Of a stretch of DNA of 64,000 nucleotides, positions 1 to 64,000 are shown piece by piece. Every line of letters starts with the position of its first letter. Positions within the stretch are counted from its first letter, which is position 1. Position numbers and translations under genes: made by a program. The DNA lies in the NCBI GenBank assembly GCA_017510405.1, contig JAFWNG010000023.1, positions 62,001 through 126,000 on the forward strand. The letters are read 5' to 3'. The notes below the pieces were generated by a model. That model did not search any database and had not been told where the DNA came from. It saw only the letters and a list, made by a program, of their open reading frames with translations. The stretch comes from Solobacterium sp. (GTDB lineage: Bacteria > Bacillota_I > Bacilli_A > Erysipelotrichales > Erysipelotrichaceae).

Positions 1-897
1 GAAGACAACGCTGAATACGGCTTCGGTATGGCGATCGCTCAGACATTCAAGGCCGGCAAGATCCTCAAGATCATGGAAGAGAACCTCGACAAAGTCGATG
101 CTGACCTCAAGGGCGCATTCGAAGCTTACATCGCTGCCAAGGATGACAGAGATGCTCAGAGAGCTCTGAAAGACCGCATCGTTGCAGGCGTAAAGGCTTC
201 TGACAACGAAGCAGTCAAGGAACTGCTCGGATATGAAAGAGACCTCGTCGGCAAGTCCGTATGGATCGTCGGCGGTGACGGATGGGCATATGACATCGGT
301 TACGGCGGACTCGACCATGTAATGGCTAACAACCTGAACGTAAACGTTCTCGTACTCGATACAGAAGTTTACTCCAACACAGGCGGTCAGTCCTCCAAGT
401 CCTCTCAGGCTGCTTCCATCGCGAAGTTCGCTGCCGGTGGTAAGGCAATGGCTAAGAAGGACCTCGGTCAGATCGTTATGGAATACGGCACAGCTTATGT
501 TGCACAGGTATCCATGGGTGCGAACCAGCTCCAGACGATCAAGGCATTCCGCGAAGCTGAAAGCTACGAAGGACCGTCCCTGATCATCGCTTACTCGCCG
601 TGTGCAGAACAGGGCATTAAGGGTGGTCTGATCAACGCTCCGGCAGTTCAGAAGAACGCTGTTGAGTGCGGTTATGTCACACTGTACAGATTCGACCCGA
701 GAAAGGAAAAACCGCTCCAGGTCGACTCCAAGGAACCGAAGTGGGAGAAGTTCCACGACTTCCTGCTCAACGAAGCTCGTTACTTCAACCTGCCGAAGAT
801 CCGCGGTGCAGAAGCTGCTGAAGCTGCCTTTGCTAAGACACTGTCCGATGCACAGACACGCTACAACAAGCTGAAGACAAAGGAAGCTGCTCAGTAA
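1..897 (+). CDS. nifJ: Pyruvate:ferredoxin (flavodoxin) oxidoreductase, C-terminal part
   Basis: Oxidatively decarboxylates pyruvate to acetyl-CoA and CO2, reducing ferredoxin or flavodoxin, in the cytoplasm of anaerobes. The frame is open from the first base, so the 298 residues seen are only the C-terminal quarter of a roughly 1,170-residue single-chain enzyme. The visible part is the TPP-binding domain: a GDGWAYDIG stretch, the YSNTGGQ(S)SK motif and the later SPC segment with a conserved cysteine. Codon choice is strongly biased, as in highly expressed genes. A terminator follows at once. Identity is secure from the motif series; the N-terminal domains lie outside the window. Confidence 0.97.
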   Translation, partial: EDNAEYGFGMAIAQTFKAGKILKIMEENLDKVDADLKGAFEAYIAAKDDRDAQRALKDRIVAGVKASDNEAVKELLGYERDLVGKSVWIVGGDGWAYDIGYGGLDHVMANNLNVNVLVLDTEVYSNTGGQSSKSSQAASIAKFAAGGKAMAKKDLGQIVMEYGTAYVAQVSMGANQLQTIKAFREAESYEGPSLIIAYSPCAEQGIKGGLINAPAVQKNAVECGYVTLYRFDPRKEKPLQVDSKEPKWEKFHDFLLNEARYFNLPKIRGAEAAEAAFAKTLSDAQTRYNKLKTKEAAQ

Positions 898-910
898 TCA
901 ACTGAATGAG

Positions 911-938
911 AAGGGATCCGAAAGGATCCTTTCTTTTT
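911..938 (+). terminator. Rho-independent terminator after nifJ
   Basis: GGATCC / GGATCC stem with a GAAA loop, extended by A-T and G-T pairs, then CTTTTT. Confidence 0.85.
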
Positions 939-950
939 GCCTGAAAATGG

Positions 951-956
951 TATCAT
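951..956 (+). promoter_or_regulatory. -10 box directly before a lipoprotein gene
   Basis: TATCAT lies six bases upstream of the ATG at 963 and there is no Shine-Dalgarno sequence. If it is used, the transcript would start at or next to the start codon (leaderless). No convincing -35 hexamer is visible at 16-18 bp. Confidence 0.5.
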
Positions 957-962
957 ACAGGT

Positions 963-1937
963 ATGAAGAAACTGAGCATTGCATTTCTCATGATCCTGCT
1001 GGCTGCCTGCAGCGGCGGCGGGAATGCGGAAATACACCGGTATGCGAAAGAACAGCTGCGTCTGCCGCATATTCGCATTACGGATATAACGGAACTGACG
1101 GATGAATACGGACATACCGATATCCGCTTTACCGCGCTGACAGATGCCGGGCTGGTATTTCATATTCTGCGGGATGTTACAGAGGGATTTGACGGAGAAA
1201 CGACATATTACCGGGATGATCTGCAGTATGCCGGTCTTGCGGCAAAGAAGGATCATTTCCATGCTCTGCAGGTGCGTGAGACGGAAGATGATCAGGGAAT
1301 GCTGTATGCCGAACTGTACGGAATGTATGACAGCAGACAGGGTCTGGAAGAAATGTGCAGGGAACTGCAGGAGTTTTCCGACGGCAGTATTCTGGTGAAC
1401 GCGCACATGGTCTTTAAAGACAGTACGGAGATCTATATGCAGGACGCAGATTTTCAGAATGCCTGGAGTCTGTTTACAGAAACCGACGCCGATGAAGTCA
1501 TGGACCGCTTCATGCACGCTGCGGCGGAAGAGTGCCGTCATGACATCCTGCAGGAGTTTGACGGAGAAGAGGTCAGCGCATATATTGCGGCAAACGAACA
1601 CAGGATCGTTTCCGGGGATGAAAGCGCACCGGTGACGCAGCCGGATCTTATCGGCAATGCCAATTTTCACGGGCTGAGTTTTGCGTGCGTCTATGAACTG
1701 ATGAAGCGGGACGGCTGCCTTCTGGAAGGAACGCCGGAACAGTTTTCCTTTGCCGGCACAGACGGCTATGTGATCAGCGTTTCCATGGACAAGCCGGAAG
1801 TGATAACATCTGAAGGTGCAGAATACGTTTTGCAAAATCCGGGACATATACGTACAATAGAACTCAGGGTGCTGACCGGCCGGTTTTATGCGGAACAGTA
1901 TGAACTTGACCGGGGATGGGACCTACTCACAGACTGA
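963..1937 (+). CDS. Predicted lipoprotein of unknown function
   Basis: 324 residues beginning with a short lipoprotein signal peptide: Lys-Lys, a hydrophobic stretch, then the lipobox LLAAC with lipidated Cys16. The mature chain should sit on the outer face of the membrane. It is acidic and hydrophilic, has no transmembrane segment after the signal, and I recognise no domain in it. It lies alone between the nifJ terminator and a glycosyltransferase gene 11 bp downstream, with which it is probably co-transcribed. There is no ribosome binding site before the ATG; a -10 box sits in its place. Export and lipidation are well supported, function is not. Confidence 0.85.
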   Translation: MKKLSIAFLMILLAACSGGGNAEIHRYAKEQLRLPHIRITDITELTDEYGHTDIRFTALTDAGLVFHILRDVTEGFDGETTYYRDDLQYAGLAAKKDHFHALQVRETEDDQGMLYAELYGMYDSRQGLEEMCRELQEFSDGSILVNAHMVFKDSTEIYMQDADFQNAWSLFTETDADEVMDRFMHAAAEECRHDILQEFDGEEVSAYIAANEHRIVSGDESAPVTQPDLIGNANFHGLSFACVYELMKRDGCLLEGTPEQFSFAGTDGYVISVSMDKPEVITSEGAEYVLQNPGHIRTIELRVLTGRFYAEQYELDRGWDLLTD

Positions 1938-1948
1938 CAGGAGAAAAT

Positions 1949-2974
1949 ATGAAAATACTGCTGTATTTTGAAAACGAAGAACTGATCAAGATGTCCGGTG
2001 TGGGAAGGGCATTTGAACACCAGAAGAGGGCGCTGACATCAGCGGGCATTGAATATACGATCGATCCGTGGGATACCACCTATGATATCCTGCACATCAA
2101 TACATACGGTACAAACAGCGACCGCATTATCCGCAACGCGCGGAAGATGGGAAAACCGGTCATTTACCATGCGCATTCCACAGAAGAAGATTTCCGCAAC
2201 AGCTACATCTTTTCCAACCTGATCGCCCCGATCGTCAAGGAATGGCTGGTAAATCTGTATACGAAAGCGGATGTGCTGATCACGCCGACACCGTATTCCA
2301 AAAAGATCCTCGAGGGATACGGAATCAAACTGCCGATCTATGCCGTCTCAAACGGTGTCGATCTGAACCGGTTTGCCCGGAACGAGGAAAAGGTCAAGGC
2401 TTTCCGCAGATACTTCGGACTGAAAGAAGATGACAAGGTCATTATCGGCGTCGGCCTGCTGTTCCAGCGTAAAGGTCTGCCGGATTTTGTTGAAGTTGCG
2501 AAACGTCTTCCGGATTATAAGTTTATCTGGTTCGGTGATACGAACAAGATGGTCATTCCGCATGAGATCTCCTATATCGTAGAAAATCATCCGGACAATG
2601 TCGTGTTCCCGGGATATGTGAAAGGACCGATCATTGAAGGCGCATATTCCGACGCATTATGTTTCTTCTTCCCGTCGTATGAAGAGACTGAAGGAATCGT
2701 TGTTCTGGAAGCGCTCGGTTCGCGCTGTGAGACCGTTGTACGCGATATCGGAGCGTTCGATCCATGGCTCAAGGACGGAGTGAACTGCTACAAGGGAACC
2801 AGCAACGATGACTTTGTGCGGATCATCCAGGGCATCGCAGACGGGACGCTGGCCGATACAACGGAAGGCGGCTATAAGACGGCGGAAGAACGCAGTATAG
2901 AACGCGTCGGACAGCAGCTCAAGGCGATCTATACTTCATTTCTGGAACGCACATCAGACCTGCCGGAAGAGTGA
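1949..2974 (+). CDS. GT4 glycosyltransferase, probable second glycolipid glycosyltransferase (LafB/CpoA-like)
   Basis: 341-residue GT-B fold transferase. Residues 1-150 form the acceptor half, with HINTYG and HAHSTEEDFRNS segments like those I recall in LafB/CpoA proteins. The C-terminal half binds the nucleotide sugar and carries an E-x7-E motif (EETEGIVVLE). LafB/CpoA enzymes add a second hexose to monoglucosyl-diacylglycerol at the inner membrane face, giving the anchor of lipoteichoic acid and a bulk glycolipid. A partner monoglycosyl transferase and a flippase-like protein lie downstream, supporting this role. The start at 1949 is set by ACAGGAGA just upstream; an upstream in-frame ATG at 1916 has no such site. 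Exact sugar and linkage are unknown. Confidence 0.82.
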   Translation: MKILLYFENEELIKMSGVGRAFEHQKRALTSAGIEYTIDPWDTTYDILHINTYGTNSDRIIRNARKMGKPVIYHAHSTEEDFRNSYIFSNLIAPIVKEWLVNLYTKADVLITPTPYSKKILEGYGIKLPIYAVSNGVDLNRFARNEEKVKAFRRYFGLKEDDKVIIGVGLLFQRKGLPDFVEVAKRLPDYKFIWFGDTNKMVIPHEISYIVENHPDNVVFPGYVKGPIIEGAYSDALCFFFPSYEETEGIVVLEALGSRCETVVRDIGAFDPWLKDGVNCYKGTSNDDFVRIIQGIADGTLADTTEGGYKTAEERSIERVGQQLKAIYTSFLERTSDLPEE

Positions 2975-3043
2975 TCACAGATCACGGCGGATGCAGTCGG
3001 GTGCTGCTGTATGAAGACTGAAAAAACATGGAGCTTTATGAAA

Positions 3044-3520
3044 TGCTCCCCAAAAGTTGAACAAACCTTTTGGGGAGTATTTCTATGAAACTGAGTTATA
3101 AAGAAAAAATTGAAATCTACAATGAATGGAAAGTAAATCATAAAAGTCCGGAGAGAATCGCTAAAGAACGGAATCTTACATACGAAACCGTAAACTATAT
3201 GGTTCACCTGGCTGACCTTCATGAGCCTGAAATACTGGAACATAAATGGAATTATTTTTCACCGGAATATAAGGAGAATGCAATCAAAAGAGTATTGCTC
3301 GGAAAGGAGTCGGCTCACCAGGTCTCATTAGATCTTGGATTATCTAATAATGGGACTCTAATCAGATGGATCAAAGAATACAGGGAAAACGGGTATACTG
3401 TCATTGAAAGGAAACGTGGACGGCATGCCAAAGAAGAAAAAGACAATCGAAGAACTTCAGGCAGAGAACGAGGAACTGATCGCGAAGAACGGCTTCTTCG
3501 CAGAACTGGTAGACAGACAG
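3044..3520 (+). mobile_element. Truncated IS3-family (IS150-like) element
   Basis: The left end reads TGCTCCCCAAAAGTTGAAC, the style of IS3-family terminal repeats. An orfA-like gene follows, but the DDE integrase orfB and the right end are missing. The stretch is visibly richer in A+T than both flanks. It lies between two genes of the glycolipid set, so insertion and decay happened inside that locus. The right boundary is approximate, placed where similarity to an orfA leucine zipper ends. Confidence 0.75.
3046..3077. repeat. 11-bp perfect inverted repeat at the IS end
   Basis: CTCCCCAAAAG at 3046-3056 and CTTTTGGGGAG at 3067-3077, 10 bases apart. The right arm contains the GGGGAG that would serve as ribosome binding site for orfA, so read-through RNA could fold and hide it. 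Confidence 0.8.
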
Positions 3521-3534
3521 AGGCTGGATCGTAA
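3085..3534 (+). pseudogene. IS3-family orfA remnant, frameshifted and truncated
   Basis: The first ~110 codons encode a two-part helix-turn-helix typical of IS3 OrfA: IAKERNLTYETV and VSLDLGLSNNGTLIRW, ending in KRGR. The leucine-zipper part (MPKKKKTIEELQAENEEL) continues in the +1 frame from about 3420, so a small indel broke the gene. IS3 elements use a programmed -1 shift after this region, so the disruption is not normal frameshifting. After about 3520 both frames lose similarity to transposases. OrfA normally provides DNA binding for transposition; this copy cannot transpose. Confidence 0.78.
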
Positions 3535-3640
3535 TGACCAGGATGGTCAGACCGGGGCAGCGGACGCAGGCGGAACATGTGGATCCGTTGCAGGTGCACC
3601 GCTTCCCGGCGACAATGATATGAATACCATAACAGAGCAG

Positions 3641-3664
3641 AACGGGTGAAAACCCGTTTTTCTG
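3641..3664 (+). terminator. Rho-independent terminator between IS remnant and flippase gene
   Basis: AACGGGT / ACCCGTT stem with a short GAAA-type loop, then TTTTTCTG. It would cut transcription from the IS side and leave the next gene dependent on its own promoter. Confidence 0.75.
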
Positions 3665-3687
3665 TAAGGTACAGAACCGGGTGAACA

Positions 3688-3716
3688 TTCACAAAAGGCG
3701 ACTTGCAGGGTATAAT
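3688..3716 (+). promoter_or_regulatory. Strong promoter predicted to give a leaderless mRNA
   Basis: TTCACA, 17-bp spacer, TATAAT. The ATG at 3723 begins six bases after the -10 box, where transcription should start, and no Shine-Dalgarno precedes it. Confidence 0.75.
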
Positions 3717-3722
3717 TTGAGT

Positions 3723-4835
3723 ATGTGGAAGAAGATCAAGGAACTGTTCAAAAGCACACCCTTTAATATCGCACTGATATTTGCTCTGACCGGTATTGTT
3801 TTTTATATTACCGTAAAAGACCAGGCCGGCGAGATCCTGCAGATGTTTGAAAATGCGGATCTGCGTTATATCCTGCTGATCTTTGTGATCCTGATCGCGG
3901 AGAAGTGTCTGCTGGGATGGGGGCTTGCGACGGAATGCAAACAGTCGCATCCGAAGTACCGTGTGTCGCAGGGCATCGTCAATGCGTATGTGGCAGGACT
4001 GTTCAACAATATCACACCGGGTGCCAGCGGCGGTCAGATCGCGCAGGGGTATATCTTCAAGAAACAGGGTATTCCCTACAGCAACTCGATCGGTGTACTG
4101 TGGCTGGATTTTATTGTGTACCAGAGCACGATGACGATCTATGTGCTTCTGCTGCTGGTGCTCCGCTTCGGCTATTTCTACAGCAACTATTCACAGTTCT
4201 TCCTGATCGTCATAGCCGGCTTCGTCGTCAGTTCCGCGATCATCGTATTTCTCTGGATGCTGGCGCGTTCCCCGCGTTTCTATACATGGCTGACAACGAC
4301 CGGCATCAACATCGGCGCAAAGCTGCGCATCGTCAAAGACCGGGAAGCGACACTGAACAAACTTGACGAACAGCTGCAGGCGTTCGGACGAGAGATCGTC
4401 GTCCTGCAGACCCATAAGAAAATGATCATTCAGCTGGTATTCATCACGGCTGCCAGACTGACGATCCAGTATTCGGTGCCGTTCTTTGCGGCGAAGGCAC
4501 TGCGTATTCCCGTTGGTACGGACCAGCTGCTCAATATTATTTCTCTGAGTGCTTTCGTATCGATGGTAAATGCGTTCCTGCCGATGCCGGGAAGCAGCGG
4601 CGGTACCGAGGCGACATTCGTTCTGATGTACTCCACGATCTTCAGCAGTGTGGATGCCACATCGATCATGATCCTCTGGCGCGTCATGACATTCTATCTT
4701 GTCCTTGTGATCGGAAGTATCGTATTTGCATGGGCAAAGACGCAGAAGGATGTGCCGGTGGATACAGAAGCGCGTGTGCCGACCACATTTGCCCCGGAGG
4801 TATACTCCGGCGGAGAGGAGATCCAGGAGAGATAA
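3723..4835 (+). CDS. Integral membrane protein, LPG-synthase-TM/UPF0104 family (probable glycolipid flippase)
   Basis: 370 residues with about eight predicted membrane helices and the family's PGSSGGTE motif in the C-terminal half; a second conserved segment is TPGASGGQ. It corresponds to the membrane part of lysylphosphatidylglycerol synthases without the synthetase domain. Stand-alone members next to diacylglycerol glycosyltransferases (LafC-like) are thought to move or handle glycolipids; that role is inferred from context. The start at 3723 is chosen because a near-consensus promoter overlaps any upstream extension. The next gene begins 3 bp after its stop codon. Confidence 0.82.
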   Translation: MWKKIKELFKSTPFNIALIFALTGIVFYITVKDQAGEILQMFENADLRYILLIFVILIAEKCLLGWGLATECKQSHPKYRVSQGIVNAYVAGLFNNITPGASGGQIAQGYIFKKQGIPYSNSIGVLWLDFIVYQSTMTIYVLLLLVLRFGYFYSNYSQFFLIVIAGFVVSSAIIVFLWMLARSPRFYTWLTTTGINIGAKLRIVKDREATLNKLDEQLQAFGREIVVLQTHKKMIIQLVFITAARLTIQYSVPFFAAKALRIPVGTDQLLNIISLSAFVSMVNAFLPMPGSSGGTEATFVLMYSTIFSSVDATSIMILWRVMTFYLVLVIGSIVFAWAKTQKDVPVDTEARVPTTFAPEVYSGGEEIQER

Positions 4836-4838
4836 ACT

Positions 4839-6836
4839 ATGCGAATCGGATTATTTTCAGATACATTTCCCCCGCAGATCAACGGGGTGGCGAACAGTAC
4901 ATATATCCTCTTTGAGGAACTGAAGAAACACGGACACGAAGTATATGTGATCACGACGGCAACATCCCGGGAAAACACGGGCTGGAGCGAAGATCACAGG
5001 ATACTCCGTTTTTCCGGTATTAAGCTGAAATTTCTATACGGCTACACTATGACCGGGCCGTTCCATCTGCTTGCACGGAAGAAGATCGAGGAACTGAAAC
5101 TGGATCTGATCCATGTGCAGACGGAATTCGGCATCGGTATTTTTGCGCGCTTATGTGCGAAAGAACTGAAGATCCCGCTTGTCAGCACATACCATACGAC
5201 GTACGAGGACTATACGCATTACTGGAACATCCTGCATCTGGAAAGCGTGGACAATGTCTCCAAAAAGGCAGTGGCATGGCTTTCCCGCATGTACGGCGAT
5301 TCCACAAGACATGTCATCGTACCGAGTGAGAAAACGAAGGAACTGCTGACACGCTACCATGTCCATTCACCGATGTCGGTCATACCGACCGGACTGATGC
5401 TGGACCGTTTTTCGCCGGCACACCATGACCCGAAGAAAACCGCGGAGATCCGCCGCATGTATGACATCGGGGAAAACGATACGCTTCTGATCTACGTCGG
5501 AAGACTGGCGGAAGAAAAGTCCATGGATCTTGTCGTGAAAGCATTCCCGCTGATCCATGAGCGGGCGCCGCACGTGAAGCTGCTCGTAGTGGGCGGCGGA
5601 CCCGATCTGGAACCGCTCAGGAAACTGGCGGATAAGCTGGGGGTCAGCGGCATTGTCCGATTTGCCGGACCACATCCTTCGGAAGAAGTGCCGGATTATT
5701 ACCGCGCAGCCGATGCGTTCATTTCACCGAGTCTTTCCGAGACGCAGGGAATGACATTTATTGAAGCCATGGCGGCTGGACTGCCGCTGTTTGCGAGAAA
5801 AGACGAAGTGCTGGAAGATCTTCTGATCCCCGGTCAGACCGGATGGTTCTTCAGCAATGCCGAAGATCTCTCCGACGCGATCGCAGAGATGGAAGCGCAG
5901 TCTGCCGAAGCAAGGGCAGAGAAGGCGGAGAACGCCGTTACACACGTGAAACCGTATTCCAGCGAACGGTTCGTGGAAAGCGTGCTGAAAGTCTATCAGG
6001 AAGTATTGGAGGGCTATCATACGGAATACACAGTTGTTGATCTGCATGTAAAAGAATCGGTCGTGCAGGTCTATCTGAAAAAAGCAGACGGCAGTCAGGA
6101 GTTCCGTCTGAATGTATCGATCGACGACTATTACAGATACCGTCTTGCCCGTGAGAAAGTCCTGACGGAAGACGAAGTGAAGCATCTGCGGGAAGAGGAG
6201 ATGCTCACCAACGCATATAACCGATGTGTGCGCAAGATCGCTGTCGAAGACCGCACCCGCAAGGAGATCTACGACTGGCTGACGCGCAATACCTCCTGCA
6301 GCATCGATACGATCAACGGCATCGTTGAAAAACTGGAAGAAAAAGGGTATCTCAATGACCGCAGATACTGTACGGAACATATCCTTGCCCTGGAAAACAC
6401 GCTGCACGGCAGGGAGTATATCGTCAAGACTCTGAAGAAGAAGGGCATTCCCATTGAAATGATCGAAGAAGTCCTGGCGGAAACATCGGCTGATGAAGCG
6501 GGCAGAGCAGAAACATTCGCAGCCCGCTATGCCGGCAGTCACCGCAGTGATTCCGTTGCCAAACTGAAGAACGGCATCCGGACAAAGCTTCTTACCCGCG
6601 GCTTCTCGTCGGACATCATCGATGATGTCGTGGAGAAACTGGATCTTTCTGCTGCCGAGAACAGAGAGCAGGACAATCTGCGTGAATGCGTGATCAAGGC
6701 GGCACAGCGCTACAGCCGCAAATACTCCGGTGCCGAACTGCGCAGCCGGATCTACCGGTACTGTGCATCAAGAGGATTTACAGGTGCGGACATCAGTGCC
6801 GCAATGGAGGAATGGAATGGCAATTCGGAAGATTAA
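4839..6836 (+). CDS. Fusion of a monoglycosyl-diacylglycerol synthase-like GT4 with a RecX domain
   Basis: 665 residues. Positions 1 to about 385 are a GT4 transferase with the N-terminal FSDTFPPQINGVA signature, GRLAEEKS in the donor domain and an E-x7-E motif (ETQGMTFIE). It resembles enzymes that transfer glucose from UDP-glucose to diacylglycerol, the first step of glycolipid anchor synthesis. Residues ~395-655 match RecX: an N-terminal beta part, RTRKEIYDWL, then EEKGYLNDRRY and further helical repeats. RecX binds RecA filaments and limits recombination. The frame runs through without a stop and no start codon lies at the junction, so the two domains appear truly joined. Why they are fused is unknown. 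Confidence 0.88.
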   Translation: MRIGLFSDTFPPQINGVANSTYILFEELKKHGHEVYVITTATSRENTGWSEDHRILRFSGIKLKFLYGYTMTGPFHLLARKKIEELKLDLIHVQTEFGIGIFARLCAKELKIPLVSTYHTTYEDYTHYWNILHLESVDNVSKKAVAWLSRMYGDSTRHVIVPSEKTKELLTRYHVHSPMSVIPTGLMLDRFSPAHHDPKKTAEIRRMYDIGENDTLLIYVGRLAEEKSMDLVVKAFPLIHERAPHVKLLVVGGGPDLEPLRKLADKLGVSGIVRFAGPHPSEEVPDYYRAADAFISPSLSETQGMTFIEAMAAGLPLFARKDEVLEDLLIPGQTGWFFSNAEDLSDAIAEMEAQSAEARAEKAENAVTHVKPYSSERFVESVLKVYQEVLEGYHTEYTVVDLHVKESVVQVYLKKADGSQEFRLNVSIDDYYRYRLAREKVLTEDEVKHLREEEMLTNAYNRCVRKIAVEDRTRKEIYDWLTRNTSCSIDTINGIVEKLEEKGYLNDRRYCTEHILALENTLHGREYIVKTLKKKGIPIEMIEEVLAETSADEAGRAETFAARYAGSHRSDSVAKLKNGIRTKLLTRGFSSDIIDDVVEKLDLSAAENREQDNLRECVIKAAQRYSRKYSGAELRSRIYRYCASRGFTGADISAAMEEWNGNSED

Positions 6837-7764
6837 GGACTTCACAGCGGGAGAGAGAATGAATATTCCGCTGCTTGTCAAAGAGGTCAAAAACGGAACG
6901 ACGGCAAAAGGGGCTGCGTATCTGACTCTGACGCTTCAGGACAGTTCCGGTCTGATCGACGGAAAGTTCTGGGATGTCCGCAAAGAAGACGTGGATGCCA
7001 TCCATGTCGGCCATGTGGAAGCCTTCAATTTTGAAGTGCTGGACTACAACCACAACCTGCAGCTGCGCATCAACAAAGTCGTGGACCTGGACCAGAGTAC
7101 CGTGCCGCTGGAAGAATATGTCATCTCTTCGCGTATTCCCGAGGCTGAACGGCGCCGTACCGCCGAGGATTACATCGATTCGATCGAGAATCCGCGTTAC
7201 CGCCGGCTGGTAAAGGAGATGCTGAAGCTGATCGGCGACAAGTATTACAACTTCCCGGCTGCGTCCCGCATCCATCACAACTATCTCGGCGGACTATCCG
7301 AGCACTCTTTAAGCATGGCGGCGCTGGCATCGTCCATTGCAGAACTGTATCCGCAGCTGAACCGCGACCTGCTGATCGCCGGCGTGCTTGTGCATGATGT
7401 CGGAAAGACGGCGGAAATGAGCGGTCCGGTGACCACGGAGTACACGCTGGAAGGAAAACTGGAAGGGCATATCTCGCTGGCAAATGGCTGGCTGAGCGAA
7501 GTTGCCGAGGCGACCGGTCTTGCGGGAACGGAAGAGGCGGTCCTTCTGCATCATATGATCCTTTCCCATCACGGACATTATGAGTTCGGCTCACCGGTCC
7601 TGCCGATGGTGCAGGAAGCGGAAGTGCTGTATCTGATCGACAATATGGACGCACGGCTCAATACTCTGCGGCAGGCCCTGGATGAGACTGATCCGGGCAC
7701 ATGGACCCAGAAACTGTTCTCACTGGACAACCGTCAGTTCTATAAGCCAAAGGGAGAAGAGTGA
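6817..7764 (+). CDS. yhaM: 3'-5' exoribonuclease YhaM
   Basis: 315 residues, the usual YhaM length. An N-terminal OB-fold nucleic-acid binding domain (~1-120) is followed by an HD phosphohydrolase domain with GGLSEHSLSMA, VLVHDVGK and later histidines HHMILSHHG as metal ligands. YhaM trims RNA and single-stranded DNA from the 3' end in the cytoplasm. The start MAIRKIKD is preceded by GGAGG at 6807 and overlaps the end of the GT-RecX gene by 20 bp, so translation is probably coupled. The downstream murT begins two bases after its stop. Confidence 0.93.
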   Translation: MAIRKIKDFTAGERMNIPLLVKEVKNGTTAKGAAYLTLTLQDSSGLIDGKFWDVRKEDVDAIHVGHVEAFNFEVLDYNHNLQLRINKVVDLDQSTVPLEEYVISSRIPEAERRRTAEDYIDSIENPRYRRLVKEMLKLIGDKYYNFPAASRIHHNYLGGLSEHSLSMAALASSIAELYPQLNRDLLIAGVLVHDVGKTAEMSGPVTTEYTLEGKLEGHISLANGWLSEVAEATGLAGTEEAVLLHHMILSHHGHYEFGSPVLPMVQEAEVLYLIDNMDARLNTLRQALDETDPGTWTQKLFSLDNRQFYKPKGEE

Positions 7765-7766
7765 TC

Positions 7767-9083
7767 ATGGGCGTTCGTCTGAAACTTGTACAGTCTGTAT
7801 ACGGTGTTCTGCACCGTACAGGCAGAGGCGGATCGTTCCCGGGTGTTCTCGGTCTGAAAATGGATCCGCATTTTCTGGAAAAATTTGTCATGCCGCCGAT
7901 CGTCGTGCTGGTGACCGGTACGAACGGCAAAACAACGACATCCAACCTGATCGCAGAATCCCTCCGGGAAGCCGGGCTGAAGACGATCAATAACCGGCGC
8001 GGCGATAATCTGAATGTCGGTATTGCAACACTGCTGGCAGCCCACAGCGACAGCCGTTTCCGCGTACAGGCGGAAGCTGCCGTCATTGAAGTGGATGAAC
8101 TGACTGTATACCGGCAGTTCAAAAACCTGCATCCGACGCATCTTGTCGTTAATAATTTCTTCCGTGACCAGCTGGACCGTGCCGGTGAGATGGAAACGAT
8201 CATCCGCAAGATCCAGGAAGTAACGGAAGACTTTGAAGGACATCTGATCCTGAATGGGGATGATCCGAATGTGCTGCGGATCGCGGATACGGCAAAAAAG
8301 GCAAAGATCCATCTGTTCTCTGTCGGAAAGAATTCCATTTCGTGCGAAACAACAGATGAGGCAAGTGAAGGCAAGTTCTGTCCGCGGTGCGGAAAAGAAC
8401 TGCATTATTCCTATTACCAGTATTCCCATATCGGACGCTTCCTGTGTCCGGATGACGGCTTCGGCCGCATCGAGCCGGATGTTCTGGTAACGGATATCGA
8501 CTTTGACAACAAGACGTTCACGGCGGAAGGCAGGAAGTTCGGTTCGTTCATCAATACGATCTATGCCATTTACAACTGCGCCTGTGTGCTGACCGTGATG
8601 AAAACGCTCGGCCTGGATCCGGAATGTTCCGACCGCGTATTCCGGCACTTTGTGCTGAAAGAAGGAAGAAACGAAGTATTCCATCTGTCGCGTCCGTGCG
8701 TGATCAATCTGGTCAAGAATCCGACCGGTGCCAACGAAGTCATGAAGTATATCGTCAGTGTTCCGGGAGACAAGAATATCTGCATCCTGCTGAATGACAA
8801 CGATCAGGACGGACATGATGTCAGCTGGATCTGGGATGCTCACTTTGAACGTCTGAACACGCCGGAGATCAAAACGATCGTATGCAGCGGCAGACGGGCG
8901 TATGATATGGCGCTGCGGCTGAAATACGAGGGACTGGAAGATCGCATCATCGTCATAGAAGACGCGGAAAAGGCAGTGGAATGGCTGGATCATGCGGAGA
9001 TGCCCAGTCATGTGATCGCAACATATACGGCTCTGCATTCCACCCGTGCGATCCTCAGAAAGGCGGAAAAAGCATGGATGTAA
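7767..9083 (+). CDS. murT: Lipid II isoglutaminyl synthase, Mur-ligase subunit MurT
   Basis: 438 residues. A Mur-ligase ATP-binding domain carries the P-loop GTNGKTTT (51-58) and VIEVDE; the C-terminal DUF1727 region binds GatD. MurT/GatD amidates D-glutamate in lipid II at the cytoplasmic membrane face using glutamine and ATP. The zinc-ribbon insert has CPRC but the second knuckle reads CPDD rather than CPxC, so one zinc ligand seems to be aspartate. The ATG at 7767 has GGGAG ten bases upstream; a GTG at 7761 overlaps the yhaM stop and is too close to that site. gatD overlaps the 3' end by 10 bp. Confidence 0.95.
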   Translation: MGVRLKLVQSVYGVLHRTGRGGSFPGVLGLKMDPHFLEKFVMPPIVVLVTGTNGKTTTSNLIAESLREAGLKTINNRRGDNLNVGIATLLAAHSDSRFRVQAEAAVIEVDELTVYRQFKNLHPTHLVVNNFFRDQLDRAGEMETIIRKIQEVTEDFEGHLILNGDDPNVLRIADTAKKAKIHLFSVGKNSISCETTDEASEGKFCPRCGKELHYSYYQYSHIGRFLCPDDGFGRIEPDVLVTDIDFDNKTFTAEGRKFGSFINTIYAIYNCACVLTVMKTLGLDPECSDRVFRHFVLKEGRNEVFHLSRPCVINLVKNPTGANEVMKYIVSVPGDKNICILLNDNDQDGHDVSWIWDAHFERLNTPEIKTIVCSGRRAYDMALRLKYEGLEDRIIVIEDAEKAVEWLDHAEMPSHVIATYTALHSTRAILRKAEKAWM

Positions 9084-9808
9084 AGATTCTCTGGATGTAT
9101 CACAATCTGATGGATCTGTACGGTGATAAGGGCAATACGGAAGTCCTGCGCTACCGGTGCGAGAAGCGCGGCATTGCCTGCACCGTGGATACATGCACGA
9201 TCGGTGAAGAAAAGGATATCCGTAATTATGATCTGTTCTTTCTCGGCGGCGGCGCGGACCGGGAACAGCAGCTGATCTTTGATGATCTGATCCGCCGGAA
9301 GGATAATATCCGGGCGGCGATGGATGACGGTACGGCATTCCTGCTGATCTGCGGCGGCTACCAGCTGTTCGGACAGTACTATAAGGACCAGGACGGCTCC
9401 GTCATCGACGGCCTTGATTTCTTCGATTACTATACGGAAAGCAGCGACCGGGATCACCGCTGTATCGGCAATATCGCTGTCGAGACCACGATCGACGGAG
9501 AAACGTTCCAGGCAGTCGGTTTTGAGAATCACGGCGGACAGACCCGCAATGTGGCATCGCCGTTTGCGAAAGTCCTGTACGGACACGGGAATACCTATAA
9601 CGACGGCACGGAAGGCTTCCTGAATGACCAGGTGCTGGCAACGTATATGCACGGACCGCTTCTGCCGAAGAATCCGAAGATCGCCGATGCGATCCTGCGC
9701 CGGGCGTTGAGAAAGCGCTTTGGCGAGGTAACGCTGAGCGAACTGGATGACACGCTGGAAAACAGCGCCCGCGATGTCATGCTCAGAAGACTGAAAGTGA
9801 AGAAGTGA
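9074..9808 (+). CDS. gatD: Lipid II isoglutaminyl synthase, glutamine amidotransferase subunit GatD
   Basis: 244 residues, class I glutamine amidotransferase fold without a synthase domain. The nucleophile is Cys93 in LLICGGYQ and the catalytic histidine is His193 in ATYMHGPL, matching the positions known for GatD of staphylococci and pneumococci. It releases ammonia from glutamine and passes it to MurT. The ATG lies within the last codons of murT, ensuring paired synthesis. A strong terminator follows, ending the transcription unit that contains yhaM and murT. Confidence 0.95.
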   Translation: MDVKILWMYHNLMDLYGDKGNTEVLRYRCEKRGIACTVDTCTIGEEKDIRNYDLFFLGGGADREQQLIFDDLIRRKDNIRAAMDDGTAFLLICGGYQLFGQYYKDQDGSVIDGLDFFDYYTESSDRDHRCIGNIAVETTIDGETFQAVGFENHGGQTRNVASPFAKVLYGHGNTYNDGTEGFLNDQVLATYMHGPLLPKNPKIADAILRRALRKRFGEVTLSELDDTLENSARDVMLRRLKVKK

Positions 9809-9817
9809 AACAGTGTG

Positions 9818-9847
9818 AGACAGATCGCTGATCTGTCTTTTCTTTTC
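9818..9847 (+). terminator. Rho-independent terminator after gatD
   Basis: AGACAGATC / GATCTGTCT stem with a GCT loop, followed by TTTCTTTTC. Confidence 0.9.
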
Positions 9848-9854
9848 GGGCATG

Positions 9855-9881
9855 AAAAAAGCACATCGAGGGGATGTGCTT
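9855..9881 (-). terminator. Rho-independent terminator of the hit-nudix operon
   Basis: Read on the minus strand: GCACATC / GATGTGC stem followed by six T. The stem begins at the stop codon of the Nudix gene. Confidence 0.88.
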
Positions 9882-10383
9882 ACATGCGGTAGATCCGGGT
9901 GTTGACCGTGCAGATGATCTTCTTCCGGCGGAAGTATTCTTCCAGAATATCCTGGTGGGTGCGGACGATGGAATAGTTGCGCAGATCATTGAAGGGGACC
10001 CAGCGCAGCTCCAGACTTTCTTCGCCGCATTTTGTTTCGGGGATCGCAAACAGTTCCGTGTAATAGGCAAGATGGATAACGCGGTAGATATTTCCTTCCA
10101 GGTAGGAGACGATCCGGCCGGGATCGTCAAACATATGCAGTTCATGAAGCTGGGATTCCTTCAGACGGATCCCGGTCTCCTGTTCTGTACGGCGCAGAGC
10201 GCATGTCAGGAAGTTTTCATCGTTATGGATATTGCCGGATACGATACCCCACTGGAAGTTGTCCTTGCGGTGTTCCAGCAGGACTTTTCCGTCGCACACG
10301 ATGACATTGGCGGCACTGAAGCGGGGCGGATTGTTCGGCTCCGGTGCAAACGGATCGTGCAGATAATAGAGAGCCGTCGGCAT
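9880..10383 (-). CDS. Nudix hydrolase-like protein
   Basis: 167 residues with the overall Nudix fold: FSAANVIVCDGKVLLEHR, then the Nudix box region at about 50-72. The box is degenerate. The glycine, the E after five residues and the ETGI end are present, but the central REUxEE reads RRTEQE, so two glutamates including a usual metal ligand are replaced. Nudix enzymes hydrolyse nucleoside diphosphates linked to another group; this one may have weak, altered or no activity. It is translated one base after the HIT gene, so the two form an operon. Confidence 0.78.
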   Translation of the reverse strand: MPTALYYLHDPFAPEPNNPPRFSAANVIVCDGKVLLEHRKDNFQWGIVSGNIHNDENFLTCALRRTEQETGIRLKESQLHELHMFDDPGRIVSYLEGNIYRVIHLAYYTELFAIPETKCGEESLELRWVPFNDLRNYSIVRTHQDILEEYFRRKKIICTVNTRIYRM

Positions 10384-10384
10384 A

Positions 10385-10783
10385 TCAGTCCTCCTTCAGG
10401 AGTGCGCACACAGCTTCGAGATCCTGCTTTTCGGAAGGATTGAACTCGATCGTGATCGCATCATTCGAGGAATAACGCGGAATGATATGGAAATGCAGAT
10501 GCTCAACTGTCTGTCCGGCTGCCTCGCCGCAGTTTGTCAGAACGTTGACGCCGGCAGCGCCGGTACGCTCAACGATCCGCTTTGCCAGCATCTTTGCGGT
10601 TCTGATGCAGGCTTCGGCAGTTTCATCGTCCGCTTCGAGAATGTTGCGGACATGCTTTTTCGGCATGACAAGAGTATGTCCTTTTGTGACCTGAGAGATG
10701 TCCAGGATGGCAAGTACGTCCTGATCTTCGTATACGACAGCAGACGGGATCTCATGATTGATGATCTTGCAGAAAATACACAT
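10385..10783 (-). CDS. HIT family nucleotide-binding hydrolase (Hit/HinT-like)
   Basis: 132 residues, full length for the family. The HIT triad HLHFHI places histidines at 95, 97 and 99, the last being near the nucleophile. CIFC at the N-terminus and His44 look like the zinc site of many bacterial HIT proteins. These enzymes hydrolyse phosphoramidates or adenylyl conjugates such as AMP-lysine and act as cytoplasmic housekeeping proteins. First gene of a two-gene operon with the Nudix protein. Confidence 0.92.
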   Translation of the reverse strand: MCIFCKIINHEIPSAVVYEDQDVLAILDISQVTKGHTLVMPKKHVRNILEADDETAEACIRTAKMLAKRIVERTGAAGVNVLTNCGEAAGQTVEHLHFHIIPRYSSNDAITIEFNPSEKQDLEAVCALLKED

Positions 10784-10837
10784 AATAATTACCTCTTTCT
10801 GTATTTTACCATGTTTGAAGCATTACCGGTACAGGAC

Positions 10838-11905
10838 TCAGCCCGGGAGTTCTCCGTTTGGATCGGGAGTCGGAAGGAGTGAAGGGTCGATTGTCGGAAC
10901 CGGTGTCGGTTCCGGCGTCGGTTCCGGCGTCGGTTCGAGGGTCGGCTCAGGTGTCGGCTCAGGTGTCGGCTCCGGAGTAGGCTCAGGTGTTGGCTCCGGA
11001 GTGGGCTCCGGTGTAGGTTCGGGTGTAGGTTCCGGCGTGGGTTCCGGTTCTTTTGTACAGATCAGTGTGTAGACAACGACTTCCGCCGGGGCACAGAAAC
11101 GGACATCTGCGACGGTAGTGCCGGTGCCGTTCGTTACATCGCATGTAAAGGAATCCTTTACGATATGCTTGCCGCGCAGGTAATCGGTTGCCAGCGGCGG
11201 CGTGTAGTAGGAACCGATCCAGTAATAGACCTGTCCGCCGTGACTGTGTCCGGCGATGTAGTAATCTGTCAGGTCAGCCGGTACTTCCGATGCGGTATCC
11301 GGTGTATGGCAGACAGTGAGTACATAGGTGTCGCGCGATACTTCCGAGTAGGCGTTGTCAATATTGCGTGAACCGTTCAGTCCGTTGTCGATGCCGACCA
11401 GCGTGATCGACTGGGATCCGCCGTTCCGCAGCGTGATGGAGCGGTTGTTCAGTTCCTCAAAATCAGCGAAATTGAGTACGAAGCGTACGGCAGAAATCAT
11501 CGAGTCATCCTTGCGGTCAAAATCGCCCATTACCGCGAACTTGCCGAGGGGAGCTTTGATGCGCTGCAGTTCGATGGCCAGAAAAGCGTTGTCCTCCGTG
11601 GATGAGGAGGCAGCGTAGTCGTACAGGTCGCCGCCGAAGATAACGACGTCGGGGGACAGACCGTTGATGCGGTCCACCAGCTTTCGGACGCGTCTCTGAT
11701 CCACAAATGTGCCGTAGTCCAGATCACTGAAAAACAGTATGTTGACGTGGTCGAGCTGTTCCGGGATCCGGTCGGAGGCCAGGGTCTCAAACCGGGCGGT
11801 ATAGCGCTGGGGTGATATATAACAGGCATTGAACCAGGTAAAGCCGAATGCCATCAGTATCGCAGCCAGGATCACGATGATCCATAGTTTGACGGTATTT
11901 TTCAA
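10838..11905 (-). CDS. Membrane-anchored calcineurin-like metallophosphoesterase with a Pro-Glu-Pro-Thr tail
   Basis: 355 residues. Residues 7-27 form one membrane helix that puts the rest outside the cell. The phosphoesterase motifs follow: FSDLDYG (~59-65), GGDLYD (91-96), GDFDR (127-131), CH at 200 and GHSHGG (219-224). The tail (285-348) is almost entirely EPTP repeats and ends shortly after, with no sorting signal or second domain. Related enzymes (YkuE/YaeI-like) cleave phosphodiesters, but the substrate here is unknown. The start is TTG at 11905, supported by AGGAGG eight bases upstream on the minus strand. Confidence 0.85.
   Translation of the reverse strand: MKNTVKLWIIVILAAILMAFGFTWFNACYISPQRYTARFETLASDRIPEQLDHVNILFFSDLDYGTFVDQRRVRKLVDRINGLSPDVVIFGGDLYDYAASSSTEDNAFLAIELQRIKAPLGKFAVMGDFDRKDDSMISAVRFVLNFADFEELNNRSITLRNGGSQSITLVGIDNGLNGSRNIDNAYSEVSRDTYVLTVCHTPDTASEVPADLTDYYIAGHSHGGQVYYWIGSYYTPPLATDYLRGKHIVKDSFTCDVTNGTGTTVADVRFCAPAEVVVYTLICTKEPEPTPEPTPEPTPEPTPEPTPEPTPEPTPEPTPEPTLEPTPEPTPEPTPVPTIDPSLLPTPDPNGELPG
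10862..11053 (-). repeat. EPTP-coding tandem repeat
   Basis: Imperfect 12-bp tandem repeat encoding (Glu-Pro-Thr-Pro)n, with one LEPT and one VPT variant near the 3' end. Such tails are extended, cross the cell wall, and vary in copy number by slippage. Confidence 0.9.
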
Positions 11906-11960
11906 AGGAGTTCCTCCTGCTTTCCATATATCATACCATAAACCTGGGGGTCGGATATGT

Positions 11961-11966
11961 TACAAT
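11961..11966 (+). promoter_or_regulatory. Candidate -10 box for the HAD-like gene
   Basis: TACAAT 18 bp before the ATG at 11985. A TATGAT-type -10 with extended TG lies on the minus strand in the same 80-bp interval for the divergent phosphoesterase gene, so the two promoters nearly overlap. Confidence 0.45.
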
Positions 11967-11984
11967 AAGTCCGGGTGATTGCGT

Positions 11985-12752
11985 ATGATGAATAAATGTT
12001 ACATTGTTTCTCTCGAGACACTTCTGGGCGGATCCCGGAACGATCATGACGGAGCTGCGGTATGGCTGGATGCCATGCGGCGCAGTGATATCCCGTTTCT
12101 TCTTCTCAGCGAACAGAGCGGAAGACTGCGTGACCAGCTCGTCGACCTGGTAAAAGAAGCCGGCATCGGCACCGTGTACGCTTCTGAGATCTATACCGGC
12201 GCCATGGCTGCCGTGGACTGGATCCTGCGCACATATCCGGCGCATAAAAGAGCAGTGGCGATCGGCGGAAAGGGACTGCACGAAGCCCTGAAACTCGGAG
12301 AGTTTACGACGGACCACAGAAATCCGAACTGGCTGATCATGGGAATGCACCGGAACATGTCATACCTGGATTATTCCTATGCACTGCAGAGTATCTTCCA
12401 CGGGGCACAGCTGGTGTCCGTGGACAACCGCATGACGCAGCGGTACGAAGGCCTTGACATGATCGGCAACGGCGCAGTCATCAAGATGATGGAAGCGGCT
12501 TCCGGACAGAAGGCACTGTCTTTCGGCCGCGGCAGCGAAGAACTGTATAAACAGGCGCTGCAGTATCTTGACCTGAATGAAGCGCGTGTCGTAGTGGTCG
12601 GGGATGACTTCGAGCGGGACATTGTTCCTGCCAATGCGCTCGGCATCGAGACCGTACTGATCACGCGCGGGGAAAGTATCATGAATATGGGAATCACCAA
12701 CGAATCCCATCCGGACTATATCGTGGAAGACTTCTACGGTCTTTCAAAGTGA
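11985..12752 (+). CDS. HAD-superfamily (NagD/type IIA-like) protein lacking the catalytic aspartate
   Basis: 255 residues with HAD type IIA layout: N-terminal Rossmann part, cap, and the C-terminal acidic motif VVVGDDFERDI near residue 205. The usual nucleophile motif DxDGT reads S9-L10-E11-T-L, so the aspartate that forms the phospho-enzyme is serine and the second aspartate is glutamate. Family members dephosphorylate sugar or nucleotide phosphates, but this protein probably cannot by the standard route. It may bind a ligand or regulate. The reading frame is otherwise intact. Its 3' end overlaps the convergent amidotransferase gene by 9 bp. Confidence 0.75.
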   Translation: MMNKCYIVSLETLLGGSRNDHDGAAVWLDAMRRSDIPFLLLSEQSGRLRDQLVDLVKEAGIGTVYASEIYTGAMAAVDWILRTYPAHKRAVAIGGKGLHEALKLGEFTTDHRNPNWLIMGMHRNMSYLDYSYALQSIFHGAQLVSVDNRMTQRYEGLDMIGNGAVIKMMEAASGQKALSFGRGSEELYKQALQYLDLNEARVVVVGDDFERDIVPANALGIETVLITRGESIMNMGITNESHPDYIVEDFYGLSK

Positions 12753-13448
12753 GCACTGCTTCACGAATTCCTCAACGATGCGGCGGTGCTTCGGATCGCT
12801 GACAAGGCGCTCCGGGTGCCACTGGACTGCGGTCACGCAGTCTTTTTCTATGCCTTCACTGATGCCGTCGTCGCTGACAGCGGAAAGGACGAAGCCGTCC
12901 GGTACGCCGGTGAATCCCTGGTGATGGAATGTATTGACCGGATAGGTGTCGCCGAAAATGGAATGCAGGCGGGTGCCCGGTACAAAAGTGCATGTATGAG
13001 CGGTCTCCGAAGAACTGAGCGGCGAATCGAAGCGGCGCTGGTTGTGCTCGTGATAGAGGCCGACGGACGGAATGTCCTGGATTAGCTTCATTCCTTCGGC
13101 AGCGGCGATCACCTGGAAGCCGCGGCAGATGCCGAGGATGGGCTTGCCGGCTTTGCGGAAGGCTTCATACAGCATGAAGTCGCTTTCCTCGAGGTCCTCG
13201 TCCACAAGTTCGCTGTGGGTATTCGGTTCGCCGTATCTGGCCGGATCGACATCGTCGCCGCCGGTGATCAGCAGGCCGTCTGCCGTTTCCGCAAGCATTT
13301 CTGCTTCTTCCCGGGATGCCGCCATGCCGAGCAGAGGCATTCCGCCGCCGGCGCGTACATAGTCAAAATAGGAATCGTTGTCCGCCAGGACACGGGAATA
13401 AAAGTGTACATGACCGCGTGCGGTCAGCAGAATGACAGGTTTTTTCAT
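12744..13448 (-). CDS. Class I glutamine amidotransferase-like protein, peptidase C26 (PuuD-like)
   Basis: 234 residues. The gamma-glutamyl hydrolase fold shows the nucleophile elbow GICRGFQ with Cys108, ITGGDDVDP, and QWHPE with the catalytic histidine near 212. PuuD-type enzymes cleave gamma-glutamyl-GABA and related gamma-glutamyl amides in the cytoplasm. No polyamine genes are nearby, so the natural substrate is open. It is divergent from the yfbR-like gene and convergent with the HAD-like gene. A TATAAT (minus strand, 13472-13477) lies 24 bp before its start. Confidence 0.85.
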   Translation of the reverse strand: MKKPVILLTARGHVHFYSRVLADNDSYFDYVRAGGGMPLLGMAASREEAEMLAETADGLLITGGDDVDPARYGEPNTHSELVDEDLEESDFMLYEAFRKAGKPILGICRGFQVIAAAEGMKLIQDIPSVGLYHEHNQRRFDSPLSSSETAHTCTFVPGTRLHSIFGDTYPVNTFHHQGFTGVPDGFVLSAVSDDGISEGIEKDCVTAVQWHPERLVSDPKHRRIVEEFVKQCSL

Positions 13449-13496
13449 AGGTGTTTCTCCAATATGGATACATTATATACCGGACAGTGAAAGTGA

Positions 13497-13526
13497 TTGC
13501 TGATTTTTTCCAATATCTGATACGAT
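13497..13526 (+). promoter_or_regulatory. Promoter of yfbR-PAP2
   Basis: TTGCTG, 18-bp spacer, TACGAT with extended TGa. AGGAGG follows at 13540, before the ATG at 13551. Confidence 0.6.
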
Positions 13527-13550
13527 AGTAGTAGTTCCAGGAGGACAGCT

Positions 13551-14159
13551 ATGGATCAGCATCATTTTTTTGCGGTCGTATCGCGAATGAAATATATTGA
13601 ACGATGGGCGCTGATGCGGAACTCCCGCAATGAGAACCTGAGCGAGCATTCGCTGGAAGTAGCCATGATCGCCCATGCTCTGTGCGTCATCGGCAATATC
13701 CGCTACGGAAAGCATCTCAATGCGGAACAGGCAGCGGTCATTGCTCTGTACCATGATTCCGGAGAGATCATTACCGGTGATATGCCGACGCCTGTCAAAT
13801 ATTTCAGCGAACGTCTCTACGATGCGTACAAACAGGTCGAAAGCGGGGCGGAAGAACGACTTCTGAAGCAGTTGCCGGACGATCTGAGAGAGTATTACCG
13901 GGATTACATTTCTTCCGCGGCAGAGCTGCACAATGCCCTGTATCCCTATGTGAAGGCAGCTGATAAGCTGTCGGCGCTGATCAAGTGCGTGGAAGAGGAG
14001 AGCGCCGGAAATACCGAATTCAAAACGGCATACCGGACGACCCTGACGTCACTGGAAGTCATGGCGGAGAAGATGCCGGAAGTAAGAGATTTCATGGATG
14101 AGTTCCTGCCGTCCTACGGAAAGACCCTGGACGAACTGCTGGATCCGGAAGGAGAATAA
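13551..14159 (+). CDS. yfbR: 5'-deoxynucleotidase YfbR-like (HD domain)
   Basis: 202 residues, the same length as E. coli YfbR and alignable throughout. It has RMKYIERWALMRNSR, then ENLSEHSLEVAM with His33, and YHDSGEIITGDMPTPVKYF with His68-Asp69 as the metal-binding HD pair. YfbR removes the 5'-phosphate from deoxyribonucleoside monophosphates in the cytoplasm, trimming nucleotide pools. A PAP2 gene follows 4 bp after its stop and shares the promoter. Confidence 0.92.
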   Translation: MDQHHFFAVVSRMKYIERWALMRNSRNENLSEHSLEVAMIAHALCVIGNIRYGKHLNAEQAAVIALYHDSGEIITGDMPTPVKYFSERLYDAYKQVESGAEERLLKQLPDDLREYYRDYISSAAELHNALYPYVKAADKLSALIKCVEEESAGNTEFKTAYRTTLTSLEVMAEKMPEVRDFMDEFLPSYGKTLDELLDPEGE

Positions 14160-14163
14160 AGAA

Positions 14164-14820
14164 ATGAAAAAGAATACGATCCTGTCGGCAGCCGTATGCG
14201 CGCTGCTGTTTATCCTGCTGACGATCGCCCTGAAAGCAGTGGATGTACAGGCGATCGGACCGGAAAACTCAAGTGTCGGATTTGCCGGCCTGAACGGGGC
14301 GGTCCACGACCTCTGGCCGGAAAGCGGTTTCTGGCACGGGATCACGACGGCGACCGGTCTGTTTGCGATACTGATCATGGTACTGTTTGCGGCGGTCGGC
14401 GCCTGGGAACTGTATGCCCGTAAGAGCATCCTGAAAGTGGATCGGGAGATCCTGGCCATGGGCGTGCTGTATGTCTGCGTCATCCTGCTGTATGTACTGT
14501 TTGACAAGGCAGTGGTCAACTACCGGCCGGTGCTGGAAGACGGTCAGCTGGAATCTTCGTTCCCGTCTACGCATGCGCTGCTGGCATCGGCTGTATTCGG
14601 CAGCACCATCGTTCTGGCGCAGAGCATCGTAACGCGGAAAACGACGCAGAAAGCCATCGTATACGCATCCCTGGTACTGATGGTCATTACGGTATTCGGA
14701 AGACTGCTGTCCGGTCTGCACTGGTTTACGGATATCCTCGGCGGCGTACTTGCAGGACTGGCGCTGACATTTGCGTACAAAGCGTATCTTGAGTATCTGG
14801 CAGAGCATAAGGCATCCTGA
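14164..14820 (+). CDS. PAP2 family membrane phosphatase
   Basis: 218 residues with five or six membrane helices. The three phosphatase signatures are present: K-x5-RP (KAVVNYRP), PSTH (SSFPSTHALLAS) and GR-x5-H-x3-D (GRLLSGLHWFTD). Such enzymes dephosphorylate lipid phosphates such as phosphatidic acid, phosphatidylglycerol phosphate or undecaprenyl pyrophosphate at the outer membrane face. The substrate cannot be told from sequence. The start has GGAAGGAGA just upstream. Same operon as yfbR. Confidence 0.88.
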   Translation: MKKNTILSAAVCALLFILLTIALKAVDVQAIGPENSSVGFAGLNGAVHDLWPESGFWHGITTATGLFAILIMVLFAAVGAWELYARKSILKVDREILAMGVLYVCVILLYVLFDKAVVNYRPVLEDGQLESSFPSTHALLASAVFGSTIVLAQSIVTRKTTQKAIVYASLVLMVITVFGRLLSGLHWFTDILGGVLAGLALTFAYKAYLEYLAEHKAS

Positions 14821-14826
14821 TTATCG

Positions 14827-14855
14827 TTGCAGTTTTGCTGTGTGCCTGCTATGAT
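14827..14855 (+). promoter_or_regulatory. Promoter of the leuS T-box leader
   Basis: TTGCAG, 17-bp spacer, TATGAT preceded by TGc (extended -10). Confidence 0.75.
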
Positions 14856-14861
14856 ATTCGT

Positions 14862-15064
14862 GTTGTGTTGAAAAAGAATATTAGTCAGTAAAGCCGGCAC
14901 AGAGAGACGGAAGAATGATGAGATCCGGAGCGGCAGACCTGATGAACTCACCTTTGGAGCAGCCGCAGTCACAGCGTTATCGTGAACAAGAGTGTGCAGC
15001 GTAAGCTGTGAACTAAGGTGGTACCGCGTGAATCACGTCCTTAGAGATAAGGACGTTTTATTTT
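14862..15064 (+). ncRNA. T-box riboswitch upstream of leuS
   Basis: The conserved T-box sequence AAGGTGGTACCGCG is at 15015-15028, followed by a terminator stem CGTCCTTA / TAAGGACG (15036-15055) and a T-rich run. The Stem I region includes the AGAGAGACGG segment. T-box leaders sense uncharged tRNA, and the downstream gene makes this a tRNA-Leu sensor. The specifier codon is CTG (14939-14941) or CTC (14948-14950). I favour CTG because of its placement before GAACTCACC, but folding is needed to settle it. Confidence 0.93.
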
Positions 15065-15077
15065 GAAGGAGCAGAAT

Positions 15078-17480
15078 ATGTCATACGATCACAAACAAAA
15101 TGAACAGAAATGGAGAACGTACTGGGAAGAGAACAAGACGTTCAAAACCGATGCATGGGATTTCAGCAAGCCGAAGTACTACGTACTGGATATGTTCCCG
15201 TATCCGTCCGGTGCCGGTCTGCATGTAGGTCATCCGGAAGGCTATACGGCAACGGATATCGTATCCCGCAAGAAGAGAATGGAAGGCTACAACGTCCTGC
15301 ATCCGATGGGATTCGACTCTTTCGGTCTGCCGGCGGAACAGTATGCGATCACTACCGGCAATCATCCGGATACGTTCACGAAGAATAATATTGAGATCTT
15401 TACGAAGCAGCTGAAGAATATCGGCTTCTCCTATGACTGGGACAGAGTGGTATCCACCTGTGATCCGTCGTTCTATAAATGGACGCAGTATATCTTCAAG
15501 CTTCTGTTTGAAGACGGTCTGGCGAAGTGCGTCGACATGCCGGTCAACTGGTGTGAGGAACTGGGCACGGTTCTTGCCAACGATGAAGTCATCGACGGCA
15601 AGAGCGAGCGCGGCGGCTATCCGGTCGTGCGCAAGAATATGCGCCAGTGGGTCATCGACATCGTTGCCTATGCCGAGCGTCTGCTGGAAGGACTGAATGA
15701 GATCGACTGGCCGGAAAGCACGAAGGAAATGCAGCGCAACTGGATCGGCAAATCCACCGGTGCGCATGTCATCTTCAAAGTGGACGGCACGGAGGATTCC
15801 TTTACCGTATTTACCACCCGCTGCGATACGCTGTTCGGTGCGACATACTGCGTACTGGCGCCGGAGCACCGTCTGGTCGAAAAGATCACGACGGACGAAT
15901 GCCGGGAAGCGGTCGAAGAGTATGTCCGCGTCTGTTCCACGAAGTCCGATCTGGAACGTACGGAACTGAACAAGGATAAGACCGGCGTATTTACCGGCGC
16001 TTATGCAGTCAATCCGGTAAACGGAAAAAAGATCCCGATCTGGATCAGTGACTATGTACTGGCTACGTACGGCACGGGCGCCATCATGGCAGTCCCGGCG
16101 CACGATACGCGCGACTACGAGTTTGCGAAGAAGTTCGGACTGGAGATCATTCCGGTACTGGAAGGCGGCGACATTGAAAAGGAAGCCTGGACAGAAGACG
16201 GCATCCATATCAATTCCGGCTTCATGAACGGTATGAACAAAGAAGATTCGATCCGTGCCATGATCGACTGGCTGACCGAGCGCGGACTTGGTGAGGAAAA
16301 GGTCAACTACCGTCTGCGTGAGTGGATCTTTGCCCGTCAGAGATACTGGGGCGAGCCGATCCCGGTCATCCATCTGGAAGATGACAATATGATCGCTCTG
16401 AGCGAAGATGAACTGCCGCTCATTCTGCCGGAGCTCGATGACTATAAACCGGGCGCTTCCGGTGCTTCGCCGCTGGAAAAAGCAACCGACTGGGTCAACG
16501 TGACCGTCGACGGAAAGAAGGGAAAGCGCGAAACAAGCACGATGCCGGGCAGTGCCGGCAGTTCCTGGTACTTCCTGCGTTATATCGATCCGCTCAATGA
16601 TAAGATGATCGCCGATCCGGAGCTCCTGAAGCACTGGATGCCGGTCGATCTGTATGTCGGCGGACCGGAGCACGCTGTCGGACATCTGCTGTACAGCCGC
16701 ATGTGGAACAACTATCTGTATGACAAAGGTCTGGTGCCGGTGAAGGAACCGTTCATGAAGCTCGTTCACCAGGGTATGATCCTCGGTGCCAACGGCATCA
16801 AGATGGGCAAGCGCTATCCGGAATTCATCGTGGATCCGAATGTCATCGTTGACCGCTACGGTGCCGATACACTGCGTCTGTATGAAATGTTCATGGGACC
16901 GCTGGAAGCCAGCAAGCCGTGGAGCGAACAGGGCGTGGAAGCTGCGAGAAAGTGGATCGAGAGAGTATGGCGTCTGTGCATGGAAAGCGAAGAAAAGATC
17001 ACGGATGAGGAAACACCGGATCTCAGCTATGTATACAACTATACGATCCGCAAGGTCACGGAAGATATCGACAGCCTGAACTTCAATACCGCGATCAGTC
17101 AGATGATGATCTTCATCAATGAGTGCTACAAGGCAGAGAAGGTCAACTGCGATATGATCATTAACTTCATCAAGATCCTGAGCCCGATCGCACCGCATGT
17201 ATGCGAAGAGATCTATCATACCTATACCGGTGAGGATACACTGGCATACGCAGAGTGGCCGAAGTACGATGAGAAGGCTCTGGAACTTGCAAAGACGGAG
17301 ATCATCGTTCAGGTCAACGGCAAACTGCGCGGCCGCTTCGAAGCCGTCAAGGGCGAAGACAGCAAGGTACTGGAAGAGACCGCTCTGGCGCTGGACAGCG
17401 TGAAGCCGTTCACGGAAGGAAAAACGATCCGCAAGGTCATCGTCGTTCCGGACCGTATCGTCAATATCGTTGCCCGCTGA
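15078..17480 (+). CDS. leuS: Leucyl-tRNA synthetase
   Basis: 800 residues, the normal bacterial length. Charges tRNA-Leu in the cytoplasm. The HIGH signature appears as HVGH (49-52) within [14 protein letters not shown]. The editing domain follows, and the catalytic core resumes with [15 protein letters not shown]. The KMSKS loop is atypical: residues 575-579 read KMGKR and are followed by YPEFIVDP. The start ATG has AAGGAGC in good spacing; a TTG five codons upstream is unlikely. It is controlled by the T-box leader directly before it, and a terminator follows. Confidence 0.97.
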
Positions 17481-17490
17481 CAAGATTCTG

Positions 17491-17528
17491 AAAATGCTCT
17501 GGTTCTGTGGAAGCAGAGCATTCTTTTT
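17491..17528 (+). terminator. Rho-independent terminator after leuS
   Basis: AATGCTCT / AGAGCATT stem with a 14-base loop, then CTTTTT. Confidence 0.85.
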
Positions 17529-17530
17529 GG

Positions 17531-17536
17531 TATAAT
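17531..17536 (+). promoter_or_regulatory. -10 box of the scpA operon
   Basis: Perfect TATAAT starting two bases after the leuS terminator and only 11 bases before the scpA ATG. The implied 5' leader is about 5 nt and no Shine-Dalgarno sequence is present. The -35 region is within the terminator stem and is poor. Confidence 0.55.
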
Positions 17537-17547
17537 GCTCAGGTATT

Positions 17548-18276
17548 ATGAAAGAATTTACGGTAACGACTGAGACATTTGACGGACCTCTGGATCTGAT
17601 GCTGCATCTGATCCGGGAGAAAAAACTGGATCTTCTGAATCTGGATATGAATGTGCTGACAGATCAGTACATTGCCTATCTGGAAGCGATGGAATACAGC
17701 CAGCTGGAGGTCGCCAGCGAGTATCTGGTGGAACTGGCCGGACTGATCGAGTACAAGAGCCGCCGTCTTCTTCCGGGATTCAAGGAAGAAGAAGAGGAGG
17801 AAGATCCGAAAGAACGTCTCGTCCGCAGACTTCTGGAATACCAGCAGTTCAAGGAAGTATCCGATGATTTCCGCCGGCTGTACGAAGGCCGGCAGATGCT
17901 GCTGGGAAAACCGCTCGCGCAGGAAGCGGAGCAGTGGATGAACAGCACCGGCGATATGAAATACAGCGGCACGCCGTATGAGCTGATGAAGGCAATGAAA
18001 AAATGCCTGATGCGCATGCGTCTGTCGCGTCCGATCGAAACGAAGTACACAGTCAGTGAACTCTCGATGGAAGACCGGGAAGTGGAGATCCGCGCAAGGC
18101 TGGACCGTCTGCCGGATACCTTCACATTTGAAACGCTGCTGGACGATGTGAAGGATCTGCCGAAGTTTATCGTTACATTTCTTTCTGTACTGGATCTGGC
18201 GCGTCTGCACATTCTGTATTTTTCTGTGGATGAGTCGGATACGATCTGGCTGAAGAGAGGTACCGGCTATGAGTGA
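17548..18276 (+). CDS. scpA: Segregation and condensation protein A (kleisin)
   Basis: 242 residues. The N-terminus carries the ScpA signature FDGPLDLMLHLIREKKLDL, which binds the SMC neck; the C-terminal winged helix binds the SMC head. ScpA bridges an SMC dimer with ScpB to form the bacterial condensin that compacts and segregates the chromosome. The scpB gene overlaps its end by 8 bp, so the partners are translated together. smc is not in the window. Confidence 0.95.
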   Translation: MKEFTVTTETFDGPLDLMLHLIREKKLDLLNLDMNVLTDQYIAYLEAMEYSQLEVASEYLVELAGLIEYKSRRLLPGFKEEEEEEDPKERLVRRLLEYQQFKEVSDDFRRLYEGRQMLLGKPLAQEAEQWMNSTGDMKYSGTPYELMKAMKKCLMRMRLSRPIETKYTVSELSMEDREVEIRARLDRLPDTFTFETLLDDVKDLPKFIVTFLSVLDLARLHILYFSVDESDTIWLKRGTGYE

Positions 18277-18925
18277 GAACCGGATAGAAGAAGACAACGC
18301 TGTATTCCTTGACGCGGACTACGACGATGAGGAGCCGGCAGAAGAAAAAGAAACAGATCTGCAGGCGGAACAGGAAGCGATCGATGAACAGCTGCGGGCA
18401 GCCGCGGAAGGTCTGCTGTTTCTGACCGGAGATGAAGGCATCACAGCGGGAATGCTGGCGGAAGTGCTTGAGATTTCAGAAGAAAAAGCAGAGAATCTAC
18501 TTGAAGGTCTGCAGGTGTACTACCTGAACGATGCGAGAGGAATCGAGATCGCCCGCTACGGCCGGACGTATAAGTTCCTTTCCAAGGCCTTCGTGCATCC
18601 GTATGCAAAGAAACTGTTCCAGCTCGGAAAGACATCCGTGCTGTCGCAGGCTGCGCTTGAAACGCTGGCAATCATTGCGTACAAACAGCCGATCACGCGG
18701 GCGGAGATCGAAGAGATCCGCGGTGTCGGCGCGGAAATGATGCTCAGAAAACTTCTTGCCCGAAATCTGATCAAAGAGGACGGAAGAAGCGAAGCGCCGG
18801 GCAGACCGATCCTCTACGCTGTCACGGAAGAGTTCATGGACGCATTCCAGATGCTATCTCTGGAAGAACTGCCGGAACTGCCGGACTTTGCCGGGGACGG
18901 GGAAGGAAGCGACGAATTATTCTGA
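18269..18925 (+). CDS. scpB: Segregation and condensation protein B
   Basis: 218 residues with two winged-helix domains: GLLFLTGDEGITAGMLAEVL and then LSQAALETLAIIAYKQPITRAEIEEIRG, the strongest ScpB signature. An acidic N-terminal extension of about 40 residues precedes the core and is longer than in B. subtilis. ScpB forms dimers on the ScpA kleisin. It overlaps scpA, and a lipoprotein gene starts one base after its stop, linking chromosome segregation genes to two envelope proteins on one transcript. Confidence 0.95.
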   Translation: MSENRIEEDNAVFLDADYDDEEPAEEKETDLQAEQEAIDEQLRAAAEGLLFLTGDEGITAGMLAEVLEISEEKAENLLEGLQVYYLNDARGIEIARYGRTYKFLSKAFVHPYAKKLFQLGKTSVLSQAALETLAIIAYKQPITRAEIEEIRGVGAEMMLRKLLARNLIKEDGRSEAPGRPILYAVTEEFMDAFQMLSLEELPELPDFAGDGEGSDELF

Positions 18926-18926
18926 T

Positions 18927-19685
18927 ATGAAAAAATGGAAAATACTGGCGGTGTGCGCACTGATGTGCGGGTGTTCGTCCGCTGTCAGCGAGACCGAAGC
19001 GGACGGCAGTACAGCGCAGCCCTCGGATTACGCATGCCGTGTCATAAACTATTACGATTATTCAAAACCGGTCCCGGAAAGCGCACCGGCAGATGACGCA
19101 TATTATGCGGACAGCTTCTTCGGCGGGGATTCCCGCATGGGCGGTCTCTATCTGTACGGAACGGAAAAATACGGTGAGATCTACTATACGACGTCACTGA
19201 ATCTGTTCCTGATCGATTCGATGACCGTGAACGACTATCCGGATGAAACGATGCTTACACTTCTGGAGAAGACGGATAAGAAGCATATCTATCTCATGAT
19301 GGGTATCAATGAGATCCGGCAGAAGAGTTTTGATGCCTGGGCAGACGCGTATCAGGAACTGATCGATACGCTGAAGCAGGACCATCCCGATGCCGATATC
19401 TACCTGATCGCAACGTATCATCCCCGGGAGATCTCCGGTCTGGATGATGACGAACTTGATGTTCAGCTGGAAAAGGTGAATACCAAGATCCGCGAACTTG
19501 CAGAAAACAATCTCATCTATTATATTGACCTCGACCCGGGAATCACGGATGAGACAGGCCTGATGCGTACAGATTATACGTGGGACGGTCTGCATATGAC
19601 GCCGGAGGGAGCCCGTGCCGTGGAGGCATATATCAAGAAACATGTATACAGGAGAAGTGAATATGTTAAAGAAGTTTGTGAGTAG
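18927..19685 (+). CDS. SGNH/GDSL-type hydrolase lipoprotein
   Basis: 252 residues. A short signal with a lipobox-like LMCGC puts lipidated Cys16 at the mature N-terminus. The SGNH blocks are present: GGDSR with nucleophile Ser69, GINE with Asn128, and DGLH with Asp220 and His223. SGNH lipases/esterases often remove acyl groups from cell-wall polymers or lipids; here the substrate is unknown. It should act outside, tethered to the membrane. It is co-transcribed with scpAB and overlaps the following lipoprotein gene by 23 bp. Confidence 0.85.
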   Translation: MKKWKILAVCALMCGCSSAVSETEADGSTAQPSDYACRVINYYDYSKPVPESAPADDAYYADSFFGGDSRMGGLYLYGTEKYGEIYYTTSLNLFLIDSMTVNDYPDETMLTLLEKTDKKHIYLMMGINEIRQKSFDAWADAYQELIDTLKQDHPDADIYLIATYHPREISGLDDDELDVQLEKVNTKIRELAENNLIYYIDLDPGITDETGLMRTDYTWDGLHMTPEGARAVEAYIKKHVYRRSEYVKEVCE

Positions 19686-20136
19686 CTTATTAGCTGTCCT
19701 GCTGCTGGCAGGATGTTCCGCAGGATCCGCAAAATCGGAGGTCGTTCCGGCTTTTTCCGCATCGGAAACAGCGCTGGAGATCGTTAAGGACCTGGAACTG
19801 ACGGAATCCATGGAAGAACTGAAGCAGAAAAATGTGATCCGCATGATCTTCCAGGGCGCTGAAGACGTGGTGACGGACTGCAGCGTTTACCGTTCCAAAA
19901 ACAGCGGCAACTCGGATACGATCGGTGTTTTCGTAACACGTGACAATGAAGCGGTAAAAGAATATCTGGATACCTATCTGAATGACATCAAGGCACAGAC
20001 AGAGACCTATTATCCGGAAGAGGTTTTCAAGATCTCAAATGCCGTCATTGAAGAAAAAGAGGGTGTCGTCATTCTTGTCATTGCGGAAGATATTGAAAAG
20101 GCCAAGAGAACGGCACGTATTTTTGCAAATAACTAG
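19663..20136 (+). CDS. DUF4358-like lipoprotein
   Basis: 157 residues. The lipobox is LLAGC with the mature N-terminus at that cysteine. The remaining chain is a small alpha/beta domain with a pattern I associate with DUF4358 proteins of Firmicutes, whose function is unknown. The start is set by GGAGAAG before the ATG. It ends at a terminator whose stem begins inside the TAG stop codon. Last gene of the scpA operon. Confidence 0.75.
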
Positions 20137-20158
20137 CTCTTGTAATAAGAGCTTTTTT
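20135..20158 (+). terminator. Rho-independent terminator of the scpA operon
   Basis: AGCTCTT / AAGAGCT stem with a GTAAT loop, then six T. The stem starts within the stop codon. Confidence 0.9.
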
Positions 20159-20174
20159 CGGAAAGGAGAAAAAT

Positions 20175-21470
20175 ATGATCGAACGGTATTCAAGAAAAAT
20201 CATGCGTGACATCTGGAGCGAGGAAGCGAAATTTCAGGCATGGCTCGATGTAGAGATCCTGATCGACGAAGCCTGGAGCAAGCTCGGCGAGATTCCGGCG
20301 GAAGATGTGGAAAAGATCCGTAAGAACGCAAAGTTCAATGTGGACCGCATTCTGGAGATCGAACAGGAGACACGGCACGATGTCGTGGCGTTTACCCGCT
20401 GCGTATCGGAAAGCCTCGGCGAAGAGAAAAAGTGGGTGCACTACGGCGTCACCAGCACCGATGTCGTCGATACGGCAAACGGCATCCGCTTTAAGCAGGC
20501 AAATGCCATCCTGCGCCAGGATATCCTGGACTTCATGGAGATCCTGAAGGAGAATGCCCTGAAGTATAAGGACTATGTCATGATGGGCCGTACGCACGGC
20601 GTACATGCGGAGATCACAACATTCGGCATGAAGTTTGCTCTGTGGTATGAGGAAATGAAACGCAATCTGGAACGGTTTGATCTGGCTGCGGCAGATGTGG
20701 AATGCGGCAAGATCTCCGGCGCTGTCGGTACATTCGCAAACATTCCGCCGTTCGTACAGGACTATGTATGCGAGCACCTCGGCATCCATTCCGCCGCTAT
20801 CAGTACACAGGTCCTGCAGAGAGACCGCCACGCGCACTATTTCGGAACGCTGGCACTGATCGGAGCGACTCTGGAACAGATGGCGACTGAAGTACGCCAC
20901 CTGCAGAGAACGGAAGTACGGGAAGCCGAAGAACACTTCAACAAGGGACAGAAGGGATCCAGCGCCATGCCGCACAAGCGCAATCCGATCGGTTCCGAGA
21001 ACATCTGCGGATGCGCCCGTGTCCTGAAGGGATACATGGTCACCGCCTATGAAGATGTCGCGCTGTGGCACGAAAGAGACATTTCGCATTCCAGCGCAGA
21101 ACGCATCATCGCACCGGATGCGACGGCGCTTCTGGATTATATGCTGAACCGTTTCGGCCGCATCCTGAAGAACCTGACCGTCTTCGAAGACAACATGAAG
21201 AAGAACATCTGGCTGACGAACGGCGTCATCTTCTCGCAGAGATTCATGCTGAAGCTTGTCGAGAAGGGCTGGTCGCGTGAGCAGGCATACGATACCGTAC
21301 AGCCGCAGGCGATCTTCGCGTGGGAGAACAACCGGAACTTCAAGGAACTGATGGAAGCTGTTCCGTCTGTCCGGGAAGTACTGACCCAGGAAGAGATCGA
21401 TGACTGCTTCGATACTTCCTACCATACACAGAGAGTAGACGAGATCTATAAGAGAGTCGGTCTTCTCTGA
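20175..21470 (+). CDS. purB: Adenylosuccinate lyase
   Basis: 431 residues. Catalyses two steps of purine synthesis: SAICAR to AICAR plus fumarate, and adenylosuccinate to AMP plus fumarate. The fumarase/aspartase signature [11 protein letters not shown] contains the catalytic serine; TSTDVVDTA and GRTHGVHAE supply the other active-site segments. AAGGAG precedes the ATG in ideal spacing. purA, the preceding enzyme in AMP synthesis, lies 1.6 kb downstream on the other strand, so the two are neighbours but not co-transcribed. Confidence 0.97.
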
Positions 21471-21481
21471 TCCGAAAACAG

Positions 21482-21508
21482 GCGCCTTTGATGCAGAGGC
21501 GCTTTTTG
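21482..21508 (+). terminator. Rho-independent terminator after purB
   Basis: GCGCCT / AGGCGC stem followed by TTTTTG. Confidence 0.75.
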
Positions 21509-21524
21509 TCTGAGAAACCGCTTA

Positions 21525-21551
21525 TTGCGCACAGGCGCATCATGTTACGAT
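21525..21551 (+). promoter_or_regulatory. Candidate promoter of the DUF554 gene
   Basis: TTGCGC, 15-bp spacer, TACGAT with extended TGt. ACGGAGG lies before the ATG at 21581. Confidence 0.45.
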
Positions 21552-21580
21552 AAGGACGGGAAAGAAACGGAGGTATTCTT

Positions 21581-22285
21581 ATGCCGATCGGAATCATCAC
21601 CAATGTGCTTGCCGTAATCATCGGCGGACTGCTGGGCTCTGTGCTGAAAGATCACGTACCGGAAACGCTGCGAGAAAGTCTGAATATGATCTTCGGACTT
21701 GCCTCCATGGGAATGGGTATCAGCAGTATCGTACTGATGCAGAATATGCCGGCAGTCATTTTCTCGCTTATACTGGGCACCGTGCTCGGCATTGCTCTGC
21801 ATCTGTCGCGGCATATCACCGCCGCAGCGGGAAAAATGCAGGGAATGTTCGGCAGTGTGTCGGCGGAGCAGTCGGCGCAGCTCGTTACTGTGATCGTTCT
21901 GTTCTGCGCCAGCGGCACCGGGATCTACGGAGCGCTGGTCAGCGGAATGAACGGGGACCACAGCATCCTGATCGCCAAGAGCATTCTGGATCTGTTTACG
22001 GCAATGATTTTCGCATGTTCGCTGGGCAGAAGCGTATCGCTGATTGCTGTGCCGCAGTTTGTGATCATGATGGCGCTGTTCCTGCTGGCAGGGGTCATCG
22101 TTCCGCTGACGACACCGGCAATGATCAATGACTTCAAAGCCTGCGGCGGCTTCATTATGCTGGCGACCGGTTTCCGCATTCTGCAGCTGAAGAATTATCC
22201 GACGGCGGATATGATACCGGCCATGGTGCTGGTAATGCCGCTGTCCTGGGCATGGGTGACATATATCCTGCCGCTGCTGTCCTGA
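21581..22285 (+). CDS. DUF554 integral membrane protein (YdfK-like)
   Basis: 234 residues with six or seven hydrophobic helices and a short polar centre. The glycine-rich N-terminus (TNVLAVIIGGLLGS) and the segment FGLASMGMGI are typical of DUF554. The family is widespread in Firmicutes and has been suggested to be a transporter, without proof. It is a single gene between a terminator and a strong convergent terminator shared with cutC. Confidence 0.85.
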   Translation: MPIGIITNVLAVIIGGLLGSVLKDHVPETLRESLNMIFGLASMGMGISSIVLMQNMPAVIFSLILGTVLGIALHLSRHITAAAGKMQGMFGSVSAEQSAQLVTVIVLFCASGTGIYGALVSGMNGDHSILIAKSILDLFTAMIFACSLGRSVSLIAVPQFVIMMALFLLAGVIVPLTTPAMINDFKACGGFIMLATGFRILQLKNYPTADMIPAMVLVMPLSWAWVTYILPLLS

Positions 22286-22307
22286 GCACAAGTAACAGAC
22301 ATATAGA

Positions 22308-22366
22308 AAAAACCTTTTGCGGAAGCATCTCTGACGAATACAGGGAAACTGATGCAAAAGGTTTTT
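22308..22366. terminator. Bidirectional terminator between DUF554 gene and cutC
   Basis: Long stem AAAAACCTTTTGC / GCAAAAGGTTTTT with an inner GCATC / GATGC pair. T-runs result on both strands, so it can stop both convergent genes. Confidence 0.88.
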
Positions 22367-22371
22367 ATGAT

Positions 22372-24380
<2,009 letters not shown>

Positions 24381-24409
24381 TCATAGCATAAACCGATGTG
24401 ACAATAGTA

Positions 24410-24444
24410 TGAAACTTGTTTCAACTGTATCTCTGTGCTAGCAT
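24410..24444 (+). promoter_or_regulatory. Promoter with an overlapping palindrome upstream of the Mrp-like gene
   Basis: TTGTTT (24416-24421), 17-bp spacer, TAGCAT with extended TGc. A perfect 14-bp inverted repeat TGAAACTTGTTTCA (24410-24423) covers the -35 box and could be a repressor operator. Confidence 0.6.
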
Positions 24445-24484
24445 TTTAGAGAAACATTTTCAACAGAAATAAAGGAGTGTATGT

Positions 24485-25327
24485 ATGAGTCAGAATCAGA
24501 ATCCGGAAAACTGCACACACGACTGCTCGTCGTGCGGAACGAACTGCCCGTCCCGGGAACAGCCGCAGAGTTTCCTTGCAAAGCCCTATGAGAAATCATC
24601 TATAAAGAAGATCATCGGCGTCGTATCGGGAAAAGGCGGCGTCGGCAAATCGTTTGTAACGTCGATGCTTGCCAGTGAGATGCAGAGAAGAGGATTCCGC
24701 ACCGCTGTTCTGGACGGCGATATCACCGGTCCGAGCCAGGGCAAATCGTTCGGCATTACCGATAAGGCATACGGTGACGGCGAAGTCATCTATCCGGAGA
24801 CCACAAAGGGCGGTATTCAGATCATCAGTATGAATATGCTGCTGGAGACCGATGATACACCGGTCATCTGGAGAGGACCGATGGTCGGCAGCGTGCTGAA
24901 GCAGCTGTATTCGGAAGTCTACTGGAAAGACGTGGACTACATGTTCATCGATATGCCTCCGGGAACGAGCGATGTTCCGCTGACACTGTTCCAGTCCATC
25001 CCGGTAGACGGCATTATTATCGTCACAAGTCCGCAGGAACTGGTTTCCATGGTCGTAAACAAGGCTGTAAATATGGCCAACATGATGAATATCAAGGTTC
25101 TCGGCGTGATCGAGAACATGAGTTATGTCGAATGCACGAAGTGCGGTGAGAAGCTGTATGTATTCGGCCCGTCGCATATTCAGGAGACAGCCGATAAGTT
25201 CGATCTGCCGGTGCTGGCGCAGATCCCGCTGGACCCGCGTATTTCCGCCAGTGCGGATGCCGGAACAATTGAGGATCTGGAGATCGAACAGATCGCGAAG
25301 GCAGCAGAAATTCTCGAAAATATCTGA
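24485..25327 (+). CDS. Mrp/NBP35-type P-loop ATPase, Fe-S cluster carrier
   Basis: 280 residues. The N-terminus has C-x3-C-x2-C-x3-C (CTHDCSSCGTNC), as in Nbp35-type proteins. The deviant Walker A GKGGVGKS follows near residue 50, then FIDMPPGTSD (Walker B/switch) and ENMSY. A CxxC (ECTKC) near 217 is the bridging-cluster motif of the Mrp family. It carries iron-sulfur clusters to apoproteins in the cytoplasm. It forms a single-gene unit with its own promoter. Confidence 0.92.
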   Translation: MSQNQNPENCTHDCSSCGTNCPSREQPQSFLAKPYEKSSIKKIIGVVSGKGGVGKSFVTSMLASEMQRRGFRTAVLDGDITGPSQGKSFGITDKAYGDGEVIYPETTKGGIQIISMNMLLETDDTPVIWRGPMVGSVLKQLYSEVYWKDVDYMFIDMPPGTSDVPLTLFQSIPVDGIIIVTSPQELVSMVVNKAVNMANMMNIKVLGVIENMSYVECTKCGEKLYVFGPSHIQETADKFDLPVLAQIPLDPRISASADAGTIEDLEIEQIAKAAEILENI

Positions 25328-25330
25328 TCC

Positions 25331-25362
25331 TTCACACAGACTTCACATGCGCGTTTTACAAT
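25331..25362 (+). promoter_or_regulatory. Two-component operon promoter with TTCACA direct repeats
   Basis: TTCACA at 25331 and 25342, 5 bp apart (11-bp period), upstream of TACAAT at 25357-25362. No -35 hexamer is present at the right distance. The layout resembles PhoP-type activator sites (TTnACA repeats about one helical turn apart), suggesting activation by a response regulator. Confidence 0.5.
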
Positions 25363-25381
25363 ACGCCATGAGGTAGATACT

Positions 25382-26059
25382 ATGACAAAGATACTGATTA
25401 CAGATGATGAAGCAAAGATCCGCGAGATGATCGCCAAATATGCGGCACACGAAGGTTTCGAGACAGAAGAAGCCTGTGACGGCATGGAAGCGGTCGAAAA
25501 GTGCGCGGCGAATCACTATGATCTGATCATCATGGATATCATGATGCCGAATCTCGACGGCTTCTCCGCCGTCAAGGAGATCCGTCAGAGTGATCCGGAT
25601 ACACCGGTGATCATGCTTTCGGCGCTTGGACAGGAATATGACCGGGTGCACGGGTTTGACGTCGGCGTTGATGACTACGTGGTCAAGCCGTTCTCTTCCA
25701 AAGAACTGATGATGCGGATCCATGCCATTCTGAAGCGCACGAAGCATGCGGAAGTGAAAACAGACCGGCTGAAGGTGGAAGGGATGGTCATCGACTACGA
25801 TGCCCGCACAGTTACCATCGACGGCGAACGGGTCGGTCTTTCCCCGAAAGAATATGAACTTCTGGCATATCTTTCGAAAAATGCCGGCATTGCCCTAACA
25901 AGAGAGAAGTTGCTGTCCAATGTATGGGGATATGACTTCTTCGGTGATGACCGCACGCTGGATACGCATATCAAACTGCTGCGGCGCAATCTCGGCGACT
26001 ACGCAAAGTACATCGTGACGCTGCGGGGAGTAGGTTACCGTTTTGAAAAAACAAATTAA
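25382..26059 (+). CDS. OmpR/PhoB-family response regulator
   Basis: 225 residues. The receiver domain (1-115) has the acidic pair D8-D9, phospho-acceptor Asp52 in IIMDIMMP, and Lys102 in VKPF. The C-terminal winged-helix DNA-binding domain (~130-225) ends in TLRGVGYRFE. It is activated by the kinase encoded next, whose start overlaps the 3' end by 17 bp. Repeated TTCACA sites before the gene suggest autoregulation. The signal is unknown. Confidence 0.95.
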   Translation: MTKILITDDEAKIREMIAKYAAHEGFETEEACDGMEAVEKCAANHYDLIIMDIMMPNLDGFSAVKEIRQSDPDTPVIMLSALGQEYDRVHGFDVGVDDYVVKPFSSKELMMRIHAILKRTKHAEVKTDRLKVEGMVIDYDARTVTIDGERVGLSPKEYELLAYLSKNAGIALTREKLLSNVWGYDFFGDDRTLDTHIKLLRRNLGDYAKYIVTLRGVGYRFEKTN

Positions 26060-27479
26060 GCTGCAGTGGAAGATCGGCTCCTATCTTCTCATCTTCGCAG
26101 TCATTGTCATAGCTGTGATCTACGTATTCCAGAGCATGCTGCTGCAGCCGATGTACGAGCAGTCGCGGCGGGAAAGTGTATCTGTCGTATCCGACAGCCT
26201 GAAGACGCTTCTTGAAAGCGGAGACTTTGACGATCCGGAGGATTACTCCGAAGAGCTCATGATGTCTTCCGCGCAGAACGATGTATGTATCCAGATCTTT
26301 GAGGTCGACGACTACAGCTGGCGGCAGACGGATGTGAATAACGGCGGGTGCGCGCTGTTCCGGCTTCGTCCGGACGAGATCCGCACGCAGATCCGCAAAG
26401 CTGCAGAAAGCAAGGACAAGCGTTATTTCTCGGACGGAGAAGTAAATATCAAAACACCGGAGAACGCAAACTTCCGGAATATCATCTGCACGCAGATCGT
26501 GGAATCCGATGACGACCTGCTGGCCGTCATGGTCACAGCCGGCATCACGCCGATCAACGCCACGACAGGAACGCTGCGGACGCAGATGCTGTACATCATG
26601 CTGATCATGTTTGTTCTGATCCTCGGGCTGACTCTGATCCTGAACCGGAGGATCGCCCGGCCGATCCGGAATATCACAGAGAATGCCAAGGAACTGTCGC
26701 ACGGCGAGTATGCCGAAAGCAGAGACCATACCGCGTATGCCGAGGTGGATGAACTGAATTCAACGCTGGTGCAGGCGGCGATGGATATCCGCAAGGCGGA
26801 TAAGGCGCGCAACGATCTGATCGCGAACGTATCGCATGACCTGCGCACGCCGCTGACGATGATCTCCGGCTATGGCGAGATGATGATCGATCTTCCCGAA
26901 GAGAAGAACGATGAAAATCTGCGCGTTATCGTCGACGAATCCAGACGTCTCAACGCCCTTGTGAACGACCTTCTGGATCTCTCCAAGATGGAAGAGAACA
27001 GGATCGAACTGTCGCCGACAGTCTTTGACATGAAAGACCTGATCGAAGAGCAGATCCGCAAATATGACGTCTACCGTCTGCAGGAAGGCTTCGAGATCAC
27101 TGCTGAGACGACAGAAGGCGGACTGGTCAGTGCCGACCGCGGCAGGATCGAACAGGTGTTCAACAACTTCATGACCAATGCCATCCACTACAGCGGCGAC
27201 GTCCGCAGGATCACTGTCACGGAGACGGTGCGGGATGGAAAAGTGCGTGTATCGGTGCAGGACTGCGGCGAAGGAATCGCCCGGGAGGATCTGCCGAAAG
27301 TATGGGACCGCTATTTTAAAGTCGATAAGACGCATGTGCGTCCGGTCAACGGAAGCGGCATCGGCCTGTCGATCTGCCGGCGCATACTGGAAATGCATCA
27401 TGCCGGCTACGGCGCTGAGTCGGAAGTCGGAAAAGGCTCCGAGTTCTGGTTTGAATTACCGCAGCAGAAACAGCACTGA
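26043..27479 (+). CDS. Sensor histidine kinase
   Basis: 478 residues. Membrane helices at ~11-33 and ~182-201 flank an extracellular sensor loop of about 150 residues that I do not recognise. HAMP (~200-255), HisKA with His265 in VSHDLRTPL, and a HATPase domain with N, G1 (DCGEG) and G2 (GSGIGLSI) boxes follow. It should autophosphorylate and pass phosphate to the regulator encoded upstream. The start is TTG, supported by a GGGGAG sequence upstream and overlap with the regulator gene. Its 3' end overlaps a convergent peptidase gene by 24 bp. Confidence 0.94.
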   Translation: MKKQIKLQWKIGSYLLIFAVIVIAVIYVFQSMLLQPMYEQSRRESVSVVSDSLKTLLESGDFDDPEDYSEELMMSSAQNDVCIQIFEVDDYSWRQTDVNNGGCALFRLRPDEIRTQIRKAAESKDKRYFSDGEVNIKTPENANFRNIICTQIVESDDDLLAVMVTAGITPINATTGTLRTQMLYIMLIMFVLILGLTLILNRRIARPIRNITENAKELSHGEYAESRDHTAYAEVDELNSTLVQAAMDIRKADKARNDLIANVSHDLRTPLTMISGYGEMMIDLPEEKNDENLRVIVDESRRLNALVNDLLDLSKMEENRIELSPTVFDMKDLIEEQIRKYDVYRLQEGFEITAETTEGGLVSADRGRIEQVFNNFMTNAIHYSGDVRRITVTETVRDGKVRVSVQDCGEGIAREDLPKVWDRYFKVDKTHVRPVNGSGIGLSICRRILEMHHAGYGAESEVGKGSEFWFELPQQKQH

Positions 27480-27989
27480 GAATATACCGAAACTGAGATA
27501 AGGACCGAATGCGAATTCTACCGCATCCGGTCTTTTTCCATGGACGAAAAGAGCGGTAAGACATGCGGTCAGGACCGCAAATACGATGTTTTCACTCAGC
27601 AGCAGGGTATACGCAGTAAGCAGCTTCAGATCGCCGGCGCCCATTTTTCCACACAGCACAAAGGGAAGAAGGATCAGAAACAGCACTAGTGCTTCCAGGC
27701 TGCAGACAGAACACGTGATCAGAGATACTGCGGCAGGAATGATATGGCAGAGATCCGGGATCTCTTTCTGTTCAAGGTCGATCCACGCGCACAGCAGCAA
27801 AGAAGGCAGACATGCGTATACACGGAAAGAAACATGCCGGGCAAGACACAGCAGCAGGATCCCGCCGGTCATCAGAACCATTGAATATACCGGCATGCGC
27901 AGGCGTATGCACAGGTCACGATACCGGGGATAGCATATGCCGATGCGAAGACAGATCAGCAGATAAAGCAGAAGACCGAATACCCTCAT
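27456..27989 (-). CDS. Prepilin peptidase (A24 domain only)
   Basis: 177 residues, mostly membrane helices. The two catalytic aspartate motifs of A24 aspartic peptidases are visible: WIDLEQKEIPD and KMGAGDLKLL. The N-terminal methylase part of bifunctional PilD/ComC enzymes is absent. These enzymes cleave leader peptides of type IV pilins or competence pseudopilins at the membrane. No pilin or com genes are in the window, so it is an orphan here. The ribosome site is weak (ACAGG). It overlaps the kinase gene tail to tail. Confidence 0.75.
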   Translation of the reverse strand: MRVFGLLLYLLICLRIGICYPRYRDLCIRLRMPVYSMVLMTGGILLLCLARHVSFRVYACLPSLLLCAWIDLEQKEIPDLCHIIPAAVSLITCSVCSLEALVLFLILLPFVLCGKMGAGDLKLLTAYTLLLSENIVFAVLTACLTALFVHGKRPDAVEFAFGPYLSFGIFSVLFLLR

Positions 27990-28027
27990 ACCTGTATTTA
28001 AACGCTGAAGCAGCTTTCCCCGCAGAA

Positions 28028-28056
28028 TAAAAAAAAGGAATCACTTCGGATTCCAT
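28028..28056 (-). terminator. Rho-independent terminator of the DEAD-box helicase gene
   Basis: Minus strand: GGAATC / GATTCC stem followed by eight or more T. The stem includes the last codons and the stop codon of the gene. Confidence 0.88.
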
Positions 28057-29162
28057 TCATACTCTTCATATACAGGGTGCGTGCTTTCCGCATATGCCTC
28101 CCATACGGCACTGTGCTTCGCTGTCTGAAGCACCCATACCAGGCCTTTGCGGCTGGCGCGGGCGGTGCGGCCGATGCGGTGGATCAGGTCGTTGAGGGAT
28201 TCCGGCAGATCATACAGCAGCACCAGACCGGTGCTGGCAACGTCAATGCCGCGGGACAGCACATCTGTGGCAACTATGACCGGAAGCTCTCCGGAACGGT
28301 ATTTCTGCATCGTTTTCTTCCGTACAGCCGGATCCATTTCGCTGTGCAGGACGTCGGCGTGAATGCCGCGTTTCTGCAGCCAGGCAGTCAGTGAATCTGC
28401 CGTACGGCGGCTGTTGCAGAAGACAACGGCCGAGGAACGGTGCTCTTTCAGAATGTGATAGGCGGCGCTGTTCTTGTCCTTCGGCGCAAGATGCAGGATA
28501 CGGAATGTGAATTCCTGCTTCAGCAGGGACGTTTCTTCGATCCGATGCATGACAGCGTCGGGAAAGAACTCACCGGCTAGGATCTCCAGGCGTTCATCTT
28601 CCGTGGCGCTGAGACAGACGGTGCGCACCGGCGGAAGCTGTCTCATGACAGTCTGCACATCTTCCAGAAAGCCCATCTCTGCCATCCGGTCGGCTTCGTC
28701 AATGATCACGTCGCGCATCTGCTTCGGCTTGAATGTATGCCGGCGGATATGATCCAGCAGGCGGGCAGGCGTGGCAATGACGATATCGGCGCCGCTGCGG
28801 AAGGAACGGATCTGCGCATCGATGGATACGCCGCCGGTCAGGACCGCAGTGCGGATGCCTTCGGTATATTTCAGACAGCTGCGGCAGATGTCTGCCGTCT
28901 GCAGGGCAAGCTCACGCGTCGGCACAAGGATCAGCAGTACCGGGAGATGTTTCCCGGATTTCTGGATCTCCATGCGGTCCAGCAGGGGAAGCAGATAGGT
29001 CAGTGTCTTTCCGCTTCCGGTCGGCGCTGTGATGCGTACGTTTCTGCCGGCAAGGATTTCCGGAATGCATTCCGCCTGCACTTCGCTCAGCGTCTCGATA
29101 TTCATTTCCCGCAGCGCTTTCTGCAGGGTATTTCTTTCCAGAGTTTCGATCGAAAAAGCCAT
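28041..29162 (-). CDS. DEAD-box RNA helicase
   Basis: 373 residues, a minimal two-domain helicase core without a C-terminal RNA-binding tail. Motifs in order: Q-like region, APTGSGKT (I), PTRELA (Ia), ATPARLL, DEAD in IIDEADRM (II), SAT (III), then VIVATDVLSRGID (V) and HRIGRTAR (VI). It unwinds or remodels RNA using ATP, probably in ribosome assembly or mRNA decay, but its exact class (CshA, DeaD or other) is not clear at this length. It is a single gene, divergent from the TSCPD gene. Confidence 0.93.
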   Translation of the reverse strand: MAFSIETLERNTLQKALREMNIETLSEVQAECIPEILAGRNVRITAPTGSGKTLTYLLPLLDRMEIQKSGKHLPVLLILVPTRELALQTADICRSCLKYTEGIRTAVLTGGVSIDAQIRSFRSGADIVIATPARLLDHIRRHTFKPKQMRDVIIDEADRMAEMGFLEDVQTVMRQLPPVRTVCLSATEDERLEILAGEFFPDAVMHRIEETSLLKQEFTFRILHLAPKDKNSAAYHILKEHRSSAVVFCNSRRTADSLTAWLQKRGIHADVLHSEMDPAVRKKTMQKYRSGELPVIVATDVLSRGIDVASTGLVLLYDLPESLNDLIHRIGRTARASRKGLVWVLQTAKHSAVWEAYAESTHPVYEEYEWNPK

Positions 29163-29261
29163 ACCAAGGTTTTAGCAGAAAGTTCGGGAAAAGTACAGAA
29201 GCATCCTGCGTGCACGACAGGATTTCTGTGATAGAATAAACCGGAACAGGAGGACAACGAT

Positions 29262-29513
29262 ATGAGTACATATGAATATACACCGCGGGGCGTCTGTTCC
29301 CGTAAAATGATCTTCGAGATCGCGGAGGACGGAACGATCGAAGATCTGCAGGTCATCGGCGGATGCAACGGAAATCTGAAGGGCATCGGCCAGCTGGTAA
29401 AAGGCAGAAAGGCGGAAGAAGTTGCAGATCTGCTGGAAGGCATCACATGCGGTCCCAAGCCGACATCCTGCCCGGATCAGATTGCGAAGGCACTGCGTGC
29501 CCGCAACGCCTGA
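29262..29513 (+). CDS. TSCPD domain protein
   Basis: 83 residues, complete. It contains the motif PTSCPDQIAKAL at the C-terminus that names the TSCPD domain, and conserved cysteines at GGCNGN and GITCG. The domain also occurs at the end of some ribonucleotide reductases; stand-alone short forms are common in Firmicutes and have no known function. The three to four cysteines suggest metal binding. AGGAGG lies before the ATG, with an extended TGaTAGAAT -10 box near 29232. Confidence 0.88.
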   Translation: MSTYEYTPRGVCSRKMIFEIAEDGTIEDLQVIGGCNGNLKGIGQLVKGRKAEEVADLLEGITCGPKPTSCPDQIAKALRARNA

Positions 29514-29525
29514 AAGGTTCTTTGA

Positions 29526-29549
29526 GAAAGCGCTCCGGCGTTTTTCTTT
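29526..29549 (+). terminator. Weak terminator after the TSCPD gene
   Basis: AAAGCGC / GCGTTTTT stem including a G-T pair, with a TCCG loop and a T-rich tail. Confidence 0.5.
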
Positions 29550-29564
29550 TTGGCATTTCGATAG

Positions 29565-29570
29565 TATAAT
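29565..29570 (+). promoter_or_regulatory. -10 box of the thioredoxin-like lipoprotein/lspA operon
   Basis: Perfect TATAAT 34 bp before the ATG, and GGAGGT at 29593. Upstream only a T-rich stretch stands where a -35 would be. Confidence 0.55.
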
Positions 29571-29604
29571 GTTTACGTTTTATATACAGACTGGAGGTAA
29601 AAGA

Positions 29605-30252
29605 ATGAGAAAAGCAGCAGCATCGCTTCTGGCAGTATTATTACTGCTTGGATGCAGTCAGCCGGCATCGTCCTCTTCCGTTCCGGAAGTGACGCCGGTA
29701 CCTGTCGCCGAGGATGAATATGCGGCAGGAAATGTCATTCTGAAAATAAAAGAAACTGATATGGACGGCTACAGGTGGCTGGACGACAATGATCCGGCAT
29801 TTGCCCAGGTGTCCATGACCGAGTCGTTCCGCATTCTTGAGGAAAAGGGGACAGCACTGGTGCTGTTCAGCTACGACTGGTGCCCCTGGTGCAACCGCGC
29901 TGTCCCGGTGCTGAACAAAGTGCTGAAGGAAAACGGGATCAAAGGCATCTATGTTGATATCTATGAACCGGAGATCGCCGAACTGGAAAAAGAAGCCCGC
30001 ATGGAAGTGATCGATAAACTCTATTCACTTCTGGATCCGGTGCTGGATCACGAAAAGAATCCCGAGACCGGAAAGATCGAACCGGCAATGTACGTGCCGC
30101 TCGTCATTGCTGTCAAAGACGGAGAGATCGTAGATCATCACACTTCGCTCGTCAGCAGCTTTGACCTGGTCGACGATGACACTGTCATGACGGAAGAACA
30201 GAATGAAGAACTGGCAGGCTACTACCAGCGTCTCATTGACAAGGTGAAATAG
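29605..30252 (+). CDS. Thioredoxin-fold lipoprotein
   Basis: 215 residues. The lipobox is LLLGC with lipidated Cys17, followed by a Ser-rich linker. The redox centre C93-P-W-C96 lies in SYDWCPWCNRAVP, the standard position in a thioredoxin fold. It probably reduces or forms disulfides outside the membrane; whether it is oxidase or reductase cannot be told from CPWC alone. It is first in a cluster with an unknown gene and lspA, the lipoprotein signal peptidase that would process it. Confidence 0.85.
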   Translation: MRKAAASLLAVLLLLGCSQPASSSSVPEVTPVPVAEDEYAAGNVILKIKETDMDGYRWLDDNDPAFAQVSMTESFRILEEKGTALVLFSYDWCPWCNRAVPVLNKVLKENGIKGIYVDIYEPEIAELEKEARMEVIDKLYSLLDPVLDHEKNPETGKIEPAMYVPLVIAVKDGEIVDHHTSLVSSFDLVDDDTVMTEEQNEELAGYYQRLIDKVK

Positions 30253-30253
30253 T

Positions 30254-30754
30254 ATGATCCAGGTAAACGATAAATATCTCTCCCAGGCGGAAGAAGGCAT
30301 CTGGCTGGATTATGCGCCGCATACATGGATCATCTGCATCAAGGATCCGGCATGGACCGTGGAGGAACTGCGCAAAGGCCGGAAGTCCCACATGATCCTG
30401 TCATTTGTGCAGAAAGGCATCGTCGACGCGTTTCTTCTGGAGATCGAAGACTGCATGGAATGCAGCGATATCCCGTTCTGCATGAAGGAAGCTTCGGAAG
30501 AGATGCTTAAAGGCATTTGCGAAGCCGGGGAAGAGACACTGAACGTCGTCCTGACGGACAAAGACGATACGGTGCGCGTATCGCGTACATTCGCGCTGAA
30601 GAGCGAACACGCGGCGCTGCTGAAACAGGCGCTGGCGAAACGGGCAGAGGAAAACTATACACCGGCAGACTTTGATAAGGCCTATGAAGAGATCCTGGCA
30701 AAGTACGAACCGTTTGAACTGGAACCGGACGCTCTGTTTACGGTGAGATTATGA
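30254..30754 (+). CDS. Hypothetical protein, 166 residues
   Basis: I do not recognise this protein. It is soluble and acidic, with no signal peptide, and is mostly alpha/beta by pattern. It has a Cys-rich short stretch (DCMECSDIPFC) but no complete metal motif. It starts one base after the thioredoxin-like gene and overlaps lspA by four bases (ATGA), so it is surely translated as part of this operon. Its position between a redox lipoprotein and a membrane peptidase does not identify a role. Confidence 0.8.
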   Translation: MIQVNDKYLSQAEEGIWLDYAPHTWIICIKDPAWTVEELRKGRKSHMILSFVQKGIVDAFLLEIEDCMECSDIPFCMKEASEEMLKGICEAGEETLNVVLTDKDDTVRVSRTFALKSEHAALLKQALAKRAEENYTPADFDKAYEEILAKYEPFELEPDALFTVRL

Positions 30755-31197
30755 TTGCAGCGATCATTGTGTTCGTGCTTGCGGCAGACCTTCTGAGCAA
30801 GTACATCATCGCGGGAGATCCCGCGCTGCAGAATATTACGGTCATCCCCGGCTTCTTCCATATCACCTATGCGGAGAATACCGGCATGGCATGGTCGCTG
30901 ATGTCGGGACAGACGGCTTTTCTGGCGCTGATCTCGGCCGCGGCGGTCGGCGGAATGCTGTGGTATCTGCTTACAAAGCATCCTGACAAACTGACGTCTG
31001 CGGCACTGGCGCTGATGATCGGCGGGGCTGCCGGAAATCTCTTTGACCGGCTTCTGCTCGGTTATGTCAGGGATTTTCTGGATTTCTATATTTTCGGATA
31101 TGACTTTCCGATCTTCAACATTGCGGATTCGGCACTGTGCATCGGCGTATTCCTGCTGCTGATCAGCGCACTGCTGGAAGAAAAGGATGAGAAATAA
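30751..31197 (+). CDS. lspA: Lipoprotein signal peptidase (signal peptidase II)
   Basis: 148 residues with four membrane helices. The catalytic aspartates are Asp99 in GGAAGNLFDR and Asp126 in FNIADS. It cuts prolipoproteins before the lipidated cysteine, serving the several lipoproteins encoded in this window. The stop overlaps the rluD-like start by one base (TAATG), the usual lspA-rluD arrangement of Firmicutes. Confidence 0.96.
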   Translation: MIAAIIVFVLAADLLSKYIIAGDPALQNITVIPGFFHITYAENTGMAWSLMSGQTAFLALISAAAVGGMLWYLLTKHPDKLTSAALALMIGGAAGNLFDRLLLGYVRDFLDFYIFGYDFPIFNIADSALCIGVFLLLISALLEEKDEK

Positions 31198-32102
31198 TGG
31201 CAGAATGGATCACAGAAACAGACGGTGTCCGTCTGGATAAATATCTGAGTGACGTCAGCGGCCTTTCCCGTACGCGGATCCAGCAGCTGGCAAAAGACGG
31301 CCTGATCATGGTGAACGGAAAGCCTGCAAAGGCTTCGCTGAAGCTGGAAGAGGGCGATCTGATCGAAACGGAGATCCCGGAGGATGAACCGGTGAAGTTT
31401 GAACCGGAAAACATTCCGCTGGATATCCTGTATGAGGATTCCGACATTATTGTGATCAATAAGCCGAAGGGCATGGTCGTGCATCCGGCGCCGGGCAATA
31501 TGACCGGCACGCTGGTCAACGCGTTGCTGTATCACTGTACGGATCTTTCCGGCATCAACGGCGTGATCCGTCCGGGCATCGTGCACCGGATCGACAAGGA
31601 TACGACCGGCTGTATCGTGGCGTGCAAGAACGACGCGGCGCATACAGCGATCGCGAAACAGCTGGAAGACAAGACATGCCACCGGGAGTACCGGGCAATT
31701 GTCATGGGCAATATCGCTCACGAGGAAGGACTGGTGGATGCGCCGATCGGACGTGACCGCAAGGACCGGCAGAAGATGACGGTCACGGAAACGAACAGCC
31801 GGGAAGCCCGTACGCGCTTCAAGGTGCTGGAACGGTTCCGCGGCGCCACATACTGCGAGTTCATGCTGGAGACCGGCCGCACGCATCAGATCCGCGTGCA
31901 TATGAAATATATCGGACATCCGGTCATGGGCGATGAAAAATACGGAAAGAAGTGCTCTCTGATGGATACGCAGGGGCAGGTGCTGCATGCGCACAGACTG
32001 ACGCTCGTGCATCCCCGTACCGGTGAGGAAATGACATTCGAGGCACCGCTTCCGGAATACTTTGAAAACCTTCTGACGATCCTGAGGAAAGGAAACGGAT
32101 GA
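31197..32102 (+). CDS. rluD: RluA/RluD-family 23S rRNA pseudouridine synthase
   Basis: 301 residues. An N-terminal S4 RNA-binding domain (~10-70; DGVRLDKYLSD) precedes the pseudouridine synthase domain with the catalytic aspartate in HRIDKDTTG and the RTHQIRVHM segment. It isomerises uridine in large-subunit rRNA, probably the helix 69 positions if truly RluD; family members differ in target, so the symbol is by best resemblance. It is translated between lspA and the rhomboid gene with overlapping codons. Confidence 0.9.
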   Translation: MAEWITETDGVRLDKYLSDVSGLSRTRIQQLAKDGLIMVNGKPAKASLKLEEGDLIETEIPEDEPVKFEPENIPLDILYEDSDIIVINKPKGMVVHPAPGNMTGTLVNALLYHCTDLSGINGVIRPGIVHRIDKDTTGCIVACKNDAAHTAIAKQLEDKTCHREYRAIVMGNIAHEEGLVDAPIGRDRKDRQKMTVTETNSREARTRFKVLERFRGATYCEFMLETGRTHQIRVHMKYIGHPVMGDEKYGKKCSLMDTQGQVLHAHRLTLVHPRTGEEMTFEAPLPEYFENLLTILRKGNG

Positions 32103-32890
32103 GAAAGAAACTGCCGGCAGGATCGGTGATCCTGATGATCTGTACGGCGGTGTTCATCGCCGGCATGTTTGTGCCGCTGGAAAACGACGCGGAACGGGCG
32201 ATCCTGTGCGGCGCGTACTACAAGCCGATGATCCTTGCCGGGGAGTGGTGGCGCTTTCTGACGGCAGGCTTCGTGCATGCCGGTCTGCTGCATCTTTTCG
32301 CCAACAGCATGTCTATGATGATGCTGGCAGGCGGACTGGAGAAAGTGATCGGGGTGCGTAAGTTCTATACGATCCTGCTCGCGTCGGTGCTCGGCTCCAG
32401 CGCGTTCATCTTTGCGGCGGACGGCAATGTCGTGGCGATGGGACTGTCCGGCGGTCTGTACGGACTGCTGGCGTGCTATACGTATCTGCTGATCCGCTCG
32501 GGCGCATTCCGCAGTCCGGCGGTGCGGCGAAGCATCCTGCCGATGTATGCGGTCAATATCATGATCAACCTGATGCCGGGCGTATCGGTCTCCGGTCATC
32601 TGGGCGGCTTCTTTACCGGGTTTCTGCTGAGCGGGATCCTGTGTGTGCCGGAAGAAACGTCGAAGCGTCACTTTGCGTTCGCTTCCGTCCTGCTGGGTGC
32701 GGCACTGTGCTGGATGTGCGTCCGGAACGCGTCTGTGCCGACCGACAGCATCTTTCCCGGCAGTGATCTGCGCGTGCTCGGGCAGGAAAAGAAAATGGGA
32801 CTGGAAAATCATGCGTACCGGGTCGCGGAACGTCTCGATGACATCTACGGTACGGACGGCATGATGGTATTAACACTGAAGGAGTATTAA
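32099..32890 (+). CDS. Rhomboid family intramembrane serine protease
   Basis: 263 residues. Six helices hold the active site: the serine in GLSGGLYG and the histidine in VSGHLGGF, the expected dyad on helices 4 and 6. The segment FLTAGFVHAGLLHLFANS carries the conserved His and Asn of helix 2. Rhomboids cleave substrates within the membrane; the target is unknown. A soluble C-terminal tail of about 60 residues follows. It overlaps rluD by four bases. Confidence 0.92.
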   Translation: MRKKLPAGSVILMICTAVFIAGMFVPLENDAERAILCGAYYKPMILAGEWWRFLTAGFVHAGLLHLFANSMSMMMLAGGLEKVIGVRKFYTILLASVLGSSAFIFAADGNVVAMGLSGGLYGLLACYTYLLIRSGAFRSPAVRRSILPMYAVNIMINLMPGVSVSGHLGGFFTGFLLSGILCVPEETSKRHFAFASVLLGAALCWMCVRNASVPTDSIFPGSDLRVLGQEKKMGLENHAYRVAERLDDIYGTDGMMVLTLKEY

Positions 32891-32892
32891 TT

Positions 32893-33387
32893 ATGGATCA
32901 ACGTGAGAATGTACTGAGCTGGGATGAGTATTTTATGGGGCTGGCACATCTGTCCGCGCTTCGTTCCAAAGATCCCAATACACAGGTCGGCGCCGCGATC
33001 GTCGATGAGAATCACCGCGTCGTTTCCGTCGGATACAACGGGTTTCCGAAAGGCTGCAGCGACGATGAATATCCGTGGGCGCGCGAAGGCGGCGTTCTGG
33101 ACACGAAGTATGCCTATGTCGTCCATGCGGAACTCAATGCCATTCTGAATTCCAAATGGCCGGTGAGCGGCTGCACGCTGTATGTGTCGCTGTTCCCGTG
33201 CAATGAATGCGCCAAGGCGATCATTCAGGCCGGGATCCGCAGGATCGTGTATGAATCCGATAAATACGCGGATACGGAAACGACCGTGGCTTCCAAGCGC
33301 ATGCTGATCTCCGCCGGCGTGGAACTGTGCCGGATCGAGAATACGATCAAGCTGACCGTAGAAAAGAAAGCCAACACGTACAAATAA
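32893..33387 (+). CDS. Deoxycytidylate deaminase (ComEB-like)
   Basis: 164 residues. The zinc-dependent deaminase motifs are VHAELNAI (His plus catalytic Glu) and PCNEC. The NPNTQVGA-like start (DPNTQVGAAI) and GYNGFPKGC are typical of dCMP deaminases, which turn dCMP into dUMP for thymidylate synthesis. AAGGAG precedes the ATG, 2 bp after the rhomboid stop. It is the last gene of this run and converges on rnhC. Confidence 0.93.
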   Translation: MDQRENVLSWDEYFMGLAHLSALRSKDPNTQVGAAIVDENHRVVSVGYNGFPKGCSDDEYPWAREGGVLDTKYAYVVHAELNAILNSKWPVSGCTLYVSLFPCNECAKAIIQAGIRRIVYESDKYADTETTVASKRMLISAGVELCRIENTIKLTVEKKANTYK

Positions 33388-33408
33388 AAAAAGGCAGTTC
33401 ATCTGCCT
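33385..33408 (-). terminator. Rho-independent terminator of rnhC
   Basis: Minus strand: AGGCAG / CTGCCT stem then seven T. The left arm is made of the last codons and the stop of rnhC. Confidence 0.85.
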
Positions 33409-34274
33409 GTGATCTTTGCCGTATTGCGGAAGTGCAGCTTGGCGGTCTCTTTGAGACGTTCTTCACCATAGCGCTGTATGAACTGTTTTCCGCATGCGTC
33501 CGCTGGTGCGCCGGAACCTCGGGCAAACTCCATGCCGTATGCTTTCGACATATCGTCCATTTCGCTCAGAAAGGCAAAGCGGGCGATCACGGAAGCGGCG
33601 GCGACTGCCGGGTAGCTGCTTTCCGCTTTTGTCTCAAAATGGATGGGACGGACGATGCGCTTCTGGCCGGAAAGATACCGGTAATAGGAAGCCGGCGGCG
33701 TGAACTGGTCGATGACGCACAGTCCAGGCAGTCCGTATCGGTCCTGAAGATGTACATACGCCTGATTGTGCAGAACGGATTTCATGGCGTTGAGATTCAT
33801 TGACGCATGAACGCTGTTGTACTTTTCCGGCGGAACGATGAGCAGGCTGTGAGGCAGGGCAGCGATCAGCTTCGGCGCGATCTTTCGGATATTGGCATCG
33901 GTCATCGCCTTGGAGTCGGTGACGCCGAGTTCCTGTACGAGCGGAGCTGTCTTTTCGTCCACGATGCATGCACAGACGGTCACCGGACCGAAGTAATCGC
34001 CGGTACCGACTTCATCACTTCCCGCCTGCGGCAGAACGCTGCCGGAAACAGCCGGAGACGAAGTGGTCTCAGGCGCTATCTGAAAAGCGGCCGCATATAC
34101 TTCCGCGTCTTTTCCCTGGAAGACGGTCTTGCCGGAGCGATACCGGGTGATGACGCAGTTTTCCGGACGCAGCTGCCATTCGGCATACTGCGGTGCCGGC
34201 GACGCGGAGTCCTGAAATGTTTTATAGAGCCGGGAGGCATCTTCCGGCGTTAATACCAGTGTGATCGTACTCAT
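33399..34274 (-). CDS. rnhC: Ribonuclease HIII
   Basis: 291 residues. The N-terminal ~85 residues form the TBP-like substrate-binding domain (DUF3378) found in RNase HIII but not HII. The catalytic domain begins with GSDEVGTGDYFGP, giving the acidic residues DE, and continues with DSKAMTD and VIDQF. It cuts the RNA strand of RNA/DNA hybrids. It is divergent from the cvpA-mutS2-uvrC run with only 42 bp between starts. Confidence 0.95.
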   Translation of the reverse strand: MSTITLVLTPEDASRLYKTFQDSASPAPQYAEWQLRPENCVITRYRSGKTVFQGKDAEVYAAAFQIAPETTSSPAVSGSVLPQAGSDEVGTGDYFGPVTVCACIVDEKTAPLVQELGVTDSKAMTDANIRKIAPKLIAALPHSLLIVPPEKYNSVHASMNLNAMKSVLHNQAYVHLQDRYGLPGLCVIDQFTPPASYYRYLSGQKRIVRPIHFETKAESSYPAVAAASVIARFAFLSEMDDMSKAYGMEFARGSGAPADACGKQFIQRYGEERLKETAKLHFRNTAKITGR

Positions 34275-34316
34275 AGGGGTATTGTATCACCATTGCTGAA
34301 ACGGAGACACTACACA

Positions 34317-34967
34317 ATGATTCAGATAACCGAACAGTTTTATACACCGATCAATATCGGAATCCTGGCAGTTCTGGGACTGCTGGCGTTTCTCGGATAC
34401 CGGAAAGGCTTCCTGCTGCAGGTGATCAGCTTTTCCGGCACCGTGATCTCGGGGTGGGGCTCCTACGTGCTGAGTCCGCTTCTTGCCAAGTATATCCAGC
34501 TGTTTCCCCGCAGTATGAATCCGATGGAGGATACGATTCTTTCGGAAGCCGCGTACCGGTATGTCAATCAGGCCGCATGGTTCTTTCTGGTGTTCCTGAT
34601 GTTCCGGATCGTGTTCTTTCTTCTCGGCATGTTTGCGAAGTCCCTGCAGAAAGTACCGGTCATCAAGGAAATATCCAAGTGCGTCGGCGGCGCTGTGGGC
34701 GGCGTGGAAGGAGCGGTATGGCTGTTCCTGCTGACGATCGCCCTGAATACGCCGGTCTTTAACGGCGGCCACGAAGCGATTGACCGGACCGGCCTGAAAT
34801 ATGTGCGGGATTCCGCAAACTTTGTACTGAATGAATATGTGTCCGACTATATCGACAGCGATGCGTTCGGACAGCTGTTTGAAGACGCGAAGGGACTGAG
34901 TGAAGCACAGCGCGTGCAGATCGAGAACTGGATGATCGCACACGGATATCTGCAGGAAGGCGAGTAA
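34317..34967 (+). CDS. CvpA family membrane protein
   Basis: 216 residues with four membrane helices in the first 150 residues: an N-terminal one around NIGILAVLGLLAFLGYRKGF, then three more, and a soluble C-terminal tail. It matches the colicin V production protein family, commonly found directly before mutS2 in Firmicutes. Its molecular role is not established. The start has ACGGAG just upstream. mutS2 begins one base after its stop. Confidence 0.85.
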   Translation: MIQITEQFYTPINIGILAVLGLLAFLGYRKGFLLQVISFSGTVISGWGSYVLSPLLAKYIQLFPRSMNPMEDTILSEAAYRYVNQAAWFFLVFLMFRIVFFLLGMFAKSLQKVPVIKEISKCVGGAVGGVEGAVWLFLLTIALNTPVFNGGHEAIDRTGLKYVRDSANFVLNEYVSDYIDSDAFGQLFEDAKGLSEAQRVQIENWMIAHGYLQEGE

Positions 34968-34968
34968 T

Positions 34969-37293
34969 ATGAACAGTCTGGAAAAGAGTCTGGAGCTGGA
35001 TGTCATTCTGGAGGAAATGCTGCGGCACTGTTCTTTTTCCCTCGGCAAGAAAGTGCTGCGGGAGACGCCGGTATCGTATGACCGGCTGGTGATCCGCCTG
35101 CGCAATGAACGTCTGCGCGAAGCACTGGCATGTACCGTACACTACGGGCCGATGCCGTTCTACGGCGTCCGGGACATCCGTGAGCCGCTGCAGAAAGCGC
35201 AGAAAGGCGGTGAGCTGAACGGTCAGGAACTGCTGAATATCGTGCAGTTCATCGGCGGCGTGCGCGGCATGCTTTCGTATGAGAAGAACTGTGCTGATAC
35301 CGAACATCCGCACCTGAAAGACCTGTGTTCGACACTGACCGTGCACCAGAAGACGGAAACATTCATCCGCGGCTGCATCAATGAGTACGGGGATGTTATG
35401 GACAGTGCCTCGGCGGAACTGCGCGGCATCCGGGCAGCGATTCGGAAGGCAGACGCGGATATTGCCAACGCGGTGCGCAGTTTTCTTTCGGCGCATCCCG
35501 GCAGTGTGGTCGATTCCATCGTGACCGAGCGTTCCGGCCGGGCAGTTATTCTCATCAAAGCCAGCGAAAAGAATTCCTTCGGCGGACTTGTCTACGGCGA
35601 CAGTGCGTCCGGGCAGGCCAGCTATGTGGAACCGGCTTCGCTGATGAACGCGAACAACCGCAAACAGGAGCTGATCTCCCGGGAAGAAGAAGAGATCCAC
35701 CGGATCCTGCGGGCGTGCAGTGAGGAAGTACAGAAAGTCAGTACGGAAGAACTGGCAAATCTGGATACGGCAGCGCTGCTCGACAGCATATTTGCCCGGG
35801 CATCCTGGGGAAAGGAAAATGACGCAGCAGCAGCGGAACTGACCGAGGAAAAGAAAATCGTCATCGTGAAGGCAAGACATCCGCTCATTCCGGCCAATCG
35901 TGCCGTATACAATACCTACCGGCTGGAAGATCCCAGACGGGTGCTTCTGATCACCGGTCCGAATACCGGCGGTAAGACGGTATCGATGAAGATCATCGGT
36001 CTGTTCGTGCTGATGACGTATGCCGGCATGCCGGTGCCGTGCGATGAAGCGGTCATTCCGTTTACCGACCGCGTATTTGCGGATATCGGCGATGACCAGA
36101 GTGTTGTCAGCTCGCTTTCCAACTTCTCCGCACACATTCAGAAACAGGCGGAGATCGTCCGCTGTGCGACCGGGGATTCCCTGGTTCTGCTGGACGAAGC
36201 CGGCAGCGGCACCGATCCGCGGGAAGGAGAAAGTCTGGCAATCGCCATCCTGAACGATCTGCGGGAGAAAAAATGCCTGACCGTCGCAACGACGCATTAC
36301 GGACGGCTGAAGACATACGGCAAGCGTCATGACGATATTCTTCTGGCAAGCGTGCAGTTTGATATGAAAGAACTGGCGCCGACCTACCGCTATGTGGAAG
36401 GCATGACCGGACAGTCGAACGCGCTGGAAGTCGCGGAACGCTACAGCCTGCCGAAGGGAATTATCCGGTATGCCCGGTTCCTGAAGAACCAGTCCCGGTC
36501 CGAAGAGGAAAAGCTGATCGAAGAACTCGATGCCGAACTGGCTGCGGTCCACCGGGAAAAAGAAGAACTCGAGGCGCTGCGCAAAGAAAACGAAGCGCTG
36601 CAGAAACAGCTGCGGGAAGAAGAGGCGCGGCGGCTGCGGGAACGCGACGTGCTGCGTCAGAAGGCGGAAGAAGAAGCGGAAGCCTATATGGAAGAAGTCC
36701 ATGCGGAAGCCGACCGCATCCTGAAAGAAATGCGGGAAAAGCAGGAGACGTCCCGTTATCATGAAGTTCTTGAGACCCGTCAGGAACTGGAAAAAGTCGT
36801 CGTAAAAAAGAAAGAGGAGACCGCGCCGGTCTTCAGCGGCGAATACAAAGTAGGCGACGCGGTGGAACTGCGCAGCTCCGACCAGGTGTGCGAAGTCATC
36901 GCCATCGGCCGCAAGGATATTACGATCCTGATGAACGGCAGGGAGATCCGGGTCAAAAAAGACCAGATCCGTCCGAGCCGGCATGTGATCGTAAAAAAGA
37001 AAGTAAAGAAAGAGTATGTGCCGACGTTCAGCGGACCGCAGTTCCGCTCGGTATCGACCCAGTGCAATCTCATCGGCATGCGTGTGGATGAGGCAAACGA
37101 AGAACTTGACGCATATCTGGATCAGGTGAAGCTCGCCGGTCTCAAGACATGCCGGATCATCCACGGAGACGGCAGCGGGGCTCTGCGCAGCGCTGTGCAT
37201 GCCCGTCTGAAGAACGATAAGGCAGTTAAGGAATTCCGCCTGGGAATGCCTTCGGAAGGCGGCACCGGAGCGACAGTCGTTACCATGAAGTAG
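34969..37293 (+). CDS. mutS2: Endonuclease/ribosome-rescue ATPase MutS2
   Basis: 774 residues, normal for MutS2. It lacks the MutS mismatch-recognition domain. The clamp/lever part comes first, then the ATPase with Walker A GPNTGGKT near 328 and LLDEAGSGTDP. A long charged coiled coil spans ~510-620, with a KOW-like region and a C-terminal Smr nuclease domain (~700-774, with IHGDGSGALR). MutS2 restrains recombination in some bacteria and splits collided ribosomes in B. subtilis. It lies in the common cvpA-mutS2-uvrC order. Confidence 0.96.
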   Translation: MNSLEKSLELDVILEEMLRHCSFSLGKKVLRETPVSYDRLVIRLRNERLREALACTVHYGPMPFYGVRDIREPLQKAQKGGELNGQELLNIVQFIGGVRGMLSYEKNCADTEHPHLKDLCSTLTVHQKTETFIRGCINEYGDVMDSASAELRGIRAAIRKADADIANAVRSFLSAHPGSVVDSIVTERSGRAVILIKASEKNSFGGLVYGDSASGQASYVEPASLMNANNRKQELISREEEEIHRILRACSEEVQKVSTEELANLDTAALLDSIFARASWGKENDAAAAELTEEKKIVIVKARHPLIPANRAVYNTYRLEDPRRVLLITGPNTGGKTVSMKIIGLFVLMTYAGMPVPCDEAVIPFTDRVFADIGDDQSVVSSLSNFSAHIQKQAEIVRCATGDSLVLLDEAGSGTDPREGESLAIAILNDLREKKCLTVATTHYGRLKTYGKRHDDILLASVQFDMKELAPTYRYVEGMTGQSNALEVAERYSLPKGIIRYARFLKNQSRSEEEKLIEELDAELAAVHREKEELEALRKENEALQKQLREEEARRLRERDVLRQKAEEEAEAYMEEVHAEADRILKEMREKQETSRYHEVLETRQELEKVVVKKKEETAPVFSGEYKVGDAVELRSSDQVCEVIAIGRKDITILMNGREIRVKKDQIRPSRHVIVKKKVKKEYVPTFSGPQFRSVSTQCNLIGMRVDEANEELDAYLDQVKLAGLKTCRIIHGDGSGALRSAVHARLKNDKAVKEFRLGMPSEGGTGATVVTMK

Positions 37294-37300
37294 GAGGTCT

Positions 37301-39082
37301 ATGGATCCGAAGTATATCAAAGCGAAACTGGTAAATCTTCCCCATCAGCCGGGAAGCTATCAGATGAAGGATAAAAACGGGGAGATCATCTACGTCGGGA
37401 AGGCGAAGGATCTGCACAGCCGGGTAAATCAGTATTTTACCGGGGCGCATGATTTCAAGACGACCCGGATGGTATCCAATATCGAGGATTTTGACTTTAT
37501 CGTCACCAAGACCGAGAAGGAAGCGCTGGTGCTAGAGATCAATCTGATCAAGAAATACCGGCCGAAGTACAATATCCAGTTTATTGATGATTCCAGCTAC
37601 CCGTATATCAAGCTGACAAGAGAAAAATATCCCCGGCTTATGATCGCCCGGGATACGAAGAAAGACCGGAAAGCGCGCTATTTCGGGCCGTTTCCGGACG
37701 CCGGCGCCGCAAGGCTGACCGCCAAGGTGCTGCAGAGCGTTTATCCATTCCGCCGCTGCAATACCATGCATGACCGCGTATGTCTGTATTATCATCTCGG
37801 TCAGTGTCTCGGACCGTGTGAAAAGGACATCGATCCGGCGGAATACGAAGCGATGGCGGAGAAAGTGACGCGCTTCATGAACGGGGATACGGCCGAGATC
37901 GAAGGACAGCTGGAAGAAAAGATGATGGCCGCGAGCGAAGCGATGAAGTTTGAAGAAGCCGGCGAATACCGGGATATGCTGCAGTCGATCCGTACGGTCA
38001 TCGACAAGCAGAATATTGAAAAAGACAACCGGGGATCCCGCGATGTCTTCGCCTGGTATGCCGATAAAGGATATCTTGCGATCACCGGCTTCCTGGTCCG
38101 CAACGGCGTTCTGCTGAACAAGGAATTCCGCCTTAAGCCTCTGTACAGCGATGCGGCGGAAGAGTTTACGTCGTTCCTCCTGCAGTATTACGAAGAACAT
38201 CCGTCTGCGCGGGAACTTGTCGTTCCCCGGGAACTGGAGATCAGCGCTCTGCAGGATGTCCTGGAGATGCCGCTGTTTCAGCCGCAGAAGGGCTATCGCA
38301 TGAAGCTCATCGAAATGTGTGTTGAGAATGCGAAGAAACAGCTGGAACTCAAGTTCAATGTCATGGAGACGCAGCAGGGGAAGACCGATGAAGCGGTCGA
38401 CGAACTGAGCCGGTTTGCCGGATGCCCGATGAACCGGGTGGAACTGTTCGATAACTCGCATACATCCGGACAGTTCACGGTCGCGGCATGCGTGGTATAC
38501 GAAGACGGACAGCCGGTGCGGAAAGACTACCGTCTGTACCGCCTGCATACCGCCAATGACGATACCGCCTCGATGCGGGAAGTCGTTTACCGCCGCTATT
38601 TCCGCCTTGTGAAAGAGAGCGGACATATGCCGGACGGCATTCTGGTGGACGGCGGCTGGACCCAGATCGAAGCAGCCAGAGACATTATCGATTCCCTCGG
38701 ACTGACCGAAACAATCAAGATCATGGGTCTGGTCAAGGATGACCATCACAATACCCGGGCACTGATGGACACGGACGGAAACATCCTGGATATCAGCAAG
38801 GATTCCGCGCTGTTCTTCCTGCTGACCCGGATGCAGGACGAAGTACACCGGGCGGCGATCACCTATCACCGGAAACTGCGTTCCAAAGCGCAGACCAAAT
38901 CCGTGCTGGACGATGTGGAAGGCGTCGGACCGAAGCGGAAGAAACAGCTTCTGAAATCATTTGGTTCCCTGACGAAGCTGCGCCAGGCGACCGTGGAAGA
39001 GATCGCACAGGTGATCCCGCAGAAAGCCGCGGAAAATGTCTACCGGGTCCTGCATGATCAGCCGGATACAGCAGAGGAGTGA
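37301..39082 (+). CDS. uvrC: Excinuclease ABC subunit C
   Basis: 593 residues. An N-terminal GIY-YIG nuclease (LPHQPGSYQM ... IIYVGKAKDL) makes the 3' cut. A UVR motif near 205-235 binds UvrB. The RNase H-like nuclease domain carries ELFDNSHTSGQ and ILVDGG and makes the 5' cut; two helix-hairpin-helix units close the chain (VEGVGPKRKKQLL, VIPQKAAENVY). It acts in nucleotide excision repair. AGGAGG lies before the ATG, and a terminator follows. Confidence 0.97.
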   Translation: MDPKYIKAKLVNLPHQPGSYQMKDKNGEIIYVGKAKDLHSRVNQYFTGAHDFKTTRMVSNIEDFDFIVTKTEKEALVLEINLIKKYRPKYNIQFIDDSSYPYIKLTREKYPRLMIARDTKKDRKARYFGPFPDAGAARLTAKVLQSVYPFRRCNTMHDRVCLYYHLGQCLGPCEKDIDPAEYEAMAEKVTRFMNGDTAEIEGQLEEKMMAASEAMKFEEAGEYRDMLQSIRTVIDKQNIEKDNRGSRDVFAWYADKGYLAITGFLVRNGVLLNKEFRLKPLYSDAAEEFTSFLLQYYEEHPSARELVVPRELEISALQDVLEMPLFQPQKGYRMKLIEMCVENAKKQLELKFNVMETQQGKTDEAVDELSRFAGCPMNRVELFDNSHTSGQFTVAACVVYEDGQPVRKDYRLYRLHTANDDTASMREVVYRRYFRLVKESGHMPDGILVDGGWTQIEAARDIIDSLGLTETIKIMGLVKDDHHNTRALMDTDGNILDISKDSALFFLLTRMQDEVHRAAITYHRKLRSKAQTKSVLDDVEGVGPKRKKQLLKSFGSLTKLRQATVEEIAQVIPQKAAENVYRVLHDQPDTAEE

Positions 39083-39085
39083 AAG

Positions 39086-39111
39086 AGGACTGCCGCAGGG
39101 CAGTCTTTTTT
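39086..39111 (+). terminator. Rho-independent terminator after uvrC
   Basis: GACTGCC / GGCAGTC stem with a GCAG loop, then six T. Confidence 0.92.
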
Positions 39112-39152
39112 GTGTCCGGAGGCATACTGTTTCTCTTTTTCTGAATCACGTC

Positions 39153-39158
39153 TATAAT
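39153..39158 (+). promoter_or_regulatory. -10 box of the MATE gene
   Basis: TATAAT 28 bp before the ATG at 39187. A weak TTTCTC lies 17 bp upstream. GGGGAG at 39174 is the ribosome site. Confidence 0.55.
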
Positions 39159-39186
39159 GGACGGTGCTTTGCGGGGAGAGTTATTT

Positions 39187-40533
39187 ATGAAAGTTCGTGA
39201 CGATGCACTGGATATTGTCAACGGTCCGCTGCTGCGGAATCTGTTTACGTTTGCGGTTCCGCTGATGTTTTCACAGCTGCTGCAGATCCTGTTCAATGCG
39301 GCGGATACGATCGTTGTCGGCAAGTTTGCCGGGCAGAGCGCGCTGGCGGCGGTCGGTGCGACCGGGTCGATCGTGTTTCTTCTGACATCCATGTTCAACG
39401 GTCTGTCGACCGGTTCCAATGTCATCATTGCCAGATGCCTGGGAATGAAGGATGACAAACGGATCGAGGAAGCCGTGCATACATCGATCGTGCTGGCACT
39501 GGCGAGCGGCGTATTTCTGACCGCTGCCGGGATCCTCCTGGCACCGGTGCTGCTGCGGCTGATGAATACGCCGGAAGCGTTCATCGATCTCAGCGTTCTG
39601 TATATGCGCATCTATTTTGGCGGCGTGATCTTTCTGCTGCTGTATAACTTTGCCTCGGCAGTGCTCCGCTCCAAAGGCGATACGAAACGGCCGATGTATT
39701 TCCTGATGATCTCGGGCGTGATCAACGTCCTGCTGAATCTGTTTGCCGTCATCGTACTGCACATGGGCGTGGCCGGCGTAGCGATTGCGACCGTCGTTTC
39801 CGAAGCGGTATCCGCATTTCTTGTATGCCGCACGCTTATCAGTGCCGAGGATGCCACGCATCTCGACGTGCACAAGCTGCGCGCGGACAGGGAAGTCGTT
39901 CAGGAGATCCTGCGGATCGGTCTGCCGGCGGGACTGTCGGGAGTAGTCTTCGCACTGTCCAATGTGGTGATCCAGTCGAGCATCAATTCCTTCAACAGTA
40001 CATCCGTCGTTGCCGGCAATTCCGCCGGTGCCAATATCGAGAACTTCGTATACATCGGCATGTTTGCGTTCTCACAGGCCACGATCACATTTACCAGCCA
40101 GTGCCTCGGCGGAAAAAGAAAAGACAGGATCCGGCCGATCCTGCGTACGACGCTTCTTCTGACGTGCGTTACCGCCGGACTTATCAGTATACTGCTGTAT
40201 TTCTTCGGTCCGCAGCTGTTAACGCTGTATACCGACGAGCAGGCGGTCGTCGATGTGGGTATGATCCGTACATACTGGGTGGCGCGGCTGCTGGTGATGA
40301 ACGGCGTCATGGATATCTTTATCAACTCGATGCGCGGAATGGGGTATTCCGCAGCGCCGACGGCAGTGATGCTCGCGGGGATCTGCGGTGTGCGTCTGGC
40401 ATGGATCGCATTCGTCTTTCCGGCCATGGGCACGCTGGAATCCATTTATATGTGCTATCCCATCAGCTGGCTGATCACTTCAGTCGTGGAATATATACTC
40501 TGGCGGCGCATATACCGGAAAGTCTGCGGATAA
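39187..40533 (+). CDS. MATE family efflux transporter
   Basis: 448 residues, twelve predicted membrane helices in two similar halves, the usual MATE/NorM size. The opening NGPLLRNLFTFAVPLMFSQLLQILFNAADTIVVG contains the family's conserved N-terminal pattern. MATE proteins export cationic drugs or metabolites with Na+ or H+ gradients; the substrate is unknown. The start at 39187 follows GGGGAG and lies downstream of a TATAAT; an upstream ATG at 39157 overlaps the -10 box and is rejected. A two-way terminator follows. Confidence 0.92.
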   Translation: MKVRDDALDIVNGPLLRNLFTFAVPLMFSQLLQILFNAADTIVVGKFAGQSALAAVGATGSIVFLLTSMFNGLSTGSNVIIARCLGMKDDKRIEEAVHTSIVLALASGVFLTAAGILLAPVLLRLMNTPEAFIDLSVLYMRIYFGGVIFLLLYNFASAVLRSKGDTKRPMYFLMISGVINVLLNLFAVIVLHMGVAGVAIATVVSEAVSAFLVCRTLISAEDATHLDVHKLRADREVVQEILRIGLPAGLSGVVFALSNVVIQSSINSFNSTSVVAGNSAGANIENFVYIGMFAFSQATITFTSQCLGGKRKDRIRPILRTTLLLTCVTAGLISILLYFFGPQLLTLYTDEQAVVDVGMIRTYWVARLLVMNGVMDIFINSMRGMGYSAAPTAVMLAGICGVRLAWIAFVFPAMGTLESIYMCYPISWLITSVVEYILWRRIYRKVCG

Positions 40534-40543
40534 ATACAAAAAA

Positions 40544-40580
40544 ACACAGTTTGATATATGCAGAAACTGTGTCTTTTTTG
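40544..40580. terminator. Bidirectional terminator after the MATE gene
   Basis: ACACAGTTT / AAACTGTGT stem with A-runs before and T-runs after it, so it works on both strands for the convergent pair. Confidence 0.88.
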
Positions 40581-40594
40581 TATGTCTGGAAAGC

Positions 40595-40978
40595 TCAGAT
40601 GCCGATCTCCTTGCGGACTGCATTCACAAAACCGCGTTTGCTGGCACGGCCGGCAATGACATCAGATGTTGCTTTGGTGAACCCGCTGATACCGCTTTCT
40701 TCGCGTTTATCATACAGGGCTTTTGCCGCAAGAAGCAGGCTCAAGGCAGCGATGGCCGGCTTGACGATCGACATGATCTGATTCATGCGGCCTGCGACCG
40801 CCTGTGCCTTGACCGCAGAACGCTGAACATTCTGCTGAATACTGGCGATCTGGGGCTTGTAGGCGCTGACGGCTTTGCCGAACTTCAGTACTTTGGAAAG
40901 CGTTGTGAACATCGTAATAACAAGGATCGCAATGGATGCGTAAAGGATCCAGAAATTATATGGTGCGAAATTAAGCAT
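40595..40978 (-). CDS. Hypothetical protein with one N-terminal membrane helix
   Basis: 127 residues that I do not recognise. An N-terminal segment (~8-27, FWILYASIAILVITMFTTL) is a membrane anchor. The rest is basic and helical, with a second hydrophobic stretch near 75-90 (PAIAALSLLLAAKALY). The pattern resembles small DUF948-like membrane proteins but not clearly enough to name. The start at 40978 follows GAGGTAA on the minus strand, and an extended TGTATGAT -10 box lies before it. Divergent from the tetR gene. Confidence 0.7.
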   Translation of the reverse strand: MLNFAPYNFWILYASIAILVITMFTTLSKVLKFGKAVSAYKPQIASIQQNVQRSAVKAQAVAGRMNQIMSIVKPAIAALSLLLAAKALYDKREESGISGFTKATSDVIAGRASKRGFVNAVRKEIGI

Positions 40979-41049
40979 ACCGGTTACCTCGTCTTTATCA
41001 TACAACGGAAAACGCCTCACAGAAAGTGTCTTTTTTGCCTTGTGCAATA

Positions 41050-41077
41050 TTGCGTAAGCGCTTACACAGTGCTATGA
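41050..41077 (+). promoter_or_regulatory. Promoter with overlapping operator before tetR-GH2-GH36
   Basis: TTGCGT, 16-bp spacer, TATGAT. A perfect 12-bp palindrome GTAAGCGCTTAC (41054-41065) lies at the -35/spacer. CGTAAGCGCTTACA differs from the catabolite-response consensus TGWAANCGNTNWCA only at its first base, so CcpA or a LacI-type protein is the leading candidate; TetR autoregulation is also possible. Confidence 0.65.
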
Positions 41078-41115
41078 TGGAAACGCAAAAACATAATCCG
41101 GTTTCCGAGGTGTTT

Positions 41116-41667
41116 ATGGAACTGTATGAGCTAATTCTGAATACTGCCGTGGATCTGTTTCAGGAACAGGGACTGAAGTTTACCGTTCAGGACATTGCCG
41201 GGCGTATGCACATCGCAAAAAAAACGATCTATCATATTTATCCGTCAAAAGAAGCGCTTCTGACGGCTATTGTGCATTACGGCTTTGATCAGATCCAGAA
41301 GGGCAAACAGGAGATCCTGTCCCGGGATATGGACCTGGTCGAAAAACTGCGGACTGTCATGATCGCCATGCCGGATTCGTACCAGATCCTGGATTTCCGG
41401 AAACTGCAGGAACTGAACCGGTATCCGGAAGTTGCGGAACAGGTGCGCATCCGTCTGAAAAGCGACTGGGATCCGATCATTGAACTGATCAGAGAGGGAC
41501 AGCAGCAGGGACGTCTGCGGAATATCAGTATTCCCGTGCTGCGGCTGATGGTCACGGCATCGATCGAGGAATTCCTGTCATCGGACATGCTCAGAAAAGA
41601 GAACATACTGTACCGGGAAGCACTGGAAAGCATGATGGATATCATTATGAAAGGAATAGAAGTATGA
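41116..41667 (+). CDS. TetR/AcrR-family transcriptional regulator
   Basis: 183 residues. The N-terminal DNA-binding domain shows a standard TetR helix-turn-helix: FTVQDIAGRMHIAKKTIYHIYPSKEAL. The C-terminal ligand domain is unique, as usual. It probably senses a sugar-derived or other small molecule and controls the GH2-GH36 genes, whose first gene overlaps it by four bases. The start is a choice between 41116 (GAGGTG three bases upstream) and 41074/41077, which overlap the -10 box; I prefer 41116 though the spacing is short. Confidence 0.85.
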   Translation: MELYELILNTAVDLFQEQGLKFTVQDIAGRMHIAKKTIYHIYPSKEALLTAIVHYGFDQIQKGKQEILSRDMDLVEKLRTVMIAMPDSYQILDFRKLQELNRYPEVAEQVRIRLKSDWDPIIELIREGQQQGRLRNISIPVLRLMVTASIEEFLSSDMLRKENILYREALESMMDIIMKGIEV

Positions 41668-44018
41668 AACGCATCAATAATAACTGGGAGTTTGTCCCGG
41701 AATGGAGCGAAGCGTTCCTGAACGGGGAAAAGCACGGCGAGACCGTCCGGATCCCGCATACCGTGAAAGAACTGCCCCTGCACTCGATCGATCCGCAGGA
41801 TTATCAGATGATCTGCGGATACCGCAGGGAGATCGAACTGACGGAAGAAGAAGCCGCAAAGAAGGTATTCGTACAGTTTGATGCGGCGGCGCACATCGCC
41901 CAGGTTTTCTGCAACGGCAGGAAGATCACGGAACACCGCAGCGGCTATACGGCATTCCGCTGTGATGTGAGCGGCTGTGTGCATGCCGGGAAAAACACGA
42001 TCGCGGTACGTCTCGATACTACGGAGAATGCCCAGATCCCGCCGTTTGGAAACGTAGTGGATTATCTGACATACGGCGGCATCTACCGCGATGTCTGGCT
42101 GGATATCCGCAATGAAACATACATCGAGGATGTATTTGCTGAAACACCGGACCATGAAACACTGCGCGTACATGTATGGACAGCAGGCGATACCGCCGGC
42201 AGGAAACTGATATTTACAGTCCTTGATCAGGATGAGATCAAGGCGCAGAAGACGTTTGACCTCAGCGGTGAGATGTATACGATGCATGTGCCGGGTGCGC
42301 AGGAATGGAAAGTTCTGGACGGTTATGTCTATACGCTGCGTACGGAACTGATCAACGGAGAAGAAACGGAAGACTGCACGGAAGTGACATTCGGCTTCCG
42401 GACCGTGGCCCTGGATGACAGCTCCATGTACATCAACGGGAAACCGGTATTCCTGCGCGGTCTGAACCGTCATCAGGCATATCCGTACAGCGGTTATGCC
42501 GTACCGGACCGCCTGCAGAGAGAAGACGCAAGGATCCTGGCAGAGGAGCTCGGCGTGAATGCTGTGCGTACATCCCACTATCCGCAGTCGCACGCGTTCC
42601 TGGATGAATGCGACCGACGCGGTCTGCTCGTATTTACCGAGATCCCGGGCTGGCAGCACATCGGTGACGACGCCTGGAAGAAGCAGGCGATGGAAAACGT
42701 GCGGGAGATGATCGTACAGTACCGCAACCATCCGTCGATCGTGATCTGGGGCGTGCGCATCAACGAATCCGTGGATGACGATCCGTTCTATAAGGCGACC
42801 AACCTGATCGCGCATACGCTGGACGCGAGCCGGCCGACCAGCGGCGTACGCTATTTCGAAAAGAGCAGTCTGCTGGAAGATATCTATTCGTACAATGACT
42901 TCTCGCACAACGGAACGAATGCCGGCTGTATGCCGAAGAAATCCGTAACGCCGGATATGAAGAAGCCGCTTCTGATCACAGAGGCAAACGGACATATGTA
43001 TCCGACCAAGCCGTATGATCCGTGGTACAAGCGTCAGGAACATGCTCTGCGTCATGCCCGGGTGCTCAACGCGGCAATGGACGACAGGAAGCATATGGGC
43101 TGTTTCCAGTGGTGCATGTTCGATTATGCGACGCATAAGGATTTCGGCTCCGGCGACAGGATCTGCTATCACGGCGTCATGGACAGTTTCCGGAATCCGA
43201 AACTTGCCGCGGCGGTCTACGCGTCGCAGTCCGAAGACCATCCCGTCCTGGAGATCGGGTCACCAATGGATATCGGCGACTATGCCGGCGGGAATATCGG
43301 CGATATCTATGCTTTCACAAATGCGGACGAAATACGACTGTACAAGAATGACCAGTTCGTAACGTCCTTCAGCCGCAGCGCGTTTGCCGCTCTGCCGCAC
43401 GGACCGCTGAAGATCGACGATACGATCGGCTGCCTGATCCGTGAAAATGAAGGCTATGAAGGAAAGAAAGAAGAACTGGTGAAGGAAGCGCTGCTCGCGG
43501 CCGGAAAGTACGGCATGCCGAATCTTCCGCTGAAGTACAAGGCAATGCTTGCCTGGTGCATGACCCGGTACGGAATGAAGTATGAAGAAGGCGTGGAACT
43601 GTACGGCAAATACGTCGGTTCCTGGGGCGGCAATACCATCCGCTGGAAATTCGAAGGCTGGAAAGACGGCCGGTGCGTTTCGACCGTGACGAAGTCCGCC
43701 TCTGCGAAAATGCACATCGAAGCAGTGCCGTCGCATACGGGTCTTACAGAAGGCGAGACGTATGACATGGCAGCGGTAAGGATCCGCATTCTGGATGAAT
43801 ACAATAATCCGGCTCCGTATGTACAGCTGCCGGTAAGCATCCGCGTCACCGGTCCCGTATCGGTGATCGGACCGTCCGTCGTCACAGCGGAAGGCGGCAT
43901 GTGCGGAACCTATATCCGGACGAACGGAGAAAGCGGGGAAGCTTCCGTTACGATCACAGCGGAAGGACTTGAACCGGTCACGATCGGAATGACGGTCAGA
44001 GGAGAGAAAACACTATGA
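41664..44018 (+). CDS. Glycoside hydrolase family 2 (beta-galactosidase-like)
   Basis: 784 residues, no signal peptide, so cytoplasmic. A jelly-roll sugar-binding domain (1-~170, with GGIYRDVWL) precedes an Ig-like domain. A TIM barrel follows with the catalytic acid in VIWGVRINES and nucleophile Glu in LITEANGH, then C-terminal Ig-like domains that extend to the end. GH2 enzymes remove terminal beta-linked galactose, glucuronic acid or mannose. FLRGLNRHQAYPYSG matches the galactosidase branch best, but specificity is not proved. It is coupled to tetR before it and GH36 after it by ATGA overlaps. Confidence 0.88.
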   Translation: MKRINNNWEFVPEWSEAFLNGEKHGETVRIPHTVKELPLHSIDPQDYQMICGYRREIELTEEEAAKKVFVQFDAAAHIAQVFCNGRKITEHRSGYTAFRCDVSGCVHAGKNTIAVRLDTTENAQIPPFGNVVDYLTYGGIYRDVWLDIRNETYIEDVFAETPDHETLRVHVWTAGDTAGRKLIFTVLDQDEIKAQKTFDLSGEMYTMHVPGAQEWKVLDGYVYTLRTELINGEETEDCTEVTFGFRTVALDDSSMYINGKPVFLRGLNRHQAYPYSGYAVPDRLQREDARILAEELGVNAVRTSHYPQSHAFLDECDRRGLLVFTEIPGWQHIGDDAWKKQAMENVREMIVQYRNHPSIVIWGVRINESVDDDPFYKATNLIAHTLDASRPTSGVRYFEKSSLLEDIYSYNDFSHNGTNAGCMPKKSVTPDMKKPLLITEANGHMYPTKPYDPWYKRQEHALRHARVLNAAMDDRKHMGCFQWCMFDYATHKDFGSGDRICYHGVMDSFRNPKLAAAVYASQSEDHPVLEIGSPMDIGDYAGGNIGDIYAFTNADEIRLYKNDQFVTSFSRSAFAALPHGPLKIDDTIGCLIRENEGYEGKKEELVKEALLAAGKYGMPNLPLKYKAMLAWCMTRYGMKYEEGVELYGKYVGSWGGNTIRWKFEGWKDGRCVSTVTKSASAKMHIEAVPSHTGLTEGETYDMAAVRIRILDEYNNPAPYVQLPVSIRVTGPVSVIGPSVVTAEGGMCGTYIRTNGESGEASVTITAEGLEPVTIGMTVRGEKTL

Positions 44019-45643
44019 ATAAACCGGTATTGTACTGGTTCTGCAAATATGACAACAACGGCAGGATCATCACCAGAGAAGGACGGGAAGAACTGGGTAC
44101 TGTGAATCACATCACGATCCCGGTAAAGGGAAAGATCCTGGCCGTAAAAGGCATGATCGATCTTTCCGTCAAAGCGGATGAATTCGTATTCATGAACGGT
44201 TTCCAGACATGGACGCACTGTCCGGAGTACATTGCGAAAGAAGGCCGTATCCGCGGCCTGATCGGTATTCCGCGGGCAGCCATCCGCCGCTTCCGCCTGG
44301 ACCGCTACGGCAACTATCACTTTGTCGATTACGCATACCGGAGAGGTGTTCTGCACGGGGAATCCTGGTGCTCGTTCCGCGACGGCGAGACCTACCGCCT
44401 GTTTGCGTCTCTGGATGAGACACCGGGCTATACGCTGTTCCGCTATGACTGGAGGAACCAGCTTCTGACGGTGAACCGGGACTGCGAAGGCATCGTATAC
44501 AACGGCAACTATCCTGCATTTGATCTGTTCGTCATGGAAGGAAAGGAAAACGAAGTGTACGATGCGTGGTTCTCTGAACTGGGCGTCAGACCGCTGACGG
44601 AAGAAAGGATCGCCGGTTATTCCTCCTGGTACAACCGGTATCAGAATATCAGCGAACAGGCCATCCGCCAGGATCTGAACGGCTGTGCCCGCATCCTGAA
44701 GGAAGGCGACCTGTTCCAGATCGATGACGGCTGGGAACCGTTTGTCGGCGACTGGCTGGAAGCGGATCCGGTGAAGTTCCCGCACGGAATGAAAGCCGCC
44801 GCGGACGCTGCCCACGCAAAGGGATATAAAGCAGGTCTGTGGCTGGCTCCGTTCGTTGCCGAAACGAATTCCTCGCTGTATAAGAATCATCCCGACTGGT
44901 TCCTGAAGCACAACGGAAAGCCGTGGTGCGACGGTTCCAACTGGAGTTCCTTCTATTCTCTGGATATCGATCATCCGGAAGTCATTGCCTATCTGGAGAA
45001 AGTGTTTGACCGCGTCTTCCGGGAGTGGGGATACGATCTTGTCAAACTGGATTTCCTGTATGCCGCGGCGCCGTTCGGCACCGATACGGAGACCCGTGCC
45101 GCCCGCATGATCCGCGCCAACAAGCTTCTGCGGAAATGGTGTGAAGGCAGGCTGATCCTCGGCTGCGGCGTACCGGTCATGACGTGCTTCGGCATGTTCG
45201 AATACTGCCGCATCAGCTGCGACGTGACGCTGGACTGGAACGACAAGGCATACATGCAGATCATTCACCGCGAGCGTCCGAGCACAAAGAACGCGATGAA
45301 CAATATCGTGACCCGGCGCATGCTGAATCACCGCGCGTATCTGTCCGACCCGGATGTCTTCTTCCTGCGGGAGGAAAACTGCACCCTGACGCCGGTACAG
45401 AAACATGATCTTGCCGTACTGGATGCGCTGCTCGGCGGCGTATTCCTGACCAGTGACGATCCGTCGTCCTACACGGACGAAATGGTGCGTCAGTACCGGG
45501 AATACCGGAAGCTGACCGAAGCGAAGGTACTGGAAGTACGGACCACCAACAATGCCGTCTACATTACCTATATGCTGGACGGTATCCGTCATACCGCAAC
45601 ACTGTTTGAAGGTCTCTACGGTCACCGCAGAGGGAACCGCTGA
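44015..45643 (+). CDS. Glycoside hydrolase family 36-type alpha-galactosidase
   Basis: 542 residues, cytoplasmic. The clan GH-D barrel carries FQIDDGWE, the nucleophile Asp in VKLDFLYA and the acid/base Asp in CRISCDVTLDW. It is shorter than the ~730-residue GH36 enzymes of lactobacilli because the N-terminal beta-domain is reduced. Such enzymes release alpha-galactose from raffinose-type sugars or galactolipid-like glycans. Paired with the GH2 enzyme it suggests use of an oligosaccharide with both alpha and beta galactose. A strong terminator closes the operon. Confidence 0.87.
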   Translation: MNKPVLYWFCKYDNNGRIITREGREELGTVNHITIPVKGKILAVKGMIDLSVKADEFVFMNGFQTWTHCPEYIAKEGRIRGLIGIPRAAIRRFRLDRYGNYHFVDYAYRRGVLHGESWCSFRDGETYRLFASLDETPGYTLFRYDWRNQLLTVNRDCEGIVYNGNYPAFDLFVMEGKENEVYDAWFSELGVRPLTEERIAGYSSWYNRYQNISEQAIRQDLNGCARILKEGDLFQIDDGWEPFVGDWLEADPVKFPHGMKAAADAAHAKGYKAGLWLAPFVAETNSSLYKNHPDWFLKHNGKPWCDGSNWSSFYSLDIDHPEVIAYLEKVFDRVFREWGYDLVKLDFLYAAAPFGTDTETRAARMIRANKLLRKWCEGRLILGCGVPVMTCFGMFEYCRISCDVTLDWNDKAYMQIIHRERPSTKNAMNNIVTRRMLNHRAYLSDPDVFFLREENCTLTPVQKHDLAVLDALLGGVFLTSDDPSSYTDEMVRQYREYRKLTEAKVLEVRTTNNAVYITYMLDGIRHTATLFEGLYGHRRGNR

Positions 45644-45650
45644 TCCTGAA

Positions 45651-45683
45651 GCGATACACTGTCTGGCAGTGTATCGTTTTTTT
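45651..45683 (+). terminator. Rho-independent terminator after the GH36 gene
   Basis: CGATACACTG / CAGTGTATCG stem with a TCTGG loop, followed by seven T. Confidence 0.94.
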
Positions 45684-45687
45684 GCGC

Positions 45688-45693
45688 TATACT
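45688..45693 (+). promoter_or_regulatory. -10 box of the DUF3320-like gene
   Basis: TATACT just after the terminator T-run and 22 bp before the ATG; CGGGAG at 45702 is the ribosome site. Confidence 0.45.
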
Positions 45694-45714
45694 TGGAAAA
45701 ACGGGAGTCTGCAT

Positions 45715-46278
45715 ATGAAAACGATCCGAAAGACATATATACCGGCACAGCTGACGCCGCGCGACATGGGATATGAAGCGTTTCTCAAAGGGGATCACAC
45801 CCGCATGGTAACAGCCCGCATCAGACAGGTCATCGCCGAAGAAGCCCCGGTCAGCGACAGGCTGCTGCGGAAGCGCGTGCTGAATTCCCTCGGCATTCAG
45901 CGCTCCGGAACAGCGGTAACGATGGCGATGGATGCGATCATGGAAACGATCGATTTCTGTGACAGTGAAGAGGGGAACGACCGCTTTTTCTGGAAAGACG
46001 AAAAGCAGAGAAAAAGCTACAGCCAGTACCGCGTCAGCGCCCCGGATGATCCGGAGAAACGCGATATCCTCGACGTCAGTGCCCGGGAGATTGCCAACGC
46101 GGCCTGGGCAGTCCTGAAAGACGGAAACAGGGAACAGGATGAACTGATGCGGGAGACGGAGCTTCTGCTCGGCTATACGCGCATCGGCTCCAATGTCCGC
46201 ACCAAGGTGACAGAAGGTCTCCGCAGCGGCGTGCGGGAACGGAAGTTTTCCGTGAAGAACGGAACATACATGCTATAA
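45715..46278 (+). CDS. Stand-alone protein with two DUF3320-like winged-helix repeats
   Basis: 187 residues. Two similar segments are seen: ~33-78 (VTARIRQVIAEEAPVSDRLL ... GIQRSG) and ~122-168 (SAREIANAAWAVLKDG ... LLGYTRIGSN). Both follow the DUF3320 pattern, a domain normally found at the C-terminus of large helicase/nuclease proteins of phage-defence and DNA-processing type. Here no helicase accompanies it. A DNA- or nucleic-acid-binding role is plausible but unproved. It has its own promoter, and its 3' end holds the promoter of the next gene. Confidence 0.7.
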   Translation: MKTIRKTYIPAQLTPRDMGYEAFLKGDHTRMVTARIRQVIAEEAPVSDRLLRKRVLNSLGIQRSGTAVTMAMDAIMETIDFCDSEEGNDRFFWKDEKQRKSYSQYRVSAPDDPEKRDILDVSAREIANAAWAVLKDGNREQDELMRETELLLGYTRIGSNVRTKVTEGLRSGVRERKFSVKNGTYML

Positions 46279-46279
46279 T
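46274..46279 (+). promoter_or_regulatory. Extended -10 promoter of the DUF937 gene
   Basis: TGcTATAAT overlapping the stop codon of the upstream gene, 34 bp before the ATG; AAGGAGAAG is the ribosome site. Confidence 0.65.
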
Positions 46280-46313
46280 GTAATCAGCGAAACAAACGCA
46301 GAAGGAGAAGAAA

Positions 46314-46916
46314 ATGAATAATTTATTAAGTCTTTTACTGGGTTCACTGACACAGCAGTCATCCGTAAATGCAGCAAGCAAGAAGAGCGGACTGAGCGCA
46401 AAGACGATCCTTACGATCATCTCCTACGCACTCCCTCTGATCCTGAAGGCAATGAACAAGAATGCTTCAAATACTTCCGGAGCACAGTCGCTTCTGAGCG
46501 CGCTGCTGCAGCATAACTCCAGACGCTCCATTCCGGAACAGCTGGAGAACGCGGACGTTGACGACGGCGCAAAGATCATGCGTCACATCCTGGGCGATTC
46601 TCAGGAAGCTACGATCGCTGACATTGCCAGAGGAACAAACACCAGCGCAAATGATGTCGCTACAGCTCTGAACGTTCTGGCACCGACACTGCTGAACAGT
46701 CTGTCCCTGGCAACACAGACAGCCAATACCGTACAGATCAATTCCAATAAGGGCTTCGATCTGTCCGACGGCCTGGATGCGAACGACGTCGCAGCTCTGC
46801 TCGGCGGCGGAAACACACTGTCCGGTCTTGCCAGCATGTTTGCACCGAAAGCAGACACCGCTACTACAGATACGGGAACACAGCTGCTCAATTCACTGCT
46901 CTCACTGATGAAGTAA
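46314..46916 (+). CDS. DUF937 family protein
   Basis: 200 residues. A hydrophobic N-terminal stretch (MNNLLSLLLGSLTQQ) and LTIISYALPLILKAMN are followed by VDDGAKIMRHILGDSQEATI. They match DUF937, a helical family often related to YidB-like proteins of unknown role. The tail is rich in Asn, Ser, Thr and Gly, and its end repeats LLNSLLSLMK. Codons (GCT, ACA, GTA) resemble those of strongly expressed genes such as nifJ and rplU, unlike its neighbours. It has its own promoter and terminator, so it is a single-gene unit. Confidence 0.82.
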   Translation: MNNLLSLLLGSLTQQSSVNAASKKSGLSAKTILTIISYALPLILKAMNKNASNTSGAQSLLSALLQHNSRRSIPEQLENADVDDGAKIMRHILGDSQEATIADIARGTNTSANDVATALNVLAPTLLNSLSLATQTANTVQINSNKGFDLSDGLDANDVAALLGGGNTLSGLASMFAPKADTATTDTGTQLLNSLLSLMK

Positions 46917-46923
46917 CAGCACG

Positions 46924-46962
46924 CAGGAAGAATTCTTTTCGGAATTCTTCCTGTTTTTTATT
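46924..46962 (+). terminator. Rho-independent terminator after the DUF937 gene
   Basis: CAGGAAGAATTC / GAATTCTTCCTG, 12-bp perfect stem, then TTTTTTATTT. Confidence 0.95.
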
Positions 46963-46977
46963 TGCGGAGGAAGACGT

Positions 46978-48435
46978 ATGTATACGAAAGAAAAAGCAGT
47001 TGAATACCTGAAGAACAGGATGAATGCGGAATGGACGGCAGAAGAACCGGATGAGGAACATTTCCGGTTGTCGACGCCGTATGCCATTGCGGAAGTGACT
47101 TTCCATCCGATGGATATCACGGAGCTTCAGATCGTCAATACCGCCGACGGTGCGAGCCGGTTCTACCTGCATTTCCAGCTGAATGACGAACGGCATGCGG
47201 AAGAACTGTTTGATGAGATGCTTGTGACTCTGCGGCGGCTGGAAAAAGAGCAGACCGTCAAAGTGCTTCTGACCTGTACATCGGCCCTGACCACCAGCTA
47301 TTTTGCCAGCGAACTGAACCGGGCGGCGGAAACGATGAAGCTGAATTACAGCTTTGCGGCCGTATCCATCCACGGGATCTATGAGAAGGGCTTTGATTAC
47401 GACGTCATTCTGGTGGCGCCGCAGGCTGCGCATGAATACGAGAATCTGAAGAAGATCTTCAGCGGCAGGATCGTCATGAAGATCCCGGCGTCCGTATTCG
47501 GCCAGTACAGTACTGGCGGAGTATTGAAGATGCTGATGGATGCGCTGCAGGAGAAGGAAAGCAGCGGTCCGGAGCCGCTGACGAAAGTACTGCGTTCTGC
47601 TTTTGACAATCCTTACCGGATCCTTTCCGTATGCATGATCAACCATAAGAACGAATACCGGATCGCGTACCGGATCTTCGATCACGGCAAGAAGACGCTG
47701 GATAAGGAAGTTATCAAACCGGCTTTTTCCCTGCAGGATATCGATGACCTGATCGGCTATGTCCTCGTGCGGCATAAAAACATTGCGGCGATCGGCCTGG
47801 CGCTTCCCGGTATTGCCAACAGAGGCATGCTTTATCATAAATACGACAATGTGGATTCCCGCAATGTCGGTATATGGCTGTCGGAGAAATACAGCAAACC
47901 GGTCATTCTGAGCAACGATGTTAACGCGATCGCCATGGGTTACTTTGCCATGCATGAAGGATGCGAGAACATGGTGTTCCACTTCCAGCCCCGCGGAATG
48001 GCGCAGGCAGGCGCGGGAATCATCATCGGTTCCCGGCTGCACCGCGGCTACAGATCCGCGGCCGGAGAAATCGCAAATCTGACCGAAGCAGTCGTCCGCC
48101 GCAGCGAGCAGAAGATACAGACGCCGGAAGGCGCCATGGAGATCGTCGGAAAGGCGCTGCTTGCGTATATTGCCGTGCTCGCTCCGGAAAAGATCGTCAT
48201 ATACAGCGAACTGACGCCCGATATGGAGGCGATGCGGGAATGGCTTGGAAAGTATGTGTCGGATGAGTATATCCCGGAGCTGATCCATGTCGTTCATCTC
48301 AAGGAATTCATGCTGGCCGGCGCTATGATCCATGCCCTTGAAATTCTCGGAAAAGATCCGTCTTCGTACATTGATAACAGACCCGGACATGAAAAAAGCG
48401 CAGAATTTGCACGCTTACTGAAAGAAGTGAAATAG
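46978..48435 (+). CDS. Fusion of a PTS EIIB (lactose/cellobiose)-like domain with a ROK-like domain
   Basis: 485 residues. Residues 1-90 are an unrecognised alpha/beta segment without a helix-turn-helix. Residues ~93-190 match EIIB of the lactose/cellobiose PTS: KVLLTCTSALTTSYFA puts Cys100 at the phosphorylation site, then DYDVILVAPQ. Residues ~213-470 are ROK-like, with GLALPGIANRG, SNDVNAIAMGY, GAGIIIGSRLHRGYRSAAGEI. The ROK zinc motif CxCGxxGC is missing. EIIB transfers phosphate from EIIA to an incoming sugar; ROK proteins are sugar kinases or regulators. A role as PTS-linked sensor or kinase is inference. The GH1 gene follows by 9 bp. Confidence 0.8.
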   Translation: MYTKEKAVEYLKNRMNAEWTAEEPDEEHFRLSTPYAIAEVTFHPMDITELQIVNTADGASRFYLHFQLNDERHAEELFDEMLVTLRRLEKEQTVKVLLTCTSALTTSYFASELNRAAETMKLNYSFAAVSIHGIYEKGFDYDVILVAPQAAHEYENLKKIFSGRIVMKIPASVFGQYSTGGVLKMLMDALQEKESSGPEPLTKVLRSAFDNPYRILSVCMINHKNEYRIAYRIFDHGKKTLDKEVIKPAFSLQDIDDLIGYVLVRHKNIAAIGLALPGIANRGMLYHKYDNVDSRNVGIWLSEKYSKPVILSNDVNAIAMGYFAMHEGCENMVFHFQPRGMAQAGAGIIIGSRLHRGYRSAAGEIANLTEAVVRRSEQKIQTPEGAMEIVGKALLAYIAVLAPEKIVIYSELTPDMEAMREWLGKYVSDEYIPELIHVVHLKEFMLAGAMIHALEILGKDPSSYIDNRPGHEKSAEFARLLKEVK

Positions 48436-49887
<1,452 letters not shown>

Positions 49888-49890
49888 ACA

Positions 49891-51333
49891 ATGGAATATA
49901 TCAGCGGAAATAAAATCAGAGACATACAGATCGCGTATATCGGCGGCGGTTCCAGAGGCTGGGCATGGACGTTCATGACCGATCTGGCCATGGAGGACAG
50001 CATCAGCGGAACGATCCGTCTGTACGATATCGATGGAGAAGCGGCAAAGCGCAATGAGATCATAGGGAATCATCTGATGAGCCGTCCGGAAACACCGGGG
50101 GACTGGAAGTTCGTGACGTCGGACAGCCTGAAAGATGCACTGACCGGTGCGGACTTCGTCGTCATATCGATCCTTCCGGGCACATTTGATGAGATGGAAT
50201 CCGATGTACATCTGCCGGAGCGTCTCGGCATCTACCAGTCGGTCGGGGATACAGCCGGTCCCGGCGGAATGATCCGGGCGCTGCGTTCGATCCCGATGTT
50301 CACAGTGATCGCCGAAGCGATCCGGGATCACTGCCCGGAAGCGTGGGTGATCAACTATACCAATCCGATGTCGCTCCTCGTGAAGACGCTGTATGAAGTC
50401 TTCCCGAAGATCAAGGCATTCGGGTGCTGTCATGAAGTATTCGGCACGCAGAAAGTACTGAAGGGGATCTTTGAACTGGAGACCGGCGAAACGGTGGAAG
50501 ACTGGCACGATGTGCACGTCAACGTCGTCGGCATCAATCATTTCACCTGGTTTACGGAAGCATCCTGTCACGGCAGAGATCTGTTCCCGATGTACCGGAA
50601 GTATATCGATGCCAATTATGACCGGGGATACTGTGACGGTGAGCGGGTAAAAGACTGGGACTGGGCAGGGGATGTGTTTGCCTGCCTGCACCGGGTCAAA
50701 ATGGATCTGTTCCGCCGTTACGGGGCAGCCGCCGCAGCCGGCGACCGTCATCTGGCGGAGTTCATGCCGGGAGATGAATATCTGAAAGATCCGGAAACGA
50801 TCCGCTCCTGGAACTTCAGCCTGACGCCGGTGTCATGGCGGAAGGAGGACCTGAAGAACCGTCTTGCCCGCAGCGAACGGCTGCTGAAAGGGGAAGAAGA
50901 GATTCCGCTTGTTTCGACCGGGGAGGAAGGCGTGCTGCTGATCAAGGCGCTGCTCGGACTGACGCGCGTCATCAGTAATGTCAACCTGCCGAACTATGCC
51001 CTGCAGATCCCGAATCTTCCGGCGGACGCGATCGTGGAAACAAATGCTGTATTCGCGAAGAACAGCGTGCGTCCGGTATACGCCGGTGAAATACCGGCAG
51101 GGATCCGGGAACTGATCGTGCCGCATGTGGAGAACCATACCAGGATCTTCCGGGCGGCGTACGGCATCGACCACGGAATGAGCCGGGAAGAATGCGCTGA
51201 GCTGGTAAAAAAAGCGTTCCGGAACGATCCGCTCGTAAAGGGACATCATCCCTGCGAACAGGACATCGATGCACTGGCGGAGGATATGATACGCAATACT
51301 GCCGCATATCTTCCGAAAGAATGGATGAAATAA
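49891..51333 (+). CDS. GH4 family glycosidase with CHEV motif (alpha-galacturonidase-like)
   Basis: 480 residues. GH4 enzymes use NAD+ and a divalent metal in an oxidation-elimination mechanism. The NAD-binding GGGSRGWA (18-25), NYTNPM (155-160), metal-binding C180-H-E-V183 and GINHFTW are all visible. The motif CHEV marks the alpha-galacturonidase branch, as opposed to CHSV of alpha-galactosidases; on that basis galacturonic acid-containing substrates are likely, but not proved. The gene begins three bases after the GH1 stop and ends the operon. Confidence 0.88.
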   Translation: MEYISGNKIRDIQIAYIGGGSRGWAWTFMTDLAMEDSISGTIRLYDIDGEAAKRNEIIGNHLMSRPETPGDWKFVTSDSLKDALTGADFVVISILPGTFDEMESDVHLPERLGIYQSVGDTAGPGGMIRALRSIPMFTVIAEAIRDHCPEAWVINYTNPMSLLVKTLYEVFPKIKAFGCCHEVFGTQKVLKGIFELETGETVEDWHDVHVNVVGINHFTWFTEASCHGRDLFPMYRKYIDANYDRGYCDGERVKDWDWAGDVFACLHRVKMDLFRRYGAAAAAGDRHLAEFMPGDEYLKDPETIRSWNFSLTPVSWRKEDLKNRLARSERLLKGEEEIPLVSTGEEGVLLIKALLGLTRVISNVNLPNYALQIPNLPADAIVETNAVFAKNSVRPVYAGEIPAGIRELIVPHVENHTRIFRAAYGIDHGMSREECAELVKKAFRNDPLVKGHHPCEQDIDALAEDMIRNTAAYLPKEWMK

Positions 51334-51336
51334 AAC

Positions 51337-51373
51337 AGAACTCCCTGTCGTCGGTATGACGGCAGGGAGTTCT
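51337..51373. terminator. Long inverted repeat after the GH4 gene
   Basis: 16-bp stem AGAACTCCCTGTCGTC / GACGGCAGGGAGTTCT (one G-T pair) with a GGTAT loop. The plus-strand tail is TATAA, the minus-strand tail GTTTTATTT, so it stops minus-strand transcription best. Confidence 0.8.
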
Positions 51374-51387
51374 TATAACCGGACATG

Positions 51388-51416
51388 AAAAAAGACCTGC
51401 GCGAACAGGTCTTTTC
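51388..51416. terminator. Bidirectional terminator after rpsD
   Basis: AAAAGACCTG / CAGGTCTTTT stem with a CGCGAA loop and T-runs on both strands; it ends rpsD on the minus strand. Confidence 0.88.
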
Positions 51417-51439
51417 TGACACATTGAATGACTGTGAGA

Positions 51440-52042
51440 TTAACGGTTGTAGTATTCAACGACTAATGCTTCGTTGATGTCGCCGTTCAGCTCGCTTCTT
51501 TCCGGAAGACGAACATATGTGCCTTTTTTGTTTTCTTTGTCTACGTCAACAAATGCCGGAGCAGTAATGTTGGACTCAAGAGCTTCGTTGATCACCTGCA
51601 TGCTGCGTGCATTTTCACGAACAGAGATGACGGAACCCGGCTTGATCTCAGCACTCGGGATGTCAACTTTCTTGCCGTTGACTTCGATGTGGCCGTGGTT
51701 GACCAGCTGTCTTGCTGCTTTACGTGTTCTTGCGAATCCCATGCGGTAAACGAGGTTATCGAGTCTGCTTTCGAGCAGTACGAGGAAGTTTACACCTGCC
51801 ATGCCTTCCATACGGGAAGCCTTCTGGAACAGGTTAGCAAACTGCTTTTCGTTCAGACCATACATGTAGCGGATTCTCTGCTTCTCACGAAGCTGTGTTC
51901 CATAACCGGACAGTTTGATTCTCTTTGTCGGACCGTGCTGACCCGGAGCATACTGTCTCTTCTTGAGTTCTTCACCTGTTTCAAGAACAGAGAAGCTTAA
52001 ACGTCTCGACTTTTTGTAGATCGGACCTGTGTAACGTGCCAT
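51440..52042 (-). CDS. rpsD: 30S ribosomal protein S4
   Basis: 200 residues. [16 protein letters not shown] opens the chain; the S4 RNA-binding domain ([33 protein letters not shown]) lies at ~93-155. S4 is a primary 16S rRNA binding protein that nucleates the 30S body. The start is set by AAGGAGG before the ATG on the minus strand. A structured 160-nt leader precedes it, fitting autoregulation by S4 as known in Bacillus. Confidence 0.97.
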
Positions 52043-52204
52043 GTTTTGTTTCCTCCTTATTCTGGCTGAGAAACAATAACAGGTGCAGATCACAAATACC
52101 GGGTGTTGCCGTAAACCGTTTCGCACTCTTGCAGCGGGCTACTTCGGTACAGCCGCGTGTCGGCAACGCCTTGGGTACAGCTCTGCATGCTGCCATCATT
52201 CAAC
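52043..52204 (-). ncRNA. Structured 5' leader of rpsD (probable S4 autoregulatory RNA)
   Basis: About 160 nt between the predicted start point and the rpsD ATG. On the minus strand GTTGCCG pairs with the distant CGGCAAC (7 bp), and GC-rich short helices lie between. Bacillus rpsD has an S4-binding leader of similar size. The pairing is seen; S4 binding is inferred. Confidence 0.65.
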
Positions 52205-52210
52205 CTGAAT

Positions 52211-52239
52211 AATATAGCAAATACAAAAACATGCGTCAA
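52211..52239 (-). promoter_or_regulatory. rpsD promoter
   Basis: Minus strand TTGACG, 17-bp spacer, TATATT with extended TGc. Strong, as expected for a ribosomal protein gene. Confidence 0.85.
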
Positions 52240-52340
52240 TCAGAAACAGGGAAAACAAATCAGAAACAGTGAAAATGAAGAAGAATTCAGGAAAGCGGCA
52301 TCGGATTCTCTTTCATCGACACGAAGTTCAAGGAATGTGA

Positions 52341-52346
52341 TAGAAT
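52341..52346 (+). promoter_or_regulatory. Extended -10 box of ezrA
   Basis: TGaTAGAAT with a TCGACA 19 bp upstream; GGAGGG at 52359 precedes the ATG. Confidence 0.5.
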
Positions 52347-52372
52347 AGCATAGTATATGGAGGGCACATCGT

Positions 52373-54103
52373 ATGGATAAGTTTTTAAGTGTTATATCCG
52401 ATATCAGAGTCGTGATCGCCATTGCGGTGATCGTTCTGTTATTAACGATATGGCTGATTTCCCAGAAGGTTCGGACGAAGAAGTTCAAGAATAACCTGGA
52501 GCGTCTTGAGAAGCGTTATAACGAAGTCAAGAACGTACCGGTCTCTTTGAAGATGAATAAGGCTCGTGCGATCAGCCGTGTGGATCAGGCTACGGCAGAT
52601 AAGATCAACGAGGTCAACAACACATTTGACAGCATTCAGTCGTCTCTGTCGCAGATCTCGGCAGACCTGGCCAATGCGGAAGATGATATTCTCGTCGGCA
52701 AGCTGAGCCGCGCAGACAAACTGATGACCTCCATCGGTACTGCTCTGAACCAGGCTTCGACACAGGTATCCGAGCTTGACCGTTCCCTGGATGCACTTCT
52801 GGAACAGGATACACAGCAGAGAACGGAAGCTACTGCGCTGAAGAACCGTTTCCGTGCAATCAAGGCACAGGCAAACGAAGACGCGCAGAAGCTGGCATTC
52901 TCCTGGGCAGTCATCGAGCAGAAGATCAGCGATACAGAGCGCATGTTCTCGACATTCGAAGAGTGGATGTACTCCTCTGATTTTGAGAAGGCAAATAAGG
53001 AACTGGAACAGATCAAGGGCAATATGGATCAGCTCGAAGGCATGATCGATACACTGCCGGCGATGCTGAACGATGCGCGCGGCGTCATTCCGAGTCTTGC
53101 GAATACACTGCATAAGGACTATAAAGACCAGATGACAAGAGGCGTATACCTCAAGCACCTGGAGATCGAAGACAACCTGCGTACGCTGACGGCTTCTCTC
53201 AAAGATGATCTGAGAAGTCTGAAAGTCGGCAACATCACCGGTGTGCGCGAGCATCTGGATGATTACATGACGCGTCTGAAGCAGATGGATGAAGCAGTTC
53301 TGAAGGAAGGCGAAGCACATGACAGCATCGAGACGCTTTCTCAGGAAACAGAAACACTCATCGGCAATGCCAACGAGACACTGGAGTATGTGAAGAATCA
53401 GTATGCTTCCACAGCGGAGCGTTACGGCTTCGGCGGTCTGGATGAATCCATTCAGGAAGCGGAATCCGCACTCAATACCGTGAATACGAAGAAGCCGCTG
53501 GTATTCGAAGATGTACGCAGCACGCTTCTGCCGGCGACAACGATCCTGTCTTCGCTGCGTGAACTCAATCACAGCGCTGCGAACTGCGATGAATCGCTGA
53601 AGAAGATCCGCGAACAGATCGACGCCGCTAGCGTGGATGAAGCGCGTGCGAAGAAGCAGCTCGTCAAGATGCAGATCATCATGAACCAGCTGCAGGTCAA
53701 GATCCGCAAGTACAAGCTCCCGAATATCTCCGAGACCTATCACGAAGATATGTCGAAAGCAAATGAATACATTCATAAGCTTGAGGGACTGATCGACGAG
53801 AATCCGCTGAATATGCAGCTGCTGCAGTCTACGATGACAGAAGCGCTGGATTTCATCTACAAGCTGTACAACAACGTCAACAATGTTGTAGGAACAGTCG
53901 TCATGGTCGAGAATACGATCGTATTCGGAAACCGCTATCGTTCCACATATCCGGATATTGATTCCGAACTGACACGGAGCGAACTGAGCTTCCGGAACGG
54001 TGAGTATACACAGGCGCTGCAGACAGCAATTGCGACGATCGAAAAGATCCATCCGGGCAACTATGAAGCAATGATCAAGGAGAATGCTCGGAGTGCAGCG
54101 TAG
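52373..54103 (+). CDS. ezrA: Septation ring formation regulator EzrA
   Basis: 576 residues. One N-terminal membrane helix (~10-30) with the short N-terminus outside, then an almost entirely coiled-coil, spectrin-like cytoplasmic part. The C-terminus contains NRYRSTYPDIDSELTRSELSFRNGEY, close to the conserved QxxNRYR patch needed for mid-cell placement. EzrA limits FtsZ ring formation away from mid-cell and links division to wall synthesis. The order rpsD-ezrA-nifS-thiI is that of Bacillus. Confidence 0.93.
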   Translation: MDKFLSVISDIRVVIAIAVIVLLLTIWLISQKVRTKKFKNNLERLEKRYNEVKNVPVSLKMNKARAISRVDQATADKINEVNNTFDSIQSSLSQISADLANAEDDILVGKLSRADKLMTSIGTALNQASTQVSELDRSLDALLEQDTQQRTEATALKNRFRAIKAQANEDAQKLAFSWAVIEQKISDTERMFSTFEEWMYSSDFEKANKELEQIKGNMDQLEGMIDTLPAMLNDARGVIPSLANTLHKDYKDQMTRGVYLKHLEIEDNLRTLTASLKDDLRSLKVGNITGVREHLDDYMTRLKQMDEAVLKEGEAHDSIETLSQETETLIGNANETLEYVKNQYASTAERYGFGGLDESIQEAESALNTVNTKKPLVFEDVRSTLLPATTILSSLRELNHSAANCDESLKKIREQIDAASVDEARAKKQLVKMQIIMNQLQVKIRKYKLPNISETYHEDMSKANEYIHKLEGLIDENPLNMQLLQSTMTEALDFIYKLYNNVNNVVGTVVMVENTIVFGNRYRSTYPDIDSELTRSELSFRNGEYTQALQTAIATIEKIHPGNYEAMIKENARSAA

Positions 54104-55223
54104 AATCTATCTGGATCACGCCAGTACAACGCCTGTTCATCCGGAGGTCCTGAAGACATATACATCTCTTCTGGAGAAGTATTATGTCAACAGCGAGTCT
54201 CTGTATGATGAGGGAAACAAGGTCTACCAGATGATGGAAAAAGCCCGGGAAGCGATCGCCGGGCTTTTGGATGTAAAGCCGGGAGATATCCTGTTTACGT
54301 CCGGATCCAGTGAAAGCAATACAGCAGCGATCAAAGGGGTATGCTTTGCCTGCCCGGATAAGAAGCATATCGTGACCAGCTGTGTGGAACATTCCAGCAT
54401 CCTGAACGCCTGCCGGCAGATGGAGGAAGTATTCGGGTACGAAGTAACGTATCTTCCGGTAAACAGGGAAGGGAAAGTGTCTCTGCAGGATGTACGGAAG
54501 GCAGTGCGGGAAGACACCGCGCTTGTAAGCCTCATGTACGTCAACAACGAGACCGGCAGTGTGACGCCGATCCCGGAGATCGCCGATTATGTGAAGCATC
54601 ATACGCATGCTTATATGCATACGGATCTGACCCAGGCTGTCGGAAAGGTGCCGCTGGATCTGCGGTATGTGGATCTGGCAAGCATATCGGCGCATAAGCT
54701 GGAAGGTCTTAAGGGCAGCGGCATCCTGGTAAAGAAGACGTTCGTACCGTTCGTGCCTCTGATCAACGGCGGCGAACAGGAATACGGGCTGCGCGGAGGA
54801 ACGAGCAACGCGTGTGTGAATATGGTATTTGCCAAGACGCTGCGGCTTGCGCTGGAAAACGGAGAGAAGAGCCACCGGCATCTCGAGGCGCTGCAGAAGA
54901 GGCTGCTGGACGGTCTGCGCGGAATCGAAGGGATCCTGATCAACAGTCCTGAAGATGCGGTGGTAAGCACCGTAAACTTCTCATATGAAGCGATTCCGAG
55001 TGAAGTGATGCAGAATGCGCTGAACCGGAAAGGCTTCATGGTGAGCGCGAGAAGCACGTGTGCAAGCCGTTCTTCGGATCCGAGCTACGTCTTGAAGGCA
55101 ATGGGATTCAGCGATGTGCGGGCATCTTCCTGCATCCGTGTATCCCTGTCGCAGCACAATACCGAAGAAGAGATCGATGCATTCATAAATGCACTGAAGG
55201 AGATCACAGAAAACTATGGTTAA
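54093..55223 (+). CDS. NifS/IscS-type cysteine desulfurase
   Basis: 376 residues from GTG at 54093, which sits ten bases after AAGGAG; an ATG at 54084 is only one base from that site. YLDHASTTP opens the PLP-dependent fold. The PLP lysine is in SISAHKLEGLKG, and the persulfide cysteine in STCASRSSDPS. It removes sulfur from cysteine. Lying directly before thiI with an 8-bp overlap, it most likely delivers sulfur for 4-thiouridine in tRNA, like B. subtilis NifZ. It overlaps ezrA. Confidence 0.93.
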   Translation: MQRRIYLDHASTTPVHPEVLKTYTSLLEKYYVNSESLYDEGNKVYQMMEKAREAIAGLLDVKPGDILFTSGSSESNTAAIKGVCFACPDKKHIVTSCVEHSSILNACRQMEEVFGYEVTYLPVNREGKVSLQDVRKAVREDTALVSLMYVNNETGSVTPIPEIADYVKHHTHAYMHTDLTQAVGKVPLDLRYVDLASISAHKLEGLKGSGILVKKTFVPFVPLINGGEQEYGLRGGTSNACVNMVFAKTLRLALENGEKSHRHLEALQKRLLDGLRGIEGILINSPEDAVVSTVNFSYEAIPSEVMQNALNRKGFMVSARSTCASRSSDPSYVLKAMGFSDVRASSCIRVSLSQHNTEEEIDAFINALKEITENYG

Positions 55224-56406
55224 ATACGATACGATACTGATCCGCTTCGGCGAACTGTCCACGAAGGGGAAAAACCGGAAAGACTTTATCAACCGTCTGT
55301 TCCGCAATGTAAAAGATATGCTGAAAGACTATCCGGAACTGACATACCGTAAAGCCTATGACCGCATCTATATTAAGATGACAGACGAAGATCCCGATGA
55401 GATCGCGGAAAAACTGAAGAAGGTATTCGGCATCAGTTCGTTCTCGTTCACGGAGAAAGTTGCCTCGGACATCGATACGATCGCCGAGACATGTCTGCGC
55501 ATTGCGAAGGAAAGCGGCAAGTCAACGTTCAAGATGATGACGAAACGGCATGACAAGTCATTCCCGATGCGCTCGGACGCAGTAAACCGGGAATGCGCTT
55601 CACGCATTCTGAAGAATACGGAACTGAAGGTCGATGTGCATGATCCGGAGCTGCTGATCCGCGTGGAGATCCACCGCGATGAGACATATATCACGTCCGG
55701 AAAGATCCCGGGAGCGGGCGGATTCCCGGCCGGCATCAACGGGAAGGTACTGCTGATGCTGTCCGGCGGCATCGATTCGCCGGTCGCGGCATACCAGCTG
55801 ATGAAGCGCGGTCTGGAAGTGGAAGCGGTGCACTATGCTTCGCCGCCGTACACCAGTGAGAACGCGCGCCGCAAGGTGCTCGATCTGGCCGCGATGGTAT
55901 CGGAGTATCAGGGCAGAATGAAAGTTCATGTGGTCAACTTTACGGATATCCAGCTGAAGATCTATCAGACGGCAGGGGATCCGTATGCAGTGACACTCAT
56001 GCGCCGCATGATGTTCCGTCTGGCGGAACGCATTGCCGAAGAAAACGGATGCCTGGCGATCGGTACAGGCGAGAGCATCGGTCAGGTCGCTTCGCAGACG
56101 CTGGAGAGTGTCGCGTGCATCAACAGCGTCATCCATACACCGGTGCTGCGTCCGCTCATCTGCATGGACAAAGTAGAGATCATCGATATGGCAAGAAAGA
56201 TCGGTACATATGAGACTTCGATCCTGCCGTACGAAGACTGCTGCACGATCTTCGATCCGAAGAATCCGGTCACGAAACCGACCAATAAAAAGAGCGAGTA
56301 CTACGAGGCAAAATTCGATTTTGCGCCGCTTCTGGACGAAGCTGTTGCGACACAGGAAACGGTCGTTGTACGTCCGCAGAAAAACGATGAGGAGGACTTC
56401 CTCTAG
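55216..56406 (+). CDS. thiI: tRNA 4-thiouridine synthase ThiI
   Basis: 396 residues. An N-terminal ferredoxin-like and THUMP domain (~60-165) binds tRNA; the adenylating PP-loop domain has LSGGIDSPVAAY near 181-192. There is no C-terminal rhodanese domain, as in other Firmicutes, where the neighbouring desulfurase donates sulfur directly. It makes s4U at position 8 of tRNA and may serve thiazole synthesis. Confidence 0.96.
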   Translation: MVKYDTILIRFGELSTKGKNRKDFINRLFRNVKDMLKDYPELTYRKAYDRIYIKMTDEDPDEIAEKLKKVFGISSFSFTEKVASDIDTIAETCLRIAKESGKSTFKMMTKRHDKSFPMRSDAVNRECASRILKNTELKVDVHDPELLIRVEIHRDETYITSGKIPGAGGFPAGINGKVLLMLSGGIDSPVAAYQLMKRGLEVEAVHYASPPYTSENARRKVLDLAAMVSEYQGRMKVHVVNFTDIQLKIYQTAGDPYAVTLMRRMMFRLAERIAEENGCLAIGTGESIGQVASQTLESVACINSVIHTPVLRPLICMDKVEIIDMARKIGTYETSILPYEDCCTIFDPKNPVTKPTNKKSEYYEAKFDFAPLLDEAVATQETVVVRPQKNDEEDFL

Positions 56407-56414
56407 GAGAACTT

Positions 56415-56654
56415 ATGAGCAAACACGATACCGCAATACTGGAGTCCTTCAAGACAGGCATGACCGGGGCAGAGTCCTTTTCGGATAAGGAACTTCTCGA
56501 TGCTCTGAATCCGGTCATCGTTGCCGTTGAAAAGGATGATACCTACAGTACGAGTGCAAAGCTGAAGATCTTCTTATGGATCTCGCAGCTCAGCAACTGC
56601 GCGCCGAAAGAGCGGAAAAAATACATCCGCAAGATCAGCCGGAAACTCAAATGA
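56415..56654 (+). CDS. Small hypothetical protein, 79 residues
   Basis: I do not recognise this protein. It is soluble, mostly helical and strongly basic at the C-terminus (RKKYIRKISRKLK), with one cysteine. It begins 8 bp after thiI with GGAGAA before the ATG, and a two-way terminator follows, so it is the last gene of the ezrA operon. A basic tail could bind RNA, but nothing proves this. Confidence 0.75.
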   Translation: MSKHDTAILESFKTGMTGAESFSDKELLDALNPVIVAVEKDDTYSTSAKLKIFLWISQLSNCAPKERKKYIRKISRKLK

Positions 56655-56689
56655 AAATGACCCGCATGTTCGAAATGCGGGTCATTTTT
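56654..56689. terminator. Bidirectional terminator between the ezrA operon and the GH1 gene
   Basis: AAAATGACCCGCAT / ATGCGGGTCATTTT, 14-bp perfect stem with T-runs on both strands. Confidence 0.93.
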
Positions 56690-56699
56690 AGATAAGTAC

Positions 56700-59980
<3,281 letters not shown>

Positions 59981-59981
<1 letters not shown>

Positions 59982-60319
59982 TGGGAACGATCTATAAAGG
60001 ATACGGCTGGGGACGAACGATCACCGGCGAGACGAACGGCGGTTCGATCTATTCCGGTTATGGCTGGGGCCGTACCATCATCGGTGAATACGACAAGGAC
60101 ACGATCTATAAAGGATACGGCTGGGGCCGTACGATCATTGGTGAATACCGGGATGGAACGATCTACAGCGGGTATGGCTGGGGCCGTACTATCATTGGCG
60201 AATATGACAGCAGCACGGTCTATAAAGGCTATGGCTGGGGCAGGACGATCGTCGGGGAATACGACGGTGATCCGGCCGGTGCGGCAGCGCTTCTGCTGTT
60301 TGCCGAACTGCTGCGCTGA
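59981..60319 (+). CDS. GYGWG tandem-repeat protein, 112 residues
   Basis: I do not recognise this protein. Residues 2-96 are five tandem 19-residue repeats with core IYxGYGWGRTIxGE; variable sites are few. Repeat 1 to 5 alternate Lys, Ser, Lys, Ser, Lys before GYGWG, as if a two-repeat unit was duplicated. Synonymous codons differ between repeats while the protein is kept, which suggests selection on the protein. A hydrophobic 16-residue tail (ending ALLLFAELLR) follows. There is no signal peptide. The pattern suggests beta-hairpins in a propeller or solenoid. It is translationally coupled to the GH13 gene and followed by two more genes. Confidence 0.85.
59984..60268 (+). repeat. Five 57-bp tandem repeats encoding the GYGWG units
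   Basis: Units start at 59984, 60041, 60098, 60155 and 60212. Identity is highest in the GGCTGGGG core encoding GWG; many third positions differ. Confidence 0.93.
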
Positions 60320-60339
60320 TCAGGAAAGGAGGACCGGAC

Positions 60340-60969
60340 ATGATTCCGATGACAGAGGAAGAAAGACAGCTGCTGCAGTCGGTACTGCCGCACAAACCGG
60401 GAAGAAATGATAACTCCCAGGATCATATTGAAGAAGCACTTCGGCAGCTGCGCAGTGCAAAAGACTATCTGGATCGGAAGTATCCGGGAGTTCCTCTTGT
60501 TTTTCATACATTTGATCCCCAGACAAAAATGACGGAAAGAGGATTTGCGCTGGTTTCAGTAAAGGGAAAATCAGCTGTATACAGAGTTCTGATCCGCCGC
60601 GCAGGAGACCGGTATATCTGCTCGGATACGCTTTACAGCGAGTTTATCCGCGAACAGTATGACGCTGCCCTGGAGCAGTGTCTGCTTCCGTTTGCCGGTC
60701 CGGTGAAAGTACATACCGTTTTTCATACTCCGGCCGGAGAGAAAATCAATGCGGATACGCCGCTTTCAGCGGTGCTGGCGCATCAGCCGAGACTTGTTCG
60801 GCACACAGATATTTATACAGAGATGCCGTTCGGCAATGAAGAGGAACTGATGAAGAAACTTCGGGAAGGAGGCTTCTACGGCTCTTATACCGTATTCCTC
60901 GGCGATGAAAAAGAGTTCAGTTTCCTGGAATTCCGCGTTCAATCGGAAAGAAAGAACGAAACAGTATGA
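60340..60969 (+). CDS. Hypothetical protein, 209 residues
   Basis: I do not recognise this protein. It is soluble with no signal peptide. A helical N-terminal part (~1-45) with a sequence like SQDHIEEALRQLRSAKDYLDRKY is followed by an alpha/beta region. AAGGAGG precedes the ATG. It overlaps the downstream DUF2974 gene by four bases (ATGA) and lies 20 bp after the repeat protein. The tight coupling suggests it works with the hydrolase that follows, for example as a chaperone, substrate or partner; that is inference. Confidence 0.82.
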   Translation: MIPMTEEERQLLQSVLPHKPGRNDNSQDHIEEALRQLRSAKDYLDRKYPGVPLVFHTFDPQTKMTERGFALVSVKGKSAVYRVLIRRAGDRYICSDTLYSEFIREQYDAALEQCLLPFAGPVKVHTVFHTPAGEKINADTPLSAVLAHQPRLVRHTDIYTEMPFGNEEELMKKLREGGFYGSYTVFLGDEKEFSFLEFRVQSERKNETV

Positions 60970-62393
60970 GTCTATCCGTAAAACAGCTGCTTCTGCTGAA
61001 TAATCTGATGTATCTGGAACCGGAGGAAGGACCGTTTCCGGATCTTCATTCCTTCAGCGGCAGGAAAGTGAGCGACTGGGTCTATTCGATCGATATTCTC
61101 GAGATCAACGATCCGGATCCCGAACATCCGATGATGACGACTGCGGCGGAGTGGCGGGATATCGTGCTGGCAGCACGCAAGGACAGAAGAATACTGCAGC
61201 TCAGGATCCTGAACGTCTTTACCGATCTGTCCAGAGACGGCGGCGGCTGCAAAAGTGCGGTGTTTATCAGTTTGGATACGGCGGATGCAGTCGTAGTGTT
61301 CAAAGGGACGGAGCTGGTCGTCGGATCAGCCCAGTGGAAAGATAATTTCATCAGCGGAAACGTGACGGATACACCGCATCAGATCCGGGCGCTGGAATGG
61401 TACCGGAAAGTATACCTGGAATATCATCTGGATCAGTTTGAGATCACGGTCACAGGTCATTCCAAGGGAGGCAATAAAGCAAAGTACATCACCGTGCTGG
61501 ATGATACCGTGGACCGCTGCGTTTCCTTTGACGGCGAAGGATTTTCCGACTGTTTCTTCAGCAAATACGGGATGGAGATCCTGAAGAATGAGCATAAGAT
61601 CGAGAATCACATGGTCGATTACGACTATATCAGCATCCTGCTGAATGATATCGGCACAAAGAAATATTATCTCGGCTATAATTACGGCTCCGGCGGATTT
61701 GCCGAAAACCACCTGGCAAATACATTTATGCGGTTTGATGATCAGGGCAACTTCTGGCTGGACGAGAACAAAGAAGGACGGCCGGCAGAGATGATCGCCC
61801 TGGATGAGTTCGCCAACAGCTATCTGCGCTCCCTAGACGATGAGGAACGGACATATGCACTGGAAATGATGAACGAACTGCTCAATGCGGTCCTTTCGCT
61901 GAAGCGGGGAATGAGCCGGGATGAAATCGTTAAGATCTTCCTGCAGATGGCGGAGAACGATGATACACGCCGGCATATTGCTTACTTTCTTGCTTATGTG
62001 ATCCGCTTTGAACAGAAATATCCGGCTGTGATCCGGCTGCTCACAAAACTGTTCGAACGCTTTGACATGGGCGGACTGGTGCAGTACATCGATCTGGTCA
62101 GCGGCATTCTGAACTGGAAGAAACAGATCCTGTGGGTGTCACTGAGTTTTGATACCCTGACGGCTGCGTTCCATGCCCTGCATCGCAGCGCACCCCAGTG
62201 GGTATGCCGGAATCTCGGTGCCTATCTGGAAAAAGCAGGACTGTATTTATCGGAAGAAGAGATCGCCATGCTGGCAGATGTCGTGGAAATGACCGACAGC
62301 TTTCTCAGAACAGTCGTCGTATTTGAGGACGGAACAGACAGAGATGTGCACGTTTCTGTAAGGAACAGCTGCAGAAACGATCCGCAGGAATAA
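60966..62393 (+). CDS. DUF2974 (Mbeg1-like) alpha/beta hydrolase
   Basis: 475 residues. The lipase-type nucleophile elbow GHSKGGN has Ser166; VVFKGTE upstream forms an oxyanion-like strand. These features match DUF2974/Mbeg1-like proteins, which are common in gut Firmicutes and whose substrates are unknown. The region beyond ~300 is helical and has no recognised domain. There is no signal peptide. It is the last gene of the GH13-repeat operon; the L21 leader promoter begins about 40 bp later. Confidence 0.85.
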   Translation: MSLSVKQLLLLNNLMYLEPEEGPFPDLHSFSGRKVSDWVYSIDILEINDPDPEHPMMTTAAEWRDIVLAARKDRRILQLRILNVFTDLSRDGGGCKSAVFISLDTADAVVVFKGTELVVGSAQWKDNFISGNVTDTPHQIRALEWYRKVYLEYHLDQFEITVTGHSKGGNKAKYITVLDDTVDRCVSFDGEGFSDCFFSKYGMEILKNEHKIENHMVDYDYISILLNDIGTKKYYLGYNYGSGGFAENHLANTFMRFDDQGNFWLDENKEGRPAEMIALDEFANSYLRSLDDEERTYALEMMNELLNAVLSLKRGMSRDEIVKIFLQMAENDDTRRHIAYFLAYVIRFEQKYPAVIRLLTKLFERFDMGGLVQYIDLVSGILNWKKQILWVSLSFDTLTAAFHALHRSAPQWVCRNLGAYLEKAGLYLSEEEIAMLADVVEMTDSFLRTVVVFEDGTDRDVHVSVRNSCRNDPQE

Positions 62394-62431
62394 AAAAGAG
62401 AAAAAAAGCGTTTGAAAACAGTAACTTTTCG

Positions 62432-62460
62432 TTGACGCACCATCTTTATGCATGTAATAT
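62432..62460 (+). promoter_or_regulatory. Promoter of the rplU-rpmA operon
   Basis: TTGACG, 17-bp spacer, TAATAT. Confidence 0.8.
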
Positions 62461-62466
62461 ATTCCT

Positions 62467-62558
62467 GTTATCAGCCCTCAAGTCAGAGGGTCTGTAACCG
62501 CTCAGGAAAGGGTTTAAGAGAGAGATCTCCCCTTGATGGCGCGTCTTAAGATAATGAC
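62467..62558 (+). ncRNA. L21 leader (probable L21-binding autoregulatory RNA)
   Basis: About 100 nt of untranslated leader with short GC stems (CCCTC / GAGGG, and ACCGCTC / AAGGG-like pairs) before AGGAGGTG. Firmicutes commonly have an L21 leader at this place. I see position and stem potential; family membership is inferred. Confidence 0.6.
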
Positions 62559-62573
62559 AGGAGGTGTTGAATT

Positions 62574-62885
62574 TTGTACGCAATTATCGAAACAGGCGGA
62601 AAGCAGCTGAAAGTAGAAGCAGGTCAGGAAATCTTCGTTGAAAAGCTCGACGTTGAACCGGAACAGACAGTCGTATTTGACAAAGTAGTATTTGTCAGCG
62701 ATGCAACTGCAAAGATCGGTACTCCTTATGTTGAGGGAGCCAAGGTCACAGCAACTGTGATCAAACAGGGCAAGGACAAAAAGATCCGTATCTTCAAGTA
62801 TAAGCAGAAGAAAGGCTCCACACGCCGCAGACAGGGTCATCGTCAGCCGTATACAAAGCTCAAAGTAGAGACGATCGAGGCATAA
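62574..62885 (+). CDS. rplU: 50S ribosomal protein L21
   Basis: 103 residues, complete. [18 protein letters not shown] and [21 protein letters not shown] at the C-terminus are diagnostic. L21 binds 23S rRNA. The start is TTG at 62574, supported by AGGAGGTG seven bases upstream; no ATG is available. First gene of the rplU-prp-rpmA operon. Confidence 0.97.
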
Positions 62886-62886
62886 G

Positions 62887-63204
62887 ATGATCATCGTCCG
62901 GATACAGGAAGAAAACAGTCGGATCCGGGAAGTCATTGTCACAGGACATGCAGAAGCAGATGAGTTCGGAAAAGATCTGGTCTGTGCTGCCGTGAGCGCA
63001 ATCACGATCGGCCTGTGCAATGCTCTTGATGAAATGACAGACAGTGTCGGATTTGAGATGGAAGACAATCGGATCCGCATCTATGTTCCTGTTATGGATG
63101 AAACTGCAGAAACGGTACTGAGAGCGGGAGTGATCCAGCTGAAGACCGTTGCAGAAGTTTACAGCGAATTTGTTCAGATTATTAACGGAGGAAAAATGCA
63201 ATGA
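62887..63204 (+). CDS. prp: Ribosomal-processing cysteine protease Prp
   Basis: 105 residues. The catalytic pair is His21 in VTGHAEA and Cys33 in [10 protein letters not shown], at nearly the same positions as in the S. aureus enzyme (H22, C34). Prp cleaves the N-terminal extension of L27, encoded next. It overlaps rpmA by four bases, and this fixed order (rplU-prp-rpmA) is typical of Firmicutes. Confidence 0.95.
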
Positions 63205-63488
63205 GATTTACATTAGATATTCAGTTCTTCGCCAGTAAGAAGGGTGTATCTTCCACAAAGAACGGCCGTGATTCCGCAGGCAGAAGACTCGGTGCAAAGA
63301 AGGCAGATGGCGAATACACAAATGCAGGAAGCATTATTTACCGTCAGAGAGGCACACGGATCTTCCCGGGCAAGAATGTACAGCGCGGCGGAGATGATAC
63401 ACTGTTCGCTACAGCAGCGGGTATCGTCAGATACGAGCGTCTGGGAAAAGACAAGAAGCAGGTATCTGTTTACCCGGAAGAAGCGTAA
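63201..63488 (+). CDS. rpmA: 50S ribosomal protein L27 with N-terminal extension
   Basis: 95 residues. The chain starts [15 protein letters not shown]: the first ten residues match the extension cleaved by Prp after the FF pair, leaving ASKKG as mature N-terminus near the peptidyl-transferase centre. The remaining chain is ordinary L27 ([14 protein letters not shown]). The coupling with prp supports cleavage. A terminator follows. Confidence 0.97.
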
Positions 63489-63497
63489 ACAACAAGA

Positions 63498-63525
63498 AGG
63501 CTCCTGAACGACAGGAGCTTTTTTC
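63498..63525 (+). terminator. Rho-independent terminator after rpmA
   Basis: GCTCCTG / CAGGAGC stem with an AACGA loop, then six T. Confidence 0.92.
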
Positions 63526-63542
63526 AGGAAAGGAGGGACCGT

Positions 63543-64000
63543 ATGATTGATCTCATCCGTGTGAAAGTCAAGGCGGGCGACGGCGGCAAGGGCTGTGTTG
63601 CCTGGAGACATGAAAAGTATTATCCAAACGGCGGACCGTTCGGCGGCGACGGCGGCAAAGGCGGCGATATCTGGTTTCAGGTCGATACGAATGAAACGAC
63701 GCTGACCAAGCTGCGCTTTACCAGAAGCATCAAAGCCGGCAACGGTGCTCCGGGAATGACAAAGAAAATGCACGGCAAGTCCGGAGACGACGTGATCGTC
63801 AAGGTGCCGCTCGGCACAATGATCCGGAATGCCGAAAACGGAGATCTGCTCGCAGACCTCACCAGACCGAATGAGAAGGTACTCATTGCCCGCGGCGGCC
63901 GCGGCGGTCTCGGCAATATGCATTTTGCGACGGCGCGCAATGATACGCCGGAATATGCCCAGCCGGGCGAGATCGGCGAAAGCTTTGATCTGCAGCTGGA
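63543..64000 (+). CDS. obgE: GTPase ObgE/CgtA, N-terminal part
   Basis: First 152 residues only; the gene runs past the right edge. The glycine-rich Obg fold is unmistakable: VKVKAGDGGKGCVAWRHEKY, GGDGGKGGDI, ARGGRGGLGN. The GTPase domain would follow. Obg acts in 50S assembly and stress control. AAGGAGG precedes the ATG. The order rplU-prp-rpmA-obgE is conserved in Firmicutes. Confidence 0.96.
   Translation, partial: MIDLIRVKVKAGDGGKGCVAWRHEKYYPNGGPFGGDGGKGGDIWFQVDTNETTLTKLRFTRSIKAGNGAPGMTKKMHGKSGDDVIVKVPLGTMIRNAENGDLLADLTRPNEKVLIARGGRGGLGNMHFATARNDTPEYAQPGEIGESFDLQL

Follow-up and report, generated by a model that had tools for sequence, protein, structure and literature searches.

β-flowers come as four-, five- or six-fold forms, and a C-terminal hydrophobic helix is enclosed in many of them; the five-fold form has 96 residues arranged as ten short antiparallel strands in a shallow barrel (Durairaj et al. 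2023; PMC10584680). The loop tips of β-flowers carry basic residues and Phe, some members have lipoprotein motifs, some are annotated as cell-wall-binding or MORN variants, and Tubby-like proteins either bind phosphoinositides or act as phospholipid scramblases (PMC10584680). The corresponding Pfam families (PF21784, PF21785 and PF21786) share clan CL0395 with the Tubby C-terminal domain; β-flowers are known solely from structure predictions, and the literature consulted here contains no demonstration of what they do. MORN repeats (PF02493; PMC7725318) are β-hairpin-sized units of 23 residues with spaced Gly and aromatic residues, a Y-x-G at the strand start, and the motifs GxG and YEGEW, and the choline-binding repeats (PF01473), which form a ββ-solenoid (PMC4471590), are hairpins of about 20 residues rich in Gly, Tyr and Trp.

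The gene compared here with these systems (hereafter REP) lies on the plus strand at 59981..60319 of the window, i.e., the whole stretch of 64,000 nucleotides of Solobacterium sp. DNA that was analysed. Its translation, without an internal stop, gives a protein of 112 aa with five 19-residue units and a nonpolar C-terminal segment. It shares with MORN repeats the hairpin size, the spaced Gly and aromatic residues and the Y-x-G, but its unit has 19 residues and no YEGEW, and no Pfam match was obtained; from the choline-binding repeats, similar in size and composition, it differs in its cytosolic location, the absence of an export signal and of a profile match, and another order of motifs. The units, all on the plus strand, are IYKGYGWGRTITGETNGGS (59990..60046), IYSGYGWGRTIIGEYDKDT (60047..60103), IYKGYGWGRTIIGEYRDGT (60104..60160), IYSGYGWGRTIIGEYDSST (60161..60217) and VYKGYGWGRTIVGEYDGDP (60218..60274); they start at residues 4, 23, 42, 61 and 80, so that every spacing is exactly 19, and account for 95 of the 112 residues (84.8%). 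The C-terminal segment, AGAAALLLFAELLR, follows at 60275..60316 (+). The first-pass annotation had described five near-identical 19-residue units covering about 85% of the protein, and this was confirmed far beyond chance: self-identity at offset 19 is 0.60, whereas the best value over offsets 5-59 never exceeded 0.30 in 5000 residue shuffles, and Tandem Repeats Finder (TRF) recovered the array in the DNA with periods of 57 (score 251) and 114 (score 318). It had also read an alternation of Lys and Ser before GYGWG as the trace of a duplicated 38-residue pair. The alternation is present in the window protein (K, S, K, S, K) but absent from the orthologues, where these residues are S, K, S, Q, K in one and S, A, S, S, S in the other, and self-identity at offset 38 (0.61) is barely above that at offset 19. 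Since only the window protein alternates, the data do not support a 38-residue duplication in the history of the REP family.

An orthologue with 71% identity (L006) was found in the MAG of Solobacterium sp. RGIG7085 from sheep rumen, on the contig that also appears as L003/L033 in G043, and a third member with 57% identity (L007/L135) in the uncultured Bacilli MAG BRZ_SL bin15. The three proteins (55-71% identity) have the same layout, each with exactly five 19-residue units and no indel in any of the 15 units, and the tail GAAA...LLL is present in both orthologues. Seven positions of the unit are invariant over the 15 units (Y2, G4, G6, W7, G8, T10 and G13), position 9 is Arg or Lys in 14 of them and position 5 is Tyr in 13. 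The claim that synonymous sites have diverged while the protein was conserved holds within the array as well as across the family: pS is 0.43-0.75 vs pN 0.13-0.26 between the units of the window REP, and 0.78-0.83 vs 0.20-0.33 between the orthologues, in which synonymous sites are saturated and dN is 0.23-0.43. The GC3 values of the three genes (0.65, 0.47 and 0.30) each track those of their own neighbours, which indicates that the protein was held while the DNA drifted to the habit of its host. In the second copy an AAGGAG precedes the ATG by about 14 bases, and the third has a clear Shine-Dalgarno sequence (TTGGAGG). On the minus strand, the frame opposite the window REP contains no stop, whereas it is interrupted by 1 and 3 stops in the orthologues; this open antisense frame is a by-product of composition.

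REP belongs to no named family: a convincing match was absent from every library searched with it (Pfam, NCBIfam, PHROGs, PADLOC and PDB sequences). With all three proteins as queries, no Pfam family scored above its cut-off and no β-flower family matched at E up to 10; PF21784, searched directly in REP's own genome, did not match REP, and neither did the CW_binding and glucan-binding repeat profiles of Pfam and NCBIfam. The acetyltransferase PDB 3efa (E 0.008-0.02) was rejected, because it shares with REP a single YRGHGWGR stretch only. Viral contigs, queried with the protein, the alignment, a profile of two units and a degenerate DNA pattern, contained no convincing relative. The DNA pattern matched 70 times, either by chance or in Gly-rich phage proteins. 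The phage collection gave no match, and the plasmid collection one marginal match to REP (21.5% identity, E 9e-3) and none to the third member. About 1650 scans of genomes, with REP or the alignment as query (partly overlapping sets, mainly of its own and neighbouring groups, which probably did not reach Clostridia proper), yielded no further member, and the weak matches at L002, L004, L005, L013, L139 and L140 were due to chance. The literature on the motif GYGWG yielded nothing relevant. REP is thus a real gene of a conserved, small and so far unnamed family, of which three members were found here; the first-pass description of a new-looking repeat protein under purifying selection agrees with a dN far below dS and with the negative library scans.

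A membrane anchor, which the tail had been suggested to form, is at variance with the hydropathy of the proteins. The nonpolar runs after unit 5 comprise 10, 9 and 12 residues in the three proteins, Kyte-Doolittle values reach 0.42-1.04 in the best window of 19 aa, the N-terminus has no hydrophobic segment (best window -0.36 to 0.06), and neither a signal peptide nor a transmembrane segment was detected by hydropathy; REP is cytosolic. The C-terminal segment is predicted as a helix (at low pLDDT in both AF2 jobs) with a core that is nonpolar on all faces, in line with the low hydrophobic moments (0.16, 0.30 and 0.07 in the same three proteins). The segment is hydrophobic all round but of insufficient length for a membrane span, in keeping with a buried plug.

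Measured against these properties, the layout of a β-flower fits REP better than that of a sugar-binding or fibre protein. Each 19-residue unit may form a short β-hairpin (“petal”), and five petals would close into a shallow ten-stranded barrel that AGAAALLLFAELLR could enter as a helix, forming a hydrophobic plug; the five identical tips, GYGWG[RK], would then together display a ring of aromatic and basic residues, to which every tip contributes its invariant Trp and an Arg or Lys, and almost every tip a Tyr. By analogy with the suggestion made for β-flowers and with Tubby-like proteins, the ring might attach to membrane phospholipid on the cytoplasmic side. In all three proteins the repeat array has 5 x 19 = 95 residues, close to the 96 of the five-fold β-flower, and is followed by a nonpolar segment (helical at low confidence); β-flowers are also mostly bacterial, with hairpin units near 19 residues and basic or aromatic tips. 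Among the differences, REP has no match to the Pfam profiles of the clan, the tip motif [DNEQ]XXG is replaced by [SKQA]G[YFC]G (positions 3-6, the presumed tip, conform to [DNEQ]XXG in 1 of the 15 units, and positions 14-17, the other turn, in 4 of the 15), Trp and Tyr take the place of Phe, the units are almost identical to each other, and there is no lipoprotein motif. REP therefore probably behaves as a five-fold β-flower does, but we do not assign it to the Pfam families as a proven member. For the complete proposal (a five-fold β-flower with a helix plug and a ring of tips for surface docking, phospholipid being the most likely target) we consider the chances about evenly balanced. Docking at the inner membrane face is the most likely action given the β-flower fold, and we regard it as possible, perhaps, though short of an even prospect. 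The strictest version, a near-perfect five-fold β-flower in which identical Trp/Tyr/Arg petals constitute a membrane- or lipid-docking ring, appears rather unlikely.

Structure prediction bears on this proposal and on its strongest competitor, an open right-handed β-helix or solenoid, in which each 19-residue unit would be a coil of two or three short strands, the aromatic ladders would stack, and the C-terminal helix would cap the open end, giving a rigid scaffold or a binding face. AF2 run on the three sequences gave a β-rich model with a helix at 101-110 and a pLDDT of 55 (32-55 among the five models, i.e., low confidence), and with the orthologue placed first no stable fold was obtained (pLDDT 36); both results are too weak to separate a β-flower from a β-helix. 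At this low confidence, the two jobs agree on units rich in β-structure and on a helix at the C-terminal end. The better of the two models has the form of a β-helix, an open solenoid, and its best Foldseek/VIA matches were the β-solenoids of C-CAP (Z 7.6) and pectate lyase (Z 7.1), with ice-binding proteins also among the weak matches; all Z scores were below 8, at 3-10% sequence identity, and the model itself is unreliable. Tubby and β-flower structures were absent among the Foldseek/VIA matches of this low-confidence model. Because the pLDDT is low and AF2 over-predicts solenoids, yielding unrealistic β-solenoids for repeat sequences according to PMC11795689, the β-helix model is not trusted. 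A coil of 19 residues is plausible for a β-helix. Unlike in open-ended solenoids, the number of units is fixed at five in all three members without an indel, which favours a closed ring, and the terminal segment, nonpolar on all faces, is explained by a plug in a ring but not by a cap, which would be amphipathic. The first-pass annotation had suggested a solenoid or a fibre: the solenoid survives as a live rival, though an unlikely one, and the fibre, a functional amyloid subunit with imperfect repeats as in the curli subunit CsgA, we consider improbable. REP resembles CsgA in its five short repeats, Gly-rich in REP, and the fibrils of CsgA and FapC were among the weak structural matches to the pLDDT 55 model, but with a Foldseek E of 0.87 or worse and with CsgA aligned at 8.9 A rmsd; REP moreover lacks a signal peptide, the neighbouring genes examined include none for secretion or nucleation, and its nonpolar tail is without a counterpart in the amyloid.

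The gene neighbourhood is the source of the other alternatives to the β-flower. Upstream of REP, at 58317..59981 (+), is a GH13 gene similar to alpha,alpha-phosphotrehalase (Pfam Alpha-amylase, 1.7e-139; NCBIfam treC, 539 bits, below cut-off), the stop codon of which overlaps the REP start codon in the window (TGATG), and the first-pass annotation had taken this coupling as a functional clue, with an aromatic ladder that could bind glucans. A glucan- or wall-polymer-binding protein serving the adjoining GH13 would be in keeping with the overlap and with Gly/Tyr/Trp-rich repeats that have the size of a hairpin (about 20 residues), but the overlap is replaced by a gap of 8 nt in the orthologue, a strong GH13 match is present in 29 of the 70 genus genomes yet adjoins REP in just two of these (the other 27 have no adjacent repeat gene), and the contig of the third member carries no GH13. 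GH13 is thus a neighbour of REP and not part of a module, the pairing not being conserved outside two genomes; with no CW_binding or glucan-binding profile match and no signal peptide, nothing beyond the aromatic content speaks for glucan binding, which we consider as improbable as the fibre. Downstream are P209, a gene for 209 aa without a family match (60340..60969, +), and an Mbeg1-like alpha/beta hydrolase gene (60966..62393, +; Pfam PF11187, 2.7e-12) with a weak score to the SA1320 family. The Mbeg1-like neighbour would agree with an accessory or immunity-type protein of type VII-exported modules with lipase-like or ADP-ribosyltransferase toxins, and so would two toxin-type genes on the contig of the third member, where REP has VWA, radical SAM, Sel1 and DnaJ_C genes as neighbours and, further upstream (L135 5062-8332), a Tox-GHH nuclease fragment and a 376-aa ADPrib_exo_Tox (ADP-ribosyltransferase toxin) protein with weak T7SS_signal similarity, followed by VWA. 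Also in favour of this role, a type VII-like locus lies about 24 kb beyond REP on the window contig (L137, G000:C43 about 145900-152000); it encodes an FtsK/SpoIIIE ATPase of 1126 aa, two WXG100 proteins and a small protein of 83 aa, but WXG100 was not found in the third genome. Furthermore, the P209 and Mbeg1-like pair occurs at varying places in 10 of the 70 genus genomes, in 8 of them without REP, and P209 (40% identity) evolves much faster than its Mbeg1-like partner (about 70%) and is less conserved than REP (70%), the conservation of which is unlike that of a polymorphic immunity protein; a role in toxin modules is therefore very improbable. Least credible of all is a RiPP multi-core precursor with one core per unit: it would account for the near-identical repeats, and a radical SAM gene is located about 3.5 kb upstream of REP in the third genome, but there is no leader, no modification or export gene adjoins REP in the two sister genomes, and the loop positions vary while the Gly/Trp/Thr framework is fixed, as in a fold. 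Since no neighbour is common to all three REP genes, the neighbourhood does not tell the function.

If REP is a β-flower, the fold would extend over a wider range of sequences, without a sequence link to the described families, and REP would be a minimal, ready-made system for testing what the β-flower fold does. The protein is small and almost perfectly symmetric, which makes it easy to approach by crystallography and lipid-binding tests, and it suits studies of how symmetric folds arise by duplication of a unit. It also illustrates that a repeat can resemble a sugar binder from composition alone.

Elsewhere in the window, a 12-bp tandem array at 10892-11048 reads on the minus strand as the (PEPT)n linker of an open frame, and is an ordinary low-complexity linker. 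An L21 leader (RF00559), with a score just above gathering, was identified upstream of rplU at 62486-62556 and is also present in the sister genome.
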